Shown here: positions 1 to 64,000 of the stretch, piece by piece
Position numbering within the stretch: the first letter of the stretch is position 1
How the letters are laid out: the number at the start of each line of letters is the position of its first letter
From: Haloterrigena alkaliphila
Lineage (GTDB): Archaea; Halobacteriota; Halobacteria; Halobacteriales; Natrialbaceae
Assembly: GCF_017352155.2 (NCBI RefSeq)
Contig: NZ_CP071462.1
Span: 2,170,001-2,234,000, forward strand
Direction of reading: 5' to 3'
Length of the DNA stretch: 64,000 nucleotides
Program-made: the position numbers and the translations under genes
Notes under the pieces: generated by a model
What the model was told of the DNA's origin: nothing
Database searches by the model: none
Seen by the model: the letters and a program-made list of their open reading frames with translations, nothing else

Positions 1-1
1 C

Positions 2-475
2 CACGACGCGCTGGAGCTCACCGCGGGGCCGTCGATCAGCGGCGACGGCTCGAGCGTCGAGTTCCGGTTCGCCGACCACGAGGACGAAATCGGCGCCACG
101 CTCGAGGACGTCACGCTGGCGACGCTCGAACTCGAGGCCGTCGGCACGGGCACGACGGACGTCACGATCGACGTCCACGCGCTCGACGACGACGACGGGA
201 CGGCGATCGAGACCCAGTCCCGTCCGGGCGTCGTCGTCGTCGGCCCGCAGCCCGTTGGCGAGGGCTCGGGACCGGGCCGTGCCCCCACCGACCCTGACGG
301 CGACGGTCGCTTCGAGGACATCAACGGTAACGGCCGACTCGACGACGACGACGTCACCCTGCTGTTCGACACCCTCGAGTCGGATTCCGTCCGGCTCAAC
401 GAGGACGCCTTCGACTTCAACGAGAACGGGCGCATCGACTACGACGACGTCGTCTCCCTCTACGACGAACTGTAA
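2..475 (+). CDS. C-terminal part of a secreted protein with cohesin-like and dockerin-type EF-hand repeats (partial)
   Basis: The gene enters from the left edge; only its last 157 codons are present. The N-terminal visible half is beta-rich and resembles a cohesin-like fold (alternating Val/Thr strands, ATLEDVTLATLELEA). The end has two calcium-binding loops of the dockerin type 1 kind, DPDGDGRFEDINGNGRLDDD and DFNENGRIDYDD, separated by about 20 residues, finishing in SLYDEL. Haloarchaeal extracellular or surface proteins often carry this cohesin/dockerin pair. The role of the missing N-terminus cannot be told. Loops are seen; the cohesin call is an inference from pattern. Confidence 0.75.
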   Translation, partial: HDALELTAGPSISGDGSSVEFRFADHEDEIGATLEDVTLATLELEAVGTGTTDVTIDVHALDDDDGTAIETQSRPGVVVVGPQPVGEGSGPGRAPTDPDGDGRFEDINGNGRLDDDDVTLLFDTLESDSVRLNEDAFDFNENGRIDYDDVVSLYDEL

Positions 476-751
476 CCGATACGTCGTCACGACGCCGACG
501 AGTCCCCGTTGACCGCCGACGGCACCGCACCCGCCGCGGCCAGCCCGCACTCGCCGCGGCCGGCCCCCACGTTGCCGGCCGACGTTCAGCTGCTCGGCAC
601 CGCCTCGAGCGGAACCGAACCGGGCCTCGCCGTGCTCGTGGCCGCCGTCCTCGTCCGACTCCGCTGACTCGCCATTTTTTCGTCCGACAGTCGCCAGCCC
701 GTGGCAATCGTCGTCAACACTTTTGGCACTCTACTGTCTTGTGACGGTCGT

Positions 752-2041
752 ATGAGCGAGGATTCCGACGATCGACAGTTCGCCACGGACAGCGTCCACG
801 CCGGTCAGGAACCGGACCCGACCACGGGGGCCCGCGCGCCGCCGCTGTACCAGACGACGTCCTACGAGTTCGAGGACACCGACCACGCGGCCGCCCTGTT
901 CGGCCTCGAGGAGACCGGGAACATCTACTCGCGGATCATGAACCCGACGAACGCGATGTTAGAGGAGCGCATCGCGACCCTCGAGGGCGGTGCGGCCGCG
1001 CTCGCGACGTCGTCGGGGATGGCCGCCTTCGACCTCGCGACGTTCATCCTCGCCGACGTGGGCGACAACATCGTGAGCGCGTCGTCGCTGTACGGCGGCA
1101 CCTACACCTACCTCACCCACACCGTCGAGAAGCGCGGTATCGAGACGAAGTTCGTCGACACGCTCGACTACGAAGCCTACGAAGAAGCGATCGACGACGA
1201 CACCGCGTTCGTCCACCTCGAGACGATCGGCAACCCCGCGCTCGTCACGCCCGATATCGAGCGGATCGCCGACATCGCCCACGACCACGACGTGCCGCTG
1301 TTCGTCGACAACACCTTCGCGACCCCCTACCTCTGCCGGCCGCTCGAGCACGGCGCGGACCTCGTCTGGAACTCGACGACGAAGTGGATCCACGGCGCCG
1401 GGTCGACCATCGGCGGCATCCTCGTCGACGGCGGCTCCTTCCCGTGGCCGGAGGGCGACTACCCCGAAATCACGGAACCGAACCCCGCCTACCACGGCGT
1501 GAACTTCTACGAGACCTTCGGCGAAGCCGCCTTCTCGGTCGTCGCCCGCACCCGCGGGCTGCGCGATCTGGGCAACCAGCAGGCCCCCTTCGACGCGTGG
1601 GTCACGCTGCAGAAACTCGAGTCCCTCCCGCTGCGGATGGAGAAACACTGCGAGAACGCGATGGCCGTCGCGGAGTACCTCGAGGACCACGAGAAGGTCT
1701 CGTGGGTCAACTACCCCGGCCTCGAGAGCCACGAAACGCACGAGAACGCCACGGAGTACCTCGAGGGCGGCTACGGCGGCATGATCACCTTCGGGCTCGA
1801 GGGCGGCTACGACGCCGCCGAAACGGTCTGTAACGAGGTCGACCTCGCGAGCCTGCTGGCCAACGTCGGCGACGCGAAGACGCTGATCATCCACCCCGCG
1901 AGCACGACCCACCAGCAGCTCACCGAGGAGGAGAAACTGGCGAGCGGCACGACCGACGACATGGTGCGCCTCTCGGTCGGCATCGAGGACGTCGACGACG
2001 TGATCGCCGATCTGGACCGGGCCATCGACGCGGCCCAGTAG
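752..2041 (+). CDS. metY: O-acetylhomoserine aminocarboxypropyltransferase (sulfhydrylase), PLP-dependent
   Basis: Cys/Met-metabolism PLP enzyme of 429 residues, the usual family length. It would join O-acetylhomoserine and sulfide to make homocysteine. The N-terminus (SVHAGQEPDPTTGARAPPLY) and the NIYSRIMNPT motif are diagnostic, and the PLP-binding lysine is K211 in NSTTKWIHG. The near-C-terminal HPASTTHQQL segment is also family-typical. The ATG at 752 is chosen over the in-frame upstream codon at 701, because the family begins just before the SVHAGQ block. The gene stands alone; the next gene starts 118 nt downstream. Related cystathionine enzymes are less likely given the long insert after the PLP lysine. 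Confidence 0.9.
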   Translation: MSEDSDDRQFATDSVHAGQEPDPTTGARAPPLYQTTSYEFEDTDHAAALFGLEETGNIYSRIMNPTNAMLEERIATLEGGAAALATSSGMAAFDLATFILADVGDNIVSASSLYGGTYTYLTHTVEKRGIETKFVDTLDYEAYEEAIDDDTAFVHLETIGNPALVTPDIERIADIAHDHDVPLFVDNTFATPYLCRPLEHGADLVWNSTTKWIHGAGSTIGGILVDGGSFPWPEGDYPEITEPNPAYHGVNFYETFGEAAFSVVARTRGLRDLGNQQAPFDAWVTLQKLESLPLRMEKHCENAMAVAEYLEDHEKVSWVNYPGLESHETHENATEYLEGGYGGMITFGLEGGYDAAETVCNEVDLASLLANVGDAKTLIIHPASTTHQQLTEEEKLASGTTDDMVRLSVGIEDVDDVIADLDRAIDAAQ

Positions 2042-2159
2042 AGTGCGATCGATCGGCCATCGCGTCACGGGCGCTGAGACCTGACTGTCACGGATCGACG
2101 GTTCTCAGCGAGGGGATCCAGCCCCCGTCGTTAAGGGCTCGGCGTTCGATTCGTTCGGT

Positions 2160-2549
2160 ATGCCCACTGGGATACTCACCGATAAGGCGGCCGAACAGAT
2201 CGTCACCACCTGCCGGACCGCCATCGGCGACAGCCTCCGCTCGGTCACCTACTTCACGCGCGACGATTTCGAACAGGTGTACCTCCGCGAGGACCTCGAG
2301 CGCGACGCCGATCTCTCGACGTTCATCGGGCACGAGTGGCGCGGCTTCAAGACCGCCCAGACCGCCTACGAGAAGTCGGAACTCGGCGACTACAACTACA
2401 CGATTCGGGTCTTCGACAACGGGTTCCTGATCCGCGTCACCAGCGACAGCGAGGGGATCTTCGTGACGACGGACGGGCTCACGGTCAAGGACTTCGAAGA
2501 AGTCGCGACGGCGATCAATACGTTCCTCAGCGGTCGCGAGATCGAGTAG
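2160..2549 (+). CDS. Conserved haloarchaeal protein (DUF7522-like)
   Basis: Protein of 129 residues, acidic, without signal peptide or membrane segment. It starts MPTGILTDKAAEQIV and has a central IGHEWRGFKTAQTAYEKSEL stretch followed by a beta-rich part ending in a helix (EEVATAINTFLSG). This matches what I recall of a short haloarchaea-specific family annotated as a domain of unknown function. No catalytic motif is visible. The ATG is preceded by a possible promoter region in the 118-nt gap after metY. Function unknown. Confidence 0.75.
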   Translation: MPTGILTDKAAEQIVTTCRTAIGDSLRSVTYFTRDDFEQVYLREDLERDADLSTFIGHEWRGFKTAQTAYEKSELGDYNYTIRVFDNGFLIRVTSDSEGIFVTTDGLTVKDFEEVATAINTFLSGREIE

Positions 2550-2724
2550 TCGACTGCTGACCGGTCGATCGGTCGGTCGCGTCCTCCTGTTGGTCGCGGT
2601 CGGTCTCCTCCTCGGCAGTCGGGCTCGAGCGGGTGCCGATCGGCAGGCCACTCCCGAGTTCACCGTCCATTCCGAGGAGGCGGGCGAACCGGCGACGTTC
2701 GGCGGCGTGTCTGTCCATGCTCAT
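2527..2724 (-). CDS. Possible small basic/acidic hypothetical protein (65 aa)
   Basis: An ATG-initiated frame (MSMDRHAAERRRFARLLGMD) in an otherwise empty 370-nt gap. It overlaps the 3' end of the preceding opposite-strand gene by 23 nt. The first 30 residues look helical and protein-like; the rest is low-complexity and polar. Such Arg/Glu-rich frames arise often by chance in this GC-rich genome, so this is a weak call. If it is not a gene, the gap 2550-2917 holds only the promoter of the next gene. Confidence 0.3.
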   Translation of the reverse strand: MSMDRHAAERRRFARLLGMDGELGSGLPIGTRSSPTAEEETDRDQQEDATDRSTGQQSTTRSRDR

Positions 2725-2917
2725 GTCGACGAAAGACGGCAATATCCGACGTAGTAATGCACGCCATTTGCTGGGGAAACGACCGACTACGCTCGTGAAA
2801 CGATTCCGGCGCTTGCTGGCGGTTTCGACCCTGTAACAGTTCCGTTCTCTGGGAACTATCGTGAGGGATTCGTCGACAGCGTAACACCCTTTTCGCCCAC
2901 CCCCGTTCACTGTCGTA

Positions 2918-3454
2918 ATGACCGACCTTCCGCCCCCCGTCGCACGCGCACTCGAGTCCCACGACGCGTTCGCGCCCCGCGAGGACGACGCCGGCTACGA
3001 CCTGACTACGACCGGCTTCGAGACGACCGTCACGGCCGACGACGCCGAGGGAAAACGGGACGGCGAGTTCCGCGTCACAGTCACGCTCCCCACGCTGGAC
3101 GCCGCCGTCGCCGGCGAGACCGTCGCTCCCGTCGTCGAGGACGGCTGGTTCGAGACCCTCGAGCGGCGCCTCGAGGACGCGTTCACCGTCGCCCACACGA
3201 GCACGCACGAGGACCCCACCGTCGACCGCGGGGCCGAGACGGTCACCGTCTCGCTCGAGTACGTCGCCTGGGACGCCGCCGAGGGCGTCGCGGACTCGAA
3301 AGCGCTCGTCGAGTACGTCGAAGGGACCTTCGCCCAGGGGATCATCCCCGGCTACGAGTACCGCGGCGCGGCGGCGACGCTGCTCGAGAACGCGCAGGGC
3401 CGCGGCCAGCAGGCTGCAGAGGACGATGGGAACAGCGGCGGAATGCCGATGTAG
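2918..3454 (+). CDS. Conserved haloarchaeal protein (DUF5813-like)
   Basis: Protein of 178 residues that starts with a short helix containing ALESHDAF. Beta strands with Thr/Val pairs follow (FETTVTADD, FRVTVTLPTLDAA), then a helical domain (WFETLERRLEDAF) and a C-terminal helix that ends in a Gly/Met tail. It is cytosolic by composition. It matches my recollection of a haloarchaeal domain of unknown function, and no enzymatic motif is apparent. The stop codon lies at the edge of the first of two inverted repeats (3454-3524), so transcription may end in that structure. Confidence 0.75.
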   Translation: MTDLPPPVARALESHDAFAPREDDAGYDLTTTGFETTVTADDAEGKRDGEFRVTVTLPTLDAAVAGETVAPVVEDGWFETLERRLEDAFTVAHTSTHEDPTVDRGAETVTVSLEYVAWDAAEGVADSKALVEYVEGTFAQGIIPGYEYRGAAATLLENAQGRGQQAAEDDGNSGGMPM

Positions 3455-3524
3455 ACCGAACTTTTGCTCTGCGTGCCGTCGCTTCGCGACCGCACTCGGC
3501 AAAACTTCGATGAAAAGCACTCCT
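3454..3524 (+). repeat. Inverted repeat element, copy A (about 70 bp)
   Basis: The block runs from GAACTTTTGC through CTCGGCAAAACTT to GATGAAAAGCACTCCTC. A second copy lies at 3851-3919 in opposite orientation. AACTTTTGC and GCAAAACTT can pair with one mismatch around an inner hairpin, GTCGC-TTC-GCGAC (3479-3491). The element begins at the stop codon of the upstream gene. Confidence 0.8.
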
Positions 3525-3850
3525 CGCTCCCTCGGCTCGCGGCGTCGCCGCTCGCCATTCCGCGGCGCTTCGCGCCGCGCTCCGGTCGCTCGTCGGCCCG
3601 AGCGCGTAACGCTCGGTGAACGGCGCCGCTCGGGTTCTCCGAACCGCTCGCTCGCCGACGCTGCATTGGTGGAATGATATGCGGCATCAGATTGCCTACT
3701 CGAACGAAGGTTCGAAACTGCGGAATGGCCGGGAGAGCGACTCGAGCAGACGCGAGAGTCGCGCGACCCGGGGAAGGGCAGGCCGTCACCCCTTACTAAC
3801 CGCGAGCGAACGGAGTGAGCGAGCGGGCCGACGACTGACCCGAAGGGGAA
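3525..3850. other. Intergenic stretch between the two inverted repeats
   Basis: About 325 bp with no convincing gene. It contains GC-rich, Ser/Arg-coding sequence on all frames. At 3801-3830 there is a GAGCGAACGGAGTGAGCGAG stretch of a kind that is common between haloarchaeal genes. Before it is a segment around 3675-3790 (GATATGCGGCATCAG, CGACCCGGGGAAGGGC) that looks like an old repeat. It could be the interior of a non-autonomous mobile element bounded by the flanking repeats; this is inference. Confidence 0.4.
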
Positions 3851-3919
3851 GGAGGAGTGCTTTTCATCCAAGTTTTGCCGAGGGCCAGCTTTGCTGGCCC
3901 GCAGCGCAAAAGTTGGGTC
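3851..3919 (-). repeat. Inverted repeat element, copy B (about 70 bp)
   Basis: Reverse-complement partner of 3454-3524. It shares GAGTGCTTTTCATC, AGTTTTGCCGAG and GCAAAAGTT, while the inner stem differs in sequence: GGCCAGC-TTT-GCTGGCC (3883-3899), a perfect 7-bp stem. Both copies therefore keep the ability to fold although the stem sequence changed. It ends 2 nt before the stop codon of the gene on the minus strand. Confidence 0.8.
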
Positions 3920-3920
3920 C

Positions 3921-4151
3921 TTAGTCCATCGCGATGTACGTCTGCGTGTTTTCGACGCCGTTGATGCCCTGAATCTGGGTGGCGGCGATCTCCTTGACCT
4001 GGGCGGGCGTCTCGACCTGCGCTTTCGCGATGATGTCGACGTCGCCGGCGACGATGTGGGCCGACTGGACGCCCTCGATCGTCTCGATGCTGTCTCTGAG
4101 TCGATCCGCCTCACCCGTGTTCGCCTTGATCATGATGAATGCGGTAACCAT
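3921..4151 (-). CDS. Stand-alone Lrp/AsnC ligand-binding (RAM) domain protein
   Basis: Small protein of 76 residues consisting only of the alpha-beta sandwich effector-binding domain of Lrp/AsnC regulators, with no DNA-binding helix-turn-helix. Typical elements are the N-terminal strand MVTAFIMIKA, the HIVAGDVDIIAKA core and the C-terminal TQTYIAMD. Its ATG overlaps the TGA of the TrkA-type gene by one base (ATGA), so the two are translationally coupled. In haloarchaea such proteins accompany TrkA-like subunits and may bind amino acids or modulate the partner; the role here is inferred. A paralogue sits at 5073-5303. Confidence 0.85.
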   Translation of the reverse strand: MVTAFIMIKANTGEADRLRDSIETIEGVQSAHIVAGDVDIIAKAQVETPAQVKEIAATQIQGINGVENTQTYIAMD

Positions 4152-4897
4152 CAGTTGACACCTCCGGTGTCCGACTCCGACGACAGGTCCGTCGTCGCCG
4201 AACTCGAGCCCGAGCCGGCGTTCGCGGCGGCTCGAGTCGGCGTCTCGCCGACCAGGAGTTGTCGGACCTCGCTCAGTACGTCGAAGTCCGCGAGGACGAC
4301 GAGTCGGTCGCCGTCCTCGAGCGAGAGGTCCTCGTTCGGGATTCGCAGGTCCTGGTCGCGCTTGCCGAAGGCGAGGACGGTCGCGTCGGCGGGCAGTTGC
4401 AGTTCGCTGATCGTGTAGCCGTTGACGGGTGCGTCGGCGGTGATCGTGAGTTCGACGACCTGCAGGTGGGGCGCGATGTCCGCGATGGCGCGGATGGTCC
4501 CGCCCAGCAGGGCGTTCTTCGCGCCGATGGCGCCGAGGCGTTCGGGGTAGATCACCTCGTCGACCTCGTCGGCGTACTTGCGGTAGATCCCCTCGCGGTA
4601 GGCCTCGTCGATGCGCATGACCGTCCGACAGCCGTAGTGGTTGCCGATCATGCAGGCGGTGAAGTTGACGTTCAGATCGCCGGTCAGCGCGCTCAGCGCG
4701 TCGGCGTCGCGGATGCCGGCCTCCTCGAGGATCTCCTCGCGGGAGCCGTCGCCCTCGACGACGGTAAACTCCTGATCGCGGGCGCGGCGAATCTTCGCCT
4801 CATCGCGCTCGATCACCGTTACCTCGTGGCCCTCGTCGCGCAGGACGCGCGCCGTGCGCAGGCCGACCCGTCCAGCCCCGATAATGACGAACCGCAT
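4151..4897 (-). CDS. trkA: TrkA-type potassium uptake regulatory subunit (RCK_N + RCK_C)
   Basis: Protein of 248 residues. The Rossmann NAD-binding half starts at residue 1 with the GAGRVGLRTA dinucleotide motif, continues with VTVIERDE, and ends at about residue 135. It is followed by a TrkA-C domain at about 140-220 (VVELTITADAPVNG, DGDRLVVLADFD). A Ser/Gly/Thr-rich tail follows. Such proteins gate Trk/Ktr K+ channels in response to nucleotides; K+ uptake is central to the salt-in strategy of haloarchaea. No membrane channel subunit is adjacent, only the two RAM-domain proteins. Start ATG at 4897 fits the motif at the very N-terminus. Confidence 0.88.
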   Translation of the reverse strand: MRFVIIGAGRVGLRTARVLRDEGHEVTVIERDEAKIRRARDQEFTVVEGDGSREEILEEAGIRDADALSALTGDLNVNFTACMIGNHYGCRTVMRIDEAYREGIYRKYADEVDEVIYPERLGAIGAKNALLGGTIRAIADIAPHLQVVELTITADAPVNGYTISELQLPADATVLAFGKRDQDLRIPNEDLSLEDGDRLVVLADFDVLSEVRQLLVGETPTRAAANAGSGSSSATTDLSSESDTGGVN

Positions 4898-5072
4898 GGA
4901 CAGGGGTACGCCGGCCCCAGTGAATAAGGTTGCGCCGGTGTACCATGGTACCGGTTCGAAATCGAGAACGTATCGCGCGGGCCGACTCGAGGCGAATCGG
5001 ACGATCCGGAGGAGATTCAGGGCCGCCGTGTGTTCGCCGTTCGATTCCGCCGATTTCCGGGGTGACCGACGC

Positions 5073-5303
5073 TCAACCCATCGCGATGTAGGTCTTCGTG
5101 TCGCTGACGCCGCCGAGGCCCTGGACGCTCGAGGAGACGGTCTCGAGGACGTCGTAGACCTCCGGGCCGTCGATCTCCGCGATGATGTCGTAGTTGCCGG
5201 CGACGATGTGGGCGTCCGCCACCGACTCGAGGCCCCTGATCTCCGCGAGGAGCCCTTCGGACTTTCCGGCGGCCGTCTTCACCATGATGAACGCGTGGAC
5301 CAT
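5073..5303 (-). CDS. Stand-alone Lrp/AsnC ligand-binding (RAM) domain protein, paralogue
   Basis: Protein of 76 residues, identical in length to the product of 3921-4151 and similar throughout: MVHAFIMVKTAAGKSE, AHIVAGNYDIIAEI and the ending TKTYIAMG align with it. There is no helix-turn-helix. It lies 175 nt upstream of trkA on the same strand and may be a separate transcript. The two copies flank trkA, which points to a duplicated accessory subunit; ligand unknown. Confidence 0.85.
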   Translation of the reverse strand: MVHAFIMVKTAAGKSEGLLAEIRGLESVADAHIVAGNYDIIAEIDGPEVYDVLETVSSSVQGLGGVSDTKTYIAMG

Positions 5304-5393
5304 CGGTAGTGTGGTACTCTATGGCACGACTAAAGCCTTTGCCCAGCGTCGGGCGCCGGGAGTTCTCGCTGTACCCGCTGGAGCGACCGGTCG

Positions 5394-6020
5394 CTACGTC
5401 GAGACGAATCGGTCCCGGACGGTATCCGCGACGCCGGCGAGGTGGGCCTGTCCGAACACCGCAACCAAGAGCGCACCAAGCGAGTTGTACAGGAGGTCCT
5501 TGACGGTGTCGTCGAGGTCGATCTGGGCCAGCGGCATCGTGATCCCCGTCGCGTCGGCCGCGATGTCGAGGGCGAACTCGAACAGTTCCCAGACGACGGC
5601 GAAGGCGAGGACGACGACGAAGATGTAGACGAAGGCGATGCGCCGGGGAATGTGGATCTCGTCGCTGTAGAGATCGATCGCTCGAGCGGCGGTGTAGCCG
5701 GCACCGGCGACCAGCGAGGCCGACAGCGCGTGCGTGAGGTGGTCCCACCACCAGATCTGGCCGTACAGCCCGGCCGAGCCGAGCGTGTGGAGGAAGACCG
5801 ACGACGTGATCCAGAGGGCGAGCCACGGATCCAGCGGCAGTTCGTAGTTGCGCTTGAGCAGGGCCGGGAGGAACGTGATCAGGAGACTGGCGGTACCGTT
5901 GACGATCGCCTTCGTCTGCCCGGCGAGGAGTCCGTAGCCGACGATCCCGAGCAATAGAAACTGCATGCCCCGCGTCAGGAGCCGCTGGATCCGTACGGAC
6001 GGCCGCGGGAGCAGCGTCAT
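5394..6020 (-). CDS. Conserved integral membrane protein (about 5-6 TM)
   Basis: Protein of 208 residues with several hydrophobic segments (FLLLGIVGYGLLAG, ASLLITFLPALL, IAFVYIFVVVLAFAVVWELF, NSLGALLVAVFGQ). A WWWDHLTHALSA motif and WELFEFALDI recall membrane families with conserved His and Glu within the bilayer (YjdF-like). The ATG at 6020 overlaps the stop of the upstream gene by four bases (ATGA), so the two membrane proteins form an operon. Function is not known. Confidence 0.75.
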   Translation of the reverse strand: MTLLPRPSVRIQRLLTRGMQFLLLGIVGYGLLAGQTKAIVNGTASLLITFLPALLKRNYELPLDPWLALWITSSVFLHTLGSAGLYGQIWWWDHLTHALSASLVAGAGYTAARAIDLYSDEIHIPRRIAFVYIFVVVLAFAVVWELFEFALDIAADATGITMPLAQIDLDDTVKDLLYNSLGALLVAVFGQAHLAGVADTVRDRFVST

Positions 6021-6658
6021 CGGCGGCCCACCCGTCCGATCGCGCGCCGGAGTTGCCGATCGCGGCGTCTGAAGTAGACGTCGAAGAGGACGCCGGCGGC
6101 GACGCCCGCCGCCGTCACCCAGAGGAACTCCACCATCAGCACCTCGTTCGTCGAGAGGTACGACGTCCCGAGCGAGCGATCGAACGTCCAGCGGACGATC
6201 GTCCAGACGGCGACCGACGCCAGCGTCAGCATGACGACCAGCGCGATGGCGAACCAGTGGGTGACGCGCATCCACGTGAACATGTGGAGTTCGACGGTGA
6301 CGATCAGCGCGATCGCCGCGATCGAGAGGTAGGTGGCGAACGTCCCGACGGTCCCGCCGAGGAGTCCTCGGGTCAGGATCGGCAACAACGCGAGCACGAG
6401 CAGTTCCCACGGGAGCATCATCCGCCACTCCCAGGCGGAGACCGGCGGGACGAGGACGATCGCGCCGACGGCTGCGACGAAGACCATCCACTGCCGGTCG
6501 GCGTCGAGCACGCTCTCGACGAACACCACGACGAGGACGGCGACCAGCGCCCACGAGAGGACGGCGTTCGTGCGTCCGTCCCGGAAGAGGTTCGCGAAGA
6601 CGTCCTCGAGTTCGATCGGCCCCACCTCGACGCCCGTTCCGTCCCGACTATCGCTCAT
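6017..6658 (-). CDS. Conserved integral membrane protein, operon partner of the preceding gene
   Basis: Protein of 213 residues starting MSDSRDGTGVEVGP. It has about six membrane spans (VLSWALVAVLVVVFVESVL, WMVFVAAVGAIVLVPPVSA, LLVLALLPILTRGLL and others) and a short Arg-rich cytoplasmic end (YFRRRDRQLRRAIGRVGRR). ATG at 6658 is preferred to the in-frame upstream codon at 6700, since the segment between is Arg/Trp-rich and unlike a protein start. It reads into the next gene with a 4-base overlap. Function unknown. Confidence 0.72.
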   Translation of the reverse strand: MSDSRDGTGVEVGPIELEDVFANLFRDGRTNAVLSWALVAVLVVVFVESVLDADRQWMVFVAAVGAIVLVPPVSAWEWRMMLPWELLVLALLPILTRGLLGGTVGTFATYLSIAAIALIVTVELHMFTWMRVTHWFAIALVVMLTLASVAVWTIVRWTFDRSLGTSYLSTNEVLMVEFLWVTAAGVAAGVLFDVYFRRRDRQLRRAIGRVGRR

Positions 6659-6757
6659 ATCTCGGTTCCAGCGACCAAGGCCGCATAAACCCACTGGCAA
6701 TCCGCCTCGGAACCGTGAACTTCAAGCGGTGCCAGTCGAGACCCCGGTACGTCAACC

Positions 6758-8704
6758 GTGTTCGGTCGTTTTCTCCTCGAGGACGGCGTCGCTCGACTAC
6801 CCGCACAGGCCGGTGGGTTCGAACTGACGCCCGAGATGGTGGTCGTGTTCGGGATCATTCTCCTCGCGCTCGTCCTGTTCGTGACCGAGTGGCTGCCGAT
6901 CGACGTGACCGCCATCCTCGTCATGGTGTTGTTGATGGTGCTCGGCACCGACGGCGTGGTGAACTTTACCGAGATCTCGACGGCGGAGGGGACGTCGGGC
7001 TTCTCGAGCTCGGCGACGATCACCGTGCTGGCGATGCTGATCCTCAGTTCGGGAATCAGCCAGACCGGCGTCGTCCAGATCGTCGGCCGCAAGATGTCCG
7101 CGTTCGCGGGCGAGAGCCTCGACCGGCAACTGCTCGCGACGATCGGCGTCAGCGGTCCCATCTCCGGATTCATCAACAACACGCCGGTCGTCGCCATCCT
7201 CGTTCCCGTCGTCTCGGACATCGCCCACAAGGGGAAGACGTCGCCCTCGAAGCTCCTGATTCCGCTCTCCTACGCGTCGATGTTCGGCGGGATGCTCACG
7301 CTCATCGGCACCTCGACGAACATCCTCGCGAGCGACGTCTCCGCGCGCCTGCTCGACCACCCGTTCTCGATGTTCGAGTTCACCAAACTCGGGATCATCG
7401 TCCTGCTCGTCGGAAGCGCCTACCTCCTCACGATCGGGCACCGACTGCTGCCCGAACGCGTCCCCGTCGAGGAGGACTACGTGCAGGAGTACAAGATCGA
7501 GGAGTACCTGACCGAAGTCGTCGTCGACGACGACTCGCCGCTGATCGGAACGACCGTCGCGGACGCCATCGACCACGTGGAGTTCGACGCCGACATCCTC
7601 CAGGTCGTCCGCGACGACGAGGAGTTCATCGAACCGATCGGGCAGAAGACGCTCCGGGACGGCGACCTGCTGCGACTGCGCGCCGACCGCGAGACGGTCC
7701 AGCAACTCGTCGATCGGGAGACGCTGAGGCTCGCGGGGAGCCCGGAGACCGTCGCGGACCTCGAGCCCGAGGCGGCCCCCGACCGGACCCTCGTCGAGAT
7801 CGTGGTCCCGCGCGGGTCGTTCCTCGTCGGCGAGTCCCTCGAGAGCTCGACGTTTCGCCAGCGCTACGACGCGACGGTGCTGGCCTTCCGCAGCCGGGGC
7901 GAGACGGTCCGCGAGGACATGGACGAGCGCCGAATTCGCGTCGGCGACACGCTGCTGGTGCAGGCGGCTCCGGACAGCATCGACCGCCTTTCGCAGAACG
8001 ACGACTTCATCGTCGCCCACGAGCCCGAGCGACCCGATTACCGGACCGAGAAGATCCCACACGCGGTAGCGATCATGGCGGGCGTCGTCGGCTTCGTCGC
8101 CGTGCCGTGGGCGGGGCTCGGGGCCGCGCTGGCCGGCGCGACCGGCATCGCGGCGTTCGAGGCGATGTCGGCACTCTCCCTGCCGATCCTCGTCACGGCG
8201 CTCGCGGGCGTCGTCGCGATGGTCGCGGCGGGCGTGCTCAGGCCGACCGAGATCTACGACGCCGTCGAGTGGGACGTGATCTTCCTGCTGGCCGGCATCA
8301 TCCCCCTCGGGATGGCCCTCGAGCAGACCGGCGGCGCGGACCTGCTGGGTAGTCTCGTCGCCGCGACCGGCGCCTACCTCCCCATGCTCGGGGTCCTCTG
8401 GGTGTTCTACCTCGCGACCGGGCTCATCACGGGCGTCATCTCGAACAACGCCAGCGTCGTGTTGATGCTCCCGGTGGCCGTCGAGACCGCCACCCAGATC
8501 GGCGCGAACCCGTTCGCGTTCGTGCTGGCGGTGACCTTCGCGGCCTCGACGGCGTTCCTCACGCCCGTCGGCTACCAGACGAATCTCTTCGTCTACGGCC
8601 CCGGCGGCTACAAGTTCACGGACTTCGTCCGCGTCGGCGCGCCGCTGCAGTTGCTGCTCTCCGTGGTGACGGTGCTGGGAATCGCGTTCTTCTGGGGACT
8701 CTGA
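6758..8704 (+). CDS. SLC13/DASS-type permease with two TrkA-C domains
   Basis: Protein of 648 residues if the GTG at 6758 is used; an ATG at 6836 (MVVVFGIILLALVLFVTEW) is a reasonable alternative. Membrane half one is at about 27-230 and includes GFINNTPVVAILVPVV. Two cytoplasmic RCK_C/TrkA-C domains follow at about 240-430 (VVDDDSPLIGTTVADAI, VLAFRSRGETVREDMDE), then membrane half two with the second SNNASVVLMLPVAV signature. This is the Na+/anion symporter layout (dicarboxylate, sulfate or phosphate class) with regulatory domains in the middle loop. Substrate cannot be told. Confidence 0.85.
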   Translation: MFGRFLLEDGVARLPAQAGGFELTPEMVVVFGIILLALVLFVTEWLPIDVTAILVMVLLMVLGTDGVVNFTEISTAEGTSGFSSSATITVLAMLILSSGISQTGVVQIVGRKMSAFAGESLDRQLLATIGVSGPISGFINNTPVVAILVPVVSDIAHKGKTSPSKLLIPLSYASMFGGMLTLIGTSTNILASDVSARLLDHPFSMFEFTKLGIIVLLVGSAYLLTIGHRLLPERVPVEEDYVQEYKIEEYLTEVVVDDDSPLIGTTVADAIDHVEFDADILQVVRDDEEFIEPIGQKTLRDGDLLRLRADRETVQQLVDRETLRLAGSPETVADLEPEAAPDRTLVEIVVPRGSFLVGESLESSTFRQRYDATVLAFRSRGETVREDMDERRIRVGDTLLVQAAPDSIDRLSQNDDFIVAHEPERPDYRTEKIPHAVAIMAGVVGFVAVPWAGLGAALAGATGIAAFEAMSALSLPILVTALAGVVAMVAAGVLRPTEIYDAVEWDVIFLLAGIIPLGMALEQTGGADLLGSLVAATGAYLPMLGVLWVFYLATGLITGVISNNASVVLMLPVAVETATQIGANPFAFVLAVTFAASTAFLTPVGYQTNLFVYGPGGYKFTDFVRVGAPLQLLLSVVTVLGIAFFWGL

Positions 8705-8730
8705 CGCGGCCGGCGGCTTGCCGAGGGGAC

Positions 8731-8855
8731 CGACGACGTACTCGAGGCGGTCGTCGACGGCGAGGTGGTCGGACAACTCGAGGGTCGCGCCCTGAGCGGC
8801 GAACTTGATGTCGGAGTACCGATCGGAGCGGACGAGGTCGCTACGCTTGCGGGCG
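8731..8855 (-). pseudogene. Decayed fragment of thymidylate kinase (tmk)
   Basis: On the minus strand this stretch encodes RSDLVRSDRYSD, then KFAAQGATLELSDH, then RLEYVV. These line up with [20 protein letters not shown] and DPLEYVV of the intact tmk at 10058-10669. Only about 40 codons of the middle of the enzyme remain; P-loop and C-terminus are absent. It has the same orientation as the intact gene, about 1.3 kb from it. It sits in the 186-nt gap after the SLC13 gene. Confidence 0.75.
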
Positions 8856-8890
8856 TCGTTGCGATGAGTGCGTCTACATCAGATGCCGAT

Positions 8891-9547
8891 TCACTGCTCG
8901 ACGAGTCCTAATCCCTGTACCGTCGGCAGGTTCCAGTCACGAGTGACCGCAGCTAACCGCGTTAGCACGGTAACGGCCGCGCATAGTCCGGCGGCGGTGC
9001 TTCCGGTGACGCCGACGACCCCCGCGAGAAAGTACGTACTTCCGCCCAGCACTGCGCAACTCGCGTAGAAATCGTCGAAGAGGATGAACGGGGATCGATC
9101 CAGAAGGATATCGGCGAACGCGCCGCCACCGACGGCGTTGATCGTCGCGATAGCGACGACGCCGAACGCCGAAACGCCCGCGTCGGTGGCGACGATGGCA
9201 CCGGTCGTCGTGAACGCGGCGAGCCCGATCGCGTCCGCGACGAGCGTGATCGGGTGCGTATCCGGAGCCGTGAGGACGACGCTCAGTGCGATCGCCAGGC
9301 CGACTCCGAGCAGTCCCAGCGCGATTTCGATCGGGGACTGAAGCGCTAACGGAACCCGCGTCACGAGGAGGTCGCGCGTCGCTCCGCCAGCGAACGCCAT
9401 CGCCAGCCCGACGACAGTAATTCCGAGCAGGTCGAACTCCTCGCGGATCGCCTTCGACGAGCCGACGAGAGCGAACGCGAGTAAGCCGATCGTGTTCATC
9501 ACCGCGAACGGATCGCCGAACAATACCCCGAGGAGGTCCTGCCCCAT
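8891..9547 (-). CDS. TRIC-like cation channel family protein (UPF0126)
   Basis: Protein of 218 residues with seven hydrophobic helices made of two tandem UPF0126 repeats. Each repeat carries the Gly-rich signature: AFAGGATRDLL in the first and AVGGGAFADILL in the second. The family is the prokaryotic relative of trimeric intracellular cation channels. The first helix (MNTIGLLAFALVGSSKA) matches the family start. ATG at 9547 agrees with family length. It is transcribed alone toward the tmk relic. Confidence 0.85.
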   Translation of the reverse strand: MGQDLLGVLFGDPFAVMNTIGLLAFALVGSSKAIREEFDLLGITVVGLAMAFAGGATRDLLVTRVPLALQSPIEIALGLLGVGLAIALSVVLTAPDTHPITLVADAIGLAAFTTTGAIVATDAGVSAFGVVAIATINAVGGGAFADILLDRSPFILFDDFYASCAVLGGSTYFLAGVVGVTGSTAAGLCAAVTVLTRLAAVTRDWNLPTVQGLGLVEQ

Positions 9548-10057
9548 TGTTCGCTCCTACGGGAACAGATCCCTTGAGTCCTCCGAGACGCCGGTTCCGT
9601 CTCGATCCGCGGCCCCTCACGTGCGCTAACAGGGTGATCTGTACTTCCCGCGAGTTTCACAGCTGGTTCGATAACGAAATCGGATACGCTGTTAAAATCC
9701 TCAGCGGCTAACGAATTCTGATGGGGAATCGGTAAGAACAGGCGATCTACATACTTCTCGGCCGGTCAGCCGGCATGCGGTGGCGCGTGCTGTGCCGGGG
9801 TGAGCGTAAAGCGAACCGCGGCACGAACTCACGCGAGGGATGAGCGAGCGGAGCGAGCGAATCGGCTGGGGAGGGCGTGGCGAATCACTGTTGCCGCGAT
9901 AGCAGGACACTTCGCTTTATCCAGTTCGTCAATCGAAGCGCCGTTCTATTCACACGTGTAGTGTGCTTGCGTTTCACGCTACAATGCATCTGAAGAATCG
10001 GGTTTCAATAGAGCCAAACCGTGCAACTCTCTACCTGGAGGTTCGGCCGGCTCACAC
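9548..10057. other. 510-bp intergenic region with haloarchaeal dispersed-repeat sequence
   Basis: I see no gene here. The segment 9780-9885 contains CGGCACGAACTCACGCGAGG, GAGCGAGCGGAGCGAGCGAA and TCGGCTGGGGAGGGCGTGG, a type of intergenic repeat I recall as frequent in haloarchaeal genomes. The stretch 9885-9985 can be read as a short hydrophobic peptide on the plus strand (TLRFIQFVNRS) that faintly recalls the start of haloarchaeal transposases, but it has no start and stops at once. Confidence 0.45.
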
Positions 10058-10669
10058 TCATTCGAGGCCGGATCCCTCCAGCACCGACTCGAGAACTCCC
10101 GACACCTCCTCGAGCACCGTCTCGGGTTCCTGCGTCGCGTCGACGCGGACGAACCGGTCGGGGTCGCACTCGAGGAGGCGTTCGTAGTTGTCCCGGACCG
10201 TCTCGAGGTACTCCGCCCGCTCGAACTTGTTAGTCGTGCCCGCGCGCTCGGCGGCCGTCTCGGGGTCGAGATCGAGGTAGACCGTCAGGTCCGGCGGGAT
10301 CGTGAAGGAGTCGTGGATGTCGACGACGTACTCGAGGGGGTCCTCGAGGTCGACTCGATCGGATCGCTCGAGGGTTGCGCCCTGATAGGCAAAGCGGGAG
10401 TCGGAGTAGCGATCGGAGATCACGAGGTCGCCGCGCTCGAGCGCGGGCTCGACCACGCGCGAGAGGTGCGCGGCGTGGTCGGCGGTGTAGAGGAACAGTT
10501 CCGCCAGCGGGTCGGCGTCGTCGTCCTCGATCGAGCGATAGACGGCCTCGCCGTACCAGGAGTCGTTCGTCGGTTCGCGGGTGAATACGGCGTCGGGATA
10601 CGCGTCGTACAGCGCCTCCCAGACCGTCGTCTTGCCGCTGCCGTCCAGCCCCTCGAGCGTGACCAGCAT
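10058..10669 (-). CDS. tmk: Thymidylate kinase (dTMP kinase)
   Basis: Protein of 203 residues that phosphorylates dTMP to dTDP in DNA precursor synthesis. The P-loop GLDGSGKTT is at residues 7-15, the [13 protein letters not shown] substrate-binding region in the middle, and the LID-type stretch [15 protein letters not shown] further on. The length is typical. Transcription is divergent from the SDR gene at 10765. A truncated relic of the same gene is at 8731-8855. Confidence 0.93.
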
Positions 10670-10733
10670 ACTCCCACGTCGTGGGGTGGAGTACTTAGGT
10701 GTAGGTCAATCGGCCGCACATCGGCACCTCCAG

Positions 10734-10740
10734 CTATTTA
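10734..10740 (+). promoter_or_regulatory. TATA box of the SDR gene at 10765
   Basis: CTATTTA centred about 28 nt before the ATG at 10765, implying a leaderless transcript. It supports that ATG over the in-frame ATG at 10750, which would lie inside the promoter. Confidence 0.55.
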
Positions 10741-10764
10741 TCGTTCCGAATGCACGTTTCCGCT

Positions 10765-11685
10765 ATGAACGTCCTCGTCGCCGGCGGTACCGGCTTTATC
10801 GGCACGAATCTCTGCACGGAACTCCACGAACGCGGCCACGACGTCACGGCGCTGGCCCGCGATCCAAGCGGCGCTGCCCTCCCCGAGGGCGTCGAGCGAG
10901 CGGCAGGGGACGTCAGCAGTTACGACTCGATCGCCGACACCGTCGCGGGCCACGACGCCGTCGTCAACCTCGTCTCGCTCTCGCCGCTGTACCAGCCCCG
11001 CGACGAGGGCGCCCACGAGACGGTCCACCTCGGCGGCACCGAGAACCTCGTTCGGGCCGCCGAAGACGGCGACGCCGATCGGTTCGTCCAGATGAGCGCG
11101 CTCGGCGCCGATCCGGACGCCGACACCGAGTTCCTCCGCACCAAGGGCGCGGCCGAAGCCATCGTCACCGACTCGCACCTCGCGTGGACGATCGTCCGCC
11201 CGTCCGTGGTCTTCGGCGACGGCGCCGAGTTCCTCGAGTTCACGAAGCAACTGACGACGCCGTACGTGACGGGGCTGCCGGGCGGCGGCAAGACGCGGTT
11301 CCAGCCGGTCTGGGTCGGCGACCTGGTCCCGATGCTCGCCGACGCCCTCGAAGATCACACCCACGTCGGCGAGACCTACGAGATCGCCGGTCCGCAGATC
11401 GTCACGCTCGCGGACGCGACCGAGATGGCCTACGCGGCCGACGGGCACTCGGTGAAGATCCTCTCGATCCCCATGTCGCTGGCGAAACTCGGCCTGTCGG
11501 CGGTCGAACCCCTCCCGTTCGTTCCGTTCGGCGCCGATCAGGCGCGCTCGCTCGAGATGAACAACACCGTCGTCACCAACGACGTGACCGCGTTCGACGT
11601 CTCGGAGGACGAACTGACGACGCTCGGCGCGTATCTCGGCGTGGACGCGGCCGACCGTCGGACGGCCAAGCGGCGGTCCGCGTGA
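10765..11685 (+). CDS. NAD(P)-binding SDR protein, complex I NDUFA9-like family
   Basis: Protein of 306 residues, an atypical extended short-chain dehydrogenase. The N-terminal AGGTGFIGTN binds the dinucleotide, VVNLVSLSP follows, and WTIVRPSVVFG is the family signature. The catalytic Tyr of YxxxK is replaced here (FLRTKGAAEA), as usual in the NDUFA9-like/NAD(P)H-binding group. Relatives act as assembly or quinone-associated factors of complex I, or in isoprenoid and carotenoid modification; the substrate is unknown. The start is fixed by the TATA box at 10734. Confidence 0.82.
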   Translation: MNVLVAGGTGFIGTNLCTELHERGHDVTALARDPSGAALPEGVERAAGDVSSYDSIADTVAGHDAVVNLVSLSPLYQPRDEGAHETVHLGGTENLVRAAEDGDADRFVQMSALGADPDADTEFLRTKGAAEAIVTDSHLAWTIVRPSVVFGDGAEFLEFTKQLTTPYVTGLPGGGKTRFQPVWVGDLVPMLADALEDHTHVGETYEIAGPQIVTLADATEMAYAADGHSVKILSIPMSLAKLGLSAVEPLPFVPFGADQARSLEMNNTVVTNDVTAFDVSEDELTTLGAYLGVDAADRRTAKRRSA

Positions 11686-11938
11686 GCCGCGCCCGAGACT
11701 GGATCGCCGTCGACGGTTTCCTACCCCGACTTAAGGGTGTCCCAATTAGCCCAAAGCTTTAGTATAAAGGATAGGGCTGCCGTTTCTAGCGATCGGAATA
11801 TCGATCGTAACTCACTCGAGAACCTCGGCGTCTGCTGGCGGTTTTCGAAGACACTGAAGGTGTCGTGAAATTCACTTCAACAAAAGACTTATGTCCTTGA
11901 TCACACTGTACCAATCCAACGGAGCCCCCTGACAAACA

Positions 11939-13120
11939 ATGAAGCTGGCGATGATCGGATTCGGACAGGCCGGTGGCAAGATCGTCGATCGATTCCTCGA
12001 TTACGACGATCGGACGGGTAGCGGAATCGTCCGCGCGGCGATAGCCGTCAATTCCGCGAAAGCGGACCTCATCGGTCTCGACAACATACCACAGGAGAAT
12101 CGCGTCCTCATCGGACAGGCCCGCGTCAAGGGCCACGGTGTAGGAGCAGACAACGAACTCGGCGCGGAAGTCGCCGAGGAGGACATCGACGAGGTGCAAA
12201 ACGCCATCGATGCGATCCCCACCCACGAGGTCGACGCCTTTCTGGTCGTCGCCGGAATGGGCGGCGGAACCGGATCCGGCGGTGCGCCCGTCCTCGCAAA
12301 ACACCTCAAACGGATCTACACGATCCCGGTCTACGGCCTCGGCGTCCTGCCGGGCACGGACGAGGGCGGGATCTATACGCTCAACGCGGCCAGGTCGTTC
12401 CAGACGTTCGTCCGCGAAGTGGACAACCTCATGGTCTTCGACAACGACTCGTGGCGACAGACCGGCGAGTCCGTCGAAGGCGGCTACGACCAGATCAACG
12501 AGGAGATCGTCCGTCGATTCGGCATCCTCTTCGGCGCCGGCGAGGTCGGCGACGGACAGGAGGTCGCCGAGAGCGTCGTCGACTCTTCGGAGATCATCAA
12601 CACGCTCTCGGGCGGCGGCGTCTCGACGGTCGGCTTCGCCAGCGAAGAGGTCGACCTGAACAGCGGCGGCGGGCTGCTGTCCCGATTCACCGGTGACGGT
12701 GGCGGCAGCGGCGACGATCTCGACGCGGCGAACACGACCAACCGCATCACGAGCCTCGTCCGCAAGGCCGCGCTGGGCCGGCTGACGCTACCGTGTGAGA
12801 TCGAAGGCACCGAGCGGGCCCTGCTCGTGCTCTCCGGTCCGCCGGAGTACCTCAACCGGAAAGGCATAGAGCGCGGGCGGAAGTGGCTCGAAGAGGAGAC
12901 GGGCAGCATGGAAGTTCGCGGTGGCGACTTCCCGCGAGAGGAGCCCGAAGTGTCCGCAGCGATCCTGCTTTCCGGCGTGACGAACGTCCCGCGGATCAAG
13001 CGCCTCCAGCAGGTCGCGATCGAAGCGCAGGACAACATAGACGACATCCAGCAGGAGAGCGAGGAGAACCTCGAAGAACTCGTCGAAGACGACGAGGACG
13101 AACTCGAGCCGCTGTTCTAG
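11939..13120 (+). CDS. cetZ: CetZ tubulin-like cell-shape protein
   Basis: Protein of 393 residues of the tubulin/FtsZ superfamily. The N-terminus MKLAMIGFGQAGGKIVDRF, the NSAKADL segment and the GTP-binding T4 loop GMGGGTGSGG (about residues 103-112) are characteristic of CetZ rather than FtsZ, whose loop is GGGTGTG. The NAARSFQTFVREVDNLMVFDN stretch and an acidic C-terminal tail agree. In Haloferax volcanii CetZ1 is a cytoskeletal GTPase required for rod-shape development and motility. The gene has a 253-nt upstream gap with a TATA-like GACTTATG at 11887-11894, suggesting a leader of about 20 nt. It stands alone. Confidence 0.93.
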   Translation: MKLAMIGFGQAGGKIVDRFLDYDDRTGSGIVRAAIAVNSAKADLIGLDNIPQENRVLIGQARVKGHGVGADNELGAEVAEEDIDEVQNAIDAIPTHEVDAFLVVAGMGGGTGSGGAPVLAKHLKRIYTIPVYGLGVLPGTDEGGIYTLNAARSFQTFVREVDNLMVFDNDSWRQTGESVEGGYDQINEEIVRRFGILFGAGEVGDGQEVAESVVDSSEIINTLSGGGVSTVGFASEEVDLNSGGGLLSRFTGDGGGSGDDLDAANTTNRITSLVRKAALGRLTLPCEIEGTERALLVLSGPPEYLNRKGIERGRKWLEEETGSMEVRGGDFPREEPEVSAAILLSGVTNVPRIKRLQQVAIEAQDNIDDIQQESEENLEELVEDDEDELEPLF

Positions 13121-13263
13121 GCTCGCCGTTCTTTCGCGACCCGACGACGCCAGCGACCGCACTCGTGTCGGGGGGCACGACGGTGGTCGCCCGTAACTGG
13201 CGTGGCCCGAGCGCGGAACCGCGCGGAGGCCGCCGCGGTCCGAACCCGTAATCGCACGGAATC

Positions 13264-13346
13264 GGGTCCCGGTTCGACGCGGGTCCCGATTCGACTGGGT
13301 CCCGGTTCGACGCGGGTCCCGATTCGACTGGGTCCCGGTTCGACGT
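13264..13346. repeat. 33-bp tandem repeat, 2.5 copies
   Basis: GGGTCCCGGTTCGACGC followed by GGGTCCCGATTCGACT makes a 33-bp unit. Units are at 13264-13296, 13297-13329 and a partial one at 13330-13346. Each unit is itself two 16-17-bp half units (GGGTCCCGRTTCGAC), giving five half units in a row. The array ends 33 nt before the cofC start codon. Confidence 0.9.
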
Positions 13347-13378
13347 GTTTTTGGGTCCGACCGGCGTACCCTCGAGCG

Positions 13379-14053
13379 ATGCACGTCGTCGTCCCGTTCG
13401 CCGCGACGGAGCCCAAAACGCGGCTCGCGGCCGCCCTCTCACCGTCGGAACGATCGACGGTCGCTCGAGCCATGCTCGCGGACGTCCTGGCGGCGGTCGT
13501 CGGGGCGGGTCACGAACCGACGGTCGTGGCGACGGCGCCGCTCGACCTCGACGCGCTCCCCATCGCGGACGACGTTCGCGTGTCGACGGCCGTCTCGGTC
13601 GACGAGCGGTCGCTCACCGAGGCGGTCAACGCGCGCCTCCCGAACGGGTGCGGCGACGAGGCCGTCGCGGTCGTCATGGCCGACCTCGCGCTGACGACGG
13701 TCGACGCGCTCGAGACCCTCTTCTCCGCGGACGCCGACGTGGCCGTCGCACCGGGACGGGGCGGCGGCACGAACGCGCTGGTCGTTCGCCACCCCGACTT
13801 TCGGGTGGACTACCACGGGGCGTCCTACCTGGATCACTGCGAGATCGCCCGCGACGTCGGCGCGAACCTCGAGACGGTCGACTCCTTCCGGCTGGCGACC
13901 GACGTCGACGAACCCGCGGATCTCGTCGAGGTGCTGGTCCACGGCTCCGAGACCGACCGCGCCCCCGCGTCGCTCCGGGAACTCGGGTTCGAACTCGACG
14001 CGGACGGCGGCCGCGTGACCGTCGCTCGACTCGAGAACTCGACCACCGAGTAG
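13379..14053 (+). CDS. cofC: 2-phospho-L-lactate guanylyltransferase (F420 biosynthesis)
   Basis: Protein of 224 residues with the MobA-like nucleotidyltransferase fold. [20 protein letters not shown] carries the substrate-binding start, AVVMADLAL the metal-binding Asp, and [12 protein letters not shown] the CofC signature loop. It activates 2-phospholactate (or a related phosphoacid) with GTP, the step before transfer to FO to build coenzyme F420. The ATG at 13379 is chosen because upstream in-frame sequence is only the tandem repeat. cofG lies 391 nt downstream and cofH 5 kb away. Confidence 0.9.
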
Positions 14054-14131
14054 TCCTCCTGCCCGGCAGCCGACACGCCGGCCGCGCCGCTGGACGATCG
14101 AATTCACGAACGAACGGAGTGTGGGCGGCGC

Positions 14132-14290
14132 TCAGTCGGACGTCGGCTCGCTCTCGGGGCGCATCCACTCGCGGATGCGGTCCGAGTACGCGAGCGCGGT
14201 GAGTCCCGCGACGAACGACAGGAAACTCGGGACGAGTATCCACAGGAGATCTGGGTGGTCGGTTCCGGTATGGAGTGCGATATCGAGCAT
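14132..14290 (-). CDS. Small membrane protein (52 aa) between cofC and cofG
   Basis: Starts MLDIALHTGTDHPDLLWILV. It has two hydrophobic segments (LLWILVPSFLSFVAGLTALA) and a charged C-terminal tail (SDRIREWMRPESEPTSD). The codon choice and hydrophobic pattern argue for a real gene, despite its small size. It is encoded against cofC and cofG. I believe a similar small protein is found near cofG in other haloarchaea, but its function is unknown. Confidence 0.6.
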   Translation of the reverse strand: MLDIALHTGTDHPDLLWILVPSFLSFVAGLTALAYSDRIREWMRPESEPTSD

Positions 14291-14444
14291 GTGCGTTCCA
14301 CTAGGCGCGACGACCGCCGTAAGACAACCGATCCGTCGCTCCCATAACTGATCCGTCTCTCTCCGCCGCTGCCGGTTCGGATCGGCGTCGAGACCACGCC
14401 CGGAAGTGAAGGGCTTATGTGCCGAGCGCCGGGAATCTGAGGTA

Positions 14445-15635
14445 ATGTTCCCCGGGGCGAGCGAGTACGGCGTCGACGTCGCGGTCGACGACGCGGCGGT
14501 CGAGGACCTCCTCGAGGTCACGCCCGCCGACGTCGAGGCACCCGCGGCGTTGACCTTCTCGCGAAACGTCTTCGTGCCGCTGACCACGGCGTGCCGGTAC
14601 ACCTGCACCTACTGCACCTACTTCGATCCGCCCGGAGAGGCCTCCCTCCTCTCGCTCGAGGAGGTCAGAGAGATCTGCCGACAGGGGGCCGACGCGGGCT
14701 GTACGGAGGCGCTGTTCACCTTCGGCGACGACCCCGACGACCGCTACACCGAGATCCACGCGCAACTCGCGGAGTGGGGCCACGACTCCATCCACGAGTA
14801 CCTGCGCGCGGCCTGCGAGGTCGCCCTCGAGGAGGGACTGCTCCCTCACGCCAACCCGGGCGACCAGACCCGCGAGCAGCTGGCCGAGGTCGCCGACGTC
14901 AACGCGAGCATGGGCGTGATGCTCGAGACGACCGCCGAGGTCGGCGCCCACGCCGGTCCGCGGCGCAAGGAACCGGGCCAGCGCCTGCGGACCATCGAGA
15001 ACGCCGGCGAACTCGACGTCGCCTTCACCACCGGAATCCTCGTGGGGATCGGCGAAACGTGGCGCGACCGGGCGGAGAGCCTGCTCGCGATCCGCGAACT
15101 GCACGAGCGCTACGATCACATCCAGGAGGTGATCGTCCAGCCGGTCGTCGACAACGAGCGCTGGTCGGAGGGGTCGCCCGACCTCGCGACGATGCGCCAC
15201 GTGACGGCGATGGCCCGCGTCGCCCTCCCCGAGGAGGTCTCGGTGCAGGTGCCGCCGAACCTCGCACCCGCGAAAGAGTTGATCGACTGCGGCGTCGACG
15301 ACCTCGGCGGCGTGTCGCCGGTCACGGACGACCACATCAACCCCGAGTACAAGTGGCCCGCGCTGCGCGAACTCGAGGAGATCGCCGCCTCGGCGGAACT
15401 GCCGCTCGGCGAACGCCTACCGGTCTACGAGCGGTTCCTGCCCGACGACCTGCGAACCGACGGGTTCGACGGCGTCGCCGCCGACGGCACCGCCGGTGCC
15501 GAGGGCGCGACGCGAGAGCCGAACGCCGACCGCGAGTGGATTTCGCCGACGATTCACGAGGCGCTCGCGGCCGACGACGAGGCCGGGCAGCGGTATCGCG
15601 CGGTGCTCCGAAACGCTGCGGCGGCGACGCGCTGA
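14445..15635 (+). CDS. cofG: 7,8-didemethyl-8-hydroxy-5-deazariboflavin synthase subunit 1
   Basis: Radical SAM protein of 396 residues. The cluster-binding cysteines are C50, C54 and C57 in ACRYTCTYC. The GDDPDDRYTE and HANPGDQTREQLAEV segments are typical of CofG. Together with CofH it makes FO, the deazaflavin chromophore of F420. The ATG at 14445 is supported by a TATA-like GCTTATG at 14413-14419, which makes the mRNA leaderless. The C-terminal 40 residues after the catalytic domain are an Ala/Glu-rich extension. Confidence 0.93.
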   Translation: MFPGASEYGVDVAVDDAAVEDLLEVTPADVEAPAALTFSRNVFVPLTTACRYTCTYCTYFDPPGEASLLSLEEVREICRQGADAGCTEALFTFGDDPDDRYTEIHAQLAEWGHDSIHEYLRAACEVALEEGLLPHANPGDQTREQLAEVADVNASMGVMLETTAEVGAHAGPRRKEPGQRLRTIENAGELDVAFTTGILVGIGETWRDRAESLLAIRELHERYDHIQEVIVQPVVDNERWSEGSPDLATMRHVTAMARVALPEEVSVQVPPNLAPAKELIDCGVDDLGGVSPVTDDHINPEYKWPALRELEEIAASAELPLGERLPVYERFLPDDLRTDGFDGVAADGTAGAEGATREPNADREWISPTIHEALAADDEAGQRYRAVLRNAAAATR

Positions 15636-15646
15636 GCGGGGACGCG

Positions 15647-16096
15647 CTACCAGTAGTCGTCGTGGACCGCGAGCCCCTCACTTTCCAGGACCGGTCCGTC
15701 GACAGCGGTCGGCGCGTCGGCCCGGTCGACGACCTCCTCGCAGGGAATCTCGATCACGCCGTCTCTGAGTTCCGCGAGCGACTCGACGGAGACGCCGTAG
15801 ACGACCCGCCCCAGTCCCGCGTAGACGATCGCGCTCGCACACATCGGACAGGGTTCGGTACTCGTGTACATCGTACACGACTCGCGTTCGTTCGACTCGA
15901 GTTCGCTCGCGGCCCACCGGGCCAGCTCGAACTCCGGATGGGCGGCGATGTCGTCGTCCGTGAGCGTGGTGTTCTCGGCCGTTCGAACGATCTCGTCGTC
16001 GACGACGAGCAGCGAGCCGAAGGGAGTGTTTCCGTGTTCGACCGCCGATTCGGCGAGATCGATCGCCTGCCGGACGTACGACTCGTCGGTGGCCAT
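15647..16096 (-). CDS. Zinc-dependent nucleoside/nucleobase deaminase (guanine deaminase / CMP-dCMP deaminase family)
   Basis: Protein of 149 residues with the cytidine-deaminase-fold metal site: H53-P54-E55 (AAHPEFE) and C83/C86 in PCPMC. The N-terminus MATDESYVRQAIDLAESAV and the TPFGSLLV strand are typical of small deaminases acting on guanine, cytosine or adenine bases. The PCPMCASAIVYAGLGRVVYG signature is closest to the guanine deaminase/TadA-like group. It converges with cofG, with 11 nt between the stops. Substrate is uncertain. Confidence 0.85.
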   Translation of the reverse strand: MATDESYVRQAIDLAESAVEHGNTPFGSLLVVDDEIVRTAENTTLTDDDIAAHPEFELARWAASELESNERESCTMYTSTEPCPMCASAIVYAGLGRVVYGVSVESLAELRDGVIEIPCEEVVDRADAPTAVDGPVLESEGLAVHDDYW

Positions 16097-16186
16097 AGCG
16101 GGCGTTCGGCCGCCGGTCCCGAAACGCTTCCCCCGCCGGATGCGAGCGAAACGAGTCGCCGTGAGCGGCGACTGGAACGCGACGTC

Positions 16187-16945
16187 CTACGTGCAGGAGA
16201 AGCCGCCGTCGACGACCAGCGCCTGCCCGGTGATCCAGTCGGCTTCGTCGCTGGCGAGGAACAGCATGGCGTTGGCGATGTCCTCGGGCTCACCGAGTCG
16301 CTTGAGCGGATAGAACTTCGACATCTCTTCCTTCCTCGCCTCCCACTCCTCCTCGGTGTGGTTCTTCCGGGGCATCGCCGTGTCCGTGACGCCCGGACAG
16401 ACCGCGTTCGCCCGGACGCCGGCCGGCCCGACCTCGGCCGCGACGGTGCGCGTGAAGTTGACGACCGCGCCCTTCGAGAGCGAGTAGGCGCCGAGCTGGG
16501 GCGCGCCGATGACGCCCGCCAGCGACGCGGTGTTGACGATCGCGCCCGACCCCTGCTCCCTGAAGTGTGGAATCACGGCGTGACAGCCGTTCCATACGCC
16601 CTTGACGTTCACGTCGATGACCCGGTCGCGCTCGCCCTCGTCGATCTCCTCTACCTTCGCGCGCTCGTGGCTGACGCCCGCGTTGTTGAGCATGACGTCG
16701 AGGCCGAACTCGTCGACCGCCTCGTCGACGGCCGCGTGGACCGCGTCGGCGTCCCGGACGTCCAACTCGAGGGCGGTCCCCGCCTGTCCGATGTCCTCGA
16801 CGCGGTCGATCGTCTCCTCGGCGCCCTCGAGGTCGATATCGGCGGCGACGATCGTCGCGCCTTCCTCGGCGAACAGTTCTGCGGCTTCCCGGCCGAGGCC
16901 GGACCCTGCACCCGTGATAAACGCCGTCTTGCCTTCGAGTCGCAT
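16187..16945 (-). CDS. Classical SDR oxidoreductase (3-oxoacyl-ACP reductase / FabG-like)
   Basis: Protein of 252 residues. The Rossmann motif TGAGSGLG (residues 10-17), NNAG in the middle, the catalytic triad in NTASLAG plus YSLSKGA (Ser, Tyr, Lys), and the C-terminal TGQALVVDGGF are all present. It reduces or oxidises a carbonyl/hydroxyl substrate with NAD(P)H; the substrate is not evident. Two ATGs are possible (16951 and 16945). The TATA box at 16970-16976 lies 27 nt before 16945, favouring the second as a leaderless start. Confidence 0.88.
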   Translation of the reverse strand: MRLEGKTAFITGAGSGLGREAAELFAEEGATIVAADIDLEGAEETIDRVEDIGQAGTALELDVRDADAVHAAVDEAVDEFGLDVMLNNAGVSHERAKVEEIDEGERDRVIDVNVKGVWNGCHAVIPHFREQGSGAIVNTASLAGVIGAPQLGAYSLSKGAVVNFTRTVAAEVGPAGVRANAVCPGVTDTAMPRKNHTEEEWEARKEEMSKFYPLKRLGEPEDIANAMLFLASDEADWITGQALVVDGGFSCT

Positions 16946-16969
16946 ACGCATACGTTCTCGAGTGTCCCC

Positions 16970-16976
16970 ATAAAGG
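16970..16976 (-). promoter_or_regulatory. TATA box of the SDR gene
   Basis: Minus-strand CTTTATG centred 27 nt upstream of the ATG at 16945; this decides the start site. Confidence 0.55.
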
Positions 16977-17518
16977 ATGGTTCCGACGCATCGGTTGCCG
17001 GCTCGAGTCGGGTATCCTCGACAAATTTTCCGTATCGACTGTGTTGACAACTATACGGCACTAGTGAAAGCTCGAATTTCGTCACATCTACTGTCAATGA
17101 CAGATACTGGTATACAAGGGGAATCCGGCTTCTGGCCATAAGTGACGAGTGTATATTAAATACGATTCGAAGAAAATCACAGACTTCTATCAGCCTAAGG
17201 TCTATTTCTGAAACGAAACGCTCGAGTCCGCGTTCGTGAGCGATTCCTGGAAAGCCGAAACGGGTGCGGTCGCTGCAATCGGTCCAGAACACCGAACGTT
17301 TCCAATCGATATATCGCCGTACCGTCTGCCGATTATCGGCGGTGGATCGACTAATCATCGATAACAGAATCTGTGATACCGCCAAGAAGAGGGGTTACGT
17401 ACCGGACTGCGGTACTATTGCATCGACGATCGATCGTGTATCGTATTCTCGAGAGGAACCGTCCGAAACGGTCGCGCCAGTTTTTACGGAATCGCAGCCC
17501 CGTTCCACCCGGATCGCA
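16977..17518. other. AT-richer 540-bp divergent intergenic region
   Basis: No gene recognised. The stretch 17090-17215 is clearly AT-richer than the rest of the window (GTATATTAAATACG at 17151-17165). A TTTTTACGG at 17483-17491 about 30 nt before the ATG at 17519 is the likely promoter element of the Tat-exported protein. Confidence 0.5.
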
Positions 17519-18079
17519 ATGACAGACCATCCCACTCGACGAACGATATTGAAAAGTACAGCAGTAACCGGTGTCGCGGCGACCGGCGTTGCGGGACTCG
17601 CTGGCTCAGCTGCCGGCCAAGAATCCGCAACGGGATCGGTTCCGCTGGGCGACGTGGCCGATCAGGCCCAGATCGTCAGCGGAAACAAGAATGCCGTCAT
17701 CCAGTCGCTCACGGTCACGATTACCGAAGCGACACAGACGGGAGAAAACACCGTCGAACTGGCCGGTGAGTTCGTTGCCGAAGTCCTGCCTAATGTCAAC
17801 GCCAACGAGAACGCGTTGCAGACGAATAGTGGGACTTTCGAGGGCGCAACGGCGACGCTACAGCCCGCGGAAACGGCAGAGGATACGGTGAGTACACAGC
17901 AGCAAACGTGTGACATCCTCTTCCTCAATCTGGGCCCGATCGACCTCAACCTGCTGGGCCTCGTCGTCAATATCTCCGAGATAACCGTCAACGTAGATGC
18001 ACAGTCGGGCGGGGGGAACCTCCTCGGGAACCTGCTCTGTGCAGTCGCCGGCCTCCTCGATCCGCAGGGAGTAAACTAA
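17519..18079 (+). CDS. Tat-exported protein of unknown function
   Basis: Protein of 186 residues. A twin-arginine signal (HPTRRTILKSTAVTG) with a hydrophobic Ala/Gly stretch ends near AGSAAGQES, so the mature protein begins around residue 35. The mature part is beta-rich with Thr/Val alternation. It has two well-separated Cys residues (TCDILF and LLCAVAGLL) and a hydrophobic C-terminal LLGNLLCAVAGLLD, seen in several secreted haloarchaeal proteins. No enzymatic motif. The upstream AT-rich region suggests its own promoter. Confidence 0.75.
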   Translation: MTDHPTRRTILKSTAVTGVAATGVAGLAGSAAGQESATGSVPLGDVADQAQIVSGNKNAVIQSLTVTITEATQTGENTVELAGEFVAEVLPNVNANENALQTNSGTFEGATATLQPAETAEDTVSTQQQTCDILFLNLGPIDLNLLGLVVNISEITVNVDAQSGGGNLLGNLLCAVAGLLDPQGVN

Positions 18080-18375
18080 ACGCCTTCGACCGTCTGGAAC
18101 CCGTAGTTTGCCGCACTCAGCGGTCCGATCTCCGTTCGGCGCTATCCGGGCTCCGGGCGGTGGAACGATCGGTCAACGCTTTCGTTGTTTTTCCAGCGAT
18201 CACTCGGCGTATAACCGGCGGCGAGACGGGGACCGCACGATCCTCAGGAAGACAGACACAACGCCGCAGTCGACGACTATCTCGGCATCGGCTACGCGCT
18301 TCTAGTTCAAATAGTTTACAAGAGTTCGGGCGGGGCGTCCGACGGCCGAACGTCGAATCCGCCGCTATCGGCCGG
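18080..18375. other. Intergenic region after the Tat protein gene
   Basis: About 295 bp between convergent genes. I see no gene, no clear hairpin and no repeat. Confidence 0.5.
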
Positions 18376-19755
18376 TCAGTCGTCGGCCGGTACTGCTCGT
18401 TCAGCGCGTTCGTCGTCGGTCAGCAGCGGCGTGCCGTCGGCCTTCGGCCCCAACTGCGGGCCGAACGGTGGCTCGTCGGCGTCGATGACGCGTCGCGTCT
18501 CGTAGTCGGTCGAGCGCTCGACCGGGACCCGACCGATCGAGGAGATCATCTCGACGTAGTCCGCGAACGACCGGAACTCGCCGTGCTCCCCGCCGGCGCG
18601 GGTCGTGATCTCCTCGGAGAGGATCGTCCCCATGTAGTCGTCGGCGCCACAGGAGAGCATCTTCAGCCCCTGTTCGTCGCCGTACTTGACCCACGAGGAC
18701 TGGACGTGATCGACGTTGTCGAGGAACAGTCTCGAGACGGCGATCATGAGTTCGTCCTCGTCGGTGCTCGCGCCGCCGGAGACCACGTCGTGCTCGAAGA
18801 GGGGGGTGTTCTGGTGGATGAAGGAGAGCGGGACGAACTCGGAGATGTTTCCGGTCCGGTCCTGCAGGTCCCGAATCCGCTTCAGGTGCATCGCGCGGTG
18901 GGCCTCGTTCTCGACGTGGCCGTACATGATCGTCGCCGTCATGCCGAGGCCGACGCTCGCGGCGGCCTCCATCGCCTCGAGCCACTCCTCGGTGCCGATC
19001 TTGCCGGGGCAGATCACGTCCCGCACTTCCTCGACGAGGATCTCGGCGGCCGTTCCGGGGACGGTGTCGAGTCCCGCGTCCTGCAGCCGGCGGAACACCT
19101 CCTCGTAGGACCACTCCGTTCCGCGGCGGGCGTGGTAGGCCTCTTCGGGGGTCATCGAGTGGACGTGGACGCCGTCGACGCTCATCGCCGCGATCTGGTC
19201 GACGTAGGTGCCGGGGCTGGTCGCGTAGACCTCGGGGGGCTTGTAGTTGACTTCCTTCGGGTTCGGGTGGGCCTCGAGGATCTCCCGGTGCTCGTCGTCG
19301 AGGGCGAACGCGGGGTGGAGGCCGGAGACGGAGGTAACTTCGTAGATGCCCCGCTCGACGGCGTCGGCGACGACCTCGCGGGACTCCGCGGGGGTTTTCG
19401 TGAAGCCCGCGGTCTCGACCTCGCTCTCGCGTTCGAACGTGTGGGCGGCGTCCTTGAAATTACAGAACAGACAGCCCACGTTACACGCGGTCGTGACGTT
19501 GTTGTTCAGGTTGGCGACGAAGGTGACCTCCTCGCCGACGACCTCGGCGCGGCGGCGGTCGGCGGCCTCAAGGACTCGTTCCTTGCGCCGGCGATCGATG
19601 CCGTCGCTGTCCGACCCGGTCGTGAGCAACTCGATGGCGTCGTCGACCGTGAGCCGGTCGCCGGCGCGCGCCTTCTCGAGTGCGTTCTCGAACGATTGGT
19701 CGGTCTCGGGAACGTGGTCGTACGTGAGGTCTGCCTCGGTCACCGGTCGCTCCAT
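18376..19755 (-). CDS. cofH: FO synthase subunit 2 (5-amino-6-ribitylaminouracil-tyrosine 4-hydroxyphenyl transferase)
   Basis: Radical SAM protein of 459 residues. The cluster motif is CNVGCLFCNF (CxxxCxxC). The VSGLHPAFALDDEH, HVHSMTPEEAYHARRG and IKIG-like regions are family hallmarks. It couples tyrosine to the pyrimidine precursor, and CofG completes FO. ATG at 19755 (MERPVTEADL) is chosen. The minus-strand CCTTTTC at 19782-19788 is a TATA-like element about 29 nt upstream, so the mRNA would be leaderless. The gene is 2.7 kb from cofG on the opposite strand, so the FO genes are neighbours but not an operon. Confidence 0.93.
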   Translation of the reverse strand: MERPVTEADLTYDHVPETDQSFENALEKARAGDRLTVDDAIELLTTGSDSDGIDRRRKERVLEAADRRRAEVVGEEVTFVANLNNNVTTACNVGCLFCNFKDAAHTFERESEVETAGFTKTPAESREVVADAVERGIYEVTSVSGLHPAFALDDEHREILEAHPNPKEVNYKPPEVYATSPGTYVDQIAAMSVDGVHVHSMTPEEAYHARRGTEWSYEEVFRRLQDAGLDTVPGTAAEILVEEVRDVICPGKIGTEEWLEAMEAAASVGLGMTATIMYGHVENEAHRAMHLKRIRDLQDRTGNISEFVPLSFIHQNTPLFEHDVVSGGASTDEDELMIAVSRLFLDNVDHVQSSWVKYGDEQGLKMLSCGADDYMGTILSEEITTRAGGEHGEFRSFADYVEMISSIGRVPVERSTDYETRRVIDADEPPFGPQLGPKADGTPLLTDDERAERAVPADD

Positions 19756-19900
19756 CGGCGTATCAATCTCGGTACAGCGAGAAAAGGGTGATGGATCGTT
19801 CGTCCCGCCCGCTCGAGGAACTGACGTCCCGGTCGGTGTGTGCGGGTCGACTCTCTCGGTCACGGCCGCGTTCCGCGCCGGCGTGTACGGAGTCTCGTCC

Positions 19901-20698
19901 TCACGACCCGTCGAACGTCTCGCGAGCCGTGGCGGCGAGGATCACCCGCGTGGCCTCCTCGGGGGCGTCCCAGTGCGGATAGTGTCCGCTGTCCTCGAAC
20001 CAGTAGACTCGCGCGTTGGGGAATCGGTTCGCAGCGCGCTTCGCCTGTCGGGGGAGGGTGACCCGATCCTTGCGGCCCCAGCCGATCACGACCGGGCCCG
20101 GCGTCGACTCCGTCCCGGGCTGGCCGGGACCGAACGCCAACCGCCGCAACAGTTCGTCGAACGACGGCGAGTCGGCGAAGGTCCGCATCTCTTCGCGGGC
20201 GACGTCGGCGGGCAGGTCCCAGGGGCGCGCCGAGAGTTGCGCCAGGAGCAGGGTCCGGCCCGCGGCGCTGTCCACGAGTCGATCCATCACGGGCCGAAGC
20301 CCGCGAACGAGGCGGATCGACGGGGCGAGCGTCGCGTAGAAGAAGTACCGTTCCCAGCCCGTCCAGAACCCGCCGGGATCGAGCGCGACGGTCGCGCCGA
20401 CGTCGCCCCGACGCGCGAGTTCGAGGACGAGTCGCCCGCCCATCGAGTTCCCGACGACGTCGACCCCTTCGAGATCGTTCGCAGTCAGAAACGAGGCGAC
20501 CGCATCGGCAAGAGTGTCGACGGAAACCTCGCCGGACAGCGGCGGCGTCTCGCCGTGACCGGGGAGATCCACGGCGGTCACCTCGCGCTCGGCGGCCAGC
20601 CCGTCGAGCACCGGCGTCCACGTCCGCCAGCTTCCGCCCAGGCCGTGAACGAGGAGCAGCGGCTCGCCGTCGCCACGCCGGATGTGATTCATCTCCAT
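19901..20698 (-). CDS. Alpha/beta hydrolase
   Basis: Protein of 265 residues with the full catalytic set: nucleophile Ser in GNSMGG (about residue 83), acid Asp in GWGRKDRVT and His in DSGHYPHWD. An oxyanion HGLGG lies near the N-terminus and the DLPGHGET turn follows. The lid region is hydrophobic and aromatic (GWERYFFYATLAP). Substrate unknown; esterase, lactonase and C-C hydrolase are all possible. Starts at either of two ATGs two codons apart (20698 or 20692). Confidence 0.87.
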   Translation of the reverse strand: MEMNHIRRGDGEPLLLVHGLGGSWRTWTPVLDGLAAEREVTAVDLPGHGETPPLSGEVSVDTLADAVASFLTANDLEGVDVVGNSMGGRLVLELARRGDVGATVALDPGGFWTGWERYFFYATLAPSIRLVRGLRPVMDRLVDSAAGRTLLLAQLSARPWDLPADVAREEMRTFADSPSFDELLRRLAFGPGQPGTESTPGPVVIGWGRKDRVTLPRQAKRAANRFPNARVYWFEDSGHYPHWDAPEEATRVILAATARETFDGS

Positions 20699-20940
20699 AC
20701 GCGTCGAAGGAGCGCCAGCTGTGTCGGACTATTGCACCGATACGGACAGGAAGCGCGCGAAAATTACGGACTCGAGGACGGACCGGCGTCGCGTCAGTCC
20801 CTTGGTCCGTCGTCGGTCGCCGACGGCGTCGGTTCCCGGGCGAGCAGCGCCGAGACGCGCGAGGTTCAGGGGTCGGTTCCGCGTCCCGTCCGTCGAACGC
20901 AGGTCCCGAAGTTATCGGCGGCGGCCGCGAACGGTGACCC

Positions 20941-21231
20941 ATGAGTTCACGGACACCGGAGGAGTGCGTCGACCTCGCTCTCGACGAGGGGGCCGACGAA
21001 GAGCGACGCGCGGACGCGATTCGCGAGCTGAAAACGGCCAACGAGTGCGACGAACTCGCGGCGCTCGTCCGCGAGGATCGAATCGACGACCGGTATCGCC
21101 GGCAGGCGCTCGAGGCGCTGGCGACGCCCCAGTGCGATTCGACGCTCCGCAACCTGGTCGAGGACGAGACCCTCGAGGAACCGCTCCAGGGGAACGCGGA
21201 CGAGTTGCTCACGACCGTCGACGGTGACTGA
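20941..21231 (+). CDS. Small HEAT-repeat-like helical protein
   Basis: Protein of 96 residues, all helical and acidic. It reads as two or three HEAT-type helix pairs (ADAIRELKTANECDELAALV, YRRQALEALATPQCDSTLRNLV). Such short repeats mediate protein contacts. Two cysteines at equivalent repeat positions (ECDEL, QCDST) support internal repetition. No partner is evident; the next gene is purC, 145 nt downstream. Confidence 0.7.
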   Translation: MSSRTPEECVDLALDEGADEERRADAIRELKTANECDELAALVREDRIDDRYRRQALEALATPQCDSTLRNLVEDETLEEPLQGNADELLTTVDGD

Positions 21232-21375
21232 ACGCGGAACCCGACCGGTTTCGACCCTCGAGCGGACGCCGACACCGATGCCGAGTCGCCCGCTCGATAC
21301 TGAAACCTTCTTAGGGGCCGGCCACGGCAACTGGGATATGAACGGCGGCCGCGGACACGTCTCGAGGTGTCTTAC

Positions 21376-22395
21376 GTGACGAGCGTCAAAGAGTTCCGGA
21401 TCGATGACGAAGCGACCGACGAGGAACTCGGCGACGGCGCGTTCGTCTTCACCGACGCCTACTCCGTCTTCGACTGGGGCCAGATGCCCGACCGCATCCC
21501 CGACAAGGGCGCCAGCCTCTGTACGATGGGCGCGTTCAACTTCGAACTGCTCGAGTCCGAAGGCGTTCCGACCCACTACCGCGGTGTCGTCGAGAACGGC
21601 GACGTCGTCTCGCTCGAGGACGCCTCGCGCCCGCCCTGGGAGATGGCCATCGACCTCACGCAGGTGCCCGACCTCCCCAACGAAGGCCGGGAGTACGATT
21701 ACGACAGGTACCACGCCGAGGCCGGCGAGAACTACCTCGTGCCCCTCGAGATCGTCTTCCGGAACCGCGTTCCCGTCGGCTCGAGCCTCCGCGATCGGAC
21801 CGAGCCCGCCGACCACGGCCTGGATCTCGACGCGTGGCCCGACGAGGCCGTCGACCTCGAGGACCCGATCGTCGAGTTCACGACGAAGTACGAGGAGAGC
21901 GACCGGCAGCTCGACCGCGCGGAGGCCGACGAGATCGCCGGCGCGGCCGCGATAGACGACCTCGAGTCGGTTGCCAGCGAGGTCAACCGGATCGTCACCG
22001 AGCAAGCCGAGTCCGCCGGGCTGGTCCACGAGGACGGCAAGATCGAGTGTTGCTACTGTCAGGGAGAGATCCGCGTCGCCGACGTCGTCGGTACCTTCGA
22101 CGAGAACCGTTTCAGCTACGAGGGCACCCAGCTCTCCAAGGAGGTCCTCCGGCAGTATCACAAGCGGACCCAGCCCGAGTGGGTGCAGGCCGTCGAGGCG
22201 GCCAAGGCCGAGGCGAAACGCGAGGACGTCGCCGACTGGAAGTCCCTGTGCGACGCGGAGCCCGAGCCCCTCGAGGAGCGCGTCGTCGAGACGGCCCGCG
22301 ACCTCTACTGCGCCGGTGCTAACGCCTACACCGGGATGGAACTGTTCGACGCGCCGCCCCTCTCGAGCGCCATCGGCGCGGTCCGCCGGCTGTAA
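21376..22395 (+). CDS. purC: Phosphoribosylaminoimidazole-succinocarboxamide synthase (SAICAR synthetase)
   Basis: Protein of 339 residues for the sixth step of IMP synthesis. SVKEFR at the N-terminus, GKGASL-like DKGASLCTMGAFNFELLE, and TKYEESDRQL are family features. The haloarchaeal form has a C-terminal zinc-like CCYCQGEIR insert and a helical extension, so it is longer than bacterial PurC. Two in-frame GTGs occur, at 21367 and 21376. The sequence GAGGTG at 21364-21369 serves as a ribosome site for the second, so 21376 is preferred. purU, purS and purQ follow within 6 kb. Confidence 0.9.
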   Translation: MTSVKEFRIDDEATDEELGDGAFVFTDAYSVFDWGQMPDRIPDKGASLCTMGAFNFELLESEGVPTHYRGVVENGDVVSLEDASRPPWEMAIDLTQVPDLPNEGREYDYDRYHAEAGENYLVPLEIVFRNRVPVGSSLRDRTEPADHGLDLDAWPDEAVDLEDPIVEFTTKYEESDRQLDRAEADEIAGAAAIDDLESVASEVNRIVTEQAESAGLVHEDGKIECCYCQGEIRVADVVGTFDENRFSYEGTQLSKEVLRQYHKRTQPEWVQAVEAAKAEAKREDVADWKSLCDAEPEPLEERVVETARDLYCAGANAYTGMELFDAPPLSSAIGAVRRL

Positions 22396-22557
22396 TCCGC
22401 CGCGATCGCGCCGGTCCTCGCTCCGTCGCCTCGGGCGCCGGCGTCGGCTCGACCGTCGTCGCCCATCGCAGAATGCGGCAGATGCTACCGTGTGGCGCGC
22501 TCGAAACGGATAAGTAACCCTCATGTTGGGGGACGAAACACATTCGACCGAGCGTCA

Positions 22558-23181
22558 ATGAGTTTCACCGCCAGCGCAATCGCAGCGAGTATCGTCGCGT
22601 TCAGCCTCACCAGCGGAATCGCGGCCGTCGCGACCGGGATGCTGACGCTGTTTATCCTCGTCATCATCGGATTCACCGTCCTCTCGCAGATGTCGGACGA
22701 CTGGGGTCCCGCACAGCCTGCGCGGTCCTCGTCCGCCGACTCCTCGAGACGGCACAATCTCCTAGATCGGACGGATGTACTGAGCGTGATCAACCGCGAC
22801 GGCACGCTAGTACTAGCAGAACGGACGGTGGGACTCGCAGCGGCCATCAGCGCATTCGTCATGGTTTCGACGGCCGTGTTCACCATCACCCACTGGATGG
22901 GGATCCACAACGTTCTACTGGGGGCGACGATGGCCGTACTCGCGTCGGTCCACGCGCTTCGGATCAGTCAGGATAAGCCGATCATCGCCCTCGCCGGCGT
23001 GTTGGCGCTGCTCGGCGCGTGGACGACCGCGGCGCCGTTCGTCCTCGGGGTTAGTCGACCCCTGGTGATACAGATCAACGTCGCGGCCGGCATCCTTATC
23101 ATGATCCTGTCTCTCGTCAGCGCGTACGGGATCTTGCAGACGTCACGATCGGGCCAGACGTCGGGCGCAACGGGTGTGTAA
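22558..23181 (+). CDS. Membrane protein with SPW-like repeat region
   Basis: Protein of 207 residues. The N-terminal pair of helices (SFTASAIAASIVAFSLTSG, MLTLFILVIIGFTVL) is followed by a polar loop of about 40 residues. At least four more helices come next. The segment GAWTTAAPFVLG followed by QINVAAGILIMILSLVSAYG resembles the SPW repeat of small membrane proteins. ATG at 22558 follows a region AT-rich enough for a promoter (GATAAGTAACC at 22509-22519). Function unknown. Confidence 0.75.
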   Translation: MSFTASAIAASIVAFSLTSGIAAVATGMLTLFILVIIGFTVLSQMSDDWGPAQPARSSSADSSRRHNLLDRTDVLSVINRDGTLVLAERTVGLAAAISAFVMVSTAVFTITHWMGIHNVLLGATMAVLASVHALRISQDKPIIALAGVLALLGAWTTAAPFVLGVSRPLVIQINVAAGILIMILSLVSAYGILQTSRSGQTSGATGV

Positions 23182-23265
23182 CCGCTGCGTAGCCGAAACC
23201 CCTGCATTTTCTCGTTGTCGGGACGATCGCGGTTCGCGTTCCGAACTCGAGCAGGGCGCCGACCG

Positions 23266-23561
23266 TCACGCGTTCCACGACTCCGCGTCCGTTTCCGGCT
23301 CGTCCTCGAGGGGCGTCCCGTCGATTCGCTTCGGGCCCCGCCAACCTCGGCGCCCTCGACGCGGATCGGCCGCGTGACCTCGTGACCGCCGCGGAACTCG
23401 GGGGTGAGATCGGCCCCCAGCAGCCCGGCGGCGTGTACGTCTCGATCGTCCCGCCGTCCGCGACGGTTCCCGCCCACTCCTGGTCCGGACCGACCAGTCC
23501 AAGTGTGTACTGATCGACGAACAGTTCCTGTTGGGCTTCCCGCTCCCCTCATTGTGCCATA
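23266..23561 (-). pseudogene. Broken acetamidase/formamidase gene (N-terminal fragment)
   Basis: Read on the minus strand from ATG 23561: M-A-Q, an in-frame TGA at codon 4, then ELFVDQYTLGLVGPDQEWAG and TIETYTPPGCWGP. After a one-base frameshift it continues TPEFRGGHEVTRPIRVEGAE. These are the highly conserved N-terminal blocks of the acetamidase/formamidase family. The remainder of the enzyme (over 200 residues) is missing. The reading ends in a short acidic tail (DEPETDAESWNA) that I cannot assign. An IS element lies 78 nt from its start. Confidence 0.8.
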
Positions 23562-23629
23562 ACGTACCAAACTTCGATGCCGCTCTCGATGAGGCTACTG
23601 TCGCCGGAACCCGCGTTTCGAACACTTCT

Positions 23630-23638
23630 TTCCTTGAT
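23630..23638. repeat. Target-site duplication, left of the IS element
   Basis: TTCCTTGAT, repeated exactly at 24640-24648. The element therefore inserted as a unit and the site has not been rearranged since. Confidence 0.8.
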
Positions 23639-24639
23639 CGCTCTTCTGTAGGAGATTGTTGATACTGCTCAGCTATCGCTGTGGAATCGAAGAGAGCAAG
23701 GACACCGCGTCAGCGGTGTCCGTTAAGCATGATTCCGCTAGATGTGTTTGGGTCGGAATCGGTCGCAGCGGACCTGTTGGCGCAGGTTCGCTGGCGTAAC
23801 GGTGTTACTTGCCCTCGCTGCCGTTCTGACCTGGCGGTCAAGAACGGCAGCTATGGGCACTTTCAGCGCTATCTCTGTAAGAATTGCGACCGCACGTTCA
23901 ACGATAAGACCGGCACAATCTTCGCCCACTCGAAAGTCGCACTCAGAAAGTGGCTGTTCTCGATTTATGCGTTTCTTCGGTTTAACACGAGTCTTCGCCA
24001 ACTTCAGCTAGAGATCGACGTCCAGTACAAAACGATCTACCAGCGCGTCGAGCGCTTTACGAAGGCGCTCGACGCGCCTTCGCTCGACCTCGTTGGTCCG
24101 GTCGAAATCGACGAAGTCTACGTTTCTGCAGGGCTAAAAGGCCGCGAGCGCGACCAAGAGTCGCGCTCGCGTGGCCTGTCCACACGTGGACGAGGATCGT
24201 ACGATCAGGACAAACCGCCGGTGTTCACGATCGTCGATCGTGGCACCGGCGATCGATACGTGATCCCAGCGAAATCAGCCGATGAATCGACGATTCGGCT
24301 CCTTCTCGCAAACCGCGAGAAGGAGCCACTGACCGTCTACACTGACGGATTTCGCGCCTACGATCCACTTGCCGAGGACGACGCATTCGACCGCGAATAC
24401 GTCGTCCACGGCGACGGCGAATACGCTGACGAAAACGTACACGTCAACACCTGCGAGAGCCACGGATCGCTGCTGCGACCGTGGCTCTCGCCTCATCGAG
24501 GCATCTCAAAAGATAAGCTTACACAGTATCTCCGAGCGTTTCAACTTCGACGCAAGCTACTGCGGAAACCAGGGAGAGAAGCCCTCAAACATGCTGTCAA
24601 AGCTACGCTGTGAAATCAACAAAGTGCTACACAAGAGCG
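23639..24639 (+). mobile_element. IS1595-family insertion sequence (1001 bp)
   Basis: Terminal inverted repeats start CGCTCTT at both ends. The left arm (23639-23664, with TGTAG and TTGTTGAT) matches the reverse complement of 24614-24639 at roughly 20 of 26 positions by eye. The flanks carry a 9-bp direct repeat. One uninterrupted transposase gene fills the element, so it may still be active. The element interrupts the region between a decayed acetamidase and a small zinc-finger gene. Confidence 0.88.
23729..24613 (+). CDS. IS1595-family transposase
   Basis: Protein of 294 residues from ATG 23729 (MIPLDVFGSESVAADLL); an in-frame codon at 23681 would add 16 residues not typical of the family. 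The N-terminal zinc ribbon is CPRCRSD with CKNCDRTF, then a helix-turn-helix (LRQLQLEIDVQYKTIYQRV). The DDE-type catalytic domain has D in EIDEVYV, D in YTDGFRAYD and E in HVNTCESHGSLL. The reading frame is intact. A basic Arg/Ser insert follows the first Asp. Confidence 0.9.
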   Translation: MIPLDVFGSESVAADLLAQVRWRNGVTCPRCRSDLAVKNGSYGHFQRYLCKNCDRTFNDKTGTIFAHSKVALRKWLFSIYAFLRFNTSLRQLQLEIDVQYKTIYQRVERFTKALDAPSLDLVGPVEIDEVYVSAGLKGRERDQESRSRGLSTRGRGSYDQDKPPVFTIVDRGTGDRYVIPAKSADESTIRLLLANREKEPLTVYTDGFRAYDPLAEDDAFDREYVVHGDGEYADENVHVNTCESHGSLLRPWLSPHRGISKDKLTQYLRAFQLRRKLLRKPGREALKHAVKATL

Positions 24640-24648
24640 TTCCTTGAT
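24640..24648. repeat. Target-site duplication, right of the IS element
   Basis: TTCCTTGAT, exact copy of 23630-23638. Confidence 0.8.
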
Positions 24649-24808
24649 TTTGACAGGCTCGGCTGCGCTTCCGATCGGTGGGGACGCCGGCAGCCGTTTA
24701 CCGTCGTGCGACGGGTCCGATTCGGCGCGAACGCCCCGGTTCGGTCGACCGTGGCTGATACCGCCGGAACAAGTTCGTTAAAGTGAGTCTCGTCCCTTCG
24801 GTCGCCTA

Positions 24809-24967
24809 ATGGCTGATTCGACGGACGAGGACTCACCGGACTGCCGACAGTGTGGCGACTCCGTTGCATCGTCTTCCGACTACCGCGTCGTCACCACCGT
24901 CGAGGACGGTGAAGCGGTCTACCACCACTTCTGTAGCGACGACTGCCTCGAGAGCTGGGAGGCGTAG
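24809..24967 (+). CDS. Micro zinc-finger protein (52 aa, DUF7576-like)
   Basis: MADSTDEDSPDCRQCGDSVA followed by a short strand pair and HHFCSDDCLESWEA. Two pairs of cysteines (CRQC and CSDDC) form a treble-clef or TRASH-like zinc site. Such one-domain zinc proteins are abundant in haloarchaea. A TATA-like GTTAAAG at 24777-24783 lies about 29 nt before the ATG. The product may act in protein or nucleic-acid contacts; role unknown. Confidence 0.72.
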   Translation: MADSTDEDSPDCRQCGDSVASSSDYRVVTTVEDGEAVYHHFCSDDCLESWEA

Positions 24968-25030
24968 CTCGAGCGTCGACGCGCGAACCGCTTGGGGGGA
25001 CGCGAAAACGCTCTCGAGAACCGAGGGCCG

Positions 25031-25981
25031 CTACTGTTCGTTCGCGACGACGTCGCCGATGCCGTCGACCGGTCGGTCCGGGGTGAACTCGTCGACCTCT
25101 TCGGGGAGGCCGAGCTGATAGTCGGTGCCGTTCTCCCGGACCGACGTCCGGCCGCGGTGGACGGAGACGTCCCCGTTGAGGTGGAGTTTGACCGCCTCGA
25201 GCAGGGCGTCGGCCTCGAGGGGCTGGCCGCGGCGTTTCATCTCCGGGAGGTTGGCATCGTCGGGGACGTCGAACGCGCGCTGGGTGATGATGGGTCCCTG
25301 ATCGAGGTCGGTCGTCACGTAGTGGGCGGTGACGCCCGCGACGCGGACGCCCTCCTCGACGGCCTGCCGGTAGGCCTCCGCGCCGGGGAAGGCGGGCAGC
25401 AGCGAGGGGTGGACGTTGATGATGCGGTCCTCGTAGCGGAAGACGACGTTCGGGCTGAGGATGCGCATGTACCGCGCGAGGACGATCAGGTCGACGTCGT
25501 ACTCGGCGAGGAGGTCGAGCAGTTTCTCCTCGTTTTGCTGGCCGCCCTCGTCGCCGATGTCGTGGAAGGGGACGTCGTAGTGTTCCGCGAGGGGTTGCAG
25601 GTCGTCGTGATTCCCGATGACGACGCCGATGTCGGCGCCGAGTTCGTCGTTGGCCCACGCCTCGAACATCGCCTCGAGGCAGTGGCTCTCCTTCGTGACG
25701 AGGACGGCGATCTGCTGGCTCTCGCGGTCGGCGGGGAACCGGACCTGGACGTCGAGGCCGAGGTCGTCGCCGAGCTCGTGGAGGTCCTCGCGGAGGGTCT
25801 CCTTGGTACAGACCATCTCCGAGGTATCGACGGCGAGGTACATCCGGAAGACGCCGTCGCGAACCGCCTGATCGAGGTCCTCGATGTTGATTCCGCGCTC
25901 GAACAGGAGGCTCGTCACCCGGGCAATGAGTCCGGTGTCGTCGTCTCCGATCACGGTGATCTCGGTTACGTCGGTCGTCAT
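25031..25981 (-). CDS. purU: Formyltetrahydrofolate deformylase
   Basis: Protein of 316 residues. The N-terminal ACT domain (TEITVIGDDDTGLIARVTSL, about 1-85) is followed by a formyltransferase-fold domain. INVHPSLLPAF carries the catalytic Asn and His, and TTDLDQGPII the catalytic Asp. It releases formate from 10-formyl-THF, supplying formate for purine synthesis. A haloarchaeal C-terminal extension of about 40 residues ends in VVANEQ. The ATG at 25981 is preferred over the GTG at 25990. Confidence 0.92.
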   Translation of the reverse strand: MTTDVTEITVIGDDDTGLIARVTSLLFERGINIEDLDQAVRDGVFRMYLAVDTSEMVCTKETLREDLHELGDDLGLDVQVRFPADRESQQIAVLVTKESHCLEAMFEAWANDELGADIGVVIGNHDDLQPLAEHYDVPFHDIGDEGGQQNEEKLLDLLAEYDVDLIVLARYMRILSPNVVFRYEDRIINVHPSLLPAFPGAEAYRQAVEEGVRVAGVTAHYVTTDLDQGPIITQRAFDVPDDANLPEMKRRGQPLEADALLEAVKLHLNGDVSVHRGRTSVRENGTDYQLGLPEEVDEFTPDRPVDGIGDVVANEQ

Positions 25982-26257
25982 CGCTGCCACCTCCGCTCGA
26001 GCGAATGTAGATCCATCACTACGTGCTTCAGTCCACCTGTGGTCAAAAGTCCTGCTTTCTGTTGATGTTCCTGAGAACGACAGCGTACCGAAAAATATCG
26101 TCCGATGACAGTACGTTCCGAGTCGTCACCGGCCGATTGCGGTCCCGAGACGGGATTCTGCGAACGACGGCGTCTCGACGGCGCTACGAAATCGAAAGAG
26201 GCGGCAAAACCGTACTGGACGTGGGCGGTTATTGGGCGGAACCGGAACCGTACACGT

Positions 26258-27526
26258 ATGTCACGTTCTCCCAACCTACTGCAGGCCCGACTCCTCGAGT
26301 CCGACGTCTACTACGGGTGGTTCGTCGTCGTGGGGTGTTTCGCCCTCTCATTGATGACGGCCGGGACGATGTTCTCCTTTAGCGTCTTCCTCAGCCCGGT
26401 TCTCGAGGCGTTCGACCAGAGTTACGCGAACACCTCGTTGGTGTTCAGCATTCAGTCGTTCGTCACGTTCAGCGGGGCCGCCGTGCTCGGGTTCGCGATC
26501 GATCGGTACGGGCTGCAGCGACTGCTGGTCCTCGCCGCGGCGCTGATCTGTGTCGGACTGCTCGGCGCGAGTCAGTCCCCGTCGTTCTACTGGGTCCTCG
26601 CCACATACAGCGTCGTCGCCGCCGCGGGAATGGGGATCACGTTCGTCGTGGCGTACACGACGCCGCCGCGCTGGTTCGAGCGGCGTCGGAGCCTGGCGAC
26701 CGGCGTCGCCGTGTCGGGATGGGGCGTCGGAATCCTCGCGATGCCGCCGTTCGTCGAGGTACTCATCGGCGCGCTCGGCTGGCAGGGAACCTACCTCGCC
26801 CTCGCGGCCATGTTTTTCGTCGCGCTCGTCATCGCTGTCGCCCTGCTCGCGGATCGACCGCGAGCGGTCGGCGCCGACACGACCGGCGAGTTCGAGGTGG
26901 CCCCGACGGCCAACGGCGGCGAACCCCGTTCGATGCGCGAACAGGTCGACACGGCGCTGTCGACGGTGAAGACGCCGCTGTTCGGCGTCGTGTTCGCCGC
27001 CATGTTGTTGATGTTCGTTCCGGCGAACGCCATCCTGGTCTACCTCGTCGATTTCGCCGACGCCGCCGGCGTGACCCGCCGGATCGGCGTCATCGCGCTC
27101 AGCATCGTCGGCGGCATGAACGTCGTCGCCAAGTTCACCGCCGGCTGGGCCGCCGACGTCATCGGGACGGATCGAATGATGGCCGTCTGCGTCGTCCTGA
27201 TGTGCGTGCCGATGCTCCTGCTCGTCGCCGCTCCGACGCCGGCGTCCGTACTCGTACTCTCCGGTATCATCGGCTTCGGGTACGGCGGTACCGCGGCGCT
27301 CATGTCGCCGCTCCTCGCGAACCTCTTCGGAACGGCGGATCTCAGCACGCTCTTCGGCGTGACGGCCATCGGATTCGCCGTCGCCGGAACCCTCGTCCCG
27401 TACGGCGTCGGTCTGGGCATCGATCAGTTCGGCGGCTACGCGGTACCGTTCGTCGGCGCTGCCGTCGTCGGGCTGCTCTCCGCCGGGCTCTTCCTCGCGG
27501 TTAGAGTCGCCCGAACGGACGTCTGA
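26258..27526 (+). CDS. MFS transporter, monocarboxylate-type (oxalate/formate antiporter-like)
   Basis: Protein of 422 residues with about 12 membrane helices. YYGWFVVVGCFALSL in the first helix and TTPPRWFERRRSLATGVAVSGWG between helices 4 and 5 mark the monocarboxylate/oxalate-formate branch. ATG at 26258 (MSRSPNLLQARLL) fits a leaderless start, with GGTTATT at 26227-26233 about 28 nt upstream. The gene is divergent from purU, which produces formate. A role in formate or small-acid movement is possible but is only inference. Confidence 0.85.
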   Translation: MSRSPNLLQARLLESDVYYGWFVVVGCFALSLMTAGTMFSFSVFLSPVLEAFDQSYANTSLVFSIQSFVTFSGAAVLGFAIDRYGLQRLLVLAAALICVGLLGASQSPSFYWVLATYSVVAAAGMGITFVVAYTTPPRWFERRRSLATGVAVSGWGVGILAMPPFVEVLIGALGWQGTYLALAAMFFVALVIAVALLADRPRAVGADTTGEFEVAPTANGGEPRSMREQVDTALSTVKTPLFGVVFAAMLLMFVPANAILVYLVDFADAAGVTRRIGVIALSIVGGMNVVAKFTAGWAADVIGTDRMMAVCVVLMCVPMLLLVAAPTPASVLVLSGIIGFGYGGTAALMSPLLANLFGTADLSTLFGVTAIGFAVAGTLVPYGVGLGIDQFGGYAVPFVGAAVVGLLSAGLFLAVRVARTDV

Positions 27527-27640
27527 CGGTCGGTCGGCCGTCGGTACGCGACTCGTCGAGCCGCCCCTCGAGTATTCACGAACGTGTACTACAGCGCCAA
27601 CCCGAAAGCGTTTTTGAGCACGGTTACGGGGTATCAGGTG

Positions 27641-27892
27641 ATGACCGCCTACACCGCGACGGTGACCGTCCGACTCAAACGCGGCGTTCTCGACCCCGAG
27701 GCCGAGACGACCCAGCAGGCCCTCGAGCGACTCGGCTTCGACCTCGAGGAGCTGCGCGCGGCGGATCGCTTCGAGGTCGACCTCGAGGCCGAGTCGGCCG
27801 ACGCCGCGAGCGAGCGCGCGAGCGAGATGGCAGAACGGCTCCTGGCGAACCCGACCATCCACGACTACGACGTGGAGGTCGACGAGCGGTAG
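27641..27892 (+). CDS. purS: Phosphoribosylformylglycinamidine synthase subunit PurS
   Basis: Small protein of 83 residues (MTAYTATVTVRLKRGVLDPE), the usual size. The DPEAETTQQALERLGF motif is diagnostic. PurS bridges PurQ and PurL in the FGAM synthase complex. ATG at 27641; an upstream in-frame stretch from 27584 is not conserved in nature. purQ begins 60 nt downstream, so the two are co-transcribed. Confidence 0.93.
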   Translation: MTAYTATVTVRLKRGVLDPEAETTQQALERLGFDLEELRAADRFEVDLEAESADAASERASEMAERLLANPTIHDYDVEVDER

Positions 27893-27951
27893 ATGACGGT
27901 CTCTCCCACACTGATCGAAACCGCCTGCTGCAACACCGCGGGGTGGCGACT

Positions 27952-28644
27952 GTGACGGTTTCGATCATCAGATTCGGCGGTTCGAACTGCGACCGCGACG
28001 CCGAGCGGGCGCTCGAGCACCTCGGAATCGACGCCGAAATCGTCTGGCACGAGGACGGCCTCCCGACCGACACGTCGGGGATCGTCCTGCCGGGCGGGTT
28101 CTCCTACGGCGACTACCTGCGTGCGGGCGCGATGGCCGCGCGGTCGCCGATCGTGGCCGAGGTCCGCGAGGCCGCGGCCGACGGCGTGCCCGTCCTCGGC
28201 GTCTGTAACGGCGCCCAGATCGGCTGCGAGTCCGGTCTCACCGAAGGCGCGTTCACGACCAACGAGAGCGCGCGCTTCCAGTGCGAGCACGTCTCCCTGC
28301 GCGTCGAGCGCGACGACACGCCGTGGACGATCCGCTACGACGAGGGCGAGGTCATCGAGGTCCCCATCGCCCACGGCGAGGGTCGCTACGAGATCGACGA
28401 CGACCGACTCGCGACGCTCGAGGACGAGGGCCGAATCCTCTTCCGGTACTGCGACGAGAACGGCGAGACCGGCCCCGACGTCAACCCCAACGGCTCGAAG
28501 CACAACGTGGCGGGGGTCCTCGGCGAGCGCGAGACCGTCGCGGTGTTGATGCCCCATCCCGAGCGCGCGACGCTGCCCGACGTCGGATCGACCGACGGGC
28601 AGGGAGTCCTCCGCGGGTTCGAAGAGGCCGATTCTGGGACGTAG
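27952..28644 (+). CDS. purQ: Phosphoribosylformylglycinamidine synthase, glutaminase subunit PurQ
   Basis: Protein of 230 residues, class I glutamine amidotransferase. The nucleophile Cys is in LGVCNGAQIG, and MPHPERA carries the catalytic His and Glu. LPGGFSYGDYLR is the oxyanion/ammonia channel region. It hydrolyses glutamine for the FGAM synthase step. Start: GTG at 27952, with GGGTGG at 27941-27946 as ribosome site; the GTG at 27943 would overlap that site. The large subunit PurL is not in this window. Confidence 0.93.
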   Translation: MTVSIIRFGGSNCDRDAERALEHLGIDAEIVWHEDGLPTDTSGIVLPGGFSYGDYLRAGAMAARSPIVAEVREAAADGVPVLGVCNGAQIGCESGLTEGAFTTNESARFQCEHVSLRVERDDTPWTIRYDEGEVIEVPIAHGEGRYEIDDDRLATLEDEGRILFRYCDENGETGPDVNPNGSKHNVAGVLGERETVAVLMPHPERATLPDVGSTDGQGVLRGFEEADSGT

Positions 28645-28787
28645 CTGTCCTCTGAAGCGCGTATTACCGGCTCGACCGGTCCCGTTGAACCGTCGATTTC
28701 GCCGCGACTCAGATTCTGAGTCGAGTCGAACAGTAATAACACAGCAGTTCGTTGACGCCGACATATCCAACGTGGAGGGACGGGTGC

Positions 28788-31700
28788 ATGGAATCTGATA
28801 CGCGGGTCGTCTACGTCTGCCCCGACGCGGCCGACGGAACCGGTCGGAAACTACGCGAGCACAGCGATCGGGTCACGACCGTCGGCACCGTCGCCGACTG
28901 TCTCGAGGCCCTCTCGAGTGCCGACTGCGTCGTGACGACCGACGGGCTCTCCGACGCCGACCCGGTCGAGTGCTGCCGGCGGATCCGGGAGCGCCGCCCC
29001 GACGTCCCCCTCGTCGTCTTCCCGGCCGACGGCAGCGAATCGCTGGCCGGCGACGTAATCGCCGCCGGCGCCGACGGCTACGTCCCGCAAGCCGACGGCG
29101 TCGAGACGCTCGCGACTCGTCTCGAGGCGCTCCTCGAAGGCGGGGATACCGCGTCGACGACCGCTGCAAGCCCGCCGACTCACGACTCGAGATCCGCCCT
29201 CCCGGATCCGTTCACGTCGCTCATCGATCAGTCGCCGCTCGCGATCATCGAGTGGTCGCCCGACTTCGACGTCGTGAGCTGGAATCCGGCGGCGACGGAA
29301 CTGTTCGGCTACGCGGAATCGGAGGCCTACGGCGAGTCCGGTACCGATCTGATCGTCCCCGACGACGTTCGGGACGAGGTTTTCGAGCACTGGGAACGGC
29401 TGCTCGACGGCGATTTCGACGGAAACACCGCCTGGCGGACCAACGAGAACGTCCGCAAGGACGGGACGACGATCACCTGCGAGTGGGTCAACATGCGGTT
29501 GACCGGCGAGAACGCGGATTCTGGCGGGTCGTACGGCGGCTCGCCGCGCGACGACGAGATCGTCGGCGTAATCTCGCTCGTTCAGGACGTCACCGCCGAA
29601 CGCAAGCGCGCAAACGCCCTCGAGGCGCTCCAGGAGACGACCCGGGAGTTGATGCGCGCCGAGTCGGCCGCGGAGATCGCCGCGATCGTGACCGACGCGA
29701 CCGAACACGTCATCGACAACCCGCTCGCTGCACTCCGGTTTCACGACGAGGAGACGGAGACGCTCGAACTCGCCGCGAGCAGCGAGCGACTCGACGACGT
29801 CACGGGTGACATCTCTTCGATCGATCCGTCGGATCAGGTGCTCTGGGACCCCTTCGAGGACGGCGAGCCGTTCGTCGTCGAGGACGTCCCGACCGAGCGG
29901 ATCCCCTACGACCTCGAAATCGACGTCGGCAAGTCGATTCTCTACCCGATGGGCGACCACGGGATGCTGTCGGTGGCGTCGGTTGGCGGCGAGGATCTCG
30001 ATCTCGCCGAGATCCACCTCGTGCACGTGCTGGCCGCGACGGCCGAAGCCGCGCTCGATCGGGCGGCCCGCGAGCGCGAACTCGAGCAGACGAAGACGAT
30101 CGTCGAGACGGTCGGCGACTGCGTCTATCAACTGGACACCGAGGGGCGGTTCGTCGCCGTCAACGATACGATGTCGAGGACGTGTGGCTACGCTCGCGAC
30201 GAGCTTCTCGGGGAGCACGTCTCGACGGTCATCACCGATGAGAGCGTCGAACGCGGCTCCCGCCACGCGGAGGAGCTGGCGAGCGAGGGCGGACGAAACG
30301 TCGCGACCTACGAAATCACGCTGGTCGACCGCGACGGCGAACGGTCCCCGGCCGAGGTCAACACGGCGCTGTTGCGTTCGGACGGCGAGATCGAGGGGCT
30401 GGTCGGGATCGCTCGCGACATCGGCGACCGCAAGCGGATGGAGCGGGAACTCGTCGAACGGAAGGCGAAGATCGAGGGCCTCCACGACGTGGCGTCCCGG
30501 CTCGAGGACTGCGAGAGCCGCGCCGAGATCTACGAGTGTACCGTCGATGCCGCCGAGGAGGTTCTCAACTTCGATCTCTGCGTCGTCGACCGCGTCGAGG
30601 ACGACACGCTCGTCAAAGCCGCCCTCTCCTCGACGCTCGAGGGCGAGTTCTATCGACCGCTGGATATCGACGAGGGGATCGCCGGCCGGACCTACCGGAC
30701 GGGCGAAACCTACCGGATCGGCGACATTACCGACGACCCCGACGCCGAGCCGCGGGACGACGGGTTGCGCTCGGTGTTGTCCGCGCCGGTCGGCGACTGG
30801 GGCGTCTTTCAGGCGGTCTCGACGACGGTCGGCGCCTTCGACCGCGAGGACGAGGAACTGGCCGAACTCCTGTTGTCCCACGTCACCGACGCGCTCGATC
30901 GGCTCGCCTTCGAGGAACAGCTCCGGGCCGAACGCGACCGGTTCGCCGCGTTGTTCGAGAACGTCCCCGACGCGGTGGTCAGCGCGCGCCACGAGGACGG
31001 CGACGCGATCGTCCAGTCGGTCAACCCCGCCTTCGAGCGCACCTTCGGCTACGACGAGGAGACCCTCGTCGGCGAACCGCTCGATCGGTTCATCGTTCCC
31101 GCCGACCGCGCCGACGAAGCCGAGGCGCTCACCCGCCGCGGCGGCAACGGCGAGATCGCCGAGGCCGAGGTCAGGCGGCGGACGGCCGACGGCTTGCGCG
31201 ATTTCATGATGCGGATCGTCCCCATGAACGTGGACGAATCGTCCGGCTACGTCTTCGGGCTCTACACCGACATCACTGACCAGAAGCAGCGCCAGAAACG
31301 CGTCGAGATCCTCAATCGCGTGCTGCGCCACGACATGCGCAACGGGATGAACATCATCGACGGCTGCGCGGAGATGCTCGCCGAAGCCGTCGACGACGAC
31401 GACGTCGAGTACGCGACGACCATCCAGGAGCGGGCCGGCGAACTCATCGGCCTCGCAGAGAAGACCCGCGCCGTCGAACGGGTCCTCGAGCGCGAACGGG
31501 CCACGACGGGGCCGATCGACCTCACCGACGCCGTCGCGGAAGCGACGGCCCGACTCGAGGCCGCCTATCCGGCCGTCGAGGTCGACTGCTCGGCTCCCGA
31601 CCGGACGTTCGCCCGCGCCGACGCGTCGCTCCAGACGGCGATCTACCAGGTGCTCGAGAACGCGGTCGAACACCACGACGGCGCGACGCCGTCGATCGAA

Positions 31701-31994
31701 ATCTCGGTGTGCGATCGGACCGAGGACGGAATGCTGTCGGTGTCCATCGCCGACGACGGCCCCGGAATACCCGACGAAGAACGCGAACTACTGCAAGGCG
31801 AGCGGGAGATCACGCAACTGCGCCACGCCAGCGGCCTCGGCCTCTGGATGGCCACGCTCGTCGTCGGCCAGTCCGGCGGTCAGTTGCGCTTCGAACCCAA
31901 CGAGCCGCGGGGAACCGTGGTCACGCTCGAGGTGCCCCGGGCCGACGCCGAGTTAGCCCAACCGGCGAGCGACGCGACGGCGACCAGCGACTGA
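28788..31994 (+). CDS. Multi-sensor histidine kinase (receiver-like, PAS, GAF, PAS, GAF, PAS, HisKA, HATPase)
   Basis: Protein of 1068 residues, no membrane segments, so a soluble sensor. The receiver-like N-terminus (1-115, VVYVCPDAADG) has a weak phospho-site region (VVTTDGLSD). PAS follows at about 150-275 (WNPAATELFGY), a GAF at about 285-430, PAS at about 440-550 (RDELLGEHV), GAF at about 565-710, and PAS at about 720-835 (NPAFERTFGYDEETLVGE). The phospho-acceptor is H848 in RHDMRNGMN. The ATPase has the N-box LENAVEHHD and G-box DDGPGIP. ATG at 28788. Signal unknown; a HalOD1 protein and Bat-type regulators follow within 6 kb. Confidence 0.9.
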   Translation: MESDTRVVYVCPDAADGTGRKLREHSDRVTTVGTVADCLEALSSADCVVTTDGLSDADPVECCRRIRERRPDVPLVVFPADGSESLAGDVIAAGADGYVPQADGVETLATRLEALLEGGDTASTTAASPPTHDSRSALPDPFTSLIDQSPLAIIEWSPDFDVVSWNPAATELFGYAESEAYGESGTDLIVPDDVRDEVFEHWERLLDGDFDGNTAWRTNENVRKDGTTITCEWVNMRLTGENADSGGSYGGSPRDDEIVGVISLVQDVTAERKRANALEALQETTRELMRAESAAEIAAIVTDATEHVIDNPLAALRFHDEETETLELAASSERLDDVTGDISSIDPSDQVLWDPFEDGEPFVVEDVPTERIPYDLEIDVGKSILYPMGDHGMLSVASVGGEDLDLAEIHLVHVLAATAEAALDRAARERELEQTKTIVETVGDCVYQLDTEGRFVAVNDTMSRTCGYARDELLGEHVSTVITDESVERGSRHAEELASEGGRNVATYEITLVDRDGERSPAEVNTALLRSDGEIEGLVGIARDIGDRKRMERELVERKAKIEGLHDVASRLEDCESRAEIYECTVDAAEEVLNFDLCVVDRVEDDTLVKAALSSTLEGEFYRPLDIDEGIAGRTYRTGETYRIGDITDDPDAEPRDDGLRSVLSAPVGDWGVFQAVSTTVGAFDREDEELAELLLSHVTDALDRLAFEEQLRAERDRFAALFENVPDAVVSARHEDGDAIVQSVNPAFERTFGYDEETLVGEPLDRFIVPADRADEAEALTRRGGNGEIAEAEVRRRTADGLRDFMMRIVPMNVDESSGYVFGLYTDITDQKQRQKRVEILNRVLRHDMRNGMNIIDGCAEMLAEAVDDDDVEYATTIQERAGELIGLAEKTRAVERVLERERATTGPIDLTDAVAEATARLEAAYPAVEVDCSAPDRTFARADASLQTAIYQVLENAVEHHDGATPSIEISVCDRTEDGMLSVSIADDGPGIPDEERELLQGEREITQLRHASGLGLWMATLVVGQSGGQLRFEPNEPRGTVVTLEVPRADAELAQPASDATATSD

Positions 31995-32015
31995 TTCGAA
32001 CGGCCCGCCGTCGCG

Positions 32016-33116
32016 TCAGCGCGTCAGCGGTTGATTGAAGCTCCGCTCGCGTTCCATCACGGTTTCCCAGGTCAGTTCGCACTCGCAGGAGACCTGCTCG
32101 AACACCGAGGGGTCCTGCCGAAGGTCGAAGTCCTTGATCGCCTTTTGCACCAGATCGTCGCACTCCGTGCAGTTGTGGGGCCCGCGATCGGAGCCGTGAC
32201 CGACGGGGTCCGAGACGACGATGGCGTCGACGTCCGCGGTCTCCTCGAGCACGTGGGCGACCGACCAGAGCCACGGCGGGCGGTAGCCGTCGTTGAAATA
32301 GAGTTCGTCGACCATCGTGTAGCGCTGGACGTTACAGGGATTCATCGAGACGGTGTGACAGCCCGCGACGTCGGCACAGCGCTCGATCGAGGCGATCATG
32401 TCCGCGACGGCTTCCGACTCCGTGAGGAAGGGCGGCTTCATCAGCAGGTAGGCCTTGATCCCCGCCTCGGCGGTACTGCCAGCGTCGTCGTCGGCAGCGG
32501 CGGCCGCCGCGCAGGCGTCCTCGAAGTCCGCGAAGTCGAAGTACTTGTTCACGCAGTCGTGCCGGACGCGGTCCGTTGCCGTCTCGAGGCCGATCGCGAC
32601 GTCCGTGTCGATCCCGTGGTCGGTGAAGTTGGCGATTTTCTCGCGGTCGACGAAGTCCGGCAGCGACTCGACGACGATGCGCTCGCGGTCGGCGAAGGTG
32701 TCGGCGATCGCCCGGCGGGTCTCGGCGCCGACCTCGCGCTCGTCGAGGAAGGAGCCGGACGTGTAGATCTTGATCAGGTCGGCGGGGTCGTCCGCGTTTT
32801 CGTCCTCGTGTGCGAGGCAGACGTCGATCTGGTCCAGCAGGGCTTCATGGCTCACGGAGCCGCCGTCGACGCTCTCGGCGACGTAGCCGCACATCGTACA
32901 GCCGCCGGCGCGGGCCCACCGGCAGCCGCCGGTGTTGAGAATGATCGTCAGGCTCGTCTTGACGCCGTCGGGCGTGTTGTCCTCGTCGAGCCAGACGCGG
33001 GTGGGCTCGTGGGGGTCGTAACTCGCCTCCTTGCGCGAGCGGATCTCCCGCATCGCCTGATTGTGGGCGTCCATGCCCTTGCCCTGCTCGTAGACCTCGG
33101 GGCTCGGTTTACTCAT
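32016..33116 (-). CDS. raSEA: Archaeosine-forming radical SAM enzyme RaSEA
   Basis: Protein of 366 residues. Radical SAM cysteines are in NTGGCRWARAGGCTMCGY (CxxxxxxxCxxC spacing, as in the Elp3/RaSEA group). IKIYTSGSFLDEREV and VAIGLETATDRVR follow, then a C-terminal NCTECDDLVQKAIKDFD region. RaSEA converts lysine-adducted preQ0-tRNA (made by ArcS) into archaeosine at G15 of tRNA. ArcS (58775-60532) and TgtA (from 63423) are both also in this window. ATG at 33116; the longer in-frame start at 33179 is not supported. Confidence 0.88.
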   Translation of the reverse strand: MSKPSPEVYEQGKGMDAHNQAMREIRSRKEASYDPHEPTRVWLDEDNTPDGVKTSLTIILNTGGCRWARAGGCTMCGYVAESVDGGSVSHEALLDQIDVCLAHEDENADDPADLIKIYTSGSFLDEREVGAETRRAIADTFADRERIVVESLPDFVDREKIANFTDHGIDTDVAIGLETATDRVRHDCVNKYFDFADFEDACAAAAAADDDAGSTAEAGIKAYLLMKPPFLTESEAVADMIASIERCADVAGCHTVSMNPCNVQRYTMVDELYFNDGYRPPWLWSVAHVLEETADVDAIVVSDPVGHGSDRGPHNCTECDDLVQKAIKDFDLRQDPSVFEQVSCECELTWETVMERERSFNQPLTR

Positions 33117-33194
33117 TAGGAGACGCAAGCAGCCCGGCGCGTAAAGCGCCTTCGTATGGGATCGCGATCGAGCCGCCACGTTATCGGCGCGGCG

Positions 33195-33452
33195 TCACTC
33201 GGAGACCGCGACGTCGCCGGCCGCGCCGACGCGAACGTCGTATCCGCAGTACGTGAAGTGGACCGTCGGTTCGGTCATCGCGCCGTCGGAAGCCGACGAG
33301 CGACAGAGCGAGTCCAACGCTTCGGGATCGATGGCGTCGTACAGCGGGGGTAACGCCATCGGATCGGTTTCCTCGAGCGAAGCGACCTGTTCGATGAGCT
33401 CCAAACTCGGCGTCTCGTTCGATAGCGACACGGAGATCTCAGATTCACACAT
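33195..33452 (-). CDS. HalOD1 output-domain protein
   Basis: Protein of 85 residues that is essentially one haloarchaeal output domain 1. The signature is ETDPMALPPLYDAIDPEALDSL in the centre and HFTYCGYDVRV in the C-terminal strand. HalOD1 proteins are short haloarchaeal signalling outputs of unknown biochemical role. A relative is at 62089-62424. It stands alone between raSEA and a Bat regulator. Confidence 0.87.
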   Translation of the reverse strand: MCESEISVSLSNETPSLELIEQVASLEETDPMALPPLYDAIDPEALDSLCRSSASDGAMTEPTVHFTYCGYDVRVGAAGDVAVSE

Positions 33453-33555
33453 TACCGAATAATGTCCGCCCGCCCCCTCGAATCTACCGTCGTATTCTTC
33501 CCCTTTTTATGACGGGGGCGATACCGGGACGAGCGATTGTCGTCCTCCGAGTCGG

Positions 33556-34221
33556 TCAGTCGTCGAACAGTTGGCGGAACACTTTGGCCATGATCCGTCG
33601 CAGGTGCGTCGACAGCGTCGATGGCGAGATATCGAGTTCGTCGGCAACTTCGGCCGCGCTCGCGCCCTCCGGTTCGTAATACCCCGTTCGGGCCGCGGTA
33701 CGGGCGACTTCCCGCTGGCGTTCGGTCAGGGAGATCTCGGCGCGATCGCCGTAGAACGCGTTCGCTTGCGGTTCGGTGCTGTAGATCTTCTCGAGGTCGA
33801 ACTGTACCTTCTCCGCGCGACAGAACTGCCAGTAGTCGCCGAGGCGTTCCCGATCGGGCGCGTGTAGCCGCAGGTTCCAGTTCCGATCGACGGTACGAAT
33901 GGTGAGCACCTGTAGACCGAGGTCGGCTATCTCGGGCGTGGTAAATTTCGTCTCGGAACTGTGGTAGATCTGGTAGACGCGACAGTCCGGAAACGTCATC
34001 GTCGCTTCCCAGTCAGTGACCGTGTGATCGGTCGCGAGCGCGGATTCGAACTCCCGGTAATCGCTGCACGTGACGGAGTAGAAGAGAATCGTCCCCGACG
34101 CTTCGTCATACGTCAACGGTTGAGACTCAACCGTTATTTTCGCGTCGGTCGACCGAATCGACGGAGTTAACGGGAGATCGGGGTGCGAGATGGTCATCTC
34201 GGCGATGAAACTCCGGGTCAT
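33556..34221 (-). CDS. Bat-type regulator with C-terminal HTH_10
   Basis: Protein of 221 residues. The N-terminal beta-rich bacterioopsin-activator domain (SFIAEMTISHPDLPLTPSIR) is followed by a C-terminal helix-turn-helix (LTERQREVARTAARTGYYEP, then AAEVADELDISPSTLSTHLRR). It is a single-module transcription factor. ATG at 34221 is preferred to the GTG at 34230. The 334-nt gap before the zinc-finger gene may hold its promoter and a doubtful small frame (34227-34448). Confidence 0.88.
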   Translation of the reverse strand: MTRSFIAEMTISHPDLPLTPSIRSTDAKITVESQPLTYDEASGTILFYSVTCSDYREFESALATDHTVTDWEATMTFPDCRVYQIYHSSETKFTTPEIADLGLQVLTIRTVDRNWNLRLHAPDRERLGDYWQFCRAEKVQFDLEKIYSTEPQANAFYGDRAEISLTERQREVARTAARTGYYEPEGASAAEVADELDISPSTLSTHLRRIMAKVFRQLFDD

Positions 34222-34226
34222 CGGTC

Positions 34227-34448
34227 TCACCTCGACGTATCGGTCCGAGACGGAAAACGATGGTTCGAACGGGGATTGACAGTTTTCCCGCTCGAGTCGC
34301 TACTCGAGGCCGAAGGCGTCGCTCTCGTCGCCTCAGCCTGATCGAACTCGTCGGAGAGGATGTTCTCGATGGCGACGGCACCGGCCGCCTCCTCGAGAGC
34401 GGTCCTCGCCGCGATCGAGCGGATTTGGTATAGCAGAATAGGATTCAC
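34227..34448 (-). CDS. Doubtful small protein upstream of the Bat regulator
   Basis: ATG-initiated frame of 73 residues (MNPILLYQIRSIAARTALEE). The first 45 residues use GC-rich third positions and look helical; the rest is Ser-rich. It ends 6 nt before the ATG of the Bat gene, on the same strand, so it could be a short cistron ahead of it or only its leader. No family is recognised. Confidence 0.33.
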   Translation of the reverse strand: MNPILLYQIRSIAARTALEEAAGAVAIENILSDEFDQAEATRATPSASSSDSSGKTVNPRSNHRFPSRTDTSR

Positions 34449-34633
34449 CGGGCGAGCGGACGGCCCGTCGTATTGGTCTTCGGAGCGCTCCTCGGTCGGA
34501 CCGGGGACACCGTCGGCGCGGGCTTATCGCCTTGAACTTCCGCGCCGGCCGGGCGCGGAGGACTGGTCTCGCCCGTCGGTCCGTCGGCTACTCGAGCGCG
34601 AGGGCCTCGCTCGCGACGGCGACGGACGCCTCC

Positions 34634-34825
34634 CTACGCGAGGCGCATCTCCCGGGTTTCGACGGCCTCGCAGGTCGGGCAGACGAACTGGTAGGTGACG
34701 CGGTCGCCCGTCGTGGTGACGCGCCAGTTGGTGTTCTCGTCGGAGTAGCCGCAGGCCGGACATTCGGGGTCCGATTCGTCGAATTTCGCCCGAAGTCGCT
34801 CGAACGGCGATCGATACGTGCGCAT
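34634..34825 (-). CDS. HVO_0649-family zinc-finger protein
   Basis: Protein of 63 residues, MRTYRSPFERLRAKFDE, then CPACGY and, 24 residues later, CPTCEAVE. This is the CPxCG-type two-knuckle zinc ribbon. The YRSPFxR start is the family hallmark. It is a cytosolic small protein. It lies head-to-head with the LOV/Bat sensor at 34936, with a shared 110-nt intergenic region. Role unknown. Confidence 0.82.
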   Translation of the reverse strand: MRTYRSPFERLRAKFDESDPECPACGYSDENTNWRVTTTGDRVTYQFVCPTCEAVETREMRLA

Positions 34826-34935
34826 ATGTCTCTATATGATACGCTATCACATAACATGCTAGCCCGCCCGTCCGATCGCTGATCGGTCGATCGAGCACCG
34901 GGGTTCTTACGGCGCTCGCTTCCCAAGAGGAGGCT

Positions 34936-36846
34936 ATGGAGAACGCCGATACGGCGGGGAGCGAGGGTCGGATCGCGGCCGCCGCACTCGAGGCCGTCGT
35001 CGATCCCGTCGTCGCCGTCACCGACGGGACGATCACGTACGCCAACGGCGCGGCGCGGGACGCGTTCGGACTGGACGCGCCGACCGAGAGCGAGGACGGG
35101 GCCGGCGAGTGGGAGGCGAGTACGGCGATCGCGTGCTGGGGGCCACTCGAGGCGGCGATCGAGGAGACGACGGTCGGAACCGCGCGCCGCGTCTCGCTCG
35201 AGGCGGGTGAGGACGAGTACGACGCCCGCGTCCATCGCGCGGTCGACGGCGCGACGATCACGTTCGATCGACTCGAGGACGAGGCGACGGGGCGCGAGGC
35301 GACCGACCGCGACCGCGTCGTCAAGGACCGCGCCATCAACGAGGCGCCGGTCGGGATCACCATCTCCGATCCGGATCGGGAGGACAACCCGCTGGTCTAC
35401 GTTAACGACGCCTACCAGGAGATCACCGGCTACGGCTACGACGAGGTCGTCGGCCGCAACTGTCGGTTCCTGCAGGGCGAGGACTCGAGCGAAACGGCGA
35501 TCGCCGAGATGGCCGCGGCGATCGACGAGGATCGGCCGGTCACCGTCGAACTGCAGAACTACCGCAAGGACGGCACCGAGTTCTGGAACGAGGTGACGAT
35601 CGCACCGGTCCGCGACGAGGACGGTGCGGTCACCCACTACGTCGGGTTCCAGAACGACGTCACGGCGCGCAAGGAGGCCGAACTGGAACTCGAGCGCCGC
35701 ACCGCGGAACTCGAGTACATCCTCGAGCGCGTGGAGGGGCTGATCCAGGACGTCACGGCCGTCGTGGCGGGCTCGACCGATCGCGCGGAACTCGAGGCCG
35801 AAGTCTGCGACCGGATCGCCGCGGAGTCGGCCTACGACGGCGCCTGGATCGGCGAGCGCAATCCCGCGACGGGAACGATCGACGTCCGGGCGGGGGCCGG
35901 CGAGTACGCCGACGAGTCGAGGGGCGTCCCGGTCGACGCGGCCCACCCCGCGGCCGCCGCGCTCGCCGAGAACGCCGCCACGACCGACGCGCTCGAGGGG
36001 CGGACCCACGCGTCGTTCCCGCTGTCGTACAACGGCATCGAGTACGGCGTGCTCACCGTCCGGACCGACCGGGAGCGAACGATCGACGAGCGGGAGACGG
36101 TGATCCTCTCGGCGCTAGCCCGCGCGGTCGCCAGCGGCGTCAACGCCCGCGAGACCAGCCGCGTGCTCGAGACCGACGCCGTCGTCGCCGTCGAACTCGC
36201 GCTGACCGACCAAGCGCTGGCTCCGGTCGCGCTCTCCGCCGCGGCCGACTGCAGACTCGAGTACCGCCGGTCGGTCCACCGGACCGACGACGAGACCGCG
36301 TCGCTGTTCACCGTCACCGGCCCCGACGCGACCGCCGCCGACCTCGCCGCCGCGGCCGACGCCGCCGAGCTGGACTGTCGCGTCGTCCTCGAGCGCGAGG
36401 GAGAGTGTCTGATCGAACTCGCGGGCGGCGACGAACTGGTCGGCTGGCTCTCCGAGCGAGGCGTTCGCCTCGAGGCGATCGAGAGCGAGGACGGCCGGGC
36501 CCGCGTGACCCTCGAGATCCCCCGATCGGCCAACGTTCGGTCGATCGTCGAGGCGCTCGAGGACCGCTACGCCGGGACGGACATCGTCTCGTTTCAGCAA
36601 CGCGAGCGCGAGGGCGAGACCCGCCAGGAGTTCGCGGCCCGCCTCGAGCGCGACCTCACCGAGCGCCAGTTCGCCGCGATCCAGCGGGCGTATCTGAGCG
36701 GCTACTTCGAGTGGCCCCGTCCGACGACGGGCGAAGAACTCGCCCAGTCGATGGGCGTCTCGCGGCCGACGTTTCACGAACACCTGCGAACGGCCGAGAA
36801 AAAGCTGTGTCACGCCTTCTTCGGAGATACTGAGTCTTCGGGCTGA
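34936..36846 (+). CDS. Bat-like sensor-regulator: PAS, LOV, GAF, BAT, HTH_10
   Basis: Protein of 636 residues. A short PAS-like region (about 15-115) precedes a PAS domain of LOV type (about 130-255) with the flavin motif GRNCRFLQG (Cys176, the photo-adduct cysteine), NYRKDGTEFWNEV and YVGFQNDVT. A GAF domain follows (about 270-415), then a bacterioopsin-activator domain (about 420-560). The C-terminal helix-turn-helix has LTERQFAAIQRAYLSGYFEW. In Halobacterium, Bat activates bacterioopsin under low oxygen or light. Here the intact LOV motif suggests blue-light response; targets are unknown. Confidence 0.9.
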   Translation: MENADTAGSEGRIAAAALEAVVDPVVAVTDGTITYANGAARDAFGLDAPTESEDGAGEWEASTAIACWGPLEAAIEETTVGTARRVSLEAGEDEYDARVHRAVDGATITFDRLEDEATGREATDRDRVVKDRAINEAPVGITISDPDREDNPLVYVNDAYQEITGYGYDEVVGRNCRFLQGEDSSETAIAEMAAAIDEDRPVTVELQNYRKDGTEFWNEVTIAPVRDEDGAVTHYVGFQNDVTARKEAELELERRTAELEYILERVEGLIQDVTAVVAGSTDRAELEAEVCDRIAAESAYDGAWIGERNPATGTIDVRAGAGEYADESRGVPVDAAHPAAAALAENAATTDALEGRTHASFPLSYNGIEYGVLTVRTDRERTIDERETVILSALARAVASGVNARETSRVLETDAVVAVELALTDQALAPVALSAAADCRLEYRRSVHRTDDETASLFTVTGPDATAADLAAAADAAELDCRVVLEREGECLIELAGGDELVGWLSERGVRLEAIESEDGRARVTLEIPRSANVRSIVEALEDRYAGTDIVSFQQREREGETRQEFAARLERDLTERQFAAIQRAYLSGYFEWPRPTTGEELAQSMGVSRPTFHEHLRTAEKKLCHAFFGDTESSG

Positions 36847-36944
36847 TACTGCAGGCCGGAATGGCCGTCCTAACGGACTGTAGCCCCGAGTTATGGGTTG
36901 GACGGTCGCGGATATTTATCCGTCGGCTCGTGATAGCTCGGGAT

Positions 36945-37139
36945 ATGCTCGACAGTGTAACGGCGGTTCCGCTTCAGATGGGCGGCGGTGGATTCCTGTA
37001 CTGGGCGCTGATCTTCTTCGTGCTCGCGATCGTCGCCGCAGCCGTCGGTGCCCGCGGCGTCGCGGGCGTCTCGATGGAGATCGCCCGGATCTTCGTGCTG
37101 ATCTTCATCATCCTCGCGATCGTCGCGTTACTGTTGTAG
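36945..37139 (+). CDS. DUF1328-type two-helix membrane protein
   Basis: Protein of 64 residues. Two membrane helices (FLYWALIFFVLAIVAAAVG and IARIFVLIFIILAIVALLL) are joined by the ARGVAGVSME turn that marks the DUF1328/YtjA family. ATG at 36945 is about 29 nt after TATTTAT (36913-36919), so it is leaderless. An upstream in-frame codon at 36861 would be inside the promoter. Function unknown; similar bacterial proteins respond to envelope stress. Confidence 0.83.
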   Translation: MLDSVTAVPLQMGGGGFLYWALIFFVLAIVAAAVGARGVAGVSMEIARIFVLIFIILAIVALLL

Positions 37140-37451
37140 CGGCCGACGGCCGGCCTGCGACTCGGTGGCGCGAGCCCGCGAACGGGCCACCGGCGACGCT
37201 TCGGTGGCAGTGATGGATCCGTCCTCGAGTCGCATTGCCGTCTCGAGTCACCGGCGCAGTGTGCCGGATGTATCACGGGTTACGATCTGGCAGTTTTTGC
37301 TCGCCAGTTCTCGAGTCGATAATTCAACGCGGTCTCCCCTCTCTTCGGATCCGTCTGGAATTTCTCCCTCGGAGATAATAACCACATCTGGTTACGTCTG
37401 GGTGAGAACGCCTAACAGGATAGCCGTCCAAATGAACGGTGTGGAGTTATC
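37140..37451. other. 312-bp intergenic region before the AOR gene
   Basis: No gene. It becomes AT-rich toward the AOR start. It contains the palindrome described at 37379-37394 and a possible promoter (GATAATAA at 37374-37381 or CTAACAGG at 37412-37419). Confidence 0.5.
37379..37394. promoter_or_regulatory. Palindrome TAACCA-CATC-TGGTTA upstream of the AOR gene
   Basis: A perfect 6-bp inverted repeat with a 4-bp spacer, 57 nt before the AOR start codon and next to a TATA-like GATAATAA. Its placement suits a repressor or activator site. No known protein is assigned. Confidence 0.4.
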
Positions 37452-39374
37452 ATGACTGATATGGGAGGATTCCAGGATCACGTCGCTCGTATCGACCTTT
37501 CGGAGGGGGACGTCGCCTACGAGTCGATCGACGACGAGGACGCGGAGAAGTACATCGGTGCGCGCGGCCTCGGGGTGAAGTACGTCTTCGAGCAGGGACC
37601 GGACGTCGACCCGCTCGGGCCCGACAACTTGCTCGCGTTCATGAACGGGCCGCTGTCGGGCACGCAGGTGACCATGAGCGGGCGGATCGCGGTCTGTACG
37701 AAGTCGCCGTTGACCGGCACCGTCACGGACAGCCACCACGGCGGCTGGTCGGGCGCCCGGCTCAAGTGGGCCGGTTTCGACGGCCTGCTGTTCGAGGGAC
37801 AGGCGGACGAACCGGTCTACGCCGTCGTCGAGGACGGCGAAGTCGAACTGCGAGACGCCTCGCACCTCTGGGGTGAGGGCTTCCACGACACTCGAGACGC
37901 GATCGAGGAGGAGGTCGAGGGCGCCTACGGGAAGAACCTCAGCATCATGGGGATCGGTCCCGGCGGCGAGAACGGCGTCAAGTACGCCTGCATCATGAAC
38001 GAGGACGATCGGGCCTCGGGCCGGGGCGGTACCGGCTGCGTGATGGGGTCGAAGAACCTCAAGGCGGTCGTCGTCAAGTCGACGACGAAAATGCCGAAGC
38101 CGGCCGACTCGGAGACGTTCACGGAGGGCCACCAGCAGGCGATGCAGGCCATTCAGGAGTCGGAGGTCACCGCGCCCAACGAGGGCGGCCTCTCGATGTA
38201 CGGGACGAACGTCCTGATGAACATCGGCGAGGAGATGGACGGCCTCCCGACGAAGAACGGCCGGTACACCTCGACCGAGGCCATGCGCGAGGCCGAGGGC
38301 GTCGACATCGACGCCGAGCGCGTCTCCGGCGAGAACGTCCGAGAGAACATCCTCGTCGACGAGCCGACCTGCCACTCCTGCCCGGTCGCCTGCAAGAAGG
38401 AAGTCGAGGTGACGGCGATGCACAAGGGCGAGGAGCTGAACGTCCGCACCGAGTCCTACGAGTACGAGTCGGCCTACGCGCTCGGGCCGAACTCCGGCCA
38501 CACCGACCGAGACAAGGTCGCCCTCATGATCGACCGCTGTAACGACATGGGCGTCGACACCATCGACACTGGCAACATGATGGCGATGGCCATGGAGATG
38601 TCCGAGGAGGGCAAACTCGAGGACGAAGGCGAACTCGAGTGGGGCGACCACGAGACGATGCTCGACCTGATCGAGCGGATCGCCTACCGCGAGGACGACC
38701 TCGCCGACCTGCTCGCCGAGGGACCGAAGCGCGTCGCCGACCGGAAGGACGCCGCGGAGAATTCGCTGGCCGTCAAGGGCCAGACCATCGCGGCCTACGA
38801 CCCCCGTTGCATGAAGGGGATGGGCATCGGCTACGCCACCTCGAACCGCGGGGCCTGCCACCTGCGGGGCTACACGCCAGCCGCGGAGATCCTCGGCATC
38901 CCCGAGAAGGTCGATCCCTACGAGTACGAGGGGAAGGGCGAACTCACCGCCCAGTTCCAGGACCTCCACGCCATCAGCGACTCGTTCGACATCTGCAAGT
39001 TCAACGCCTTCGCGGAGGGCATCGAGGAGTACGTCCTCCAGTACAACGGGATGACCGGCCGCGACGTCGGCGAGGAGGAACTGCTCGAGGCCGGCGAGCG
39101 CATCTACAACCTCGAGCGCTACTACAACAACCTCAACGGCTTCGACGGCAGCGACGACTCGCTGCCCGCGCGCTTCCTCGAGGACGGCATCCCCGGCCAG
39201 GGCGCCAGCGAGGGCGAGTACTGCGAACTCGAGGAGATGAAAGAAGAGTACTACGACCACCGCGGCTGGGTCGACGGCGTCGTCCCCGACGAGAAACTTG
39301 ACGACCTCGGGATCGATATCGGTCCGGGCACGGGCGTCTCCGCAGGCGATTCGCCGGCGCCGGCCGACGACTGA
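37452..39374 (+). CDS. aor: Aldehyde ferredoxin oxidoreductase family protein (tungsten/molybdopterin)
   Basis: Protein of 640 residues. The N-terminal AOR domain binds the bis-pterin (YIGARGLGVKYVFEQG, MSGRIAVCTKSPLTG, GPGGENGVKYACIMNEDDRASGRGG). The iron-sulfur cysteines are in CHSCPVAC (about residue 311), and the last ligand is in SFDICKFN. It oxidises aldehydes to acids with ferredoxin. The closest subgroup is uncertain; haloarchaea have several paralogues. A decayed fragment of the gene is at 40720-40802. Confidence 0.9.
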   Translation: MTDMGGFQDHVARIDLSEGDVAYESIDDEDAEKYIGARGLGVKYVFEQGPDVDPLGPDNLLAFMNGPLSGTQVTMSGRIAVCTKSPLTGTVTDSHHGGWSGARLKWAGFDGLLFEGQADEPVYAVVEDGEVELRDASHLWGEGFHDTRDAIEEEVEGAYGKNLSIMGIGPGGENGVKYACIMNEDDRASGRGGTGCVMGSKNLKAVVVKSTTKMPKPADSETFTEGHQQAMQAIQESEVTAPNEGGLSMYGTNVLMNIGEEMDGLPTKNGRYTSTEAMREAEGVDIDAERVSGENVRENILVDEPTCHSCPVACKKEVEVTAMHKGEELNVRTESYEYESAYALGPNSGHTDRDKVALMIDRCNDMGVDTIDTGNMMAMAMEMSEEGKLEDEGELEWGDHETMLDLIERIAYREDDLADLLAEGPKRVADRKDAAENSLAVKGQTIAAYDPRCMKGMGIGYATSNRGACHLRGYTPAAEILGIPEKVDPYEYEGKGELTAQFQDLHAISDSFDICKFNAFAEGIEEYVLQYNGMTGRDVGEEELLEAGERIYNLERYYNNLNGFDGSDDSLPARFLEDGIPGQGASEGEYCELEEMKEEYYDHRGWVDGVVPDEKLDDLGIDIGPGTGVSAGDSPAPADD

Positions 39375-39397
39375 TCGTCGCTCGCTGACGGGTGTCG

Positions 39398-40018
39398 TCA
39401 GCCCGGGAACTCGAGGTCGCCGAATCGCTCGCGGTTCATCGTGGTGACGACGAACCGTCTCACCGTGTCGACCAGTTCCGTTTCCGTCTCGTACGTTTCG
39501 ATGCGCAGATCCCATCGCGTTCGAGCCGACCTGATCATCTCGCTGGTCACGTTCGCCTCGTAAACGAAGACGATCCTGTCGCCGTGGGTTTCCGCGAGAT
39601 TCTCCAAGATACTTCCCGCCTCCTCTCCGACCCCGAAGTTGTGGCCGAGAAACGGCAGAACGAACACCGTCGCGTTCGCACAGCTAGAAAACTCGATACT
39701 CTGGGTCACTGCGTCGACTTCGTCCGTGTCGACGTTCACGTCGACTGCGAGAAACGCATTCACCCCCGGATCGGCCCGGAGATTCCCTTGAAGACGTCGT
39801 AGCAGGGCTTTCGCTTCGTCGATCGAGTCCTCGTTCTGAAAGAGTTTCCTGAGCGGACCGGGAAGGGAGTCGACGTCTACCTCCGCTCGCTCCTCGTCAG
39901 TCAAGACGTAGTTCAAGTTGAACGACTTGTACGGACCCATCAGGTAGAGAAGAAACCTGTCGTACGAGACGTCCCCCAGTTGGCGGGTGATGAGTTCCCG
40001 GGTGATCTCCGAAGTCAC
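39398..40018 (-). CDS. Conserved haloarchaeal protein (DUF7509-like)
   Basis: Protein of 206 residues starting with GTG at 40018. Key blocks are QLGDVSYDRFLLYLMGPYKS, LLRRLQGNLRADPGVNAFLAVD, FVLPFLGHNFGVGEE and TMNRERFGDLEF. The blocks suggest a TIR-like or nucleoside-hydrolase-like alpha/beta fold, but I cannot confirm this. The start is fixed by the strong TATA box at 40041-40050, exactly 27 nt upstream; the longer in-frame start at 40081 would lie upstream of it. It is divergent from an ArsR-type regulator that begins 95 nt away. Confidence 0.78.
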   Translation of the reverse strand: MTSEITRELITRQLGDVSYDRFLLYLMGPYKSFNLNYVLTDEERAEVDVDSLPGPLRKLFQNEDSIDEAKALLRRLQGNLRADPGVNAFLAVDVNVDTDEVDAVTQSIEFSSCANATVFVLPFLGHNFGVGEEAGSILENLAETHGDRIVFVYEANVTSEMIRSARTRWDLRIETYETETELVDTVRRFVVTTMNRERFGDLEFPG

Positions 40019-40040
40019 GGCGGGAACGATTCGTGGCGGA

Positions 40041-40050
40041 TATATAAAAG
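40041..40050 (-). promoter_or_regulatory. TATA box of the DUF7509-like gene
   Basis: Minus-strand CTTTTATATA, centred 27 nt before the GTG at 40018; it decides that start and makes the transcript leaderless. Confidence 0.7.
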
Positions 40051-40113
40051 AGGGCATTTTCAGTGGATATTGGCTTGACAAAGACTAAATCACGGTGGGG
40101 CGTAGTCCGATAC

Positions 40114-40530
40114 ATGATGGGGACGAAAACCACGCGGATCGGCGACGATGCGCCGGAGGATCCGGAAGACCTCCTTCCGGAACGGAGCGTGCTCTCTCTC
40201 GAGGAGTATCTCGACATGCAGGCCGCGATCGCGAACCGGACTCGGTTCGAGATCGTCTATCGGCTCTCTCACGCGGACGAACTGACGCCCACGGAACTCG
40301 ACGCGGTGATGGACGTGGACGACAGCACGCTCCACTACCACCTCAACGAACTCCGCGACGTGGGGCTCGTCGAGAAGCGTGTCCGTACGGAGCGGGACCG
40401 CGACGGCCTCTACACCTACTATCGGTCGACGGTGCTCGGCGACGTGATTCTCGAGCACGGCCTCGAGGAACTCATCCGACGCGAACGGGACTTCCGCGAG
40501 GCGTACGATAGTAGCCGCGACGGCGACTGA
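40114..40530 (+). CDS. ArsR-type winged-helix transcription regulator
   Basis: Protein of 138 residues. After an acidic N-terminus, a winged helix covers about 35-115. AIANRTRFEIVYRLSHADEL, TPTELDAVMDVDDSTLHYHLNEL and GLVEKRVRTERDRDG are the H1, recognition helix and wing. A second ATG follows the first (40117). It shares a short divergent region with the DUF7509-like gene and may regulate it. No metal-binding cysteines, so a non-metal signal. Confidence 0.85.
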   Translation: MMGTKTTRIGDDAPEDPEDLLPERSVLSLEEYLDMQAAIANRTRFEIVYRLSHADELTPTELDAVMDVDDSTLHYHLNELRDVGLVEKRVRTERDRDGLYTYYRSTVLGDVILEHGLEELIRRERDFREAYDSSRDGD

Positions 40531-40719
40531 GCCCGCTCGACGTCCGAACCACTCCTCTCCGCGTTGCACCCTCGGGCGTGAGCGAAGCGGATTCGCGCGA
40601 GGTCACGCCGCGGCGTCTCGTTCCGGAACCCATTCGAGGAGCGGACCTGACTCGGGGACGGCGAGTGCCGCGATCGATCGCCCGGCGAAAAAACGCCGCC
40701 GCGCGAACGGCGACGGCGT

Positions 40720-40802
40720 ACGTTCACAGAAGGCCACCAGTAGGCGGTGCAGACCATCCGGGAGTCGGCGGTCACCGCACCCAACGAGGGCGGCCGCTCG
40801 AT
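40720..40802 (+). pseudogene. Decayed fragment of the aldehyde ferredoxin oxidoreductase gene
   Basis: About 83 bp that match 38115-38197 inside the AOR gene at roughly 73 positions by eye. The translation reads TFTEGHQ, then a stop, then AVQTIRESAVTAPNEGG, against TFTEGHQQAMQAIQESEVTA in the intact gene. The fragment is in the same orientation, 1.3 kb after the end of the AOR gene. It lies in the 345-nt gap between the ArsR gene and the SMR transporter. Confidence 0.8.
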
Positions 40803-40875
40803 TCCGTTCGAAATCCGTTACAGCGTAGTGAACAACAGAAGCTATAGACGGATCCGACGACGAGGTGCGGTCGAA

Positions 40876-41199
40876 ATGTCGTGGTATCTCCTGGTACTCG
40901 CGGGCGTGTTCGAAATCGGCTGGGCGATCGGCCTCCAGTACTCGGACGGCCTCTCGAAACCGGTGCCGACGCTCGGCACCGTCGTCGCCCTCGTCATCAG
41001 CATGGTACTGTTGGCACGGGCCGTCGAAGACCTCCCCATCGGCACGGCGTACGCAGTCTGGACGGGGATCGGCGCCGTCGGGACGGCCTCGCTCGGGATC
41101 GTCCTCTTCGACGAACCGGCCACCCTCGCCCGGATGCTGTTCATCGGCGTGATCGTCGTCGGTATCGTCGGCCTCCACGCCGTTTCCGGCGCCCACTAA
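40876..41199 (+). CDS. SMR-family small multidrug/cation exporter (SugE/Gdx-like)
   Basis: Protein of 107 residues with four membrane helices. It starts SWYLLVLAGVFEIGWAIGLQ, where the Glu in FEIGWA is the SMR proton/substrate site. GTAYAVWTGIGAVGTA and the LFDEP turn follow; the WAIGLQYS pattern fits the SugE/Gdx (guanidinium) branch better than EmrE. ATG at 40876 follows a TATA-like CTATAGA (40842-40848). The upstream in-frame start at 40747 would include the AOR relic. Confidence 0.87.
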   Translation: MSWYLLVLAGVFEIGWAIGLQYSDGLSKPVPTLGTVVALVISMVLLARAVEDLPIGTAYAVWTGIGAVGTASLGIVLFDEPATLARMLFIGVIVVGIVGLHAVSGAH

Positions 41200-41357
41200 C
41201 TCGGTCTCGGCGTCGCACGGCTCCGCTCGGTTCGAACGCAGCTCTCGGTCCGCTCGAGGCGCGAGCGAGCGGCCCGGTCCGAAGGCGGTATCGAAATCAG
41301 TGACTCATCTCCTACTTCTTTCACGTCGCACGTCGTAGTCGGTCGAGAGCGCTTCCA

Positions 41358-41801
41358 ATGACTCCGATCCTGTCCGCCCCCGTCCAGCGACGGTCGTTCC
41401 GGCCGTCCGTGTTCGTCTTCCCGCTCGGTCTCTGGGTGGTGATGGCGGTCGTCGCCGTCGCCAACGGGGGCTTCAGGGAAACCGTGCTCATCCCCCGAGT
41501 GGGGGAGTACACCGGTCACGTCCTCAGTACGGCGCTCCTGATCGCCGCGGTTCTCGTCCTCTCGGCCCTCTACTTCGCGCGCTCGTCGATCGACTACTCG
41601 CGGGCCGAACTGCTGCTCGTCGGGATCCTCTGGACGGTGCTGACGGTCGGGTTCGAGTTCCTCGTCGGTGCCCTCGAGGGAACGCCGGTCAGCGCGACCC
41701 TCGCGCAATACGACGTCTTCGCGGGGCAGGTGTGGATACTCGTGCCGCTGACGCTCCTCACCGCGCCCTTGCTCTTCGGGGCAGTCCTCGCCGATGACTG
41801 A
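41358..41801 (+). CDS. Integral membrane protein, four helices
   Basis: Protein of 147 residues. Hydrophobic segments are FVFPLGLWVVMAVVAVANGG, VLSTALLIAAVLVLSALYF, LLLVGILWTVLTVGFEFLVG and VWILVPLTLLTAPLLFGAVL. A FEFLVG segment puts an acid inside helix 3. I do not recognise a family with certainty. It stands alone after the SMR gene. Confidence 0.7.
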   Translation: MTPILSAPVQRRSFRPSVFVFPLGLWVVMAVVAVANGGFRETVLIPRVGEYTGHVLSTALLIAAVLVLSALYFARSSIDYSRAELLLVGILWTVLTVGFEFLVGALEGTPVSATLAQYDVFAGQVWILVPLTLLTAPLLFGAVLADD

Positions 41802-42073
41802 GCGAGCCCGGCGAGGACGACCGTTACCGCGCTCGCGATGGCGCCGACGAGGGTGGGGATCGAGAGAAGCAGAAACGGGAGCCGATCGCCGCAGACGAAC
41901 TCCGAACGGGTATCGAGAACGGACGCCTCGAGCGAACTATCCCTCGGAGCGAATCCGCCGATAGCGGGGGTGATAGCCGAATAAACGTTCGATCTGCGCG
42001 GCCGTCGTGGGTCCGCTACGACGTCGCCGAGCAGTGGTCGTGCAAGCGGTTCGGTCGGGTCCGTCGGCGGCGC

Positions 42074-42460
42074 TCAGTCGTCGGCGACGGCGTAGTTCGC
42101 GCCGGCCTCGTTCTCGACGCTCGGTTTCGTCAACTCGATCTCGAGTTCGCCGTCGTCGAGCGAGACGAGTACGTCGTCGAAGGACGTGCGGTACTCGGTC
42201 GCGTGCTTGCCGGAGGTGTTGATCCGGACGCGCTCCTCGACCAGTTCGGCCTCGGTCAGCTTCTCGACTTTCCGGTAGGCCGTCGACGTCGGGATGTCAC
42301 ACTGCTCGGAGAGTTCCGTCGCGGTCAGCGACTCCTCGCTCGTCGCCTCGAGGATGGCTCGGCAGGCGTCGTCGTCCAGGGCGCCGAGCACCGCGCCGGC
42401 GTCGGTCGCGTCGTCGGTTGCGGGCCATCCTCGCTTCGTAGTGGAGTTCGTAGCGGACAT
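42074..42460 (-). CDS. Winged-helix transcription regulator (ArsR/TrmB-like)
   Basis: Protein of 128 residues. The winged helix spans about 22-90: GALDDDACRAILEATSEESL, TATELSEQCDIPTSTAYRKV and AELVEERVRI. The C-terminal 40 residues carry an acidic strand pair. It resembles the regulator class in which a short HTH protein lies next to a Bat-like factor. It is divergent from the Bat-type gene at 42735; the shared region has a GGCCCTTTATATGG at 42513-42526. Confidence 0.83.
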   Translation of the reverse strand: MSATNSTTKRGWPATDDATDAGAVLGALDDDACRAILEATSEESLTATELSEQCDIPTSTAYRKVEKLTEAELVEERVRINTSGKHATEYRTSFDDVLVSLDDGELEIELTKPSVENEAGANYAVADD

Positions 42461-42734
42461 CGTCTACTCTCTACTACTGGCCGGTGGCCCTCCAAATGAG
42501 TCCCACTAAATCGTGGCCCTTTATATGGGGCGTCGAAAATCGCCGTGCGAACCGCTGTCAGCGGCGTTCGTCGGCGGCCGGACGGCGGGTGGCCCGGCCC
42601 CGCTCGAGCGAGGGGGATCGATCTATATTGGACAGGGGGCGACTCGCACCGAGCGGGCCCAGTAGCGGGTCGACGCTCGGACCGAAACGGGACAGGACAC
42701 AGGGTTTAGGAGGCCGGGTGCCGCAGGGACAGCT

Positions 42735-43397
42735 ATGCCTTCGGGGATTCGGGCGGAAGTAAAGATCGAGGACCCCGCCGGCTGCGTCGTCACGGCGGCG
42801 TCCGCGGCGGCGAGCGGACGGGTCCACTCCGTTTCGAAGAGCACGAATCCGGACGCGCCCGAGCGCGTCACCGAGGAGTTCCTGCTCGAGGCCGAGGAGT
42901 ACCCCGACGCGTTCGACGTCGACCCCGAGCCGTCGCGGGTGTTTTCCTACGGCTCGGGCGAGGTCTATCGCTTTACGCGCGAACTCGGACAGGGGTGTCC
43001 CTGCGAGTGCGTCGAGCGCCACGACTCGCCCGTGACCGACGTCCGAACGCGGGGCTCGTCGCTGTACCTGACCTTCCACGCGCCGGACATGGAGGGACTG
43101 CAGGCGATCATCGGCGACCTCATGGAGCGGTGTTCGACCCTCGACGTCCAGCGGCTGCTCCAGTCCCAGCAGGACCACGACGAGGGGACCCTCGTCTTCG
43201 TCGACCGGAGCACGCTGACCGCCCGTCAGCTCGAGGTGCTCGAGACGGCCCACCGGATGGGGTACTTCGAGCACCCAAAGCGGGCCAACGCCGGCGAGGT
43301 CGCCGCTGAACTCGAGATCTCCGCGACGACGCTGACCGAACACCTCGCGGCCGCACAGACGAAGCTCCTCGACGCGATCCTCGACTACGAGGACTGA
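42735..43397 (+). CDS. Bat/HTH_10 regulator with CPCEC motif (DmsR-like)
   Basis: Protein of 220 residues. The N-terminal half (1-150) is bacterioopsin-activator-like and has a GQGCPCECVERHDSPV cysteine motif, which may bind a metal or respond to redox. The C-terminal helix-turn-helix is LTARQLEVLETAHRMGYFEH followed by NAGEVAAELEISATTLTEHL. Regulators with this cysteine cluster control anaerobic respiration in some haloarchaea; that link is inference here. ATG at 42735 follows a TATA-like GGTTTAGG (42702-42709) by 28 nt. Confidence 0.86.
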   Translation: MPSGIRAEVKIEDPAGCVVTAASAAASGRVHSVSKSTNPDAPERVTEEFLLEAEEYPDAFDVDPEPSRVFSYGSGEVYRFTRELGQGCPCECVERHDSPVTDVRTRGSSLYLTFHAPDMEGLQAIIGDLMERCSTLDVQRLLQSQQDHDEGTLVFVDRSTLTARQLEVLETAHRMGYFEHPKRANAGEVAAELEISATTLTEHLAAAQTKLLDAILDYED

Positions 43398-43489
43398 CCG
43401 GCCCTCGGTCGATCATCGTTCAAAAACGCTTCGGGAACTACTGGCGTTCGGTGCCGAACCGCAACCCTATATATAGTGGACGCACAGCT

Positions 43490-43537
43490 ATGAACGTAGG
43501 CGACCCACGGTACACACGAATCACGCCCCCGTCATGA
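43490..43537 (+). other. Possible leader ORF overlapping the zinc-ribbon start
   Basis: ATG followed by 14 codons (MNVGDPRYTRITPPS) and a TGA that overlaps the ATG of the next gene (ATGA at 43534-43537). A strong TATA stretch, CTATATATAG, lies at 43468-43477. It may be a translated leader that couples to the zinc-ribbon gene. Confidence 0.35.
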
Positions 43538-43683
43538 GTAGATACGAATTCACCTGTCCCGAGTGCGGTCAGGCGATCGAGGTCAACGAGGAGATGCGCG
43601 AGGCCACGCTAGAACACGGCTGTCCGGTCTGTGGCGCCGACGTCACGACCGCGGCCTTCGCCGCCGAGCAACAGACGAACTGA
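43534..43683 (+). CDS. DUF7560-like zinc-ribbon protein (49 aa)
   Basis: MSRYEFTCPECGQAIEVNEE followed by a helix and HGCPVCGADVTTA. Two CPxCG knuckles form a rubredoxin-like zinc site. The start ATG overlaps the TGA of a possible 15-codon leader frame. It is one of six micro zinc proteins in the window. Role unknown. Confidence 0.82.
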   Translation: MSRYEFTCPECGQAIEVNEEMREATLEHGCPVCGADVTTAAFAAEQQTN

Positions 43684-43710
43684 GTTTCCGAGACCCGATG
43701 GCGTCCGACG

Positions 43711-44163
43711 CTACTCCTCGCGATCGACTTCGGTCCGCCGTCCGTTGAGCGAGTCCGGATCCAGCCGATAGAGTTCGATGTCGAGGTCCTCTTTTCCCTG
43801 CGCCCAGATCTCGAACAGCGGCCGCTTCGCCTGGCCGTACTGGGCGATCTGGTCCGGCGTCAGCTCCGCCGGCGGGATGTTCTCGAGGCTCCCCGTGGCG
43901 ATGACGCTCCGATAGCTCGAATCCTGCTCGTCGTAGACGACGAGGCGCGCCGCCGGTGACGACTCGAGGAATTCCCGCTTCTCGCTCTCCGGCGTCGATA
44001 CCAGCCGCATGTAGAACTCCCGCTCGTCCCGATCGTAGCCGTACGAGATCGGAATCGCGTAGGGATCGTCGGTCCGCGCGAGCGACAGGACGCCCGTCTC
44101 GTGCTCGCCGAGGAACTCGTCGATCTCCGCGTCGCCCATATCGGTCTCCTGATCGATAGCCAT
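43711..44163 (-). CDS. Pyridoxamine 5'-phosphate oxidase family flavoprotein
   Basis: Protein of 150 residues of the split-barrel FMN-binding fold. It has a helical N-terminus (DAEIDEFLGEHETGVLSLAR), PYAIPISYGYD, FYMRLVSTPESEK and ARLVVYDEQDSSYRSVIATG. Members bind FMN, F420 or heme. With F420 synthesis in the window, an F420 or FMN role is plausible but not shown. ATG at 44163 is preferred; a TATA-like TATAAAG on the minus strand (44199-44205) lies about 38 nt upstream. Confidence 0.85.
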   Translation of the reverse strand: MAIDQETDMGDAEIDEFLGEHETGVLSLARTDDPYAIPISYGYDRDEREFYMRLVSTPESEKREFLESSPAARLVVYDEQDSSYRSVIATGSLENIPPAELTPDQIAQYGQAKRPLFEIWAQGKEDLDIELYRLDPDSLNGRRTEVDREE

Positions 44164-44248
44164 CGTCTCAGTGCATTGAGCATGGGGGAACACGCTCTTT
44201 ATAGTTGCCATCGCCGCCGACGCTCCGTCTCGGACCGCCGTCGTCGGG

Positions 44249-44635
44249 TTAGCGCTTCGCTTCGCGCCCGCTGTCGTCGTTCGTCCCGATACAGACCGGC
44301 TCCCGGATCTCGAGGGCCGTCTCGAACTCGTCCTCGCGGTCGGTCCGCCGGCCGATCCGCAACAGTTGCTCCTCGTGGGCCCGCCGGATCGCCGACAGTT
44401 CCCGCTCGCTCGCCTCGAGAGCCTCGCCCAGCGCGTCCCAGTGGCCCCACTCGACCAGGAACGCCTCGCGCTGGTCGCCTGCATGAACGCGTTCGTACTC
44501 CTGCCGGTAGCGCTCGCGTTCGGGTGCAAGGTGGGCCTGCGCGCGCTCGACGAGTTCCGGCAGTCGCGTCGACGCGACGCTGGCCTTCGCGGCCGTGAGC
44601 AGGAGGATCTGCCCCTCGATCGGCTCGCCGGACAT
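44249..44635 (-). CDS. Conserved helical protein (128 aa), partner of the next gene
   Basis: Mostly helical, charged protein. It starts MSGEPIEGQILLLTAAKASV and has an RERYRQEYERVHAGDQREAF stretch, which suggests a coiled coil or long helix pair. It ends in a Cys-containing REPVCIG region. Its ATG overlaps the TGA of the upstream gene by one base, so the pair is translationally coupled. I recognise it only as a haloarchaea-conserved type. Confidence 0.7.
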   Translation of the reverse strand: MSGEPIEGQILLLTAAKASVASTRLPELVERAQAHLAPERERYRQEYERVHAGDQREAFLVEWGHWDALGEALEASERELSAIRRAHEEQLLRIGRRTDREDEFETALEIREPVCIGTNDDSGREAKR

Positions 44636-44895
44636 CAGCCACCCGCTCGCATCGCTTTCCGCGCGAAGTCGTCGACGAGCGACTCGAGAGTGGCCTCGTC
44701 GCCCTCGAAGACGACCGTCACCTCGGTCAGTTGGAGCGACGGGCCGATGCCGACTTTCTCCGCGGAGATCGTGGCGGTCCAGTCCTCGCCCGTAACGGTG
44801 TCCTCGTCGACGCGCTCGCCGCCGAGGTTCGTCAGGTAGCGGATCGCCAACCGTTCGGAGATGCCGCGAAAGGAGCGTTCGACGCGCGTTGCCAT
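44635..44895 (-). CDS. Small conserved alpha/beta protein (86 aa)
   Basis: Compact protein MATRVERSFRGISERLAIRY, LGGERVDEDTVTG, WTATISAEKVGIGP and TLESLVDDFARKAMRAGG. The pattern of two helices and three strands is conserved in haloarchaea, and it always seems to precede the helical partner at 44249-44635. It could be a nucleic-acid or RNA-associated protein; function unknown. ATG 44895 fits. Confidence 0.75.
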   Translation of the reverse strand: MATRVERSFRGISERLAIRYLTNLGGERVDEDTVTGEDWTATISAEKVGIGPSLQLTEVTVVFEGDEATLESLVDDFARKAMRAGG

Positions 44896-44966
44896 AGCCG
44901 TGCTTCGGGATCCCGACCGATAAATCCGATCGTGGCGGCACGACGGGCCTCGTGGTCGGGCTGGAG

Positions 44967-45281
44967 TCAGAGCAGCGCCCGGAGCGACACCACGCCGACG
45001 ACGCCGGTCAGCAGCGCCAGCAGGATGCTCTCGGTCCGCCACATCACCGCGACCACGAGCGCGGCCGCGCCCCACTCGGCGGGGCCGCCGGCCGCCAACT
45101 CCGGCCCGAGAACGGCGATCACGATCGCACCGGGCAGGACGTCCAGCCCCGCCTGCAGGCGCTCGCTCAGCTCGACGCGGCGCACGAGCCAGATGCCGCC
45201 GACCTTCGTGAGGACGGTGACGACGGTCATCGCGAGGATGACGCCGACCACGAGCGGATCCAGCGAGAGGACGTCAGCCAT
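44967..45281 (-). CDS. azlD: AzlD-type branched-chain amino acid export subunit
   Basis: Protein of 104 residues with four hydrophobic segments (VVGVILAMTVVTVLTKVGG, GLDVLPGAIVIAVLGPEL, WGAAALVVAVMWRTESILL, LLTGVVGVVSLRALL). The VLTKVGGIWLVRRVELSERL loop is the AzlD signature. It overlaps azlC by eight bases, so the two are made together and probably form the transporter. Confidence 0.88.
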   Translation of the reverse strand: MADVLSLDPLVVGVILAMTVVTVLTKVGGIWLVRRVELSERLQAGLDVLPGAIVIAVLGPELAAGGPAEWGAAALVVAVMWRTESILLALLTGVVGVVSLRALL

Positions 45282-46059
45282 CGCGTCTCACCACCTCGAG
45301 CGCGGCCGCGGCCAGCCCGCCGAGCAGGATGTACCACCGCCCCGGGAGGACGTTCGCGGTGACGACGCTCACGCCGAGCGCGACGAGCCACGGCGCCAGC
45401 GTCGACCGCCCCTCCCAGAGGTCGACGGCGAGCGCGACGAAGACGGCCGCGAGGACGAAGTCGAGGCCGTAGCGCCCGGGATCGCCGATCGTCTCGCCGG
45501 CGAACACGCCGAGGATCGTCGCGCCGACCCAGCACAGCCAGAGGGCGATCCCGCTCCCGAGCAGGAAGGCGCCGCGGCCGCTGCCGGACTGCAGGTCGCG
45601 CATCGTCAGCGCCCAGTTCTCGTCGGCCATCATCACGAGGCTGCCGTAGATCTGGGCCGGCGAGAGGCGACGAAACCACGGCTGCAGCGCCGCGCCCATC
45701 AGCGAGTACCGCAGGTTGACCGCGAACGTCGTGGCGACGATCGTCGCGACCGGGATCGGGTGCGCCCAGAGTTCGACGGCGATGATCTGGGAGGCGCCGG
45801 CCAGCACGGTCGCGCTCATCAGCGCCGCCTCCGCGACGCTCAGCCCGGCCTGACTGGCGAGGACGCCGAACGCGATCCCGTAGCCGCCGACCCCGATGGC
45901 GACCGGGATGCCGGTGAGAAAGCCGGCACGGACGCCCTCCCGATCGAACCTGACGGCGTCGGCGTCCGGCGCGTCGTCCCGCTCCGGTCCGCCACCGCCG
46001 CCGGTCGCTGCGCTCGAGTCCCGAGGTGCGACCGCGTCCGATTCGGAGTCCGTCGCCAT
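45274..46059 (-). CDS. azlC: AzlC-type branched-chain amino acid export permease
   Basis: Protein of 261 residues. A polar Gly/Asp-rich N-terminal tail of about 35 residues is followed by at least six membrane helices. Family blocks are GIPVAIGVGGYGIAFGVLAS, SATVLAGASQIIAVEL, TTFAVNLRYSLMGAAL and MMADENWALTM. The ATG at 46059 is chosen because the next in-frame start is inside the tail. Export of branched-chain amino acids is the known role of AzlCD. Confidence 0.9.
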   Translation of the reverse strand: MATDSESDAVAPRDSSAATGGGGGPERDDAPDADAVRFDREGVRAGFLTGIPVAIGVGGYGIAFGVLASQAGLSVAEAALMSATVLAGASQIIAVELWAHPIPVATIVATTFAVNLRYSLMGAALQPWFRRLSPAQIYGSLVMMADENWALTMRDLQSGSGRGAFLLGSGIALWLCWVGATILGVFAGETIGDPGRYGLDFVLAAVFVALAVDLWEGRSTLAPWLVALGVSVVTANVLPGRWYILLGGLAAAALEVVRRDG

Positions 46060-46169
46060 CGCGTCGTTCTATCTCACCCTCGGCGGGCCGCCGCGTAAAG
46101 CGTTCTCGGAATCGGCGAGGGATCCCGGGCGGGCGCCGTCGCTCTCGCACGCGACGAGCGGGCGGCGGA

Positions 46170-46370
46170 TCACCGCCCGTACAGCACGAACAGCGCTCCG
46201 ACGACCGCGACGACGAACCCGTACGGACCGCCCCTCGAGAGGCTAACTGCCGTCCCGATCAGCAACAGACCGAAGCCGGCGAGGAGACACCCCCACTGGA
46301 ACCGCGTGCGCTCGTCCCGCCTGTCGAACGCGGTCTCGAAGATCGCGTCGACGAGTAACTCGAGTGCCAT
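46170..46370 (-). CDS. Small membrane protein (66 aa)
   Basis: MALELLVDAIFETAFDRRDE followed by two hydrophobic helices (WGCLLAGFGLLLIGTAVSLS and GFVVAVVGALFVLYGR). ATG at 46370. It has good haloarchaeal codon choice and a TATA-like GCTTACA on the minus strand upstream (around 46390). No family known to me. Confidence 0.6.
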   Translation of the reverse strand: MALELLVDAIFETAFDRRDERTRFQWGCLLAGFGLLLIGTAVSLSRGGPYGFVVAVVGALFVLYGR

Positions 46371-46435
46371 GTCTCCGAGATTGTAAGCCACATTGATAAT
46401 AGTTTGCGAGAGACAGGCCAGGGTCGGCGACGGCG

Positions 46436-46726
46436 TCAGCCGCCGGCGACCGGCGGAAACACCGACAGTCGGTCCCCGTCCTCGAGGGCCGTCTCGGGAC
46501 CCGCCATGTGGGTCACGTCGCGCCCGTTCTTCAGGACGCTCAACTGCCCCCTGATCGCTCGCGCCGATCCGCCGTCCTCGAGCAACTGCCCCTCGAGGTC
46601 CGCGTACTCGCTCTCGAGGGCGGCCAGCACGTCGCCGACGGTGGCGTCGTCGTCGAACGTCTCCGTCCGTTCCTTCTCGCCGACGGCCTCTCGGAAGGTC
46701 GCGAAAAACCGTAACTCGAGTTCCAT
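46436..46726 (-). CDS. Ubiquitin-like small modifier protein (SAMP/MoaD-like)
   Basis: Protein of 96 residues with the beta-grasp fold (ELRFFATFREAVGEKERTE, ATVGDVLAALESEYADL, SVLKNGRDV, DGDRLSVFPPVAGG) and the essential C-terminal Gly-Gly. Such proteins are conjugated to lysines (sampylation) and/or provide sulfur for tRNA thiolation and molybdopterin. ATG at 46726 (MELELRFFATFREAV) fits a TATA-like CTTATG on the minus strand, 27 nt upstream, so it is leaderless. Whether it is SAMP1 or SAMP3 cannot be decided. Confidence 0.88.
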   Translation of the reverse strand: MELELRFFATFREAVGEKERTETFDDDATVGDVLAALESEYADLEGQLLEDGGSARAIRGQLSVLKNGRDVTHMAGPETALEDGDRLSVFPPVAGG

Positions 46727-46810
46727 ATCGACCGATGGTCGCGGAATCGCATAAGTTCGGGTGGCCGAACGCGCAGGTCGCCGCTCGCCCGCCACTCGCC
46801 CGGCGGCCGG

Positions 46811-47161
46811 TCAGTCGGCCGAAGCCGCCGGCGACGAGGTGTAGCTGACGGCGTCGAAGTCGGCGTCGGCGAGCGCCTCGTCGATCGCATCGGCACCGAG
46901 CTCCGTCGCCGCGTCCGCGTCGTCGGCCTCGACGACGACGGTCACGGAGAACTCGAGGGTGATCGTGTACGGATCGAAGGGTCCGGCCGGGTGTTCGTAC
47001 ACGTCGGCGTCCTCGATCTCCCAGTCGGCGATGACCCCGTCGGCCGCCAGGGTCTCGAGGGTCTCGGCGAGCTGGTCGGTCGCGTCGTCGCAGGCGGTCG
47101 TGTCGCTTCCCCCGTGAAGGGTGACGCGGGTCGTCCCGGCCCGCGAAACTGCAAACTCCAT
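46811..47161 (-). CDS. Conserved haloarchaeal hypothetical protein (116 aa)
   Basis: Acidic protein with a start MEFAVSRAGTTRVTLHGGSD and two tandem beta-alpha parts, LAADGVIADWEIEDADVYEH and TITLEFSVTVVVEADDADAA. The strands ending FDAVSYTSS suggest a small alpha/beta fold. The longer in-frame start at 47209 is not preferred. Function unknown. Confidence 0.6.
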   Translation of the reverse strand: MEFAVSRAGTTRVTLHGGSDTTACDDATDQLAETLETLAADGVIADWEIEDADVYEHPAGPFDPYTITLEFSVTVVVEADDADAATELGADAIDEALADADFDAVSYTSSPAASAD

Positions 47162-47337
47162 ACCGTTCCCTATCGACCGCGGGAAGTTGAACCCTCGGTC
47201 TGTATTCACACGTCGCGGCCACCCGTCTTTCGGCCGCCGCCGGCATCGGGGCTACCCGTCGAGAATCGCGTCGTACAGCCCCGCTAACTGCTCGAGCGAC
47301 GAGTTCGGTTCTCGATCCACCGCCTCGGTGTCGCCTC

Positions 47338-47420
47338 ATACGGACTGCTGTCGGTCATTTCCGGAGCAACCACGAACCGTCCCCGCGGTTGCTCCGGTAA
47401 ATCGTTACAGCAGACCGTAT
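47338..47420. repeat. Nested inverted-repeat element (two-stem hairpin)
   Basis: The outer stem ATACGGACTGCTGT (47338-47351) pairs with ACAGCAGACCGTAT (47407-47420), 13 of 14 positions. The inner stem is CCGGAGCAACC (47361-47371) with GGTTGCTCCGG (47387-47397), a perfect 11 bp. The right edge touches the stop codon of the gene at 47420-47938. It could act as a terminator or be a small mobile element. Confidence 0.75.
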
Positions 47421-47938
47421 CAGTCGCCGCCCGCGATGGAATCGGTAGTTCCGGCCCGTCGGGGATCGATCCGGTAGGTCACGTCGTGATCCGAGAGCAG
47501 CGAGCGCATTCGCTCGACGCCCGCCTCGGTGTCCCATCCCGCGCCCGTGTAGTGTTTGTACGAGTGACGCAGCCACGAGTACTCGCGGTGTGCGAACACC
47601 TCGACGGCGTCGGCATCCGTCCGAAACAGCGAGACGTGCAGTTGCCAGGACGCCAGCGCCGACTGGCGCCGAACCCAGCTACCGGCCGACAGCCGGCCGT
47701 CGCGGTGGACTTTCAGGGCGGCGATCGGTTCCGGTTCGAACGACATTTCCTGGAGGTCCGACCGGAACTCGCCGAGTCCGTACGGAATCGTCCCCACGTA
47801 CTCGTCGGGGTGCTGGAGACACTGTGCGAACCCGCCGAGGGGTTCCTTGATGCGGTGGAGGGTCGGAAAGACGCGACGTCTCACGCGCGTCGTCAGGTCG
47901 ATCGCGTCGGCGGCGTCGCGGTCGTCGGTCGAGGCCAC
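47420..47938 (-). CDS. Conserved haloarchaeal hypothetical protein (172 aa)
   Basis: Protein starting MASTDDRDAADAIDLTTRVR. It has conserved-looking blocks VFPTLHRIKEPLGGFAQCLQ, DEYVGTIPYGLGEFRSDL, WVRRQSALASWQLHVSLF and SWLRHSYKHYTGAGWDTEAG. Trp, His and Tyr are rich in the last block, as in binding proteins. No membrane segment. Family not recognised by name; function unknown. Confidence 0.68.
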   Translation of the reverse strand: MASTDDRDAADAIDLTTRVRRRVFPTLHRIKEPLGGFAQCLQHPDEYVGTIPYGLGEFRSDLQEMSFEPEPIAALKVHRDGRLSAGSWVRRQSALASWQLHVSLFRTDADAVEVFAHREYSWLRHSYKHYTGAGWDTEAGVERMRSLLSDHDVTYRIDPRRAGTTDSIAGGD

Positions 47939-48109
47939 GGTGGGTCACTAGTCACGGGCGAGCGCAAAATCGTTGTTGCTGTCGGCGATCCGGCCCGCAG
48001 CGGCCGTCGATCCCCCCGATCCTCGTCCCGGACGGCTATATAGCGCTCCGGAACGCCGCGCTCGAGGGGGTCGAGTATCGGTGCCGACGCCGGTGGCGGC
48101 CGGCGTCCG

Positions 48110-48496
48110 CTACAGGTCCTGCAATCGAATGCCGTCCTCGACCAGCCGAGCGTTCCGCTCCCGCTCGAGGTGGTCGGCGAGCTCCTCGTGGTCGTAGCAC
48201 TGGGCGATCACGTCGTCGTACAGCGTCCGCCACGCGATCGCGTAGATCGGCGACTGGCCCCACGCGCGTAACTCCGGCACGAGGTCGTCGTACGTCTCGC
48301 GGCGGTCCTCGAACCGCTCGATCGCCTCGAGGACGCGACTCGCGGCCTCGCGGTCGTCCTCTGCCGCTTCGATCGCGCGGTTCAATCGCTGCTCCCAGCC
48401 GGCGACGGCCTCCTTCATGTCCGCCGCGGCGGTCGCGTCGTCGTCGGGCAGTCGCTCGAGCACCGGTTTCGGCACGCCGAGTGCGAGTTCGTCCAT
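48110..48496 (-). CDS. Conserved helical hypothetical protein (128 aa)
   Basis: Nearly all-helical acidic protein MDELALGVPKPVLERLPDDD. Long helices (DMKEAVAGWEQRLNRAIEAA, EREA-type repeats) suggest a coiled-coil or four-helix bundle. It ends NARLVEDGIRLQDL. It is read in the same direction as the GNAT gene, 31 nt after its stop, so it may be its operon partner. Function unknown. Confidence 0.65.
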   Translation of the reverse strand: MDELALGVPKPVLERLPDDDATAAADMKEAVAGWEQRLNRAIEAAEDDREAASRVLEAIERFEDRRETYDDLVPELRAWGQSPIYAIAWRTLYDDVIAQCYDHEELADHLERERNARLVEDGIRLQDL

Positions 48497-48527
48497 ACCG
48501 CGACTATGGGACGGTACCGGGAAGAAA

Positions 48528-49367
48528 CTACGGCCACGTGGCCAGCATCACTTCGTCGACGTACTCCCCGTCGATGCAGTACTGGCCCTCGTGGACGCCC
48601 TCGCGCTGCCAGCCGTTCTCCTCGAGAAACTCGATGGCTTTCTCGTTGGTCGCGGGCAGGTTCTGGTAGACTTTTTCGTAGCCGGCGTCGGTCGCCCACT
48701 CGAGGCCGTACTCGAGGAGGCTCGAACCGATCCCGTTGCGCCGGAACTCGGGGTCGACACCGGCGGTGAGTTCGACGGTGTGGCGCAGCGCGGGGAGTTC
48801 GGGCGCGTCGACGTGGACCCAGCCGACGACCCGAGACGCTCCCCCGTCGGCCGTCTCCCCGTCGCTCTCGGGGTCGAACACCGCGGTGAAGAAGACCCGC
48901 GATACCTCCCCGTTGGCCCGCACCAGTGCCGAGTCGCGGTCGAGTCGCGTCGCGACGTCGTCGGCGACGATGTAGGTACTCCCGTCGGCGACCTCGCGCA
49001 TGGTCTCGACGACGCCGTCGCGGTCCTCCTCTCGAGCCGGTCGGATCGTGACCGTGCCGTCCGAGTGGTCCAGTTCCGTCGCGGTTCCCGAGAGGGCGAC
49101 GCGAACTTTCCCGTCGCTCTCGGTGAGGTAGCCGCGCTCCTTCAGGTCCTCGAGGCAGGACTCGAGGTCGCCCGCGGGCGGACAGACCGACTCGGTGTAC
49201 TCGCCGGACCGCGCGGGCTTCGACTGGGGTCGCTCCGCGTCGATTCGGATCGACCCCGCCAGTTCGGCGGGGGCGACCGCTCCGTTCCGTTCGACGTACT
49301 CGTAGATGGTCCGTTGCAGGTCGTCCTCGAACTCGTCGGCCGGCGAGATACCGGGCTGAACGCTCAT
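48528..49367 (-). CDS. GNAT-family N-acetyltransferase with N-terminal winged-helix-like part
   Basis: Protein of 279 residues. The first 95 residues look like a small helical/winged segment (FEDDLQRTIYEYVERNGAVA, LESCLEDLKERGYL). The GNAT fold is at about 105-279: VTIRPAREEDRDGVVETMRE, then the acetyl-CoA motif A region ELTAGVDPEFRRNGIGSSLL and YEKVYQNLPATNEKAIEFLE. Substrate not known. ATG at 49367 follows a minus-strand TATA-like ATTATTAT by about 27 nt. Confidence 0.83.
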   Translation of the reverse strand: MSVQPGISPADEFEDDLQRTIYEYVERNGAVAPAELAGSIRIDAERPQSKPARSGEYTESVCPPAGDLESCLEDLKERGYLTESDGKVRVALSGTATELDHSDGTVTIRPAREEDRDGVVETMREVADGSTYIVADDVATRLDRDSALVRANGEVSRVFFTAVFDPESDGETADGGASRVVGWVHVDAPELPALRHTVELTAGVDPEFRRNGIGSSLLEYGLEWATDAGYEKVYQNLPATNEKAIEFLEENGWQREGVHEGQYCIDGEYVDEVMLATWP

Positions 49368-50580
49368 ACCGCGAGGAGGGGCAACTGGCGACATTATTAT
49401 GGACGCCGTATCGCCGCGCAATGGGGGATAACGCCGAGCGCAATCTGCCGTTCCCCGGGCCCGCGGACCCTTGTCGGTTCCCTAATCGCCCGTTGAAGTC
49501 GGTCTCCATGCGGGCCGATCCCACCGGTATCCCGCCGTTCTCGGTCGCTTTGAGATCCTCTTCTCCTCGGCCGTTCGAACTCGATTTGATATCGCCCTAT
49601 GAAGTTTATCGATATCCTTGGGCACCGGACGAATCACACATCGAATCGGCGGAAGGGGCCGTCAAAGCGGGTGTGAACGGCTTTCGAGGCCCAATTCGAT
49701 ATGCCGCCGTGAGAACCGCGTTCGGACCGCGATCGGGGACGCGCTACGGACGACGCTCGCTACGGGGGCGCTCCGCGACTCGTGATTTCGGACGTAGTCT
49801 CTCAATTCGTCGCGGTCGAGTTTCTCGATCGCCATCGAATGTGCCACTGGGAAGCGGTCCGATCGGCGTCCGGTCAGCGTTCGATGGCGTCCACCCCTCG
49901 ATTCGGATGATCGTTCGGCTGCCTCGAGCCTGGGGATTCGAGGGCGGAACTGGGGGTTGCTCGCTCGCTCTTTTCGGCCGGTTCACACGGATCAGTCCCG
50001 GCTACGACGATCGGTCGGTATCGATAGCGCACGGCCGGGTGAGACGGATCGGTGTCTGTCCGGCTGCAGCCGACGAACTGGACGGTCTCCCGGGCGTGTG
50101 GGAGCGCTCGAGTCGGTATCGACCCATCGCCCCACCCTCCGGCCCTGGTTCACCGTCCTCGAGTCGGTCGACGAGTGCCGTCGGCCCCCACGGAGGTCAC
50201 TACTCGAGCGGCTGTCCCGCAATTCGAATTCGAAGCGGGGCGTCCTGACGCGCGTGTGAGAAAACCAGAGCAGAGGGCGTCTCGAACGTGAGCGATGTGC
50301 GACCGCTGATCGCCGATTGCACTGCGACGATCCGTCACGAACCGCTGTGCGTGTCGCTCGGTCATTGGTCCGAACGTCGCGTTCGAGTTCCGGCGCACAC
50401 GGAACTGCCGTCCGGATCTGGCCGCCTTCTCGGCCTCTCGTGTTCGCGATCGCTACTGATTCGAGCCAGTACGGACCGAGACGGCCGGCTTCGGGGCTGT
50501 GCGACAGTTCCTCGATTCGATCGGAATCGGCCCGAACCGCTCTGCATAAACTACATAGAGCGATACGAAACAGTCGGATC
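49368..50580. other. 1.2-kb region without a convincing gene upstream of the Cdc6-like gene
   Basis: Long open frames occur (for example on the plus strand 49421-50248), but their amino-acid mix (Ser/Arg/Pro) and codon pattern look like shadow frames. A minus-strand frame at 49662-49847 starts well (MAIEKLDRDELRDYV) but loses protein character after about 25 codons; it could be a gene remnant. I do not see the repeated origin boxes expected of a haloarchaeal replication origin. Confidence 0.5.
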
Positions 50581-50582
50581 CG

Positions 50583-50599
50583 TTTCGGAAGTTTCGGAA
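50583..50599 (+). promoter_or_regulatory. Tandem TTTCGGAA boxes before the Cdc6-like gene
   Basis: TTTCGGAA at 50583-50590 and again at 50592-50599, spaced one base apart. They lie immediately upstream of the TATA element. The same octamer recurs at the promoter of the RecA-like gene (51794, 51870). Confidence 0.55.
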
Positions 50600-50610
50600 G
50601 CGGGACGCCA

Positions 50611-50618
50611 TCGTTTAC
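50611..50618 (+). promoter_or_regulatory. TATA box of the Cdc6-like gene
   Basis: TCGTTTAC, centred about 29 nt before the GTG at 50645; it supports that start and a leaderless mRNA. Confidence 0.5.
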
Positions 50619-50644
50619 AACGGACGCCGTCCAACGGAACCGGT

Positions 50645-51664
50645 GTGATCGTCGACGGCCGCGTCCTGCGCGAGGATTTCGTGCCCAGCGAGGTGGTTCA
50701 CCGCCACGACGAGGTGAACCTCCTCTCGGAGTCCCTGGAGCCGCTGCTGTACGATCGGCGGCCCGATCCCGCGTTCCTGTTCGGCCCGACCGGCGTCGGC
50801 AAGACCTGCATCGCCCGCTACACGCTCGAGCAGTTGCGCGAACAGGAACCGACCGTCGACGTCGCCTACGTCAACTGCTGGCAGGAGTACACCCGGTTTC
50901 GCGTACTCTACAGCATCCTCGAGGCGGTCGGACGAACCGTCGACATTCACCGCTCGACGCCGAAGGACGAACTGTTCGATCGACTCCGCCGGACGGACGA
51001 CCAGCCCGTGGTCGCGATTCTGGACGAGGTCGACCAGTTAGAGGAGACGGCCGCGCTGTACGACCTCCACCGGCTGGGCCACGTCTCGCTCGTGTTGATC
51101 GCCAACCGCGAGGAGGAGCTGTTCGCGAGCTTCGACGACCGGGTCCGCTCGCGGCTGCGGGCGGGGACCCGGGTCCGATTCGACCGCTACGGAACCGACG
51201 AACTCGCCGCCATTCTCGCCGAGCGGGCCGACAAGGCCCTCGAGCCCGGGGCCGTTAGCGACGGCCAGTTGCGGACCGTCGCCGACGCCGCGTCAGGGGA
51301 CGCCCGCGTGGGGCTCGGCATCCTTCGATCGGCCGCCCGCCGAGCGGGCCGGCAGGGACTCGAGGCAGTGACCGACGACGTCCTCGAGGCGGCGATTCCT
51401 GACGCCCGGACGGCGATCCGGCGCAAGACCGTCGAGGGGCTGATCGAACACCAGCGGGTACTGTACGACGTCATCGCCGAGGCCGGCGAGATCGAACCCG
51501 GCGACCTCTACGACGAGTACGAGCGCCGGGTGGACGACCCCAAGACCAACCGGACGCTGCGCAACTATCTGACGAAGATGGTCCACTACGACCTGATCGA
51601 AGCCGTCGGCGAGCGCCGCGGACGGACGTACCGCCTCGTCGGCGAGGCGGTCGACCGCGAGTAG
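50645..51664 (+). CDS. Cdc6/Orc1-family AAA+ ATPase (Orc1-like paralogue)
   Basis: Protein of 339 residues starting with GTG at 50645 (VIVDGRVLREDFVPSEVVHR). Walker A is GPTGVGKTCIARY (about residue 47-59), Walker B is VVAILDEVDQL. Sensor 1 is SLVLIANREEEL, and a sensor-2 region and winged helix form the C-terminus (RTLRNYLTKMVHYDLIE). It is shorter than initiators of about 400-450 residues. It precedes a RecA-like/PolB2 operon. In Sulfolobus an Orc1/Cdc6 paralogue acts as a DNA-damage transcription regulator, so a regulatory role is as likely as origin binding; this is inference. Confidence 0.9.
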   Translation: MIVDGRVLREDFVPSEVVHRHDEVNLLSESLEPLLYDRRPDPAFLFGPTGVGKTCIARYTLEQLREQEPTVDVAYVNCWQEYTRFRVLYSILEAVGRTVDIHRSTPKDELFDRLRRTDDQPVVAILDEVDQLEETAALYDLHRLGHVSLVLIANREEELFASFDDRVRSRLRAGTRVRFDRYGTDELAAILAERADKALEPGAVSDGQLRTVADAASGDARVGLGILRSAARRAGRQGLEAVTDDVLEAAIPDARTAIRRKTVEGLIEHQRVLYDVIAEAGEIEPGDLYDEYERRVDDPKTNRTLRNYLTKMVHYDLIEAVGERRGRTYRLVGEAVDRE

Positions 51665-51793
51665 GTGGTTGGGTGGCCCGCGGAGCGCAATGTGGTGGTG
51701 AGTAGGTGGTGGAGTGACCCCGCGGGCACTCGTATCGCCGTCGTCGGAAGTAAATAGTATATTGGCAAATCCGTCAAACTATCCGCCGGCCGG
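51665..51793. other. Spacer with direct repeat between the Cdc6-like and RecA-like genes
   Basis: GTAGGTGGTTGGGTGGCCCG at 51664-51683 is loosely repeated as GTAGGTGGTGGAGTGACCCC at 51702-51721. Then follows an AT-rich stretch (AGTAAATAGTATATTGG at 51750-51766) that could be an extra promoter. Confidence 0.5.
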
Positions 51794-51801
51794 TTTCGGA
51801 A
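51794..51801 (+). promoter_or_regulatory. TTTCGGAA box upstream of the RecA-like gene, distal
   Basis: Single octamer in CCGGTTTCGGAACC, about 100 nt before the TATA element of the RecA-like gene. Part of the set also seen at 50583, 50592 and 51870. Confidence 0.45.
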
Positions 51802-51869
51802 CCGACCCGGAAGGGGCCGAATCGACGGCATCAAGCCCGTGAGCGGCCCGAGTAGCGGATCCGGACCGG

Positions 51870-51886
51870 TTTCGGAATCTCGGAAA
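51870..51886 (+). promoter_or_regulatory. TTTCGGAA box and inverted half-site before the RecA-like gene
   Basis: TTTCGGAA at 51870-51877 followed by TCGGAAA at 51880-51886. Together ACCGGTTTCGGA and TCGGAAACGGT form an imperfect palindrome directly upstream of the TATA element at 51899. Confidence 0.55.
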
Positions 51887-51898
51887 CGGTATTCCGCC

Positions 51899-51905
51899 GC
51901 TTATG
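51899..51905 (+). promoter_or_regulatory. TATA box of the RecA-like/PolB2 operon
   Basis: GCTTATG centred 28 nt before the ATG at 51930; it fits a leaderless start for the operon. Confidence 0.5.
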
Positions 51906-51929
51906 GGCTGTTCGCCCGAGTCTCCGTCC

Positions 51930-52649
51930 ATGCACGAGCCACTCGAGTTCGAACCGGGACTGACGGCGCTCGCCGTGCCGTCGCCGCGATCGGCGATCGT
52001 TCACAGACTGGTCTGTTCGCGGCTGGCCGACGCCGCGACCGCCGACGGCGGCGGCCTCGAAGCGTACTGGATCGACGCGCGGAACACGGCCGCGACGCAG
52101 GTTCTCTACGACTGCACCTCGAGCCCGCGCGCCCTCGAGTCGCTGCGGGTCGCGCGGGCCTTTACGGCCTACCAGCACCACTCGCTGGTCCGGGCGGTGA
52201 CCCGGCGGGCGGGACCCGACGCGTCGCTGATCGTCGCGCCGAACGTCGCCAGCCTCTATCACGACGCCGACCTGCCCGAGTGGGAGCGCGAGGACCTCCT
52301 CGCCGCGTCGCTCGAGACGCTCGCGGAACTGGGTCGCGTGCTCGAGTGTCCCGTCGTGGTGACGAGCGCGGACGACGACCGGGTCGCAACGGTTTCCGAC
52401 TACGCCACCGCGACGATCGAGTGCGTTCGCACGCGGGAGGGGATCCGACTCGAGCGCGCGGACGGCGGCACTGACGCTGCGGACGCCGACGGGAACCGCG
52501 GGACCGTCGTTGACGAAACGGCGGGCTACTGGCACGAGCACTACTGGCAGACGACGATCCCCTACTGGGTCGACCTGTGTGGCGCCGTCGACGCGCCGCT
52601 GTCGGTCGTCGAGGCTCACGACCGCGACCTGCTGGAGGTGAGCGCCTGA
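51930..52649 (+). CDS. RecA-superfamily-like protein without a P-loop, first gene of the polB2 operon
   Basis: Protein of 239 residues with the RecA-core layout. The N-terminal GLTALAVPSPRSAIVHRLVC occupies the Walker A position but lacks the GxxxxGK[T/S] residues. The Walker B position is DASLIVAPNVASLY, without the acidic end. A further strand, ECPVVVTSADDD, follows. It therefore looks like an inactive RadA/RecA paralogue. In archaea PolB2 genes are commonly next to such proteins, analogous to bacterial ImuA. Its TGA overlaps the ATG of the next gene by one base. Confidence 0.75.
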   Translation: MHEPLEFEPGLTALAVPSPRSAIVHRLVCSRLADAATADGGGLEAYWIDARNTAATQVLYDCTSSPRALESLRVARAFTAYQHHSLVRAVTRRAGPDASLIVAPNVASLYHDADLPEWEREDLLAASLETLAELGRVLECPVVVTSADDDRVATVSDYATATIECVRTREGIRLERADGGTDAADADGNRGTVVDETAGYWHEHYWQTTIPYWVDLCGAVDAPLSVVEAHDRDLLEVSA

Positions 52650-52960
52650 TGGGGCGCACCAATCCCACCTACCGCGATTCGCTCCGGCGACTCGAGTCCG
52701 AGTGGGAGCCGATGCGGCGGGCGCTGCGCCGGGAGTATCAGGCGGACTTCGACCGGCTGTTCGATCGCGGTCGGAACTTCGCCGACGCGGCGGGCTACGC
52801 GAACCCGCGGGATCCCGCGCGAGCGCTGTTGCTCTCGCTCGCGCTGGCCCACGAGGTCGAACTGCGCCGGTTACGGGCGGAACTCGAGGCGCGTGCGGAC
52901 GGCGGTAGTGCGGAGAGAGATGTGGAGGGAGATGATCGAGGCGGAGGGGACGGCGAGTGA
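52649..52960 (+). CDS. Small helical protein of the polB2 operon
   Basis: Protein of 103 residues MGRTNPTYRDSLRRLESEWE, followed by a long helix pair (RREYQADFDRLFDRGRNFAD, ARALLLSLALAHEVELRRLR) and an acidic Gly-rich tail. Start and stop overlap both neighbours (TGATG upstream, GTGA downstream), so it is translated with them. It is probably a linker or accessory factor of the polymerase complex. Function unknown. Confidence 0.75.
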   Translation: MGRTNPTYRDSLRRLESEWEPMRRALRREYQADFDRLFDRGRNFADAAGYANPRDPARALLLSLALAHEVELRRLRAELEARADGGSAERDVEGDDRGGGDGE

Positions 52961-55269
52961 GTCCCTACACGTTCGAGTTCGAGGACGGCGCCGTTCGGGA
53001 GTGGTCGCTGACCGATACCGGTGCGGCGCCGACGCTCGTCGAGGACTACACCCCCTCGCTGTTCGTCTCGGGACCCGACGACGCGCTGGCGGACCTGCGA
53101 GCGCGCCTCGATCCCGATCCGAAGGTCGTCGCGACCGCCCGCGATCGGTGGGCGACGGACCTCCACGAGGCTCACGTCGGCGAGCGAAGCCGGCCGCTGC
53201 GAGTCGACTGCGAGCGCGTCGGCGAGATCCGGACGCTCGTCCGCGAGATCCGCGGCGTTCACGAGCGCGGGACGCACGCCCCCGGCACCTTCCGCCTCTA
53301 CGACGTGGACCTCGAGCCCGGCTTCCGCTACTGTCTGGACCGCAGGATCGATCCGACGCCGACCCGCGAGTTGCGGACCCTCCGGCTCGAACTCGACGAT
53401 CCCGCGCTGGCCGACGGTACCGTCGCAGCGCTTCGACTCGAGGGAGAGCCGATCATCGAGACGGCATCGCCCGCCGATGAGTTCGAGATCCTCCGGACGC
53501 TGAATCGACGCCTCGAGCGCGACGATCCGGACGTCCTCGTGGTGAGCCACGGCGACCTGATCCCGCTGCTCGAGCGGCGGGCGTCGGAACTGGGCCTCGA
53601 GGAATTCTCGCTGGGACGATTGCCGGGCTGGACGCAGTTGGCGGGCGAGAACGCCTTCGAGAGCTACGGACGGGTGGGCCACTCGCCGGCGCGGTACCGG
53701 GTTCCCGGCCGGGCGATCGTCGATACGTCGAACAGCTTCCTCTGGAACCAGTCGGGGCTGGCCGGCCTCGAGTACATGGTCGCGAAGACGGGCCGACCCC
53801 TGCAGGAGGCCGCGTGGGGGAGCATCGGCACGCTGTTGACTTCGCGCCAGATTCGGATCGCCCGCGACGACTGGGGCGTCCTCGCGCCGTGGAACAAGTG
53901 GGAACCCGAGCGGTTTTCGGACGTGTCGACGCTGCACGCGGCCGACCGGGGTGGGTTCACGTTCGCCCCCGAGGTCGGGCTCCACGAGGATGTCCACGAG
54001 ATCGACTTCGCGTCGCTGTACCCGCGGATCATCTGCGAGTACGGCGTCAGTCCGGAGACGGTCGACTGCGCCCACGACGCGGGCGCGCTCGAGTGCGACA
54101 GCCATCGCGTCCCGCAACTCGGCTACGAGATCTGCGAGGGCGGGGCCAGGGGAACCGACGACGGCCCCTTCCTGCCGTCCGTCCTCGAGCCCCTCCTGTC
54201 CGATCGCGCCGCGATAAAGGAACGACTCGCCGACGATCCGCCCGAACCCGAGGCGAGCCGACTCCGGGCCGAGTCGGGTGCCATCAAGTGGGTGCTCGTC
54301 TCCTGTTTCGGCTATCAGGGCTACCGGAACGCCAAGTACGGCCGCATCGAGTGCCACGAGGCGATCAACGCCTACGCCCGCGACATCGCGCTGACCGCCA
54401 AGGGGCGACTCGAGGACGCGGGCTGGCGGATCGTCCACGGCATCGTCGACAGCCTCTGGGTGACGCCGCGCGAGGGCGTCGATCCGGAGCCCCTGGCGGA
54501 CGTGATCGCCGACATCGGCGAGCGGGTCGGGATCCCCCTCGAGCACGACGGCAGCTACGAGTGGGTCTGTTTCGTGCCGTTGCGAGAGTCGATCCCGAGC
54601 GCGGACGGCGCTGCATCGGAGCCGGCGGACGTGAGCGCGGCGACGGCGAACGCGGGTCGGTCGGCGACGGCCCCCGATTCCGCGCCAGCAGGCGAGCTCA
54701 ACTCCGCGCCAGCGGGCGCGCTCACCAAATACTTCGGCAAGCGCGAGTCGGGCCAGTACAAGTTTCGGGGCATCGAACTGCGCCAGCGCTCGACCCCTGA
54801 GTACGTCGCCGAGAGCCAGCGGGCGTTCGTCGCGGCCCTCGACCGGGAGCGCGACCCCGCCGCCGTCTGCGACGTCCTCGAGCGGCGACTCGGGGCGCTC
54901 CGGCGGGGCGAGGTCGATCCCGCCGCCCTCGAGATCACGAAGCGCGTCTCGAAACCGCTGTCGGCGTACCACCGGCGGACCAGAACCGTCGCGGCCCTCG
55001 AGCGCTACGAGCGGCGGGGCGTCGACCGCCGGCCCGGCCAGTCGGTCCGCTACCTCGTTGCGGACGACGACGCTCGCGGGCCCGAGCGCGTTCGACTGCC
55101 GTTCGAGGCGAACGCGGCCGCGGGTCTCGAGTACGACGCCGCGTTCTACGCGACCCTGCTCGTCCGCGCCTGCGAGAGCGTCGTCTCGCCGCTGGGCTGG
55201 GATCGCTCGCGGATCCGCCGGCACCTGCGCGAAGGACGGACGGTGCGACTGTCGGCGTTCGTCGACTGA
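52957..55269 (+). CDS. polB2: B-family DNA polymerase of the PolB2 type with altered catalytic motifs
   Basis: Protein of 770 residues starting with GTG at 52957. Motif A is intact: DFASLYPRII with Asp350. Motif B is AIKWVLVSCFGYQGYRNAKY; the usual NSxYG is replaced by VSCFGY. Motif C reads HGIVDSLWV (Asp498), so DTD is changed to IVD with only the second Asp kept. The exonuclease part lacks the DxE and NxxxFD signatures (near SHGDLIPLLE). A Ser/Ala-rich linker at about 550-590 precedes the thumb. In Sulfolobus PolB2/Dpo2 promotes damage-induced mutagenesis, so a specialised role is likely. Confidence 0.9.
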   Translation: MSPYTFEFEDGAVREWSLTDTGAAPTLVEDYTPSLFVSGPDDALADLRARLDPDPKVVATARDRWATDLHEAHVGERSRPLRVDCERVGEIRTLVREIRGVHERGTHAPGTFRLYDVDLEPGFRYCLDRRIDPTPTRELRTLRLELDDPALADGTVAALRLEGEPIIETASPADEFEILRTLNRRLERDDPDVLVVSHGDLIPLLERRASELGLEEFSLGRLPGWTQLAGENAFESYGRVGHSPARYRVPGRAIVDTSNSFLWNQSGLAGLEYMVAKTGRPLQEAAWGSIGTLLTSRQIRIARDDWGVLAPWNKWEPERFSDVSTLHAADRGGFTFAPEVGLHEDVHEIDFASLYPRIICEYGVSPETVDCAHDAGALECDSHRVPQLGYEICEGGARGTDDGPFLPSVLEPLLSDRAAIKERLADDPPEPEASRLRAESGAIKWVLVSCFGYQGYRNAKYGRIECHEAINAYARDIALTAKGRLEDAGWRIVHGIVDSLWVTPREGVDPEPLADVIADIGERVGIPLEHDGSYEWVCFVPLRESIPSADGAASEPADVSAATANAGRSATAPDSAPAGELNSAPAGALTKYFGKRESGQYKFRGIELRQRSTPEYVAESQRAFVAALDRERDPAAVCDVLERRLGALRRGEVDPAALEITKRVSKPLSAYHRRTRTVAALERYERRGVDRRPGQSVRYLVADDDARGPERVRLPFEANAAAGLEYDAAFYATLLVRACESVVSPLGWDRSRIRRHLREGRTVRLSAFVD

Positions 55270-55439
55270 GGGCTCGAGTACCGAGCACCGACTGTCGAAG
55301 CGGTTGACTGGACACACGTAGTGAGGGTGTGCACCACATTTATGCGCGTCAACCGACTCGTGAGTACTACTTGCGTATGAGGCATTCCGATCAGCCCGCG
55401 GATCAGCGTCGGTCCCGCCTCCGACACCGACAATGAATC

Positions 55440-55843
55440 GTCGCCCAACTGGACCACCGAGGGCGCCTCGCGGACGTGCTGACGGAGCTGGAGATGCGGA
55501 TCGCGGAGACCGACGTCGAGATCACCGTCGTTCCGCTCCCACGGTCTACGGCGATTCGGGACGGCTCAGACGGGTGTTCCAGAACCGGCTGGACAACCCG
55601 GTTACATATGCTGGCGAAGACACCCCACGTATATCCGTGTTCGCGGATAAACGTGGACAAGAGTGGACGATTTCAGCTTGCGAACGGGGGATCGGGACCG
55701 ATCCGGCGGACGCGGATCGCATCTATCAGGTGTTCGACCGGCTCCACAGCATCGAGGAGTACGAGGGGTCGACGTTCTCCGTGACGCTGCCGGCGCCGCC
55801 GGACGCCCAACCCGCGACTGGACCCACGACCGACCATGAGTGA
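55440..55843 (+). pseudogene. Truncated, frameshifted histidine kinase ATPase-domain remnant
   Basis: The first part (LADVLTELEMRIAETDVEIT) is in one frame. A base is lost near 55543, and the sequence continues in another frame: VYGDSGRLRRVFQNRLDNPV, then DRIYQVFDRLHSIEEYEG, then [11 protein letters not shown]. The Gly-rich G2 box of the ATPase (GTGIGLALC-type, about 30 codons) is missing between EYEG and STFSV. The sensor and phospho-acceptor parts are also absent. Its last stop overlaps the start of the response regulator by eight bases, showing the ancestral kinase-regulator operon. Confidence 0.8.
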
Positions 55844-56297
55844 TTCGAGACAGTTCAAACCGGAGCCAGCACAGATACTGTTAGTCGAGGACAATCCCGG
55901 GGACGTCCGACTGACCGAAGAAGCGTTCAAACAGGGCCGCATCGAGAACGACCTCCACGTCGTCTCGGACGGCAACGAAGCGCTGGAGTTCCTCTACCAG
56001 CGCGGCGAGTACGAGGACGCGCCGCGACCGGACCTCATCCTGCTCGACCTCAACCTGCCGCGGAAGGACGGCGAGGACGTCCTCGAGGAACTCAAGGGGG
56101 ACTCGGAGCTACGATCGATTCCGGTGATCGTGCTGACGAGTTCGCGGGCCGAGGAAGACGTCGTCAGGTCGTACGAACTCCACGCCAACGCCTACCTGAC
56201 GAAGCCGGTCGATCCGGACGACTTCATCGAGACGGTCCGGGCCTTCGAGAAGTTCTGGTTCTCCGTCGTCCGACTCCCGCCGGAAGGTGAGCAATAA
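55836..56297 (+). CDS. Single-domain response regulator (CheY/Rcp1-like)
   Basis: Protein of 153 residues that is one receiver domain. The acid pocket is VEDN, the phospho-acceptor is D71 in ILLDLNLP, and Thr/Ser plus Lys are in [11 protein letters not shown] and [10 protein letters not shown]. The RxVxDGxEALEFL region ([16 protein letters not shown]) marks the Rcp1-like group that pairs with phytochrome-like or multi-sensor kinases. The cognate kinase directly upstream is a pseudogene, so it must be served by another kinase. The TAA overlaps the next ATG. Confidence 0.92.
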
Positions 56298-57979
56298 TGA
56301 GCGAGACGGACACGCAGGCCGACGCGAGCGCCGACGCCGACACGCTGGAGGTCCTCCTCATCGAGGACAATCCGGGTGACGCGCGGCTGATCCAGGAGAT
56401 GCTCCGGGACACCGAGGAACTCGCCCAGCGGGTCAGCTCCGACGAGTCGGCGGGACGAACGCCCGAGATCACCCGCGAGAACCGACTCGAGGACGGGTTG
56501 ACGTCCCTCGAGGCGACGGCCGCCGACGTCGTTCTGCTCGACCTGAACCTCCCCGACAGCGAGGGGTTGGAGACCCTCGACACGGTCCACGCCGAGAGCG
56601 AGGAGACGCCGATCGTCGTGCTGACCGGCGTCCGCGACCAGCAGGTCGGCGTGCAGGCGATCCAGCGGGGCGCACAGGACTTCCTCGTCAAGGACGAGGT
56701 GACCAGCGAGCTGCTCGTGCGGACGATCCACCACGCGATCGAACGGGCCCGACAGGAACGGGAACGCCGTCGCCAGCGCGAGCAACTCGAGGCGCTCAAC
56801 CGGCTCAACCGGATCGGCCACGACATCACCCACGCGGTGATCACGACCGAGACGCGAGCGGACCTCGAGCAACGGGTCTGCGACCGCCTCGCCGAGTCCG
56901 ACGCCTACCGATTCGCGTGGATCGGCGGCGTCAACCCCGGTAGCGATCGCGTGGTACCGAAGGCGGCCGCGGGCGCCGAGGACGGCTATCTCGACGACGT
57001 CGAGGTTTCCGTCGACGAGGACGACGTGACCGGGCAGGGACCGACCGGGACGGCGATCCGGACGGGTTCGGTGCAGGTGATGAGCGACGCGCAATCGGAC
57101 CCCGAGTTCGAGCCGTGGCGCGAGGAGGCGCTCGAGCGCGGCTATCACTCGGCTGCAGCGATCCCCATCATGCACGAGGACCTCGTCTACGGCGTGTTGA
57201 ACGTCTACTCCGAGTCGCCGCGGGCGTTCGACGGGCCGGAGACGACGATCCTCGCCCGGATCGGCGACGTCATCGCCCACGCGATCACCGCGATCGAGCG
57301 TAAGGACGCGCTGGTCAGCGACGCCGTCATCGAACTCGAGTTCCGCGTCGAGGAACTGGCGCAGCCGCTGATCCGGCTGTCGTCCGAGGAGGAGTGTACG
57401 ATCCAGTTCGAACAACTGATCCGCGGCGACGAGACGCTGCTCGCCTACGGATCGGCGGAGGGCGTCGATCAGGAGACCTTCGAGGAGACCATCGCGGAGA
57501 CCGAGGGCTTCGGCGAGGTCCGGTTCCTCGCCGTCAGACGCGACGAGTTCGAGTTCGAACTCGTGGCGCCGGCCGCGGTCTCGATGTTCGAGACCATCGC
57601 GACCCACGGCGGCCGCGTTCAGTCCGCGCGGATCGCCGACGGCGAGTTCCGATTCGTCGTCGAACTCCCGCGCGGCCGGGACACCCGGCAGATGATCGAA
57701 CTCATCAAGGACCAGCGCGACGACGTCACCTACCTCGCCCAGCGGACCCGCGAGCGCGGCGAGCGCAGCGATTCGGGAACGACGTCGGTTCTCGAGGACG
57801 ACCTCACCGACAAGCAGCGAGCGGCCCTCGAGACGGCTTACTTCGCGGGCTACTTCGACTGGCCCCGCGAGAGCACCGGCGAGGAGATCTCCGAGCGACT
57901 CGGGATCGCGCCGGCGACCTTCAACCAGCACCTCCGGACCGCCGAGCGGAAGTTCTTCGATTCGGTGATCGGCGAGTGA
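56297..57979 (+). CDS. REC-GAF-BAT-HTH_10 response regulator
   Basis: Protein of 560 residues. The receiver is at about 15-150 with D82 in VVLLDLNLPDSEG. A helical linker (ERARQERERRRQREQLEALN) follows, then GAF at about 170-330, then the bacterioopsin-activator domain at about 340-470. The C-terminal helix-turn-helix is LTDKQRAALETAYFAGYFDW followed by ISERLGIAPATFNQHLRTAE. It shares the TAATG overlap with the response regulator. A kinase acting on the receiver would be expected; the neighbouring one is broken. Confidence 0.9.
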   Translation: MSETDTQADASADADTLEVLLIEDNPGDARLIQEMLRDTEELAQRVSSDESAGRTPEITRENRLEDGLTSLEATAADVVLLDLNLPDSEGLETLDTVHAESEETPIVVLTGVRDQQVGVQAIQRGAQDFLVKDEVTSELLVRTIHHAIERARQERERRRQREQLEALNRLNRIGHDITHAVITTETRADLEQRVCDRLAESDAYRFAWIGGVNPGSDRVVPKAAAGAEDGYLDDVEVSVDEDDVTGQGPTGTAIRTGSVQVMSDAQSDPEFEPWREEALERGYHSAAAIPIMHEDLVYGVLNVYSESPRAFDGPETTILARIGDVIAHAITAIERKDALVSDAVIELEFRVEELAQPLIRLSSEEECTIQFEQLIRGDETLLAYGSAEGVDQETFEETIAETEGFGEVRFLAVRRDEFEFELVAPAAVSMFETIATHGGRVQSARIADGEFRFVVELPRGRDTRQMIELIKDQRDDVTYLAQRTRERGERSDSGTTSVLEDDLTDKQRAALETAYFAGYFDWPRESTGEEISERLGIAPATFNQHLRTAERKFFDSVIGE

Positions 57980-58293
57980 CGGCCCCTCGCCGCACCTGGC
58001 GACGCGTCCGATAGCGGTCTCGAATCCGGCGTTTTCCGGCAGTTCTCTCGCGAATCAGTACGTTTCTTCTCCTCGAGTCGCTCCGCCGTCGATATCGGCG
58101 GATACATCGTATACTGCGATACGAAATACTGCTACAGTGATATTTTCGCGGAAGCGTCGTCCGGGTGAGCGCGGGCGCGTTCCGCTCCCGATGCGCGTCT
58201 CGGCAACCGGTCAGTCGAGAACTTCGGCCCAGTCAGTCGATCGACCGGACCGCGTCCGAAACGCCGAGGTGGCTCGAGCGAGAACGAGGACGC
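57980..58293. other. Intergenic region before the micro zinc-finger genes
   Basis: About 310 bp with no gene. An AT-richer stretch (ATACATCGTATACTGCGATA at 58100-58119) and a TGATATTTTCGCGG follow; nothing further is evident. Confidence 0.45.
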
Positions 58294-58437
58294 GTGACCG
58301 ACGCGAACGACGAGCGAGTCGATCCCGAGCGCGACGCCGACGAGCGACGCGGGGGCCGCGAGTGCGAGGTCTGTGGCGAGCGCGTTCCGGCGGCCGTCTA
58401 CCGCGAACACCTGCTCAAGGCGTGCCCGGGCCGGTGA
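58294..58437 (+). CDS. Micro zinc-finger protein (47 aa), CxxC-HxxxxC
   Basis: GTG-initiated protein that starts with a polar acidic segment and ends in RECEVCGERVPAAVYREHLL then KACPG. The spacing CEVC, EH, C gives a C2HC zinc site. An upstream in-frame codon at 58165 adds a Ser/Arg stretch that looks noncoding. Role unknown. Confidence 0.6.
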   Translation: MTDANDERVDPERDADERRGGRECEVCGERVPAAVYREHLLKACPGR

Positions 58438-58642
58438 GTGTGTCCGAGTCGATGAGCGGGTCCAAATCGATGAGCGGGTCCGGGTCGATGATCGCGACTC
58501 GAGAGGCCGGCGAGACGCGGAATCGCTCGATCCCGAACCGCTCGGCTGACACCGATCGTCCGACGGACGCGTGACGCGGTTTTCTTTCGGCGAGAAGCGG
58601 AGCAAGGCCTATTCGGGTCGTCGATATCAGAACCGACCAGTG

Positions 58643-58768
58643 ATGGGGCAGTTCGAATCCAGCATCTGGCAGTGTCCGGCGTGTGGCCGGTCGGTGAACC
58701 GCTTCGTGAACGGCTGCCGGTGTCCGTCGTGCCGGGAGAACGTCCTCGACGACTGCGGCTGTCGGTAG
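58643..58768 (+). CDS. Zinc-ribbon micro protein (41 aa)
   Basis: MGQFESSIWQCPACGRSVNR, then CRCPSCRENVLDDCGCR. Seven cysteines (CPAC, CRCPSC, CGC) indicate a zinc ribbon or a compact metal-binding fold. An alternative GTG start at 58571 would add 24 residues (FSFGEKRSKAYSGRRYQNRP) and cannot be excluded. A TATA-like CCTATT at 58607-58612 fits the ATG at 58643. Confidence 0.65.
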   Translation: MGQFESSIWQCPACGRSVNRFVNGCRCPSCRENVLDDCGCR

Positions 58769-58774
58769 CGTGCG

Positions 58775-60532
58775 CTACTTCTCTTCGACGTGGCGGATCT
58801 CGCAGGCGATGCCGCGGCTGCTCTCGCACATTTCGCGGCCGAACATCTCGGCGCGGCCGATAGCGAAGGCCGACGGCCCCTCGACGACGACCTCGTCGCC
58901 GACTCGGATCTCGTCGTCGGCGTCGACGACGCCCGGCGCGAGCACGCTGCCGTGGGGGACGAAGCCGTCGATTTCCACGCGCTTCGCGGGGGCGTCGCTC
59001 TCGACCCAGCGTCGGGCGCCCTCGAGCGTGAACGAGAGCGTGCCGTACTGGGGGACCATCGTCGCCAGCTGGGTCTCCTCGCTGTCCCGAACCTGGATCT
59101 TCGGGTAGCGACTGGTGGTCTGGATATCTTCGAAGAGGTCGTCGCCGGCGCCGTCGCCGAGCAGGTAGTCCGCGATGGCGCGGACGGTGTTGTGCTCGCG
59201 CTCGCGCTTGGAGTACTTCAGTTCGCCATCCAGCGCCGTTCCGAGATTCGAGAGCGACTCGTCGTCGGTCGGGTGACCGCCCTCGGGAACCGTGTACGTG
59301 ATGTCGAGGTCGAGGGCCTCCTCGACGCGGGAGACGATGTCGCGGTAGCCCTCGTCGGGGACGTGAGCGATGATCTCGGGGTAGTCGTTTCGCTCGAGGT
59401 AGCGCCGAAGGACCTCGCTGACGAACTGCTTCTCGTCTTCGGACCACCGTCCCGTCACGACGGTGTCGTAGTGCTGGGCCGGGTAGGTCGTCTCGAGTTC
59501 CTGCGGGACGACGCCGATGGGGCTGGTCATCGAGACGAGGTGGGCGCGCCACTGGATGACGTCGTGGAACTGGCCGTGGCTCTGGGACTCGCTGTAGGGT
59601 TTCGTCGCCGAGCAGGGCACCAGTACCAGCGGATTTTTGAACCGGTTGCGATAGCGCGTGGTCACGCGATCGGCGAAGCGCTGAATCTCGACCCGGCGGA
59701 GGGTGTCCTCGGTCGCCGCGTTGATCTGGGCGTCCCGCAGGATGGGCGTGCGCTCCTCGAGGTAGCTCCACTGCGAATCCAGTTCGCGCACGGCGGCGGT
59801 GAGCCACTGGTCGTGGCGGGCCTGCCCCTCGACGTAGTCCCGCAGACGGCCGTCGCGGATGCGCCGGCGGACGATCCCCAGTTCGGCCGCCAGGGCGTTT
59901 CGGTTGTGTTCGGCGCAGTCCTCGCGGGTGAACTCCTCGCGGGGCTGCTGGCAGGCCGGACAGGAGCAGGGGAGTTCCTCGAGGTCCTCGAGGAAGTACG
60001 CCTCGTCGGTGGTGAGATAGCGCCCTTCAGTCCCTTTCACGACCGCGGCGGTCGCGTCGAAGAGGTCGACGCCGGCGTAGGCCAGCACGGCGACGTTGCG
60101 CGGCGTGGCGACCCCCGAGAAGTAGAGCGCGGTGTCGGCCGGAATCGCTTCGCGGACGTTCACGACGGCCTCGACGAGCGCCGCGCCGTGGCCCGTGATC
60201 GACTGGACGTCCGAGACGGCGTAGGCGTCCGTCCCCTGGTCGTCGGCGTCCTCACTCGAGACGACCGCGACGCTGGGGTAGTCGACGTCGGGGTGGTCGA
60301 CCGCGAAAGACTCCCGGACCTCGTCGGTGGTGCCGCCGGGGAACGCCCGGTGGGGGAGGACCGTCAGATGCGAGTCGTCGCCCTCGGGGACCTCCCGCTC
60401 GGCGCTCCACAGCGACCCCGCGTCCTCGAGGACGTCGTCGACGAGCGCGGGGGTCGTCACGGGCGACTCGAGGCGGAGTTCGCCCGCGCGAGCGGCCCCG
60501 TCGCGCTCGTGGACTTCGAAGTAGTCGGTCAT
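58775..60532 (-). CDS. arcS: Archaeosine synthase (ArcS)
   Basis: Protein of 585 residues. The TGT-like N-terminus (EVHERDGAARAGELRLESPV, then FSGVATPRNVAVLAYAGVDL) is followed by the zinc-type CSCPAC region. The ArcS-specific core LVLVPCSATKPYSES, where PCSATKPY is the amino-transfer motif, comes at about residue 305. A C-terminal PUA domain (about 510-585, VSG-type SVLAPGVVDADDEIRVGDEV) binds tRNA. It attaches lysine to preQ0-tRNA before RaSEA cleaves it. ATG at 60532. Confidence 0.9.
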   Translation of the reverse strand: MTDYFEVHERDGAARAGELRLESPVTTPALVDDVLEDAGSLWSAEREVPEGDDSHLTVLPHRAFPGGTTDEVRESFAVDHPDVDYPSVAVVSSEDADDQGTDAYAVSDVQSITGHGAALVEAVVNVREAIPADTALYFSGVATPRNVAVLAYAGVDLFDATAAVVKGTEGRYLTTDEAYFLEDLEELPCSCPACQQPREEFTREDCAEHNRNALAAELGIVRRRIRDGRLRDYVEGQARHDQWLTAAVRELDSQWSYLEERTPILRDAQINAATEDTLRRVEIQRFADRVTTRYRNRFKNPLVLVPCSATKPYSESQSHGQFHDVIQWRAHLVSMTSPIGVVPQELETTYPAQHYDTVVTGRWSEDEKQFVSEVLRRYLERNDYPEIIAHVPDEGYRDIVSRVEEALDLDITYTVPEGGHPTDDESLSNLGTALDGELKYSKREREHNTVRAIADYLLGDGAGDDLFEDIQTTSRYPKIQVRDSEETQLATMVPQYGTLSFTLEGARRWVESDAPAKRVEIDGFVPHGSVLAPGVVDADDEIRVGDEVVVEGPSAFAIGRAEMFGREMCESSRGIACEIRHVEEK

Positions 60533-60652
60533 ACCCGATATGGGCGGGGGCGCGCGAAAGAGGCTGTCGGTCCCGGCGCACGCAGTCGATCGCTATTCGC
60601 GGCCGAACCGATGAAAGTTTACTATAATAGTTAATACACCCCCGAAAGCCCT

Positions 60653-60688
60653 ATGAACGACGCTGCCCTTCCACCGTTCGATGACTGA
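60653..60688 (+). other. Possible leader ORF overlapping the zinc-ribbon start
   Basis: MNDAALPPFDD then TGA. The stop codon overlaps the first codons of the next gene (ATG at 60681). A TATA-like ACTATAA (60621-60627) lies about 29 nt before this ATG, so the leader frame would be leaderless and translated first. A similar arrangement is at 43490. Confidence 0.35.
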
Positions 60689-60794
60689 CTCTCACTACGA
60701 GTGTTCGAACTGCGGCACCGACCTGAACTACCGGACGACGAAACACAACGGCTGTCCCGACTGCGGTACCGTTCCGTTCCACAGCGCCGACTGA
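60681..60794 (+). CDS. Zinc-ribbon micro protein (37 aa)
   Basis: MTDSHYECSNCGTDLNYRTT, then KHNGCPDCGTVPFHSAD. Two CxxC knuckles form a rubredoxin-like zinc site. Its start overlaps a possible 11-codon leader frame. Promoter elements at 60621 suggest constitutive transcription. Role unknown. Confidence 0.7.
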   Translation: MTDSHYECSNCGTDLNYRTTKHNGCPDCGTVPFHSAD

Positions 60795-60952
60795 GTCGAC
60801 GCGTCCGCCGATAGCGTTCTCACGCCGACTGCTCTGTGAGTTCACCGGCTGCAATGGCGGCGCCGGCACCGTTCCAGACCGCTCGAGAGCCGGAACGATG
60901 GCTCGGAGACGTCCGAGAATCCGCGCCCGTTCACGCTGTCTCGAGGAATCGA

Positions 60953-61039
60953 ACTTCTCTACGCGACTTCAGAAAACCGTGTGCTTCTCTACGCGACTTC
61001 GAGCAACCGCGCCTACTTACGCGGTTTCAAGAAACCGCG
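60953..61039. repeat. Three degenerate tandem units at the 3' end of the TRAM gene
   Basis: Units of about 30 bp, each with a TACGCGACTTC or TTACGCGGTTTC core and a GCGGTT/GAAACCGCG arm. The unit nearest the gene contains a perfect palindrome, CGCGGTTTC-AA-GAAACCGCG (61020-61039), that codes for the last residues and stop of the protein. It looks like an amplified terminator or stop-codon segment. Confidence 0.7.
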
Positions 61040-61379
61040 CCGTCGCCGACGTGTGTCCGCGGTTGAAGGAGAGGATCTCGACGTCGATCACGTCGCCGAC
61101 CGCGAGGTCGGTCGGCACGTCTTCGACGAAGACGACGAAGCCCTCGATCTTGCAGACCGCGCGTCGCTCGCCGCTGTGGTGGTCGGTGAACTCGTGGACG
61201 GCGACCTCCCTGACGTCGCCGAGGTCGACGGGCGGGTCGCGTTGCTGGGCGTCCCGGTGGCGTTCGTAGGACTCCCGCTGTGCTGCCGAGCGGCCCCCGC
61301 CCCGGACCCGCCTGAGCAGCCACGCGCCGAAGGCCAGGACCACGAACACGCCGACGCCGAGCGCTTCGACCCCGAACAT
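61017..61379 (-). CDS. Membrane-anchored TRAM-domain protein
   Basis: Protein of 120 residues. One N-terminal membrane helix (FGVEALGVGVFVVLAFGAWL) is followed by a polar Arg-rich linker and a C-terminal TRAM domain (CKIEGFVVFVEDVPTDLAVG, EILSFNRGHTSATARF). The TRAM domain binds RNA. The gene ends inside the degenerate tandem repeat, and its last residues (FLETA) are encoded by the perfect palindrome at 61020-61039. Confidence 0.85.
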   Translation of the reverse strand: MFGVEALGVGVFVVLAFGAWLLRRVRGGGRSAAQRESYERHRDAQQRDPPVDLGDVREVAVHEFTDHHSGERRAVCKIEGFVVFVEDVPTDLAVGDVIDVEILSFNRGHTSATARFLETA

Positions 61380-61481
61380 ACTCCCGTCTGGCGTCGCCGG
61401 CGTCTTTGCTGTTCCGTTTCGGTCGGGGATGGGCGCCCGTTCGAACCAAAAGCGCTTCCCGATGGACGCGAAACGAGGGGT

Positions 61482-61955
61482 ATGGGGTTCGAACTGGACG
61501 ATATCGACAGGGGGATTCTACACCGGCTACAGGAAGACGCCCGCCACACCACGGCGACGGACATCGCCGACGACGTCGGTGTAACGGCGAACACCGTCCG
61601 CAACCGGATCCAGCGCCTCGAGGACGAAGGGATCGTCGCAGGATACGTACCGCTGATCGACTACGAGCGGACCGAGAAGTCGCTGCACGTGGTCGTCGAG
61701 TGTTCGGTCCCGATTCACGAACGGGGGGAACAGGCGGCGTCGGCGCTGGAGATCGACGGCGTCGTCGCCGTCCGCGAACTCATGACCGGCCATCGGAACC
61801 TTCGGGTCGACATCGTCGCCGAGGACACCGACCAGATCACGGCCGCCGTCAGCCGCCTCCAGCGGGCCGGCCTCGAGGTCGAGGTGGAAGAGCTCCTCAA
61901 GGCCGAGTACCGCCAGCCGTTCAACCACTTCGGAACCGACGCGGTCGAAAGCTGA
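61482..61955 (+). CDS. Lrp/AsnC-family transcription regulator
   Basis: Protein of 157 residues. The N-terminal helix-turn-helix (ELDDIDRGILHRLQEDARHT, then DDVGVTANTVRNRIQRLEDE) is followed by an AsnC effector domain (SLHVVVECSVPIHERGEQAA, TGHRNLRVDIVAED). A C-terminal VEELLKAEYRQPFNHF extension follows. Full-length regulator, in contrast to the RAM-only proteins near trkA. ATG at 61482. Ligand and targets unknown. Confidence 0.88.
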   Translation: MGFELDDIDRGILHRLQEDARHTTATDIADDVGVTANTVRNRIQRLEDEGIVAGYVPLIDYERTEKSLHVVVECSVPIHERGEQAASALEIDGVVAVRELMTGHRNLRVDIVAEDTDQITAAVSRLQRAGLEVEVEELLKAEYRQPFNHFGTDAVES

Positions 61956-62059
61956 CGCGAGCCTCGGCTACGATGCTTTCCGAATTAGAAACGGGATTCA
62001 CGTCGGAAAACGAAATGATACCCGAATTTGGTTCGTTAGAGCGAGATTCCTCGATGCGC

Positions 62060-62066
62060 TTTTATA
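62060..62066 (+). promoter_or_regulatory. TATA box of the HalOD1 gene at 62089
   Basis: TTTTATA centred about 26-27 nt before the GTG at 62089, which supports a GTG start and a leaderless mRNA. Confidence 0.6.
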
Positions 62067-62088
62067 CACGGGTCTGTTGAGGTAGGAC

Positions 62089-62424
62089 GTGAATAACTCA
62101 CTCATCGGTTCGACTGATAGCGGATTCGACGGGGATGTCAGCATCGCCGTCGTCACTGCGATCGCCGCCAAACGTGACGTCGAACCGACCGAACTGCCGC
62201 CCCTCTACGAGTCGATCGATCCCGACGCGCTCGACGCGCTCTTCGCGCCGACGAGGCCGGGCGGCCCGCGCCGCGGCCGACTCGAGTTCACCTACGACGG
62301 GCATCAAGTCCTCGTCGAGTGCGGTTCCGACCTCGAGATCACGATCGACGACACGCCGATGGCGGCCGAGCCGATTGCCGTGGGTAACCGCGACTCGTCC
62401 ACCGAATTCCGTCCCAACGCCTGA
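62089..62424 (+). CDS. HalOD1 output-domain protein
   Basis: Protein of 111 residues starting with GTG. HalOD1 is at about 15-90: SIAVVTAIAAKRDVEPTELP, PLYESIDPDALDALF and EFTYDGHQVLVE. It is longer than the relative at 33195-33452, with a polar tail of about 20 residues. The strong promoter at 62060 decides the start. Function unknown. Confidence 0.87.
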   Translation: MNNSLIGSTDSGFDGDVSIAVVTAIAAKRDVEPTELPPLYESIDPDALDALFAPTRPGGPRRGRLEFTYDGHQVLVECGSDLEITIDDTPMAAEPIAVGNRDSSTEFRPNA

Positions 62425-62728
62425 AGCGGTCGTCGACGGCTGGTGTCGGCGACGACCGCGCGTCAGTCGACCGCTCGAATTTTGCTGTTTTACCGCCGAT
62501 ACGTATTACCGATGACAGTACGCAGAGAAGACCGGTTGTAATCACGTCTCACTGAGGACGGGGATTCCGAGAGCCGGCTGACTCGAAACGGCCCGCCACC
62601 GGTACCACCGGAAGGGATTATCCCGCTCGACCACCGAGAGCCCGTATGCAGTGGTGCGACCAGCCAACGAGAGCATCCGGGATCGAGGGTGTGAGGCCCC
62701 CAAATCGAAGCCCGGAGGGGGACGTGGC
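62425..62728. other. Intergenic region before rnhA
   Basis: About 300 bp without a gene that I can support. AT-richer near 62480-62535. A short frame from 62651 in the rnhA frame begins MVRPANESIRD but is likely untranslated leader. Confidence 0.45.
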
Positions 62729-63382
62729 GTGACCGACGACCCCCTCCCGGCCGAACACCTCTCGCCGCTCGCCGCGCTCGTCGACGAGGTCCTCGCAGCT
62801 GTCGGCTACGAGGTGGCGGCCGCTACCGACGCCATCGACGACGCCGTCCCCGGCTACGGCGGGCTCTTCGCTCCCGAGACCACCCCGGCCGAGTTGCGTC
62901 GCGCGCTCGAGCGCCTGCTCGAGTCGGGACTCAGCCGGCCGCCCGTTCCCGAGGCGACGAGCGACGCGTTCGTCCTCTACGTCGACGGCAGTTCGCGCGG
63001 CAACCCCGGCCCCGCGGGTGCGGGTGCCGTCATCGTGGACGCTGCGGAGGACCAACTCGCCCGTCTCGGCCGCCCCGTCGGCTCCTGGACGGGGAACAAC
63101 ACCGCCGAGTACGTCGCCCTCCAGCTCGGACTCGCCGAACTGCTGGCTCGCTACGAGCCGCGCAGACTGGAGGTGCGGATCGACTCGATGACGGTCATCC
63201 GAGACGTCTGGGGTGGCGACGACCCGACGGAATCGGGCGTCGAGACGTACAGCGAAGCCATCACGGCGGCGCTGTCGAGCATCCCGGACCACCGGTACAC
63301 GCATCTGGCCGACAGCGACCCGAACCCCGCCGACGTGCTGGCGACGGTGGGAGCCGATATCGCGGCTTTCGGACCCGGATAG
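62729..63382 (+). CDS. rnhA: Ribonuclease HI family protein with helical N-terminal extension
   Basis: Protein of 217 residues starting with GTG at 62729. GGAGGGGG at 62714-62721 serves as ribosome site. An N-terminal helical region (about 1-75, LAALVDEVLAAVGYEV) precedes the RNase H fold. Catalytic residues are D in LYVDGSSRGNPGPAGAG, E in NNTAEYVAL, D in RIDSMTVIRDV and D in DSDPNPADVLA. It cleaves the RNA strand of RNA-DNA hybrids. The extension may bind a partner or substrate. Confidence 0.88.
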   Translation: MTDDPLPAEHLSPLAALVDEVLAAVGYEVAAATDAIDDAVPGYGGLFAPETTPAELRRALERLLESGLSRPPVPEATSDAFVLYVDGSSRGNPGPAGAGAVIVDAAEDQLARLGRPVGSWTGNNTAEYVALQLGLAELLARYEPRRLEVRIDSMTVIRDVWGGDDPTESGVETYSEAITAALSSIPDHRYTHLADSDPNPADVLATVGADIAAFGPG

Positions 63383-63422
63383 GAGCGTGACGCCGCGCCG
63401 CGGACCGCTCGAGGGTGCCCCG

Positions 63423-64000
63423 TCAGTCGCGGGTGAGATCGATGAGATCGACGCCAGCAGGGACGCGCTCGAGGACGGCCGCGGGCCAGCCGCGGTGGCC
63501 GAGGGTGAGGTCGGCGTCCGGGTTCACGTCGGCGAGTCGCGCGACGCCGTCGGCCGCGGCTTCGAGCGCCGCGCGGTCGGTCCGTTCGGGTACCTCGGCG
63601 GTGAGCGGGTACGACCTCGAGAGCGCCCGCGGGAAGGGGCCGAAGGGGGGTTCGACCCGCCACGAGTCGTCGAACTCGTCGCTCCGTGCCGGCTGGCCTT
63701 CGGTGAGAAACAGCGATTCGGGAACGGAGAGGCGCTCGAGGCGCTGGTGGTGGCGGACGACTTCGGGTCGGCGCGCGCTCTCGTGAGAGGTGTAGAAGAA
63801 TGCGCCCTTCGAGACGGGGTCGGAGCGCTCGAGTTGGGCGGCGTGGTCGAGGAGCGTCCGGTAGCCGTCGAGCATCGTCGGGTGCGACCGGGCGCGTTGC
63901 TCGACGAGTTCCAGCAGGGTGCCGGCGCGGACGGCCTGCTTGATCCGGCGGATCTCCTCGAAGGTGACGTGGAGGTTGTGGACGGCCAGTTCCGACTCGC
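63423..64000 (-). CDS. tgtA: tRNA-guanine(15) transglycosylase, C-terminal part (partial)
   Basis: The gene runs off the right edge; the last 192 codons are present. Reading from the edge, [54 protein letters not shown] and [19 protein letters not shown] are typical of archaeal TGT (TgtA). The enzyme replaces G15 of tRNA with preQ0, the first step of archaeosine synthesis. The N-terminus is beyond the window. Confidence 0.85.

Follow-up and report, generated by a model that had tools for sequence, protein, structure and literature searches.

Genetic organization of the polB2 locus

The window, i.e. the whole 64-kb stretch of Haloterrigena alkaliphila DNA that was analysed, carries four genes in the order orc, iRadA, PPB2 and polB2, all on one strand as the initial annotation had read them. 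Two of the intergenic regions contain copies of a promoter element, hereafter designated as operators 1 and 2, which were scored with R1, a 47-nt sequence-only model of this element. The features of the locus are as follows.

50579-50618, (+) strand: operator 1, promoter of orc; CGGAA-N4-CGGAA and a TATA-like TTTACA at 50614
50645-51664, (+) strand: Orc1/Cdc6 paralogue of a non-initiator-like clade, 339 aa; TIGR02928, Walker A/B, tree
51794-51809, (+) strand: possible further half-site GTTTCGGAACCGACCCG 5' of iRadA; weak R1 match, E=0.16
51865-51906, (+) strand: operator 2, promoter of iRadA-PPB2-polB2; CGGAA-N3-CGGAAAC and a TATA-like CTTATG at 51900
51930-52649, (+) strand: iRadA, RAD51/RadA core without Walker A, 239 aa; AlphaFold2, Foldseek, alignment
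52649-52960, (+) strand: PPB2 (arCOG07300-like), small helical protein, 103 aa; conserved N-terminus, model, phrog_30126
52957-55269, (+) strand: PolB2 DNA polymerase, 770 aa; NF004418 at 793 bits, motifs

The last three genes overlap as initially described, the TGA of iRadA and the ATG of PPB2 sharing one base at 52649, and the start of PolB2 (GTG at 52957) and the stop of PPB2 sharing four. By contrast, orc forms a transcription unit of its own and ends at 51664, 265 bp 5' of iRadA. A start of this Cdc6-like gene had been placed at 50583, but no start codon occurs there; the conserved start is the GTG at 50645 (MIVDGRVLREDF), and positions 50579-50618, around the start first assumed, are the promoter element of orc.

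Proteins of the mutasome operon

Together, iRadA, PPB2 and polB2 form the PolB2 mutasome operon already known from archaea (iRadA-PPB2-PolB2). PolB2 passes NF004418 (793 bits for a cut-off of 692) and retains an intact motif A (DFASLYP). The altered motif C noticed at first reading is genuine, with HGIVDS instead of DTD in an arrangement that is invariant in 16 haloarchaeal PolB2 sequences and in which the first Asp of DxD is replaced (IVD). Alignment to 6wya also bore out the absence of an exonuclease, DIE and FD both being missing. For iRadA, the profile search returned only a faint match to RadB (E=0.006), and the AlphaFold2 model (pLDDT 80) has the RAD51/DMC1/RadA-core fold (Foldseek against the PDB, E about 1e-9). 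The P-loop position reads PSPRSAIVHR and GKT occurs in 0/17 homologues, in agreement with the loss of Walker A proposed earlier; the protein is a RadA core devoid of both Walker A and the N-terminal domain. PPB2 matched no Pfam family and nothing in the phage collection, and is similar to the virus protein family phrog_30126 (E=1.3e-24). Its N-terminus, of the MGRTNPTYRD type, is conserved, three helices are predicted (model pLDDT 79), as expected for the helical protein of the initial annotation, and the gene was found at 75 of 78 loci. The operon had further been likened to bacterial ImuA-ImuB-DnaE2; it contains no Y-family gene, and its polymerase belongs to family B and not to the C-family of DnaE2. 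Its distribution is patchy (193/292 genomes, absent from the three same-genus genomes sampled), and many copies are carried by plasmids (99 plasmid records).

The Orc paralogue and its linkage to polB2

The window Orc passes TIGR02928 (194 bits for a cut-off of 181), has intact Walker A (GPTGVGKT) and Walker B (LDEVD) motifs, and finds its best PDB relative in Sso Orc1-1 (2qby_A, E=1.4e-23). In a tree that contained no Sulfolobus Orc1-2 sequence, the seven other clear Orcs of the genome group together and are split from the window Orc by a 100/99 branch, and the polB2-linked Orcs cluster (88/98) next to those of temperate haloviruses, including SNJ2, ChaoS9 and BJ1. A neighbourhood survey showed that the association of a Cdc6-like gene with polB2, first seen at this one locus, is conserved: an orc gene of this family lies beside 62 of the 93 operator-bearing iRadA loci (49/74 after removal of near-copies), the other 31 having none in the stretch fetched. 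The orc orthologues of several genomes (e.g. G251, G175 and G277) themselves lack a clear operator. Two loci (L034 and L093) have near polB2 an Orc of the viral-type group, and there the promoter element is absent. The shared promoter element ties orc to the mutasome more firmly than adjacency does.

A promoter element shared by orc and the mutasome operon

The element was first read in the orc and iRadA promoters of about 20 relatives and is the same in both. It consists of TCGGAA-N2/3-TCGGAAAC, followed after about 10 bases by a TATA-like CTTAT or TTTA. Its conserved core is a CGGAA direct repeat, and not an ANTTTC hexamer, with the two half-sites 8-9 bp apart and at a set distance from a TATA box located about 28-30 nt before the start codon. 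The distance from the TATA-like TTA to the start codon has a mode of 28 nt for orc and iRadA alike, as would be expected for leaderless haloarchaeal promoters; in the window, the TATA-like element lies 31 nt before the GTG of orc and 30 nt before the ATG of iRadA.

Expectation-maximisation on 111 orc and iRadA promoter regions, with 155 coding stretches as control, recovered the element in 72 of the promoter regions and in none of the controls. Circularity was removed by training on the promoters of one gene and testing on those of the other: with a PWM built from iRadA promoters alone, 24/34 orc promoters scored above the maximum of 680 shuffles, and the reverse cross-training gave 38/76 iRadA promoters. 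Over the window, R1 identified exactly two significant sites, one before orc and one before iRadA. Operator 1 (31.7 bits, E=5.9e-9 in the window) is also the best match genome-wide (E=3.8e-7), and operator 2 reaches 20.4 bits (E=2.4e-5 in the window), these E-values being rough and related genomes being non-independent samples. Extra upstream copies like the half-site GTTTCGGAACCGACCCG also occur in relatives.

In 80 named loci from a separate search, which overlap with the first locus set in some genomes, R1 gave 87 matches, 86 of them on the operon strand. They precede iRadA, orc, or polB2 itself where the latter is a separate unit. Those polB2 genes that are separated from iRadA often carry a further copy of the element directly 5', as in Halosimplex salinum (L382), Halobellus captivus (L392) and Halarchaeum (L400). 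An operator-like match within a coding frame (960591) and the matches L184 and L185 were set aside as not being promoters.

Two promoter classes of iRadA

A second motif, TTTCACTTTCA, was described by Boubriak and colleagues in the UV-B-induced Halobacterium promoters of radA1, top6B, vng17 and vng280 (PMC2556686). Among 146 haloarchaeal iRadA promoters, 93 have the CGGAA element (74/123 once near-copies are removed), 25 have TTTCACTTTCA with at most one mismatch, 28 have neither, and none has both. The motif thus occurs in 25 of the 53 non-operator promoters versus 0/93 operator promoters (Fisher 1e-13, or 1.6e-10 after near-copy removal), and on the reverse strand it was found in 0/76. A neighbouring orc, present at 62/93 element loci, accompanies none of the 25 TTTCACTTTCA loci. 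The genome of H. alkaliphila itself contains three perfect matches to TTTCACTTTCA; each lies immediately 5' of a start codon, in one case that of radA. An ANTTTC-like ACTTTC occurs in the TTTCACTTTCA promoter class. This exclusion suggests that polB2 operons tend to use either the UV-B motif or the Orc-linked element, a two-class pattern that is the best sequence evidence for a damage-responsive module.

Putative targets elsewhere in the genomes

In the H. alkaliphila genome, the three highest-ranking sites belong to orc, to a stand-alone PPB2 gene and to iRadA. Strong sites in relatives are located 5' of the same three kinds of gene and also of second copies of iRadA. A genome in which polB2 has no orc neighbour (G077) has its best genomic site directly 5' of the orc orthologue on another contig. 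Among 20 genomes of the family that lack polB2, the element was found in 9/9 with an orc orthologue versus 2/11 without, a test that is partly trivial in that the promoter of orc accounts for six of these sites. Two genomes that have the element, G004 and G119, have no intact orc orthologue. In Natrinema sp. J7-2, plasmid pJ7-1 bears orc as well as the mutasome operon, and both promoters match the element, if more weakly.

Genome scans further placed the element before twelve SNJ2-type integrase operons, several of which have in common a leader with a strong hairpin. The H. alkaliphila genome contains such an integrase in a provirus near 1.66 Mb of contig 1, together with a spike protein 42% identical to HRPV-2 VP5; a weaker element lies 5' of the leader of this integrase, and about 10 kb away is a stand-alone PPB2 that also has the element. 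SNJ2, whose excision is induced by mitomycin C (PMC13107129), encodes an Orc of its own. Scans with R1 found no site in SNJ2 or in six halovirus stretches with related Orcs. The exact pattern TCGGAANNNTCGGAAAC gave 120 matches in viral contigs and was dismissed as chance, 0/80 of those scanned reaching the TATA end of the model. SNJ2 is hosted by Natrinema J7-1, a relative of J7-2.

Comparison with known systems

A study of 2014 described the grouping of PolB2 with arCOG07300 and an inactivated RadA, noted that many euryarchaea have an arORC2 gene close by, and suggested a link to replication (PMC4104785). A paper of 2025 modelled the complex and found orc1/cdc6 enriched beside archaeal polB2, and lexA beside bacterial polB2 (PMC11791011). 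The module is therefore not new, and the present locus is a member of a known mutasome family, with which it shares the three proteins, the order iRadA-PPB2-PolB2, the lost motifs and the euryarchaeal orc neighbour. The initial annotation had seen here a mutasome and a Cdc6-like partner united in one locus; its reading of the module stands, but the union had already been published (PMC4104785, PMC11791011). The promoter element, the regulon and the provirus link are not part of these descriptions, and the text of PMC11791011 is silent on promoters. The shared element, the exclusion of the UV-B motif and the provirus-integrase sites appear to be new, being unreported in the open-licence literature searched.

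In Sulfolobus, Orc1-2 controls the damage response by binding ANTTTC on its own and other promoters (PMC9738581), and PolB2/Dpo2, which is among the damage-induced genes, is damage-inducible, mutagenic and needed for targeted damage-induced mutagenesis (PMC7390963). The likeness lies in an AAA+ Orc paralogue and in an element on its own and on damage-gene promoters, seen here as sequence. The differences are a CGGAA direct repeat locked to the TATA box instead of ANTTTC, the linkage of orc to polB2, and a tiny target set that includes provirus integrases. The Halobacterium motif TTTCACTTTCA is located some 50 bases 5' of the start codon and is found here on 25 iRadA promoters and on radA, but never alongside the CGGAA operator and with no Orc neighbour. 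Earlier work on UV-treated archaea had reported no coordinated response of the SOS kind (PMC2556686). The system would resemble bacterial SOS (LexA with UmuDC or ImuA-ImuB-DnaE2) in having an autoregulated controller, a mutagenic polymerase with a RecA-like partner, and prophages using the signal. It differs in its controller and operator and in having no LexA and no C- or Y-family polymerase. No LexA-like protein was found among ten neighbourhood proteins scanned, and the linked controller candidate is the Orc AAA+ protein.

A candidate damage regulon and its alternatives

The genes, the shared operator with its fixed geometry and conservation, the target set and the exclusion of the UV-B motif can all be read in the sequence. 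We propose, with a probability of about two in three, that the Orc paralogue acts on its own promoter and governs a small damage regulon made of the mutasome and provirus integrases. The Orc would bind the operator just upstream of the BRE/TATA, at its own promoter and at that of the mutasome, and this binding would couple error-prone translesion synthesis to DNA damage. The position of the operator upstream of the TATA box, together with the Sulfolobus precedent, suggests activation rather than repression, and the translesion function of the haloarchaeal operon is likewise suggested by Sulfolobus PolB2. As modelled for Sulfolobus, iRadA and PPB2 would hold PolB2 in the translesion complex. 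The operator may have been acquired by stand-alone PPB2 genes and by the promoters of SNJ2-like (pleolipovirus) provirus integrases, and, as the latter carry the same operator, provirus excision would follow the same signal. Against this proposal count the lack of an R1 site in SNJ2, the virus induced by mitomycin C, the 31 operator loci with no orc in the stretch fetched, the orc orthologues that lack a clear operator, and a conserved core that differs from the ANTTTC of Sulfolobus.

The element might instead be recognised by a different conserved regulator, or represent a specialised TFB/BRE element, with the Orc as a fellow target and not the regulator. Operators that have no orc nearby (31/93 loci), the two genomes that have the element and no intact orc orthologue, and the proximity of the element to the TATA box, where TFB binds, all speak for such a view. 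It is nonetheless somewhat unlikely, given that the presence of orc coincides with that of the operator (9/9 versus 2/11), that orc is itself a target while Orc proteins are specific DNA binders, and that the adjacent Orcs of viral type go without the element. It is highly improbable that the Orc initiates replication, with the CGGAA repeats as its origin recognition boxes and the mutasome placed next to an origin either fortuitously or to serve replication restart. Only two significant sites occur in the 64-kb window, each a single promoter-locked copy at a fixed distance from the TATA box and start, 86/87 matches are on the coding strand, and sites also precede dispersed PPB2 and integrase genes; the 100/99 branch divides the window Orc from the seven other clear Orcs. 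In favour of an initiator, the family is annotated as such and GGAAAC resembles ORB half-sites, to which the 2014 suggestion of a replication link may be added (PMC4104785).

The patchy distribution of the operon, its numerous plasmid records, the membership of PPB2 in a virus protein family, the operator common to provirus integrases and the temperate haloviruses as source of the nearest Orc relatives would all suit a mobile-element passenger, in which PolB2 and PPB2 serve virus or plasmid replication and not host damage tolerance. We regard this as rather improbable, since loci of the UV-B-motif class have the same operon behind a host damage promoter motif that otherwise occurs at radA, and damage-induced mutagenesis in Sulfolobus depends on PolB2 (PMC7390963).

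Beyond the proposed control of the mutasome and integrases by the Orc paralogue, the data may be read more broadly as an SOS-like regulon, a reading that seems to us evenly poised. An Orc1/Cdc6 paralogue, sister to the Orcs of temperate viruses, would replace LexA, and one operator would serve orc, the PolB2 mutasome and provirus integrases in parallel to the TTTCACTTTCA (radA) circuit, with polB2 operons having switched between both. The locus thus offers a candidate SOS-like regulon, composed of an Orc paralogue, a mutagenic polymerase and provirus integrases, with an exact sequence to mutate, and orc and the operon on pJ7-1 of Natrinema sp. J7-2 make the idea testable at once. If true, the replication-initiator family would have been repeatedly recruited as controllers of the archaeal damage response.

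CGGAA elements at other arrangements of the mutasome genes

In seven loci (L382, L392, L393, L398, L400, L407 and L409), an intervening sequence splits polB2 from iRadA-PPB2, and each unit is preceded by a CGGAA element, the putative operator with two CGGAA half-sites and a TATA-like box. On plasmid pJ7-1 of Natrinema sp. J7-2 (L414), a single stretch contains orc, a gene for an SRAP-type SOS response-associated peptidase, and iRadA-PPB2-polB2. The promoters of orc and of iRadA both show matches to the element, and a further match lies upstream of orc on the opposite strand.

CGGAA elements elsewhere in the H. alkaliphila genome

Outside the window, locus L413 of contig C1 (genome G000) contains:

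L413:7093-7344 (G000:C1:1655029), PPB2-like gene that stands alone and has a CGGAA element of its own
L413:9372-19145 (C1, about 1.657-1.667 Mb), pleolipovirus-type provirus with spike protein, HTH regulator and integrase

Comparable stand-alone PPB2-like genes were observed in relatives (L163, L175, L176). The provirus spike protein is 42% identical to HRPV-2 VP5, and a CGGAA element at L413:17704 lies ahead of the integrase leader. Between the element and the first ORF, the leader common to SNJ2-like integrase operons (L161, L166, L167, L168, L174, L179, L180 and L413:17745-17870) contains a strong hairpin (ACCGACGGAC...GTCCGCGGTCCC), for which the H. alkaliphila copy gave -50.5 kcal/mol (z=-2.9).

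Other genes and sites

Two further features were recorded in the window:

55836-57979, downstream of polB2, response regulator, then GAF/BAT/HTH_10 regulator that has a receiver domain of its own
58775-60532, (-) strand, ArcS archaeosine synthase (NF040592, 847 bits)

The motif TTTCACTTTCA, earlier tied to UV-B-induced promoters in Halobacterium (PMC2556686), has three exact sites in the H. alkaliphila genome (L410, L411, L412), all three immediately upstream of start codons, those of radA and two uncharacterised genes.
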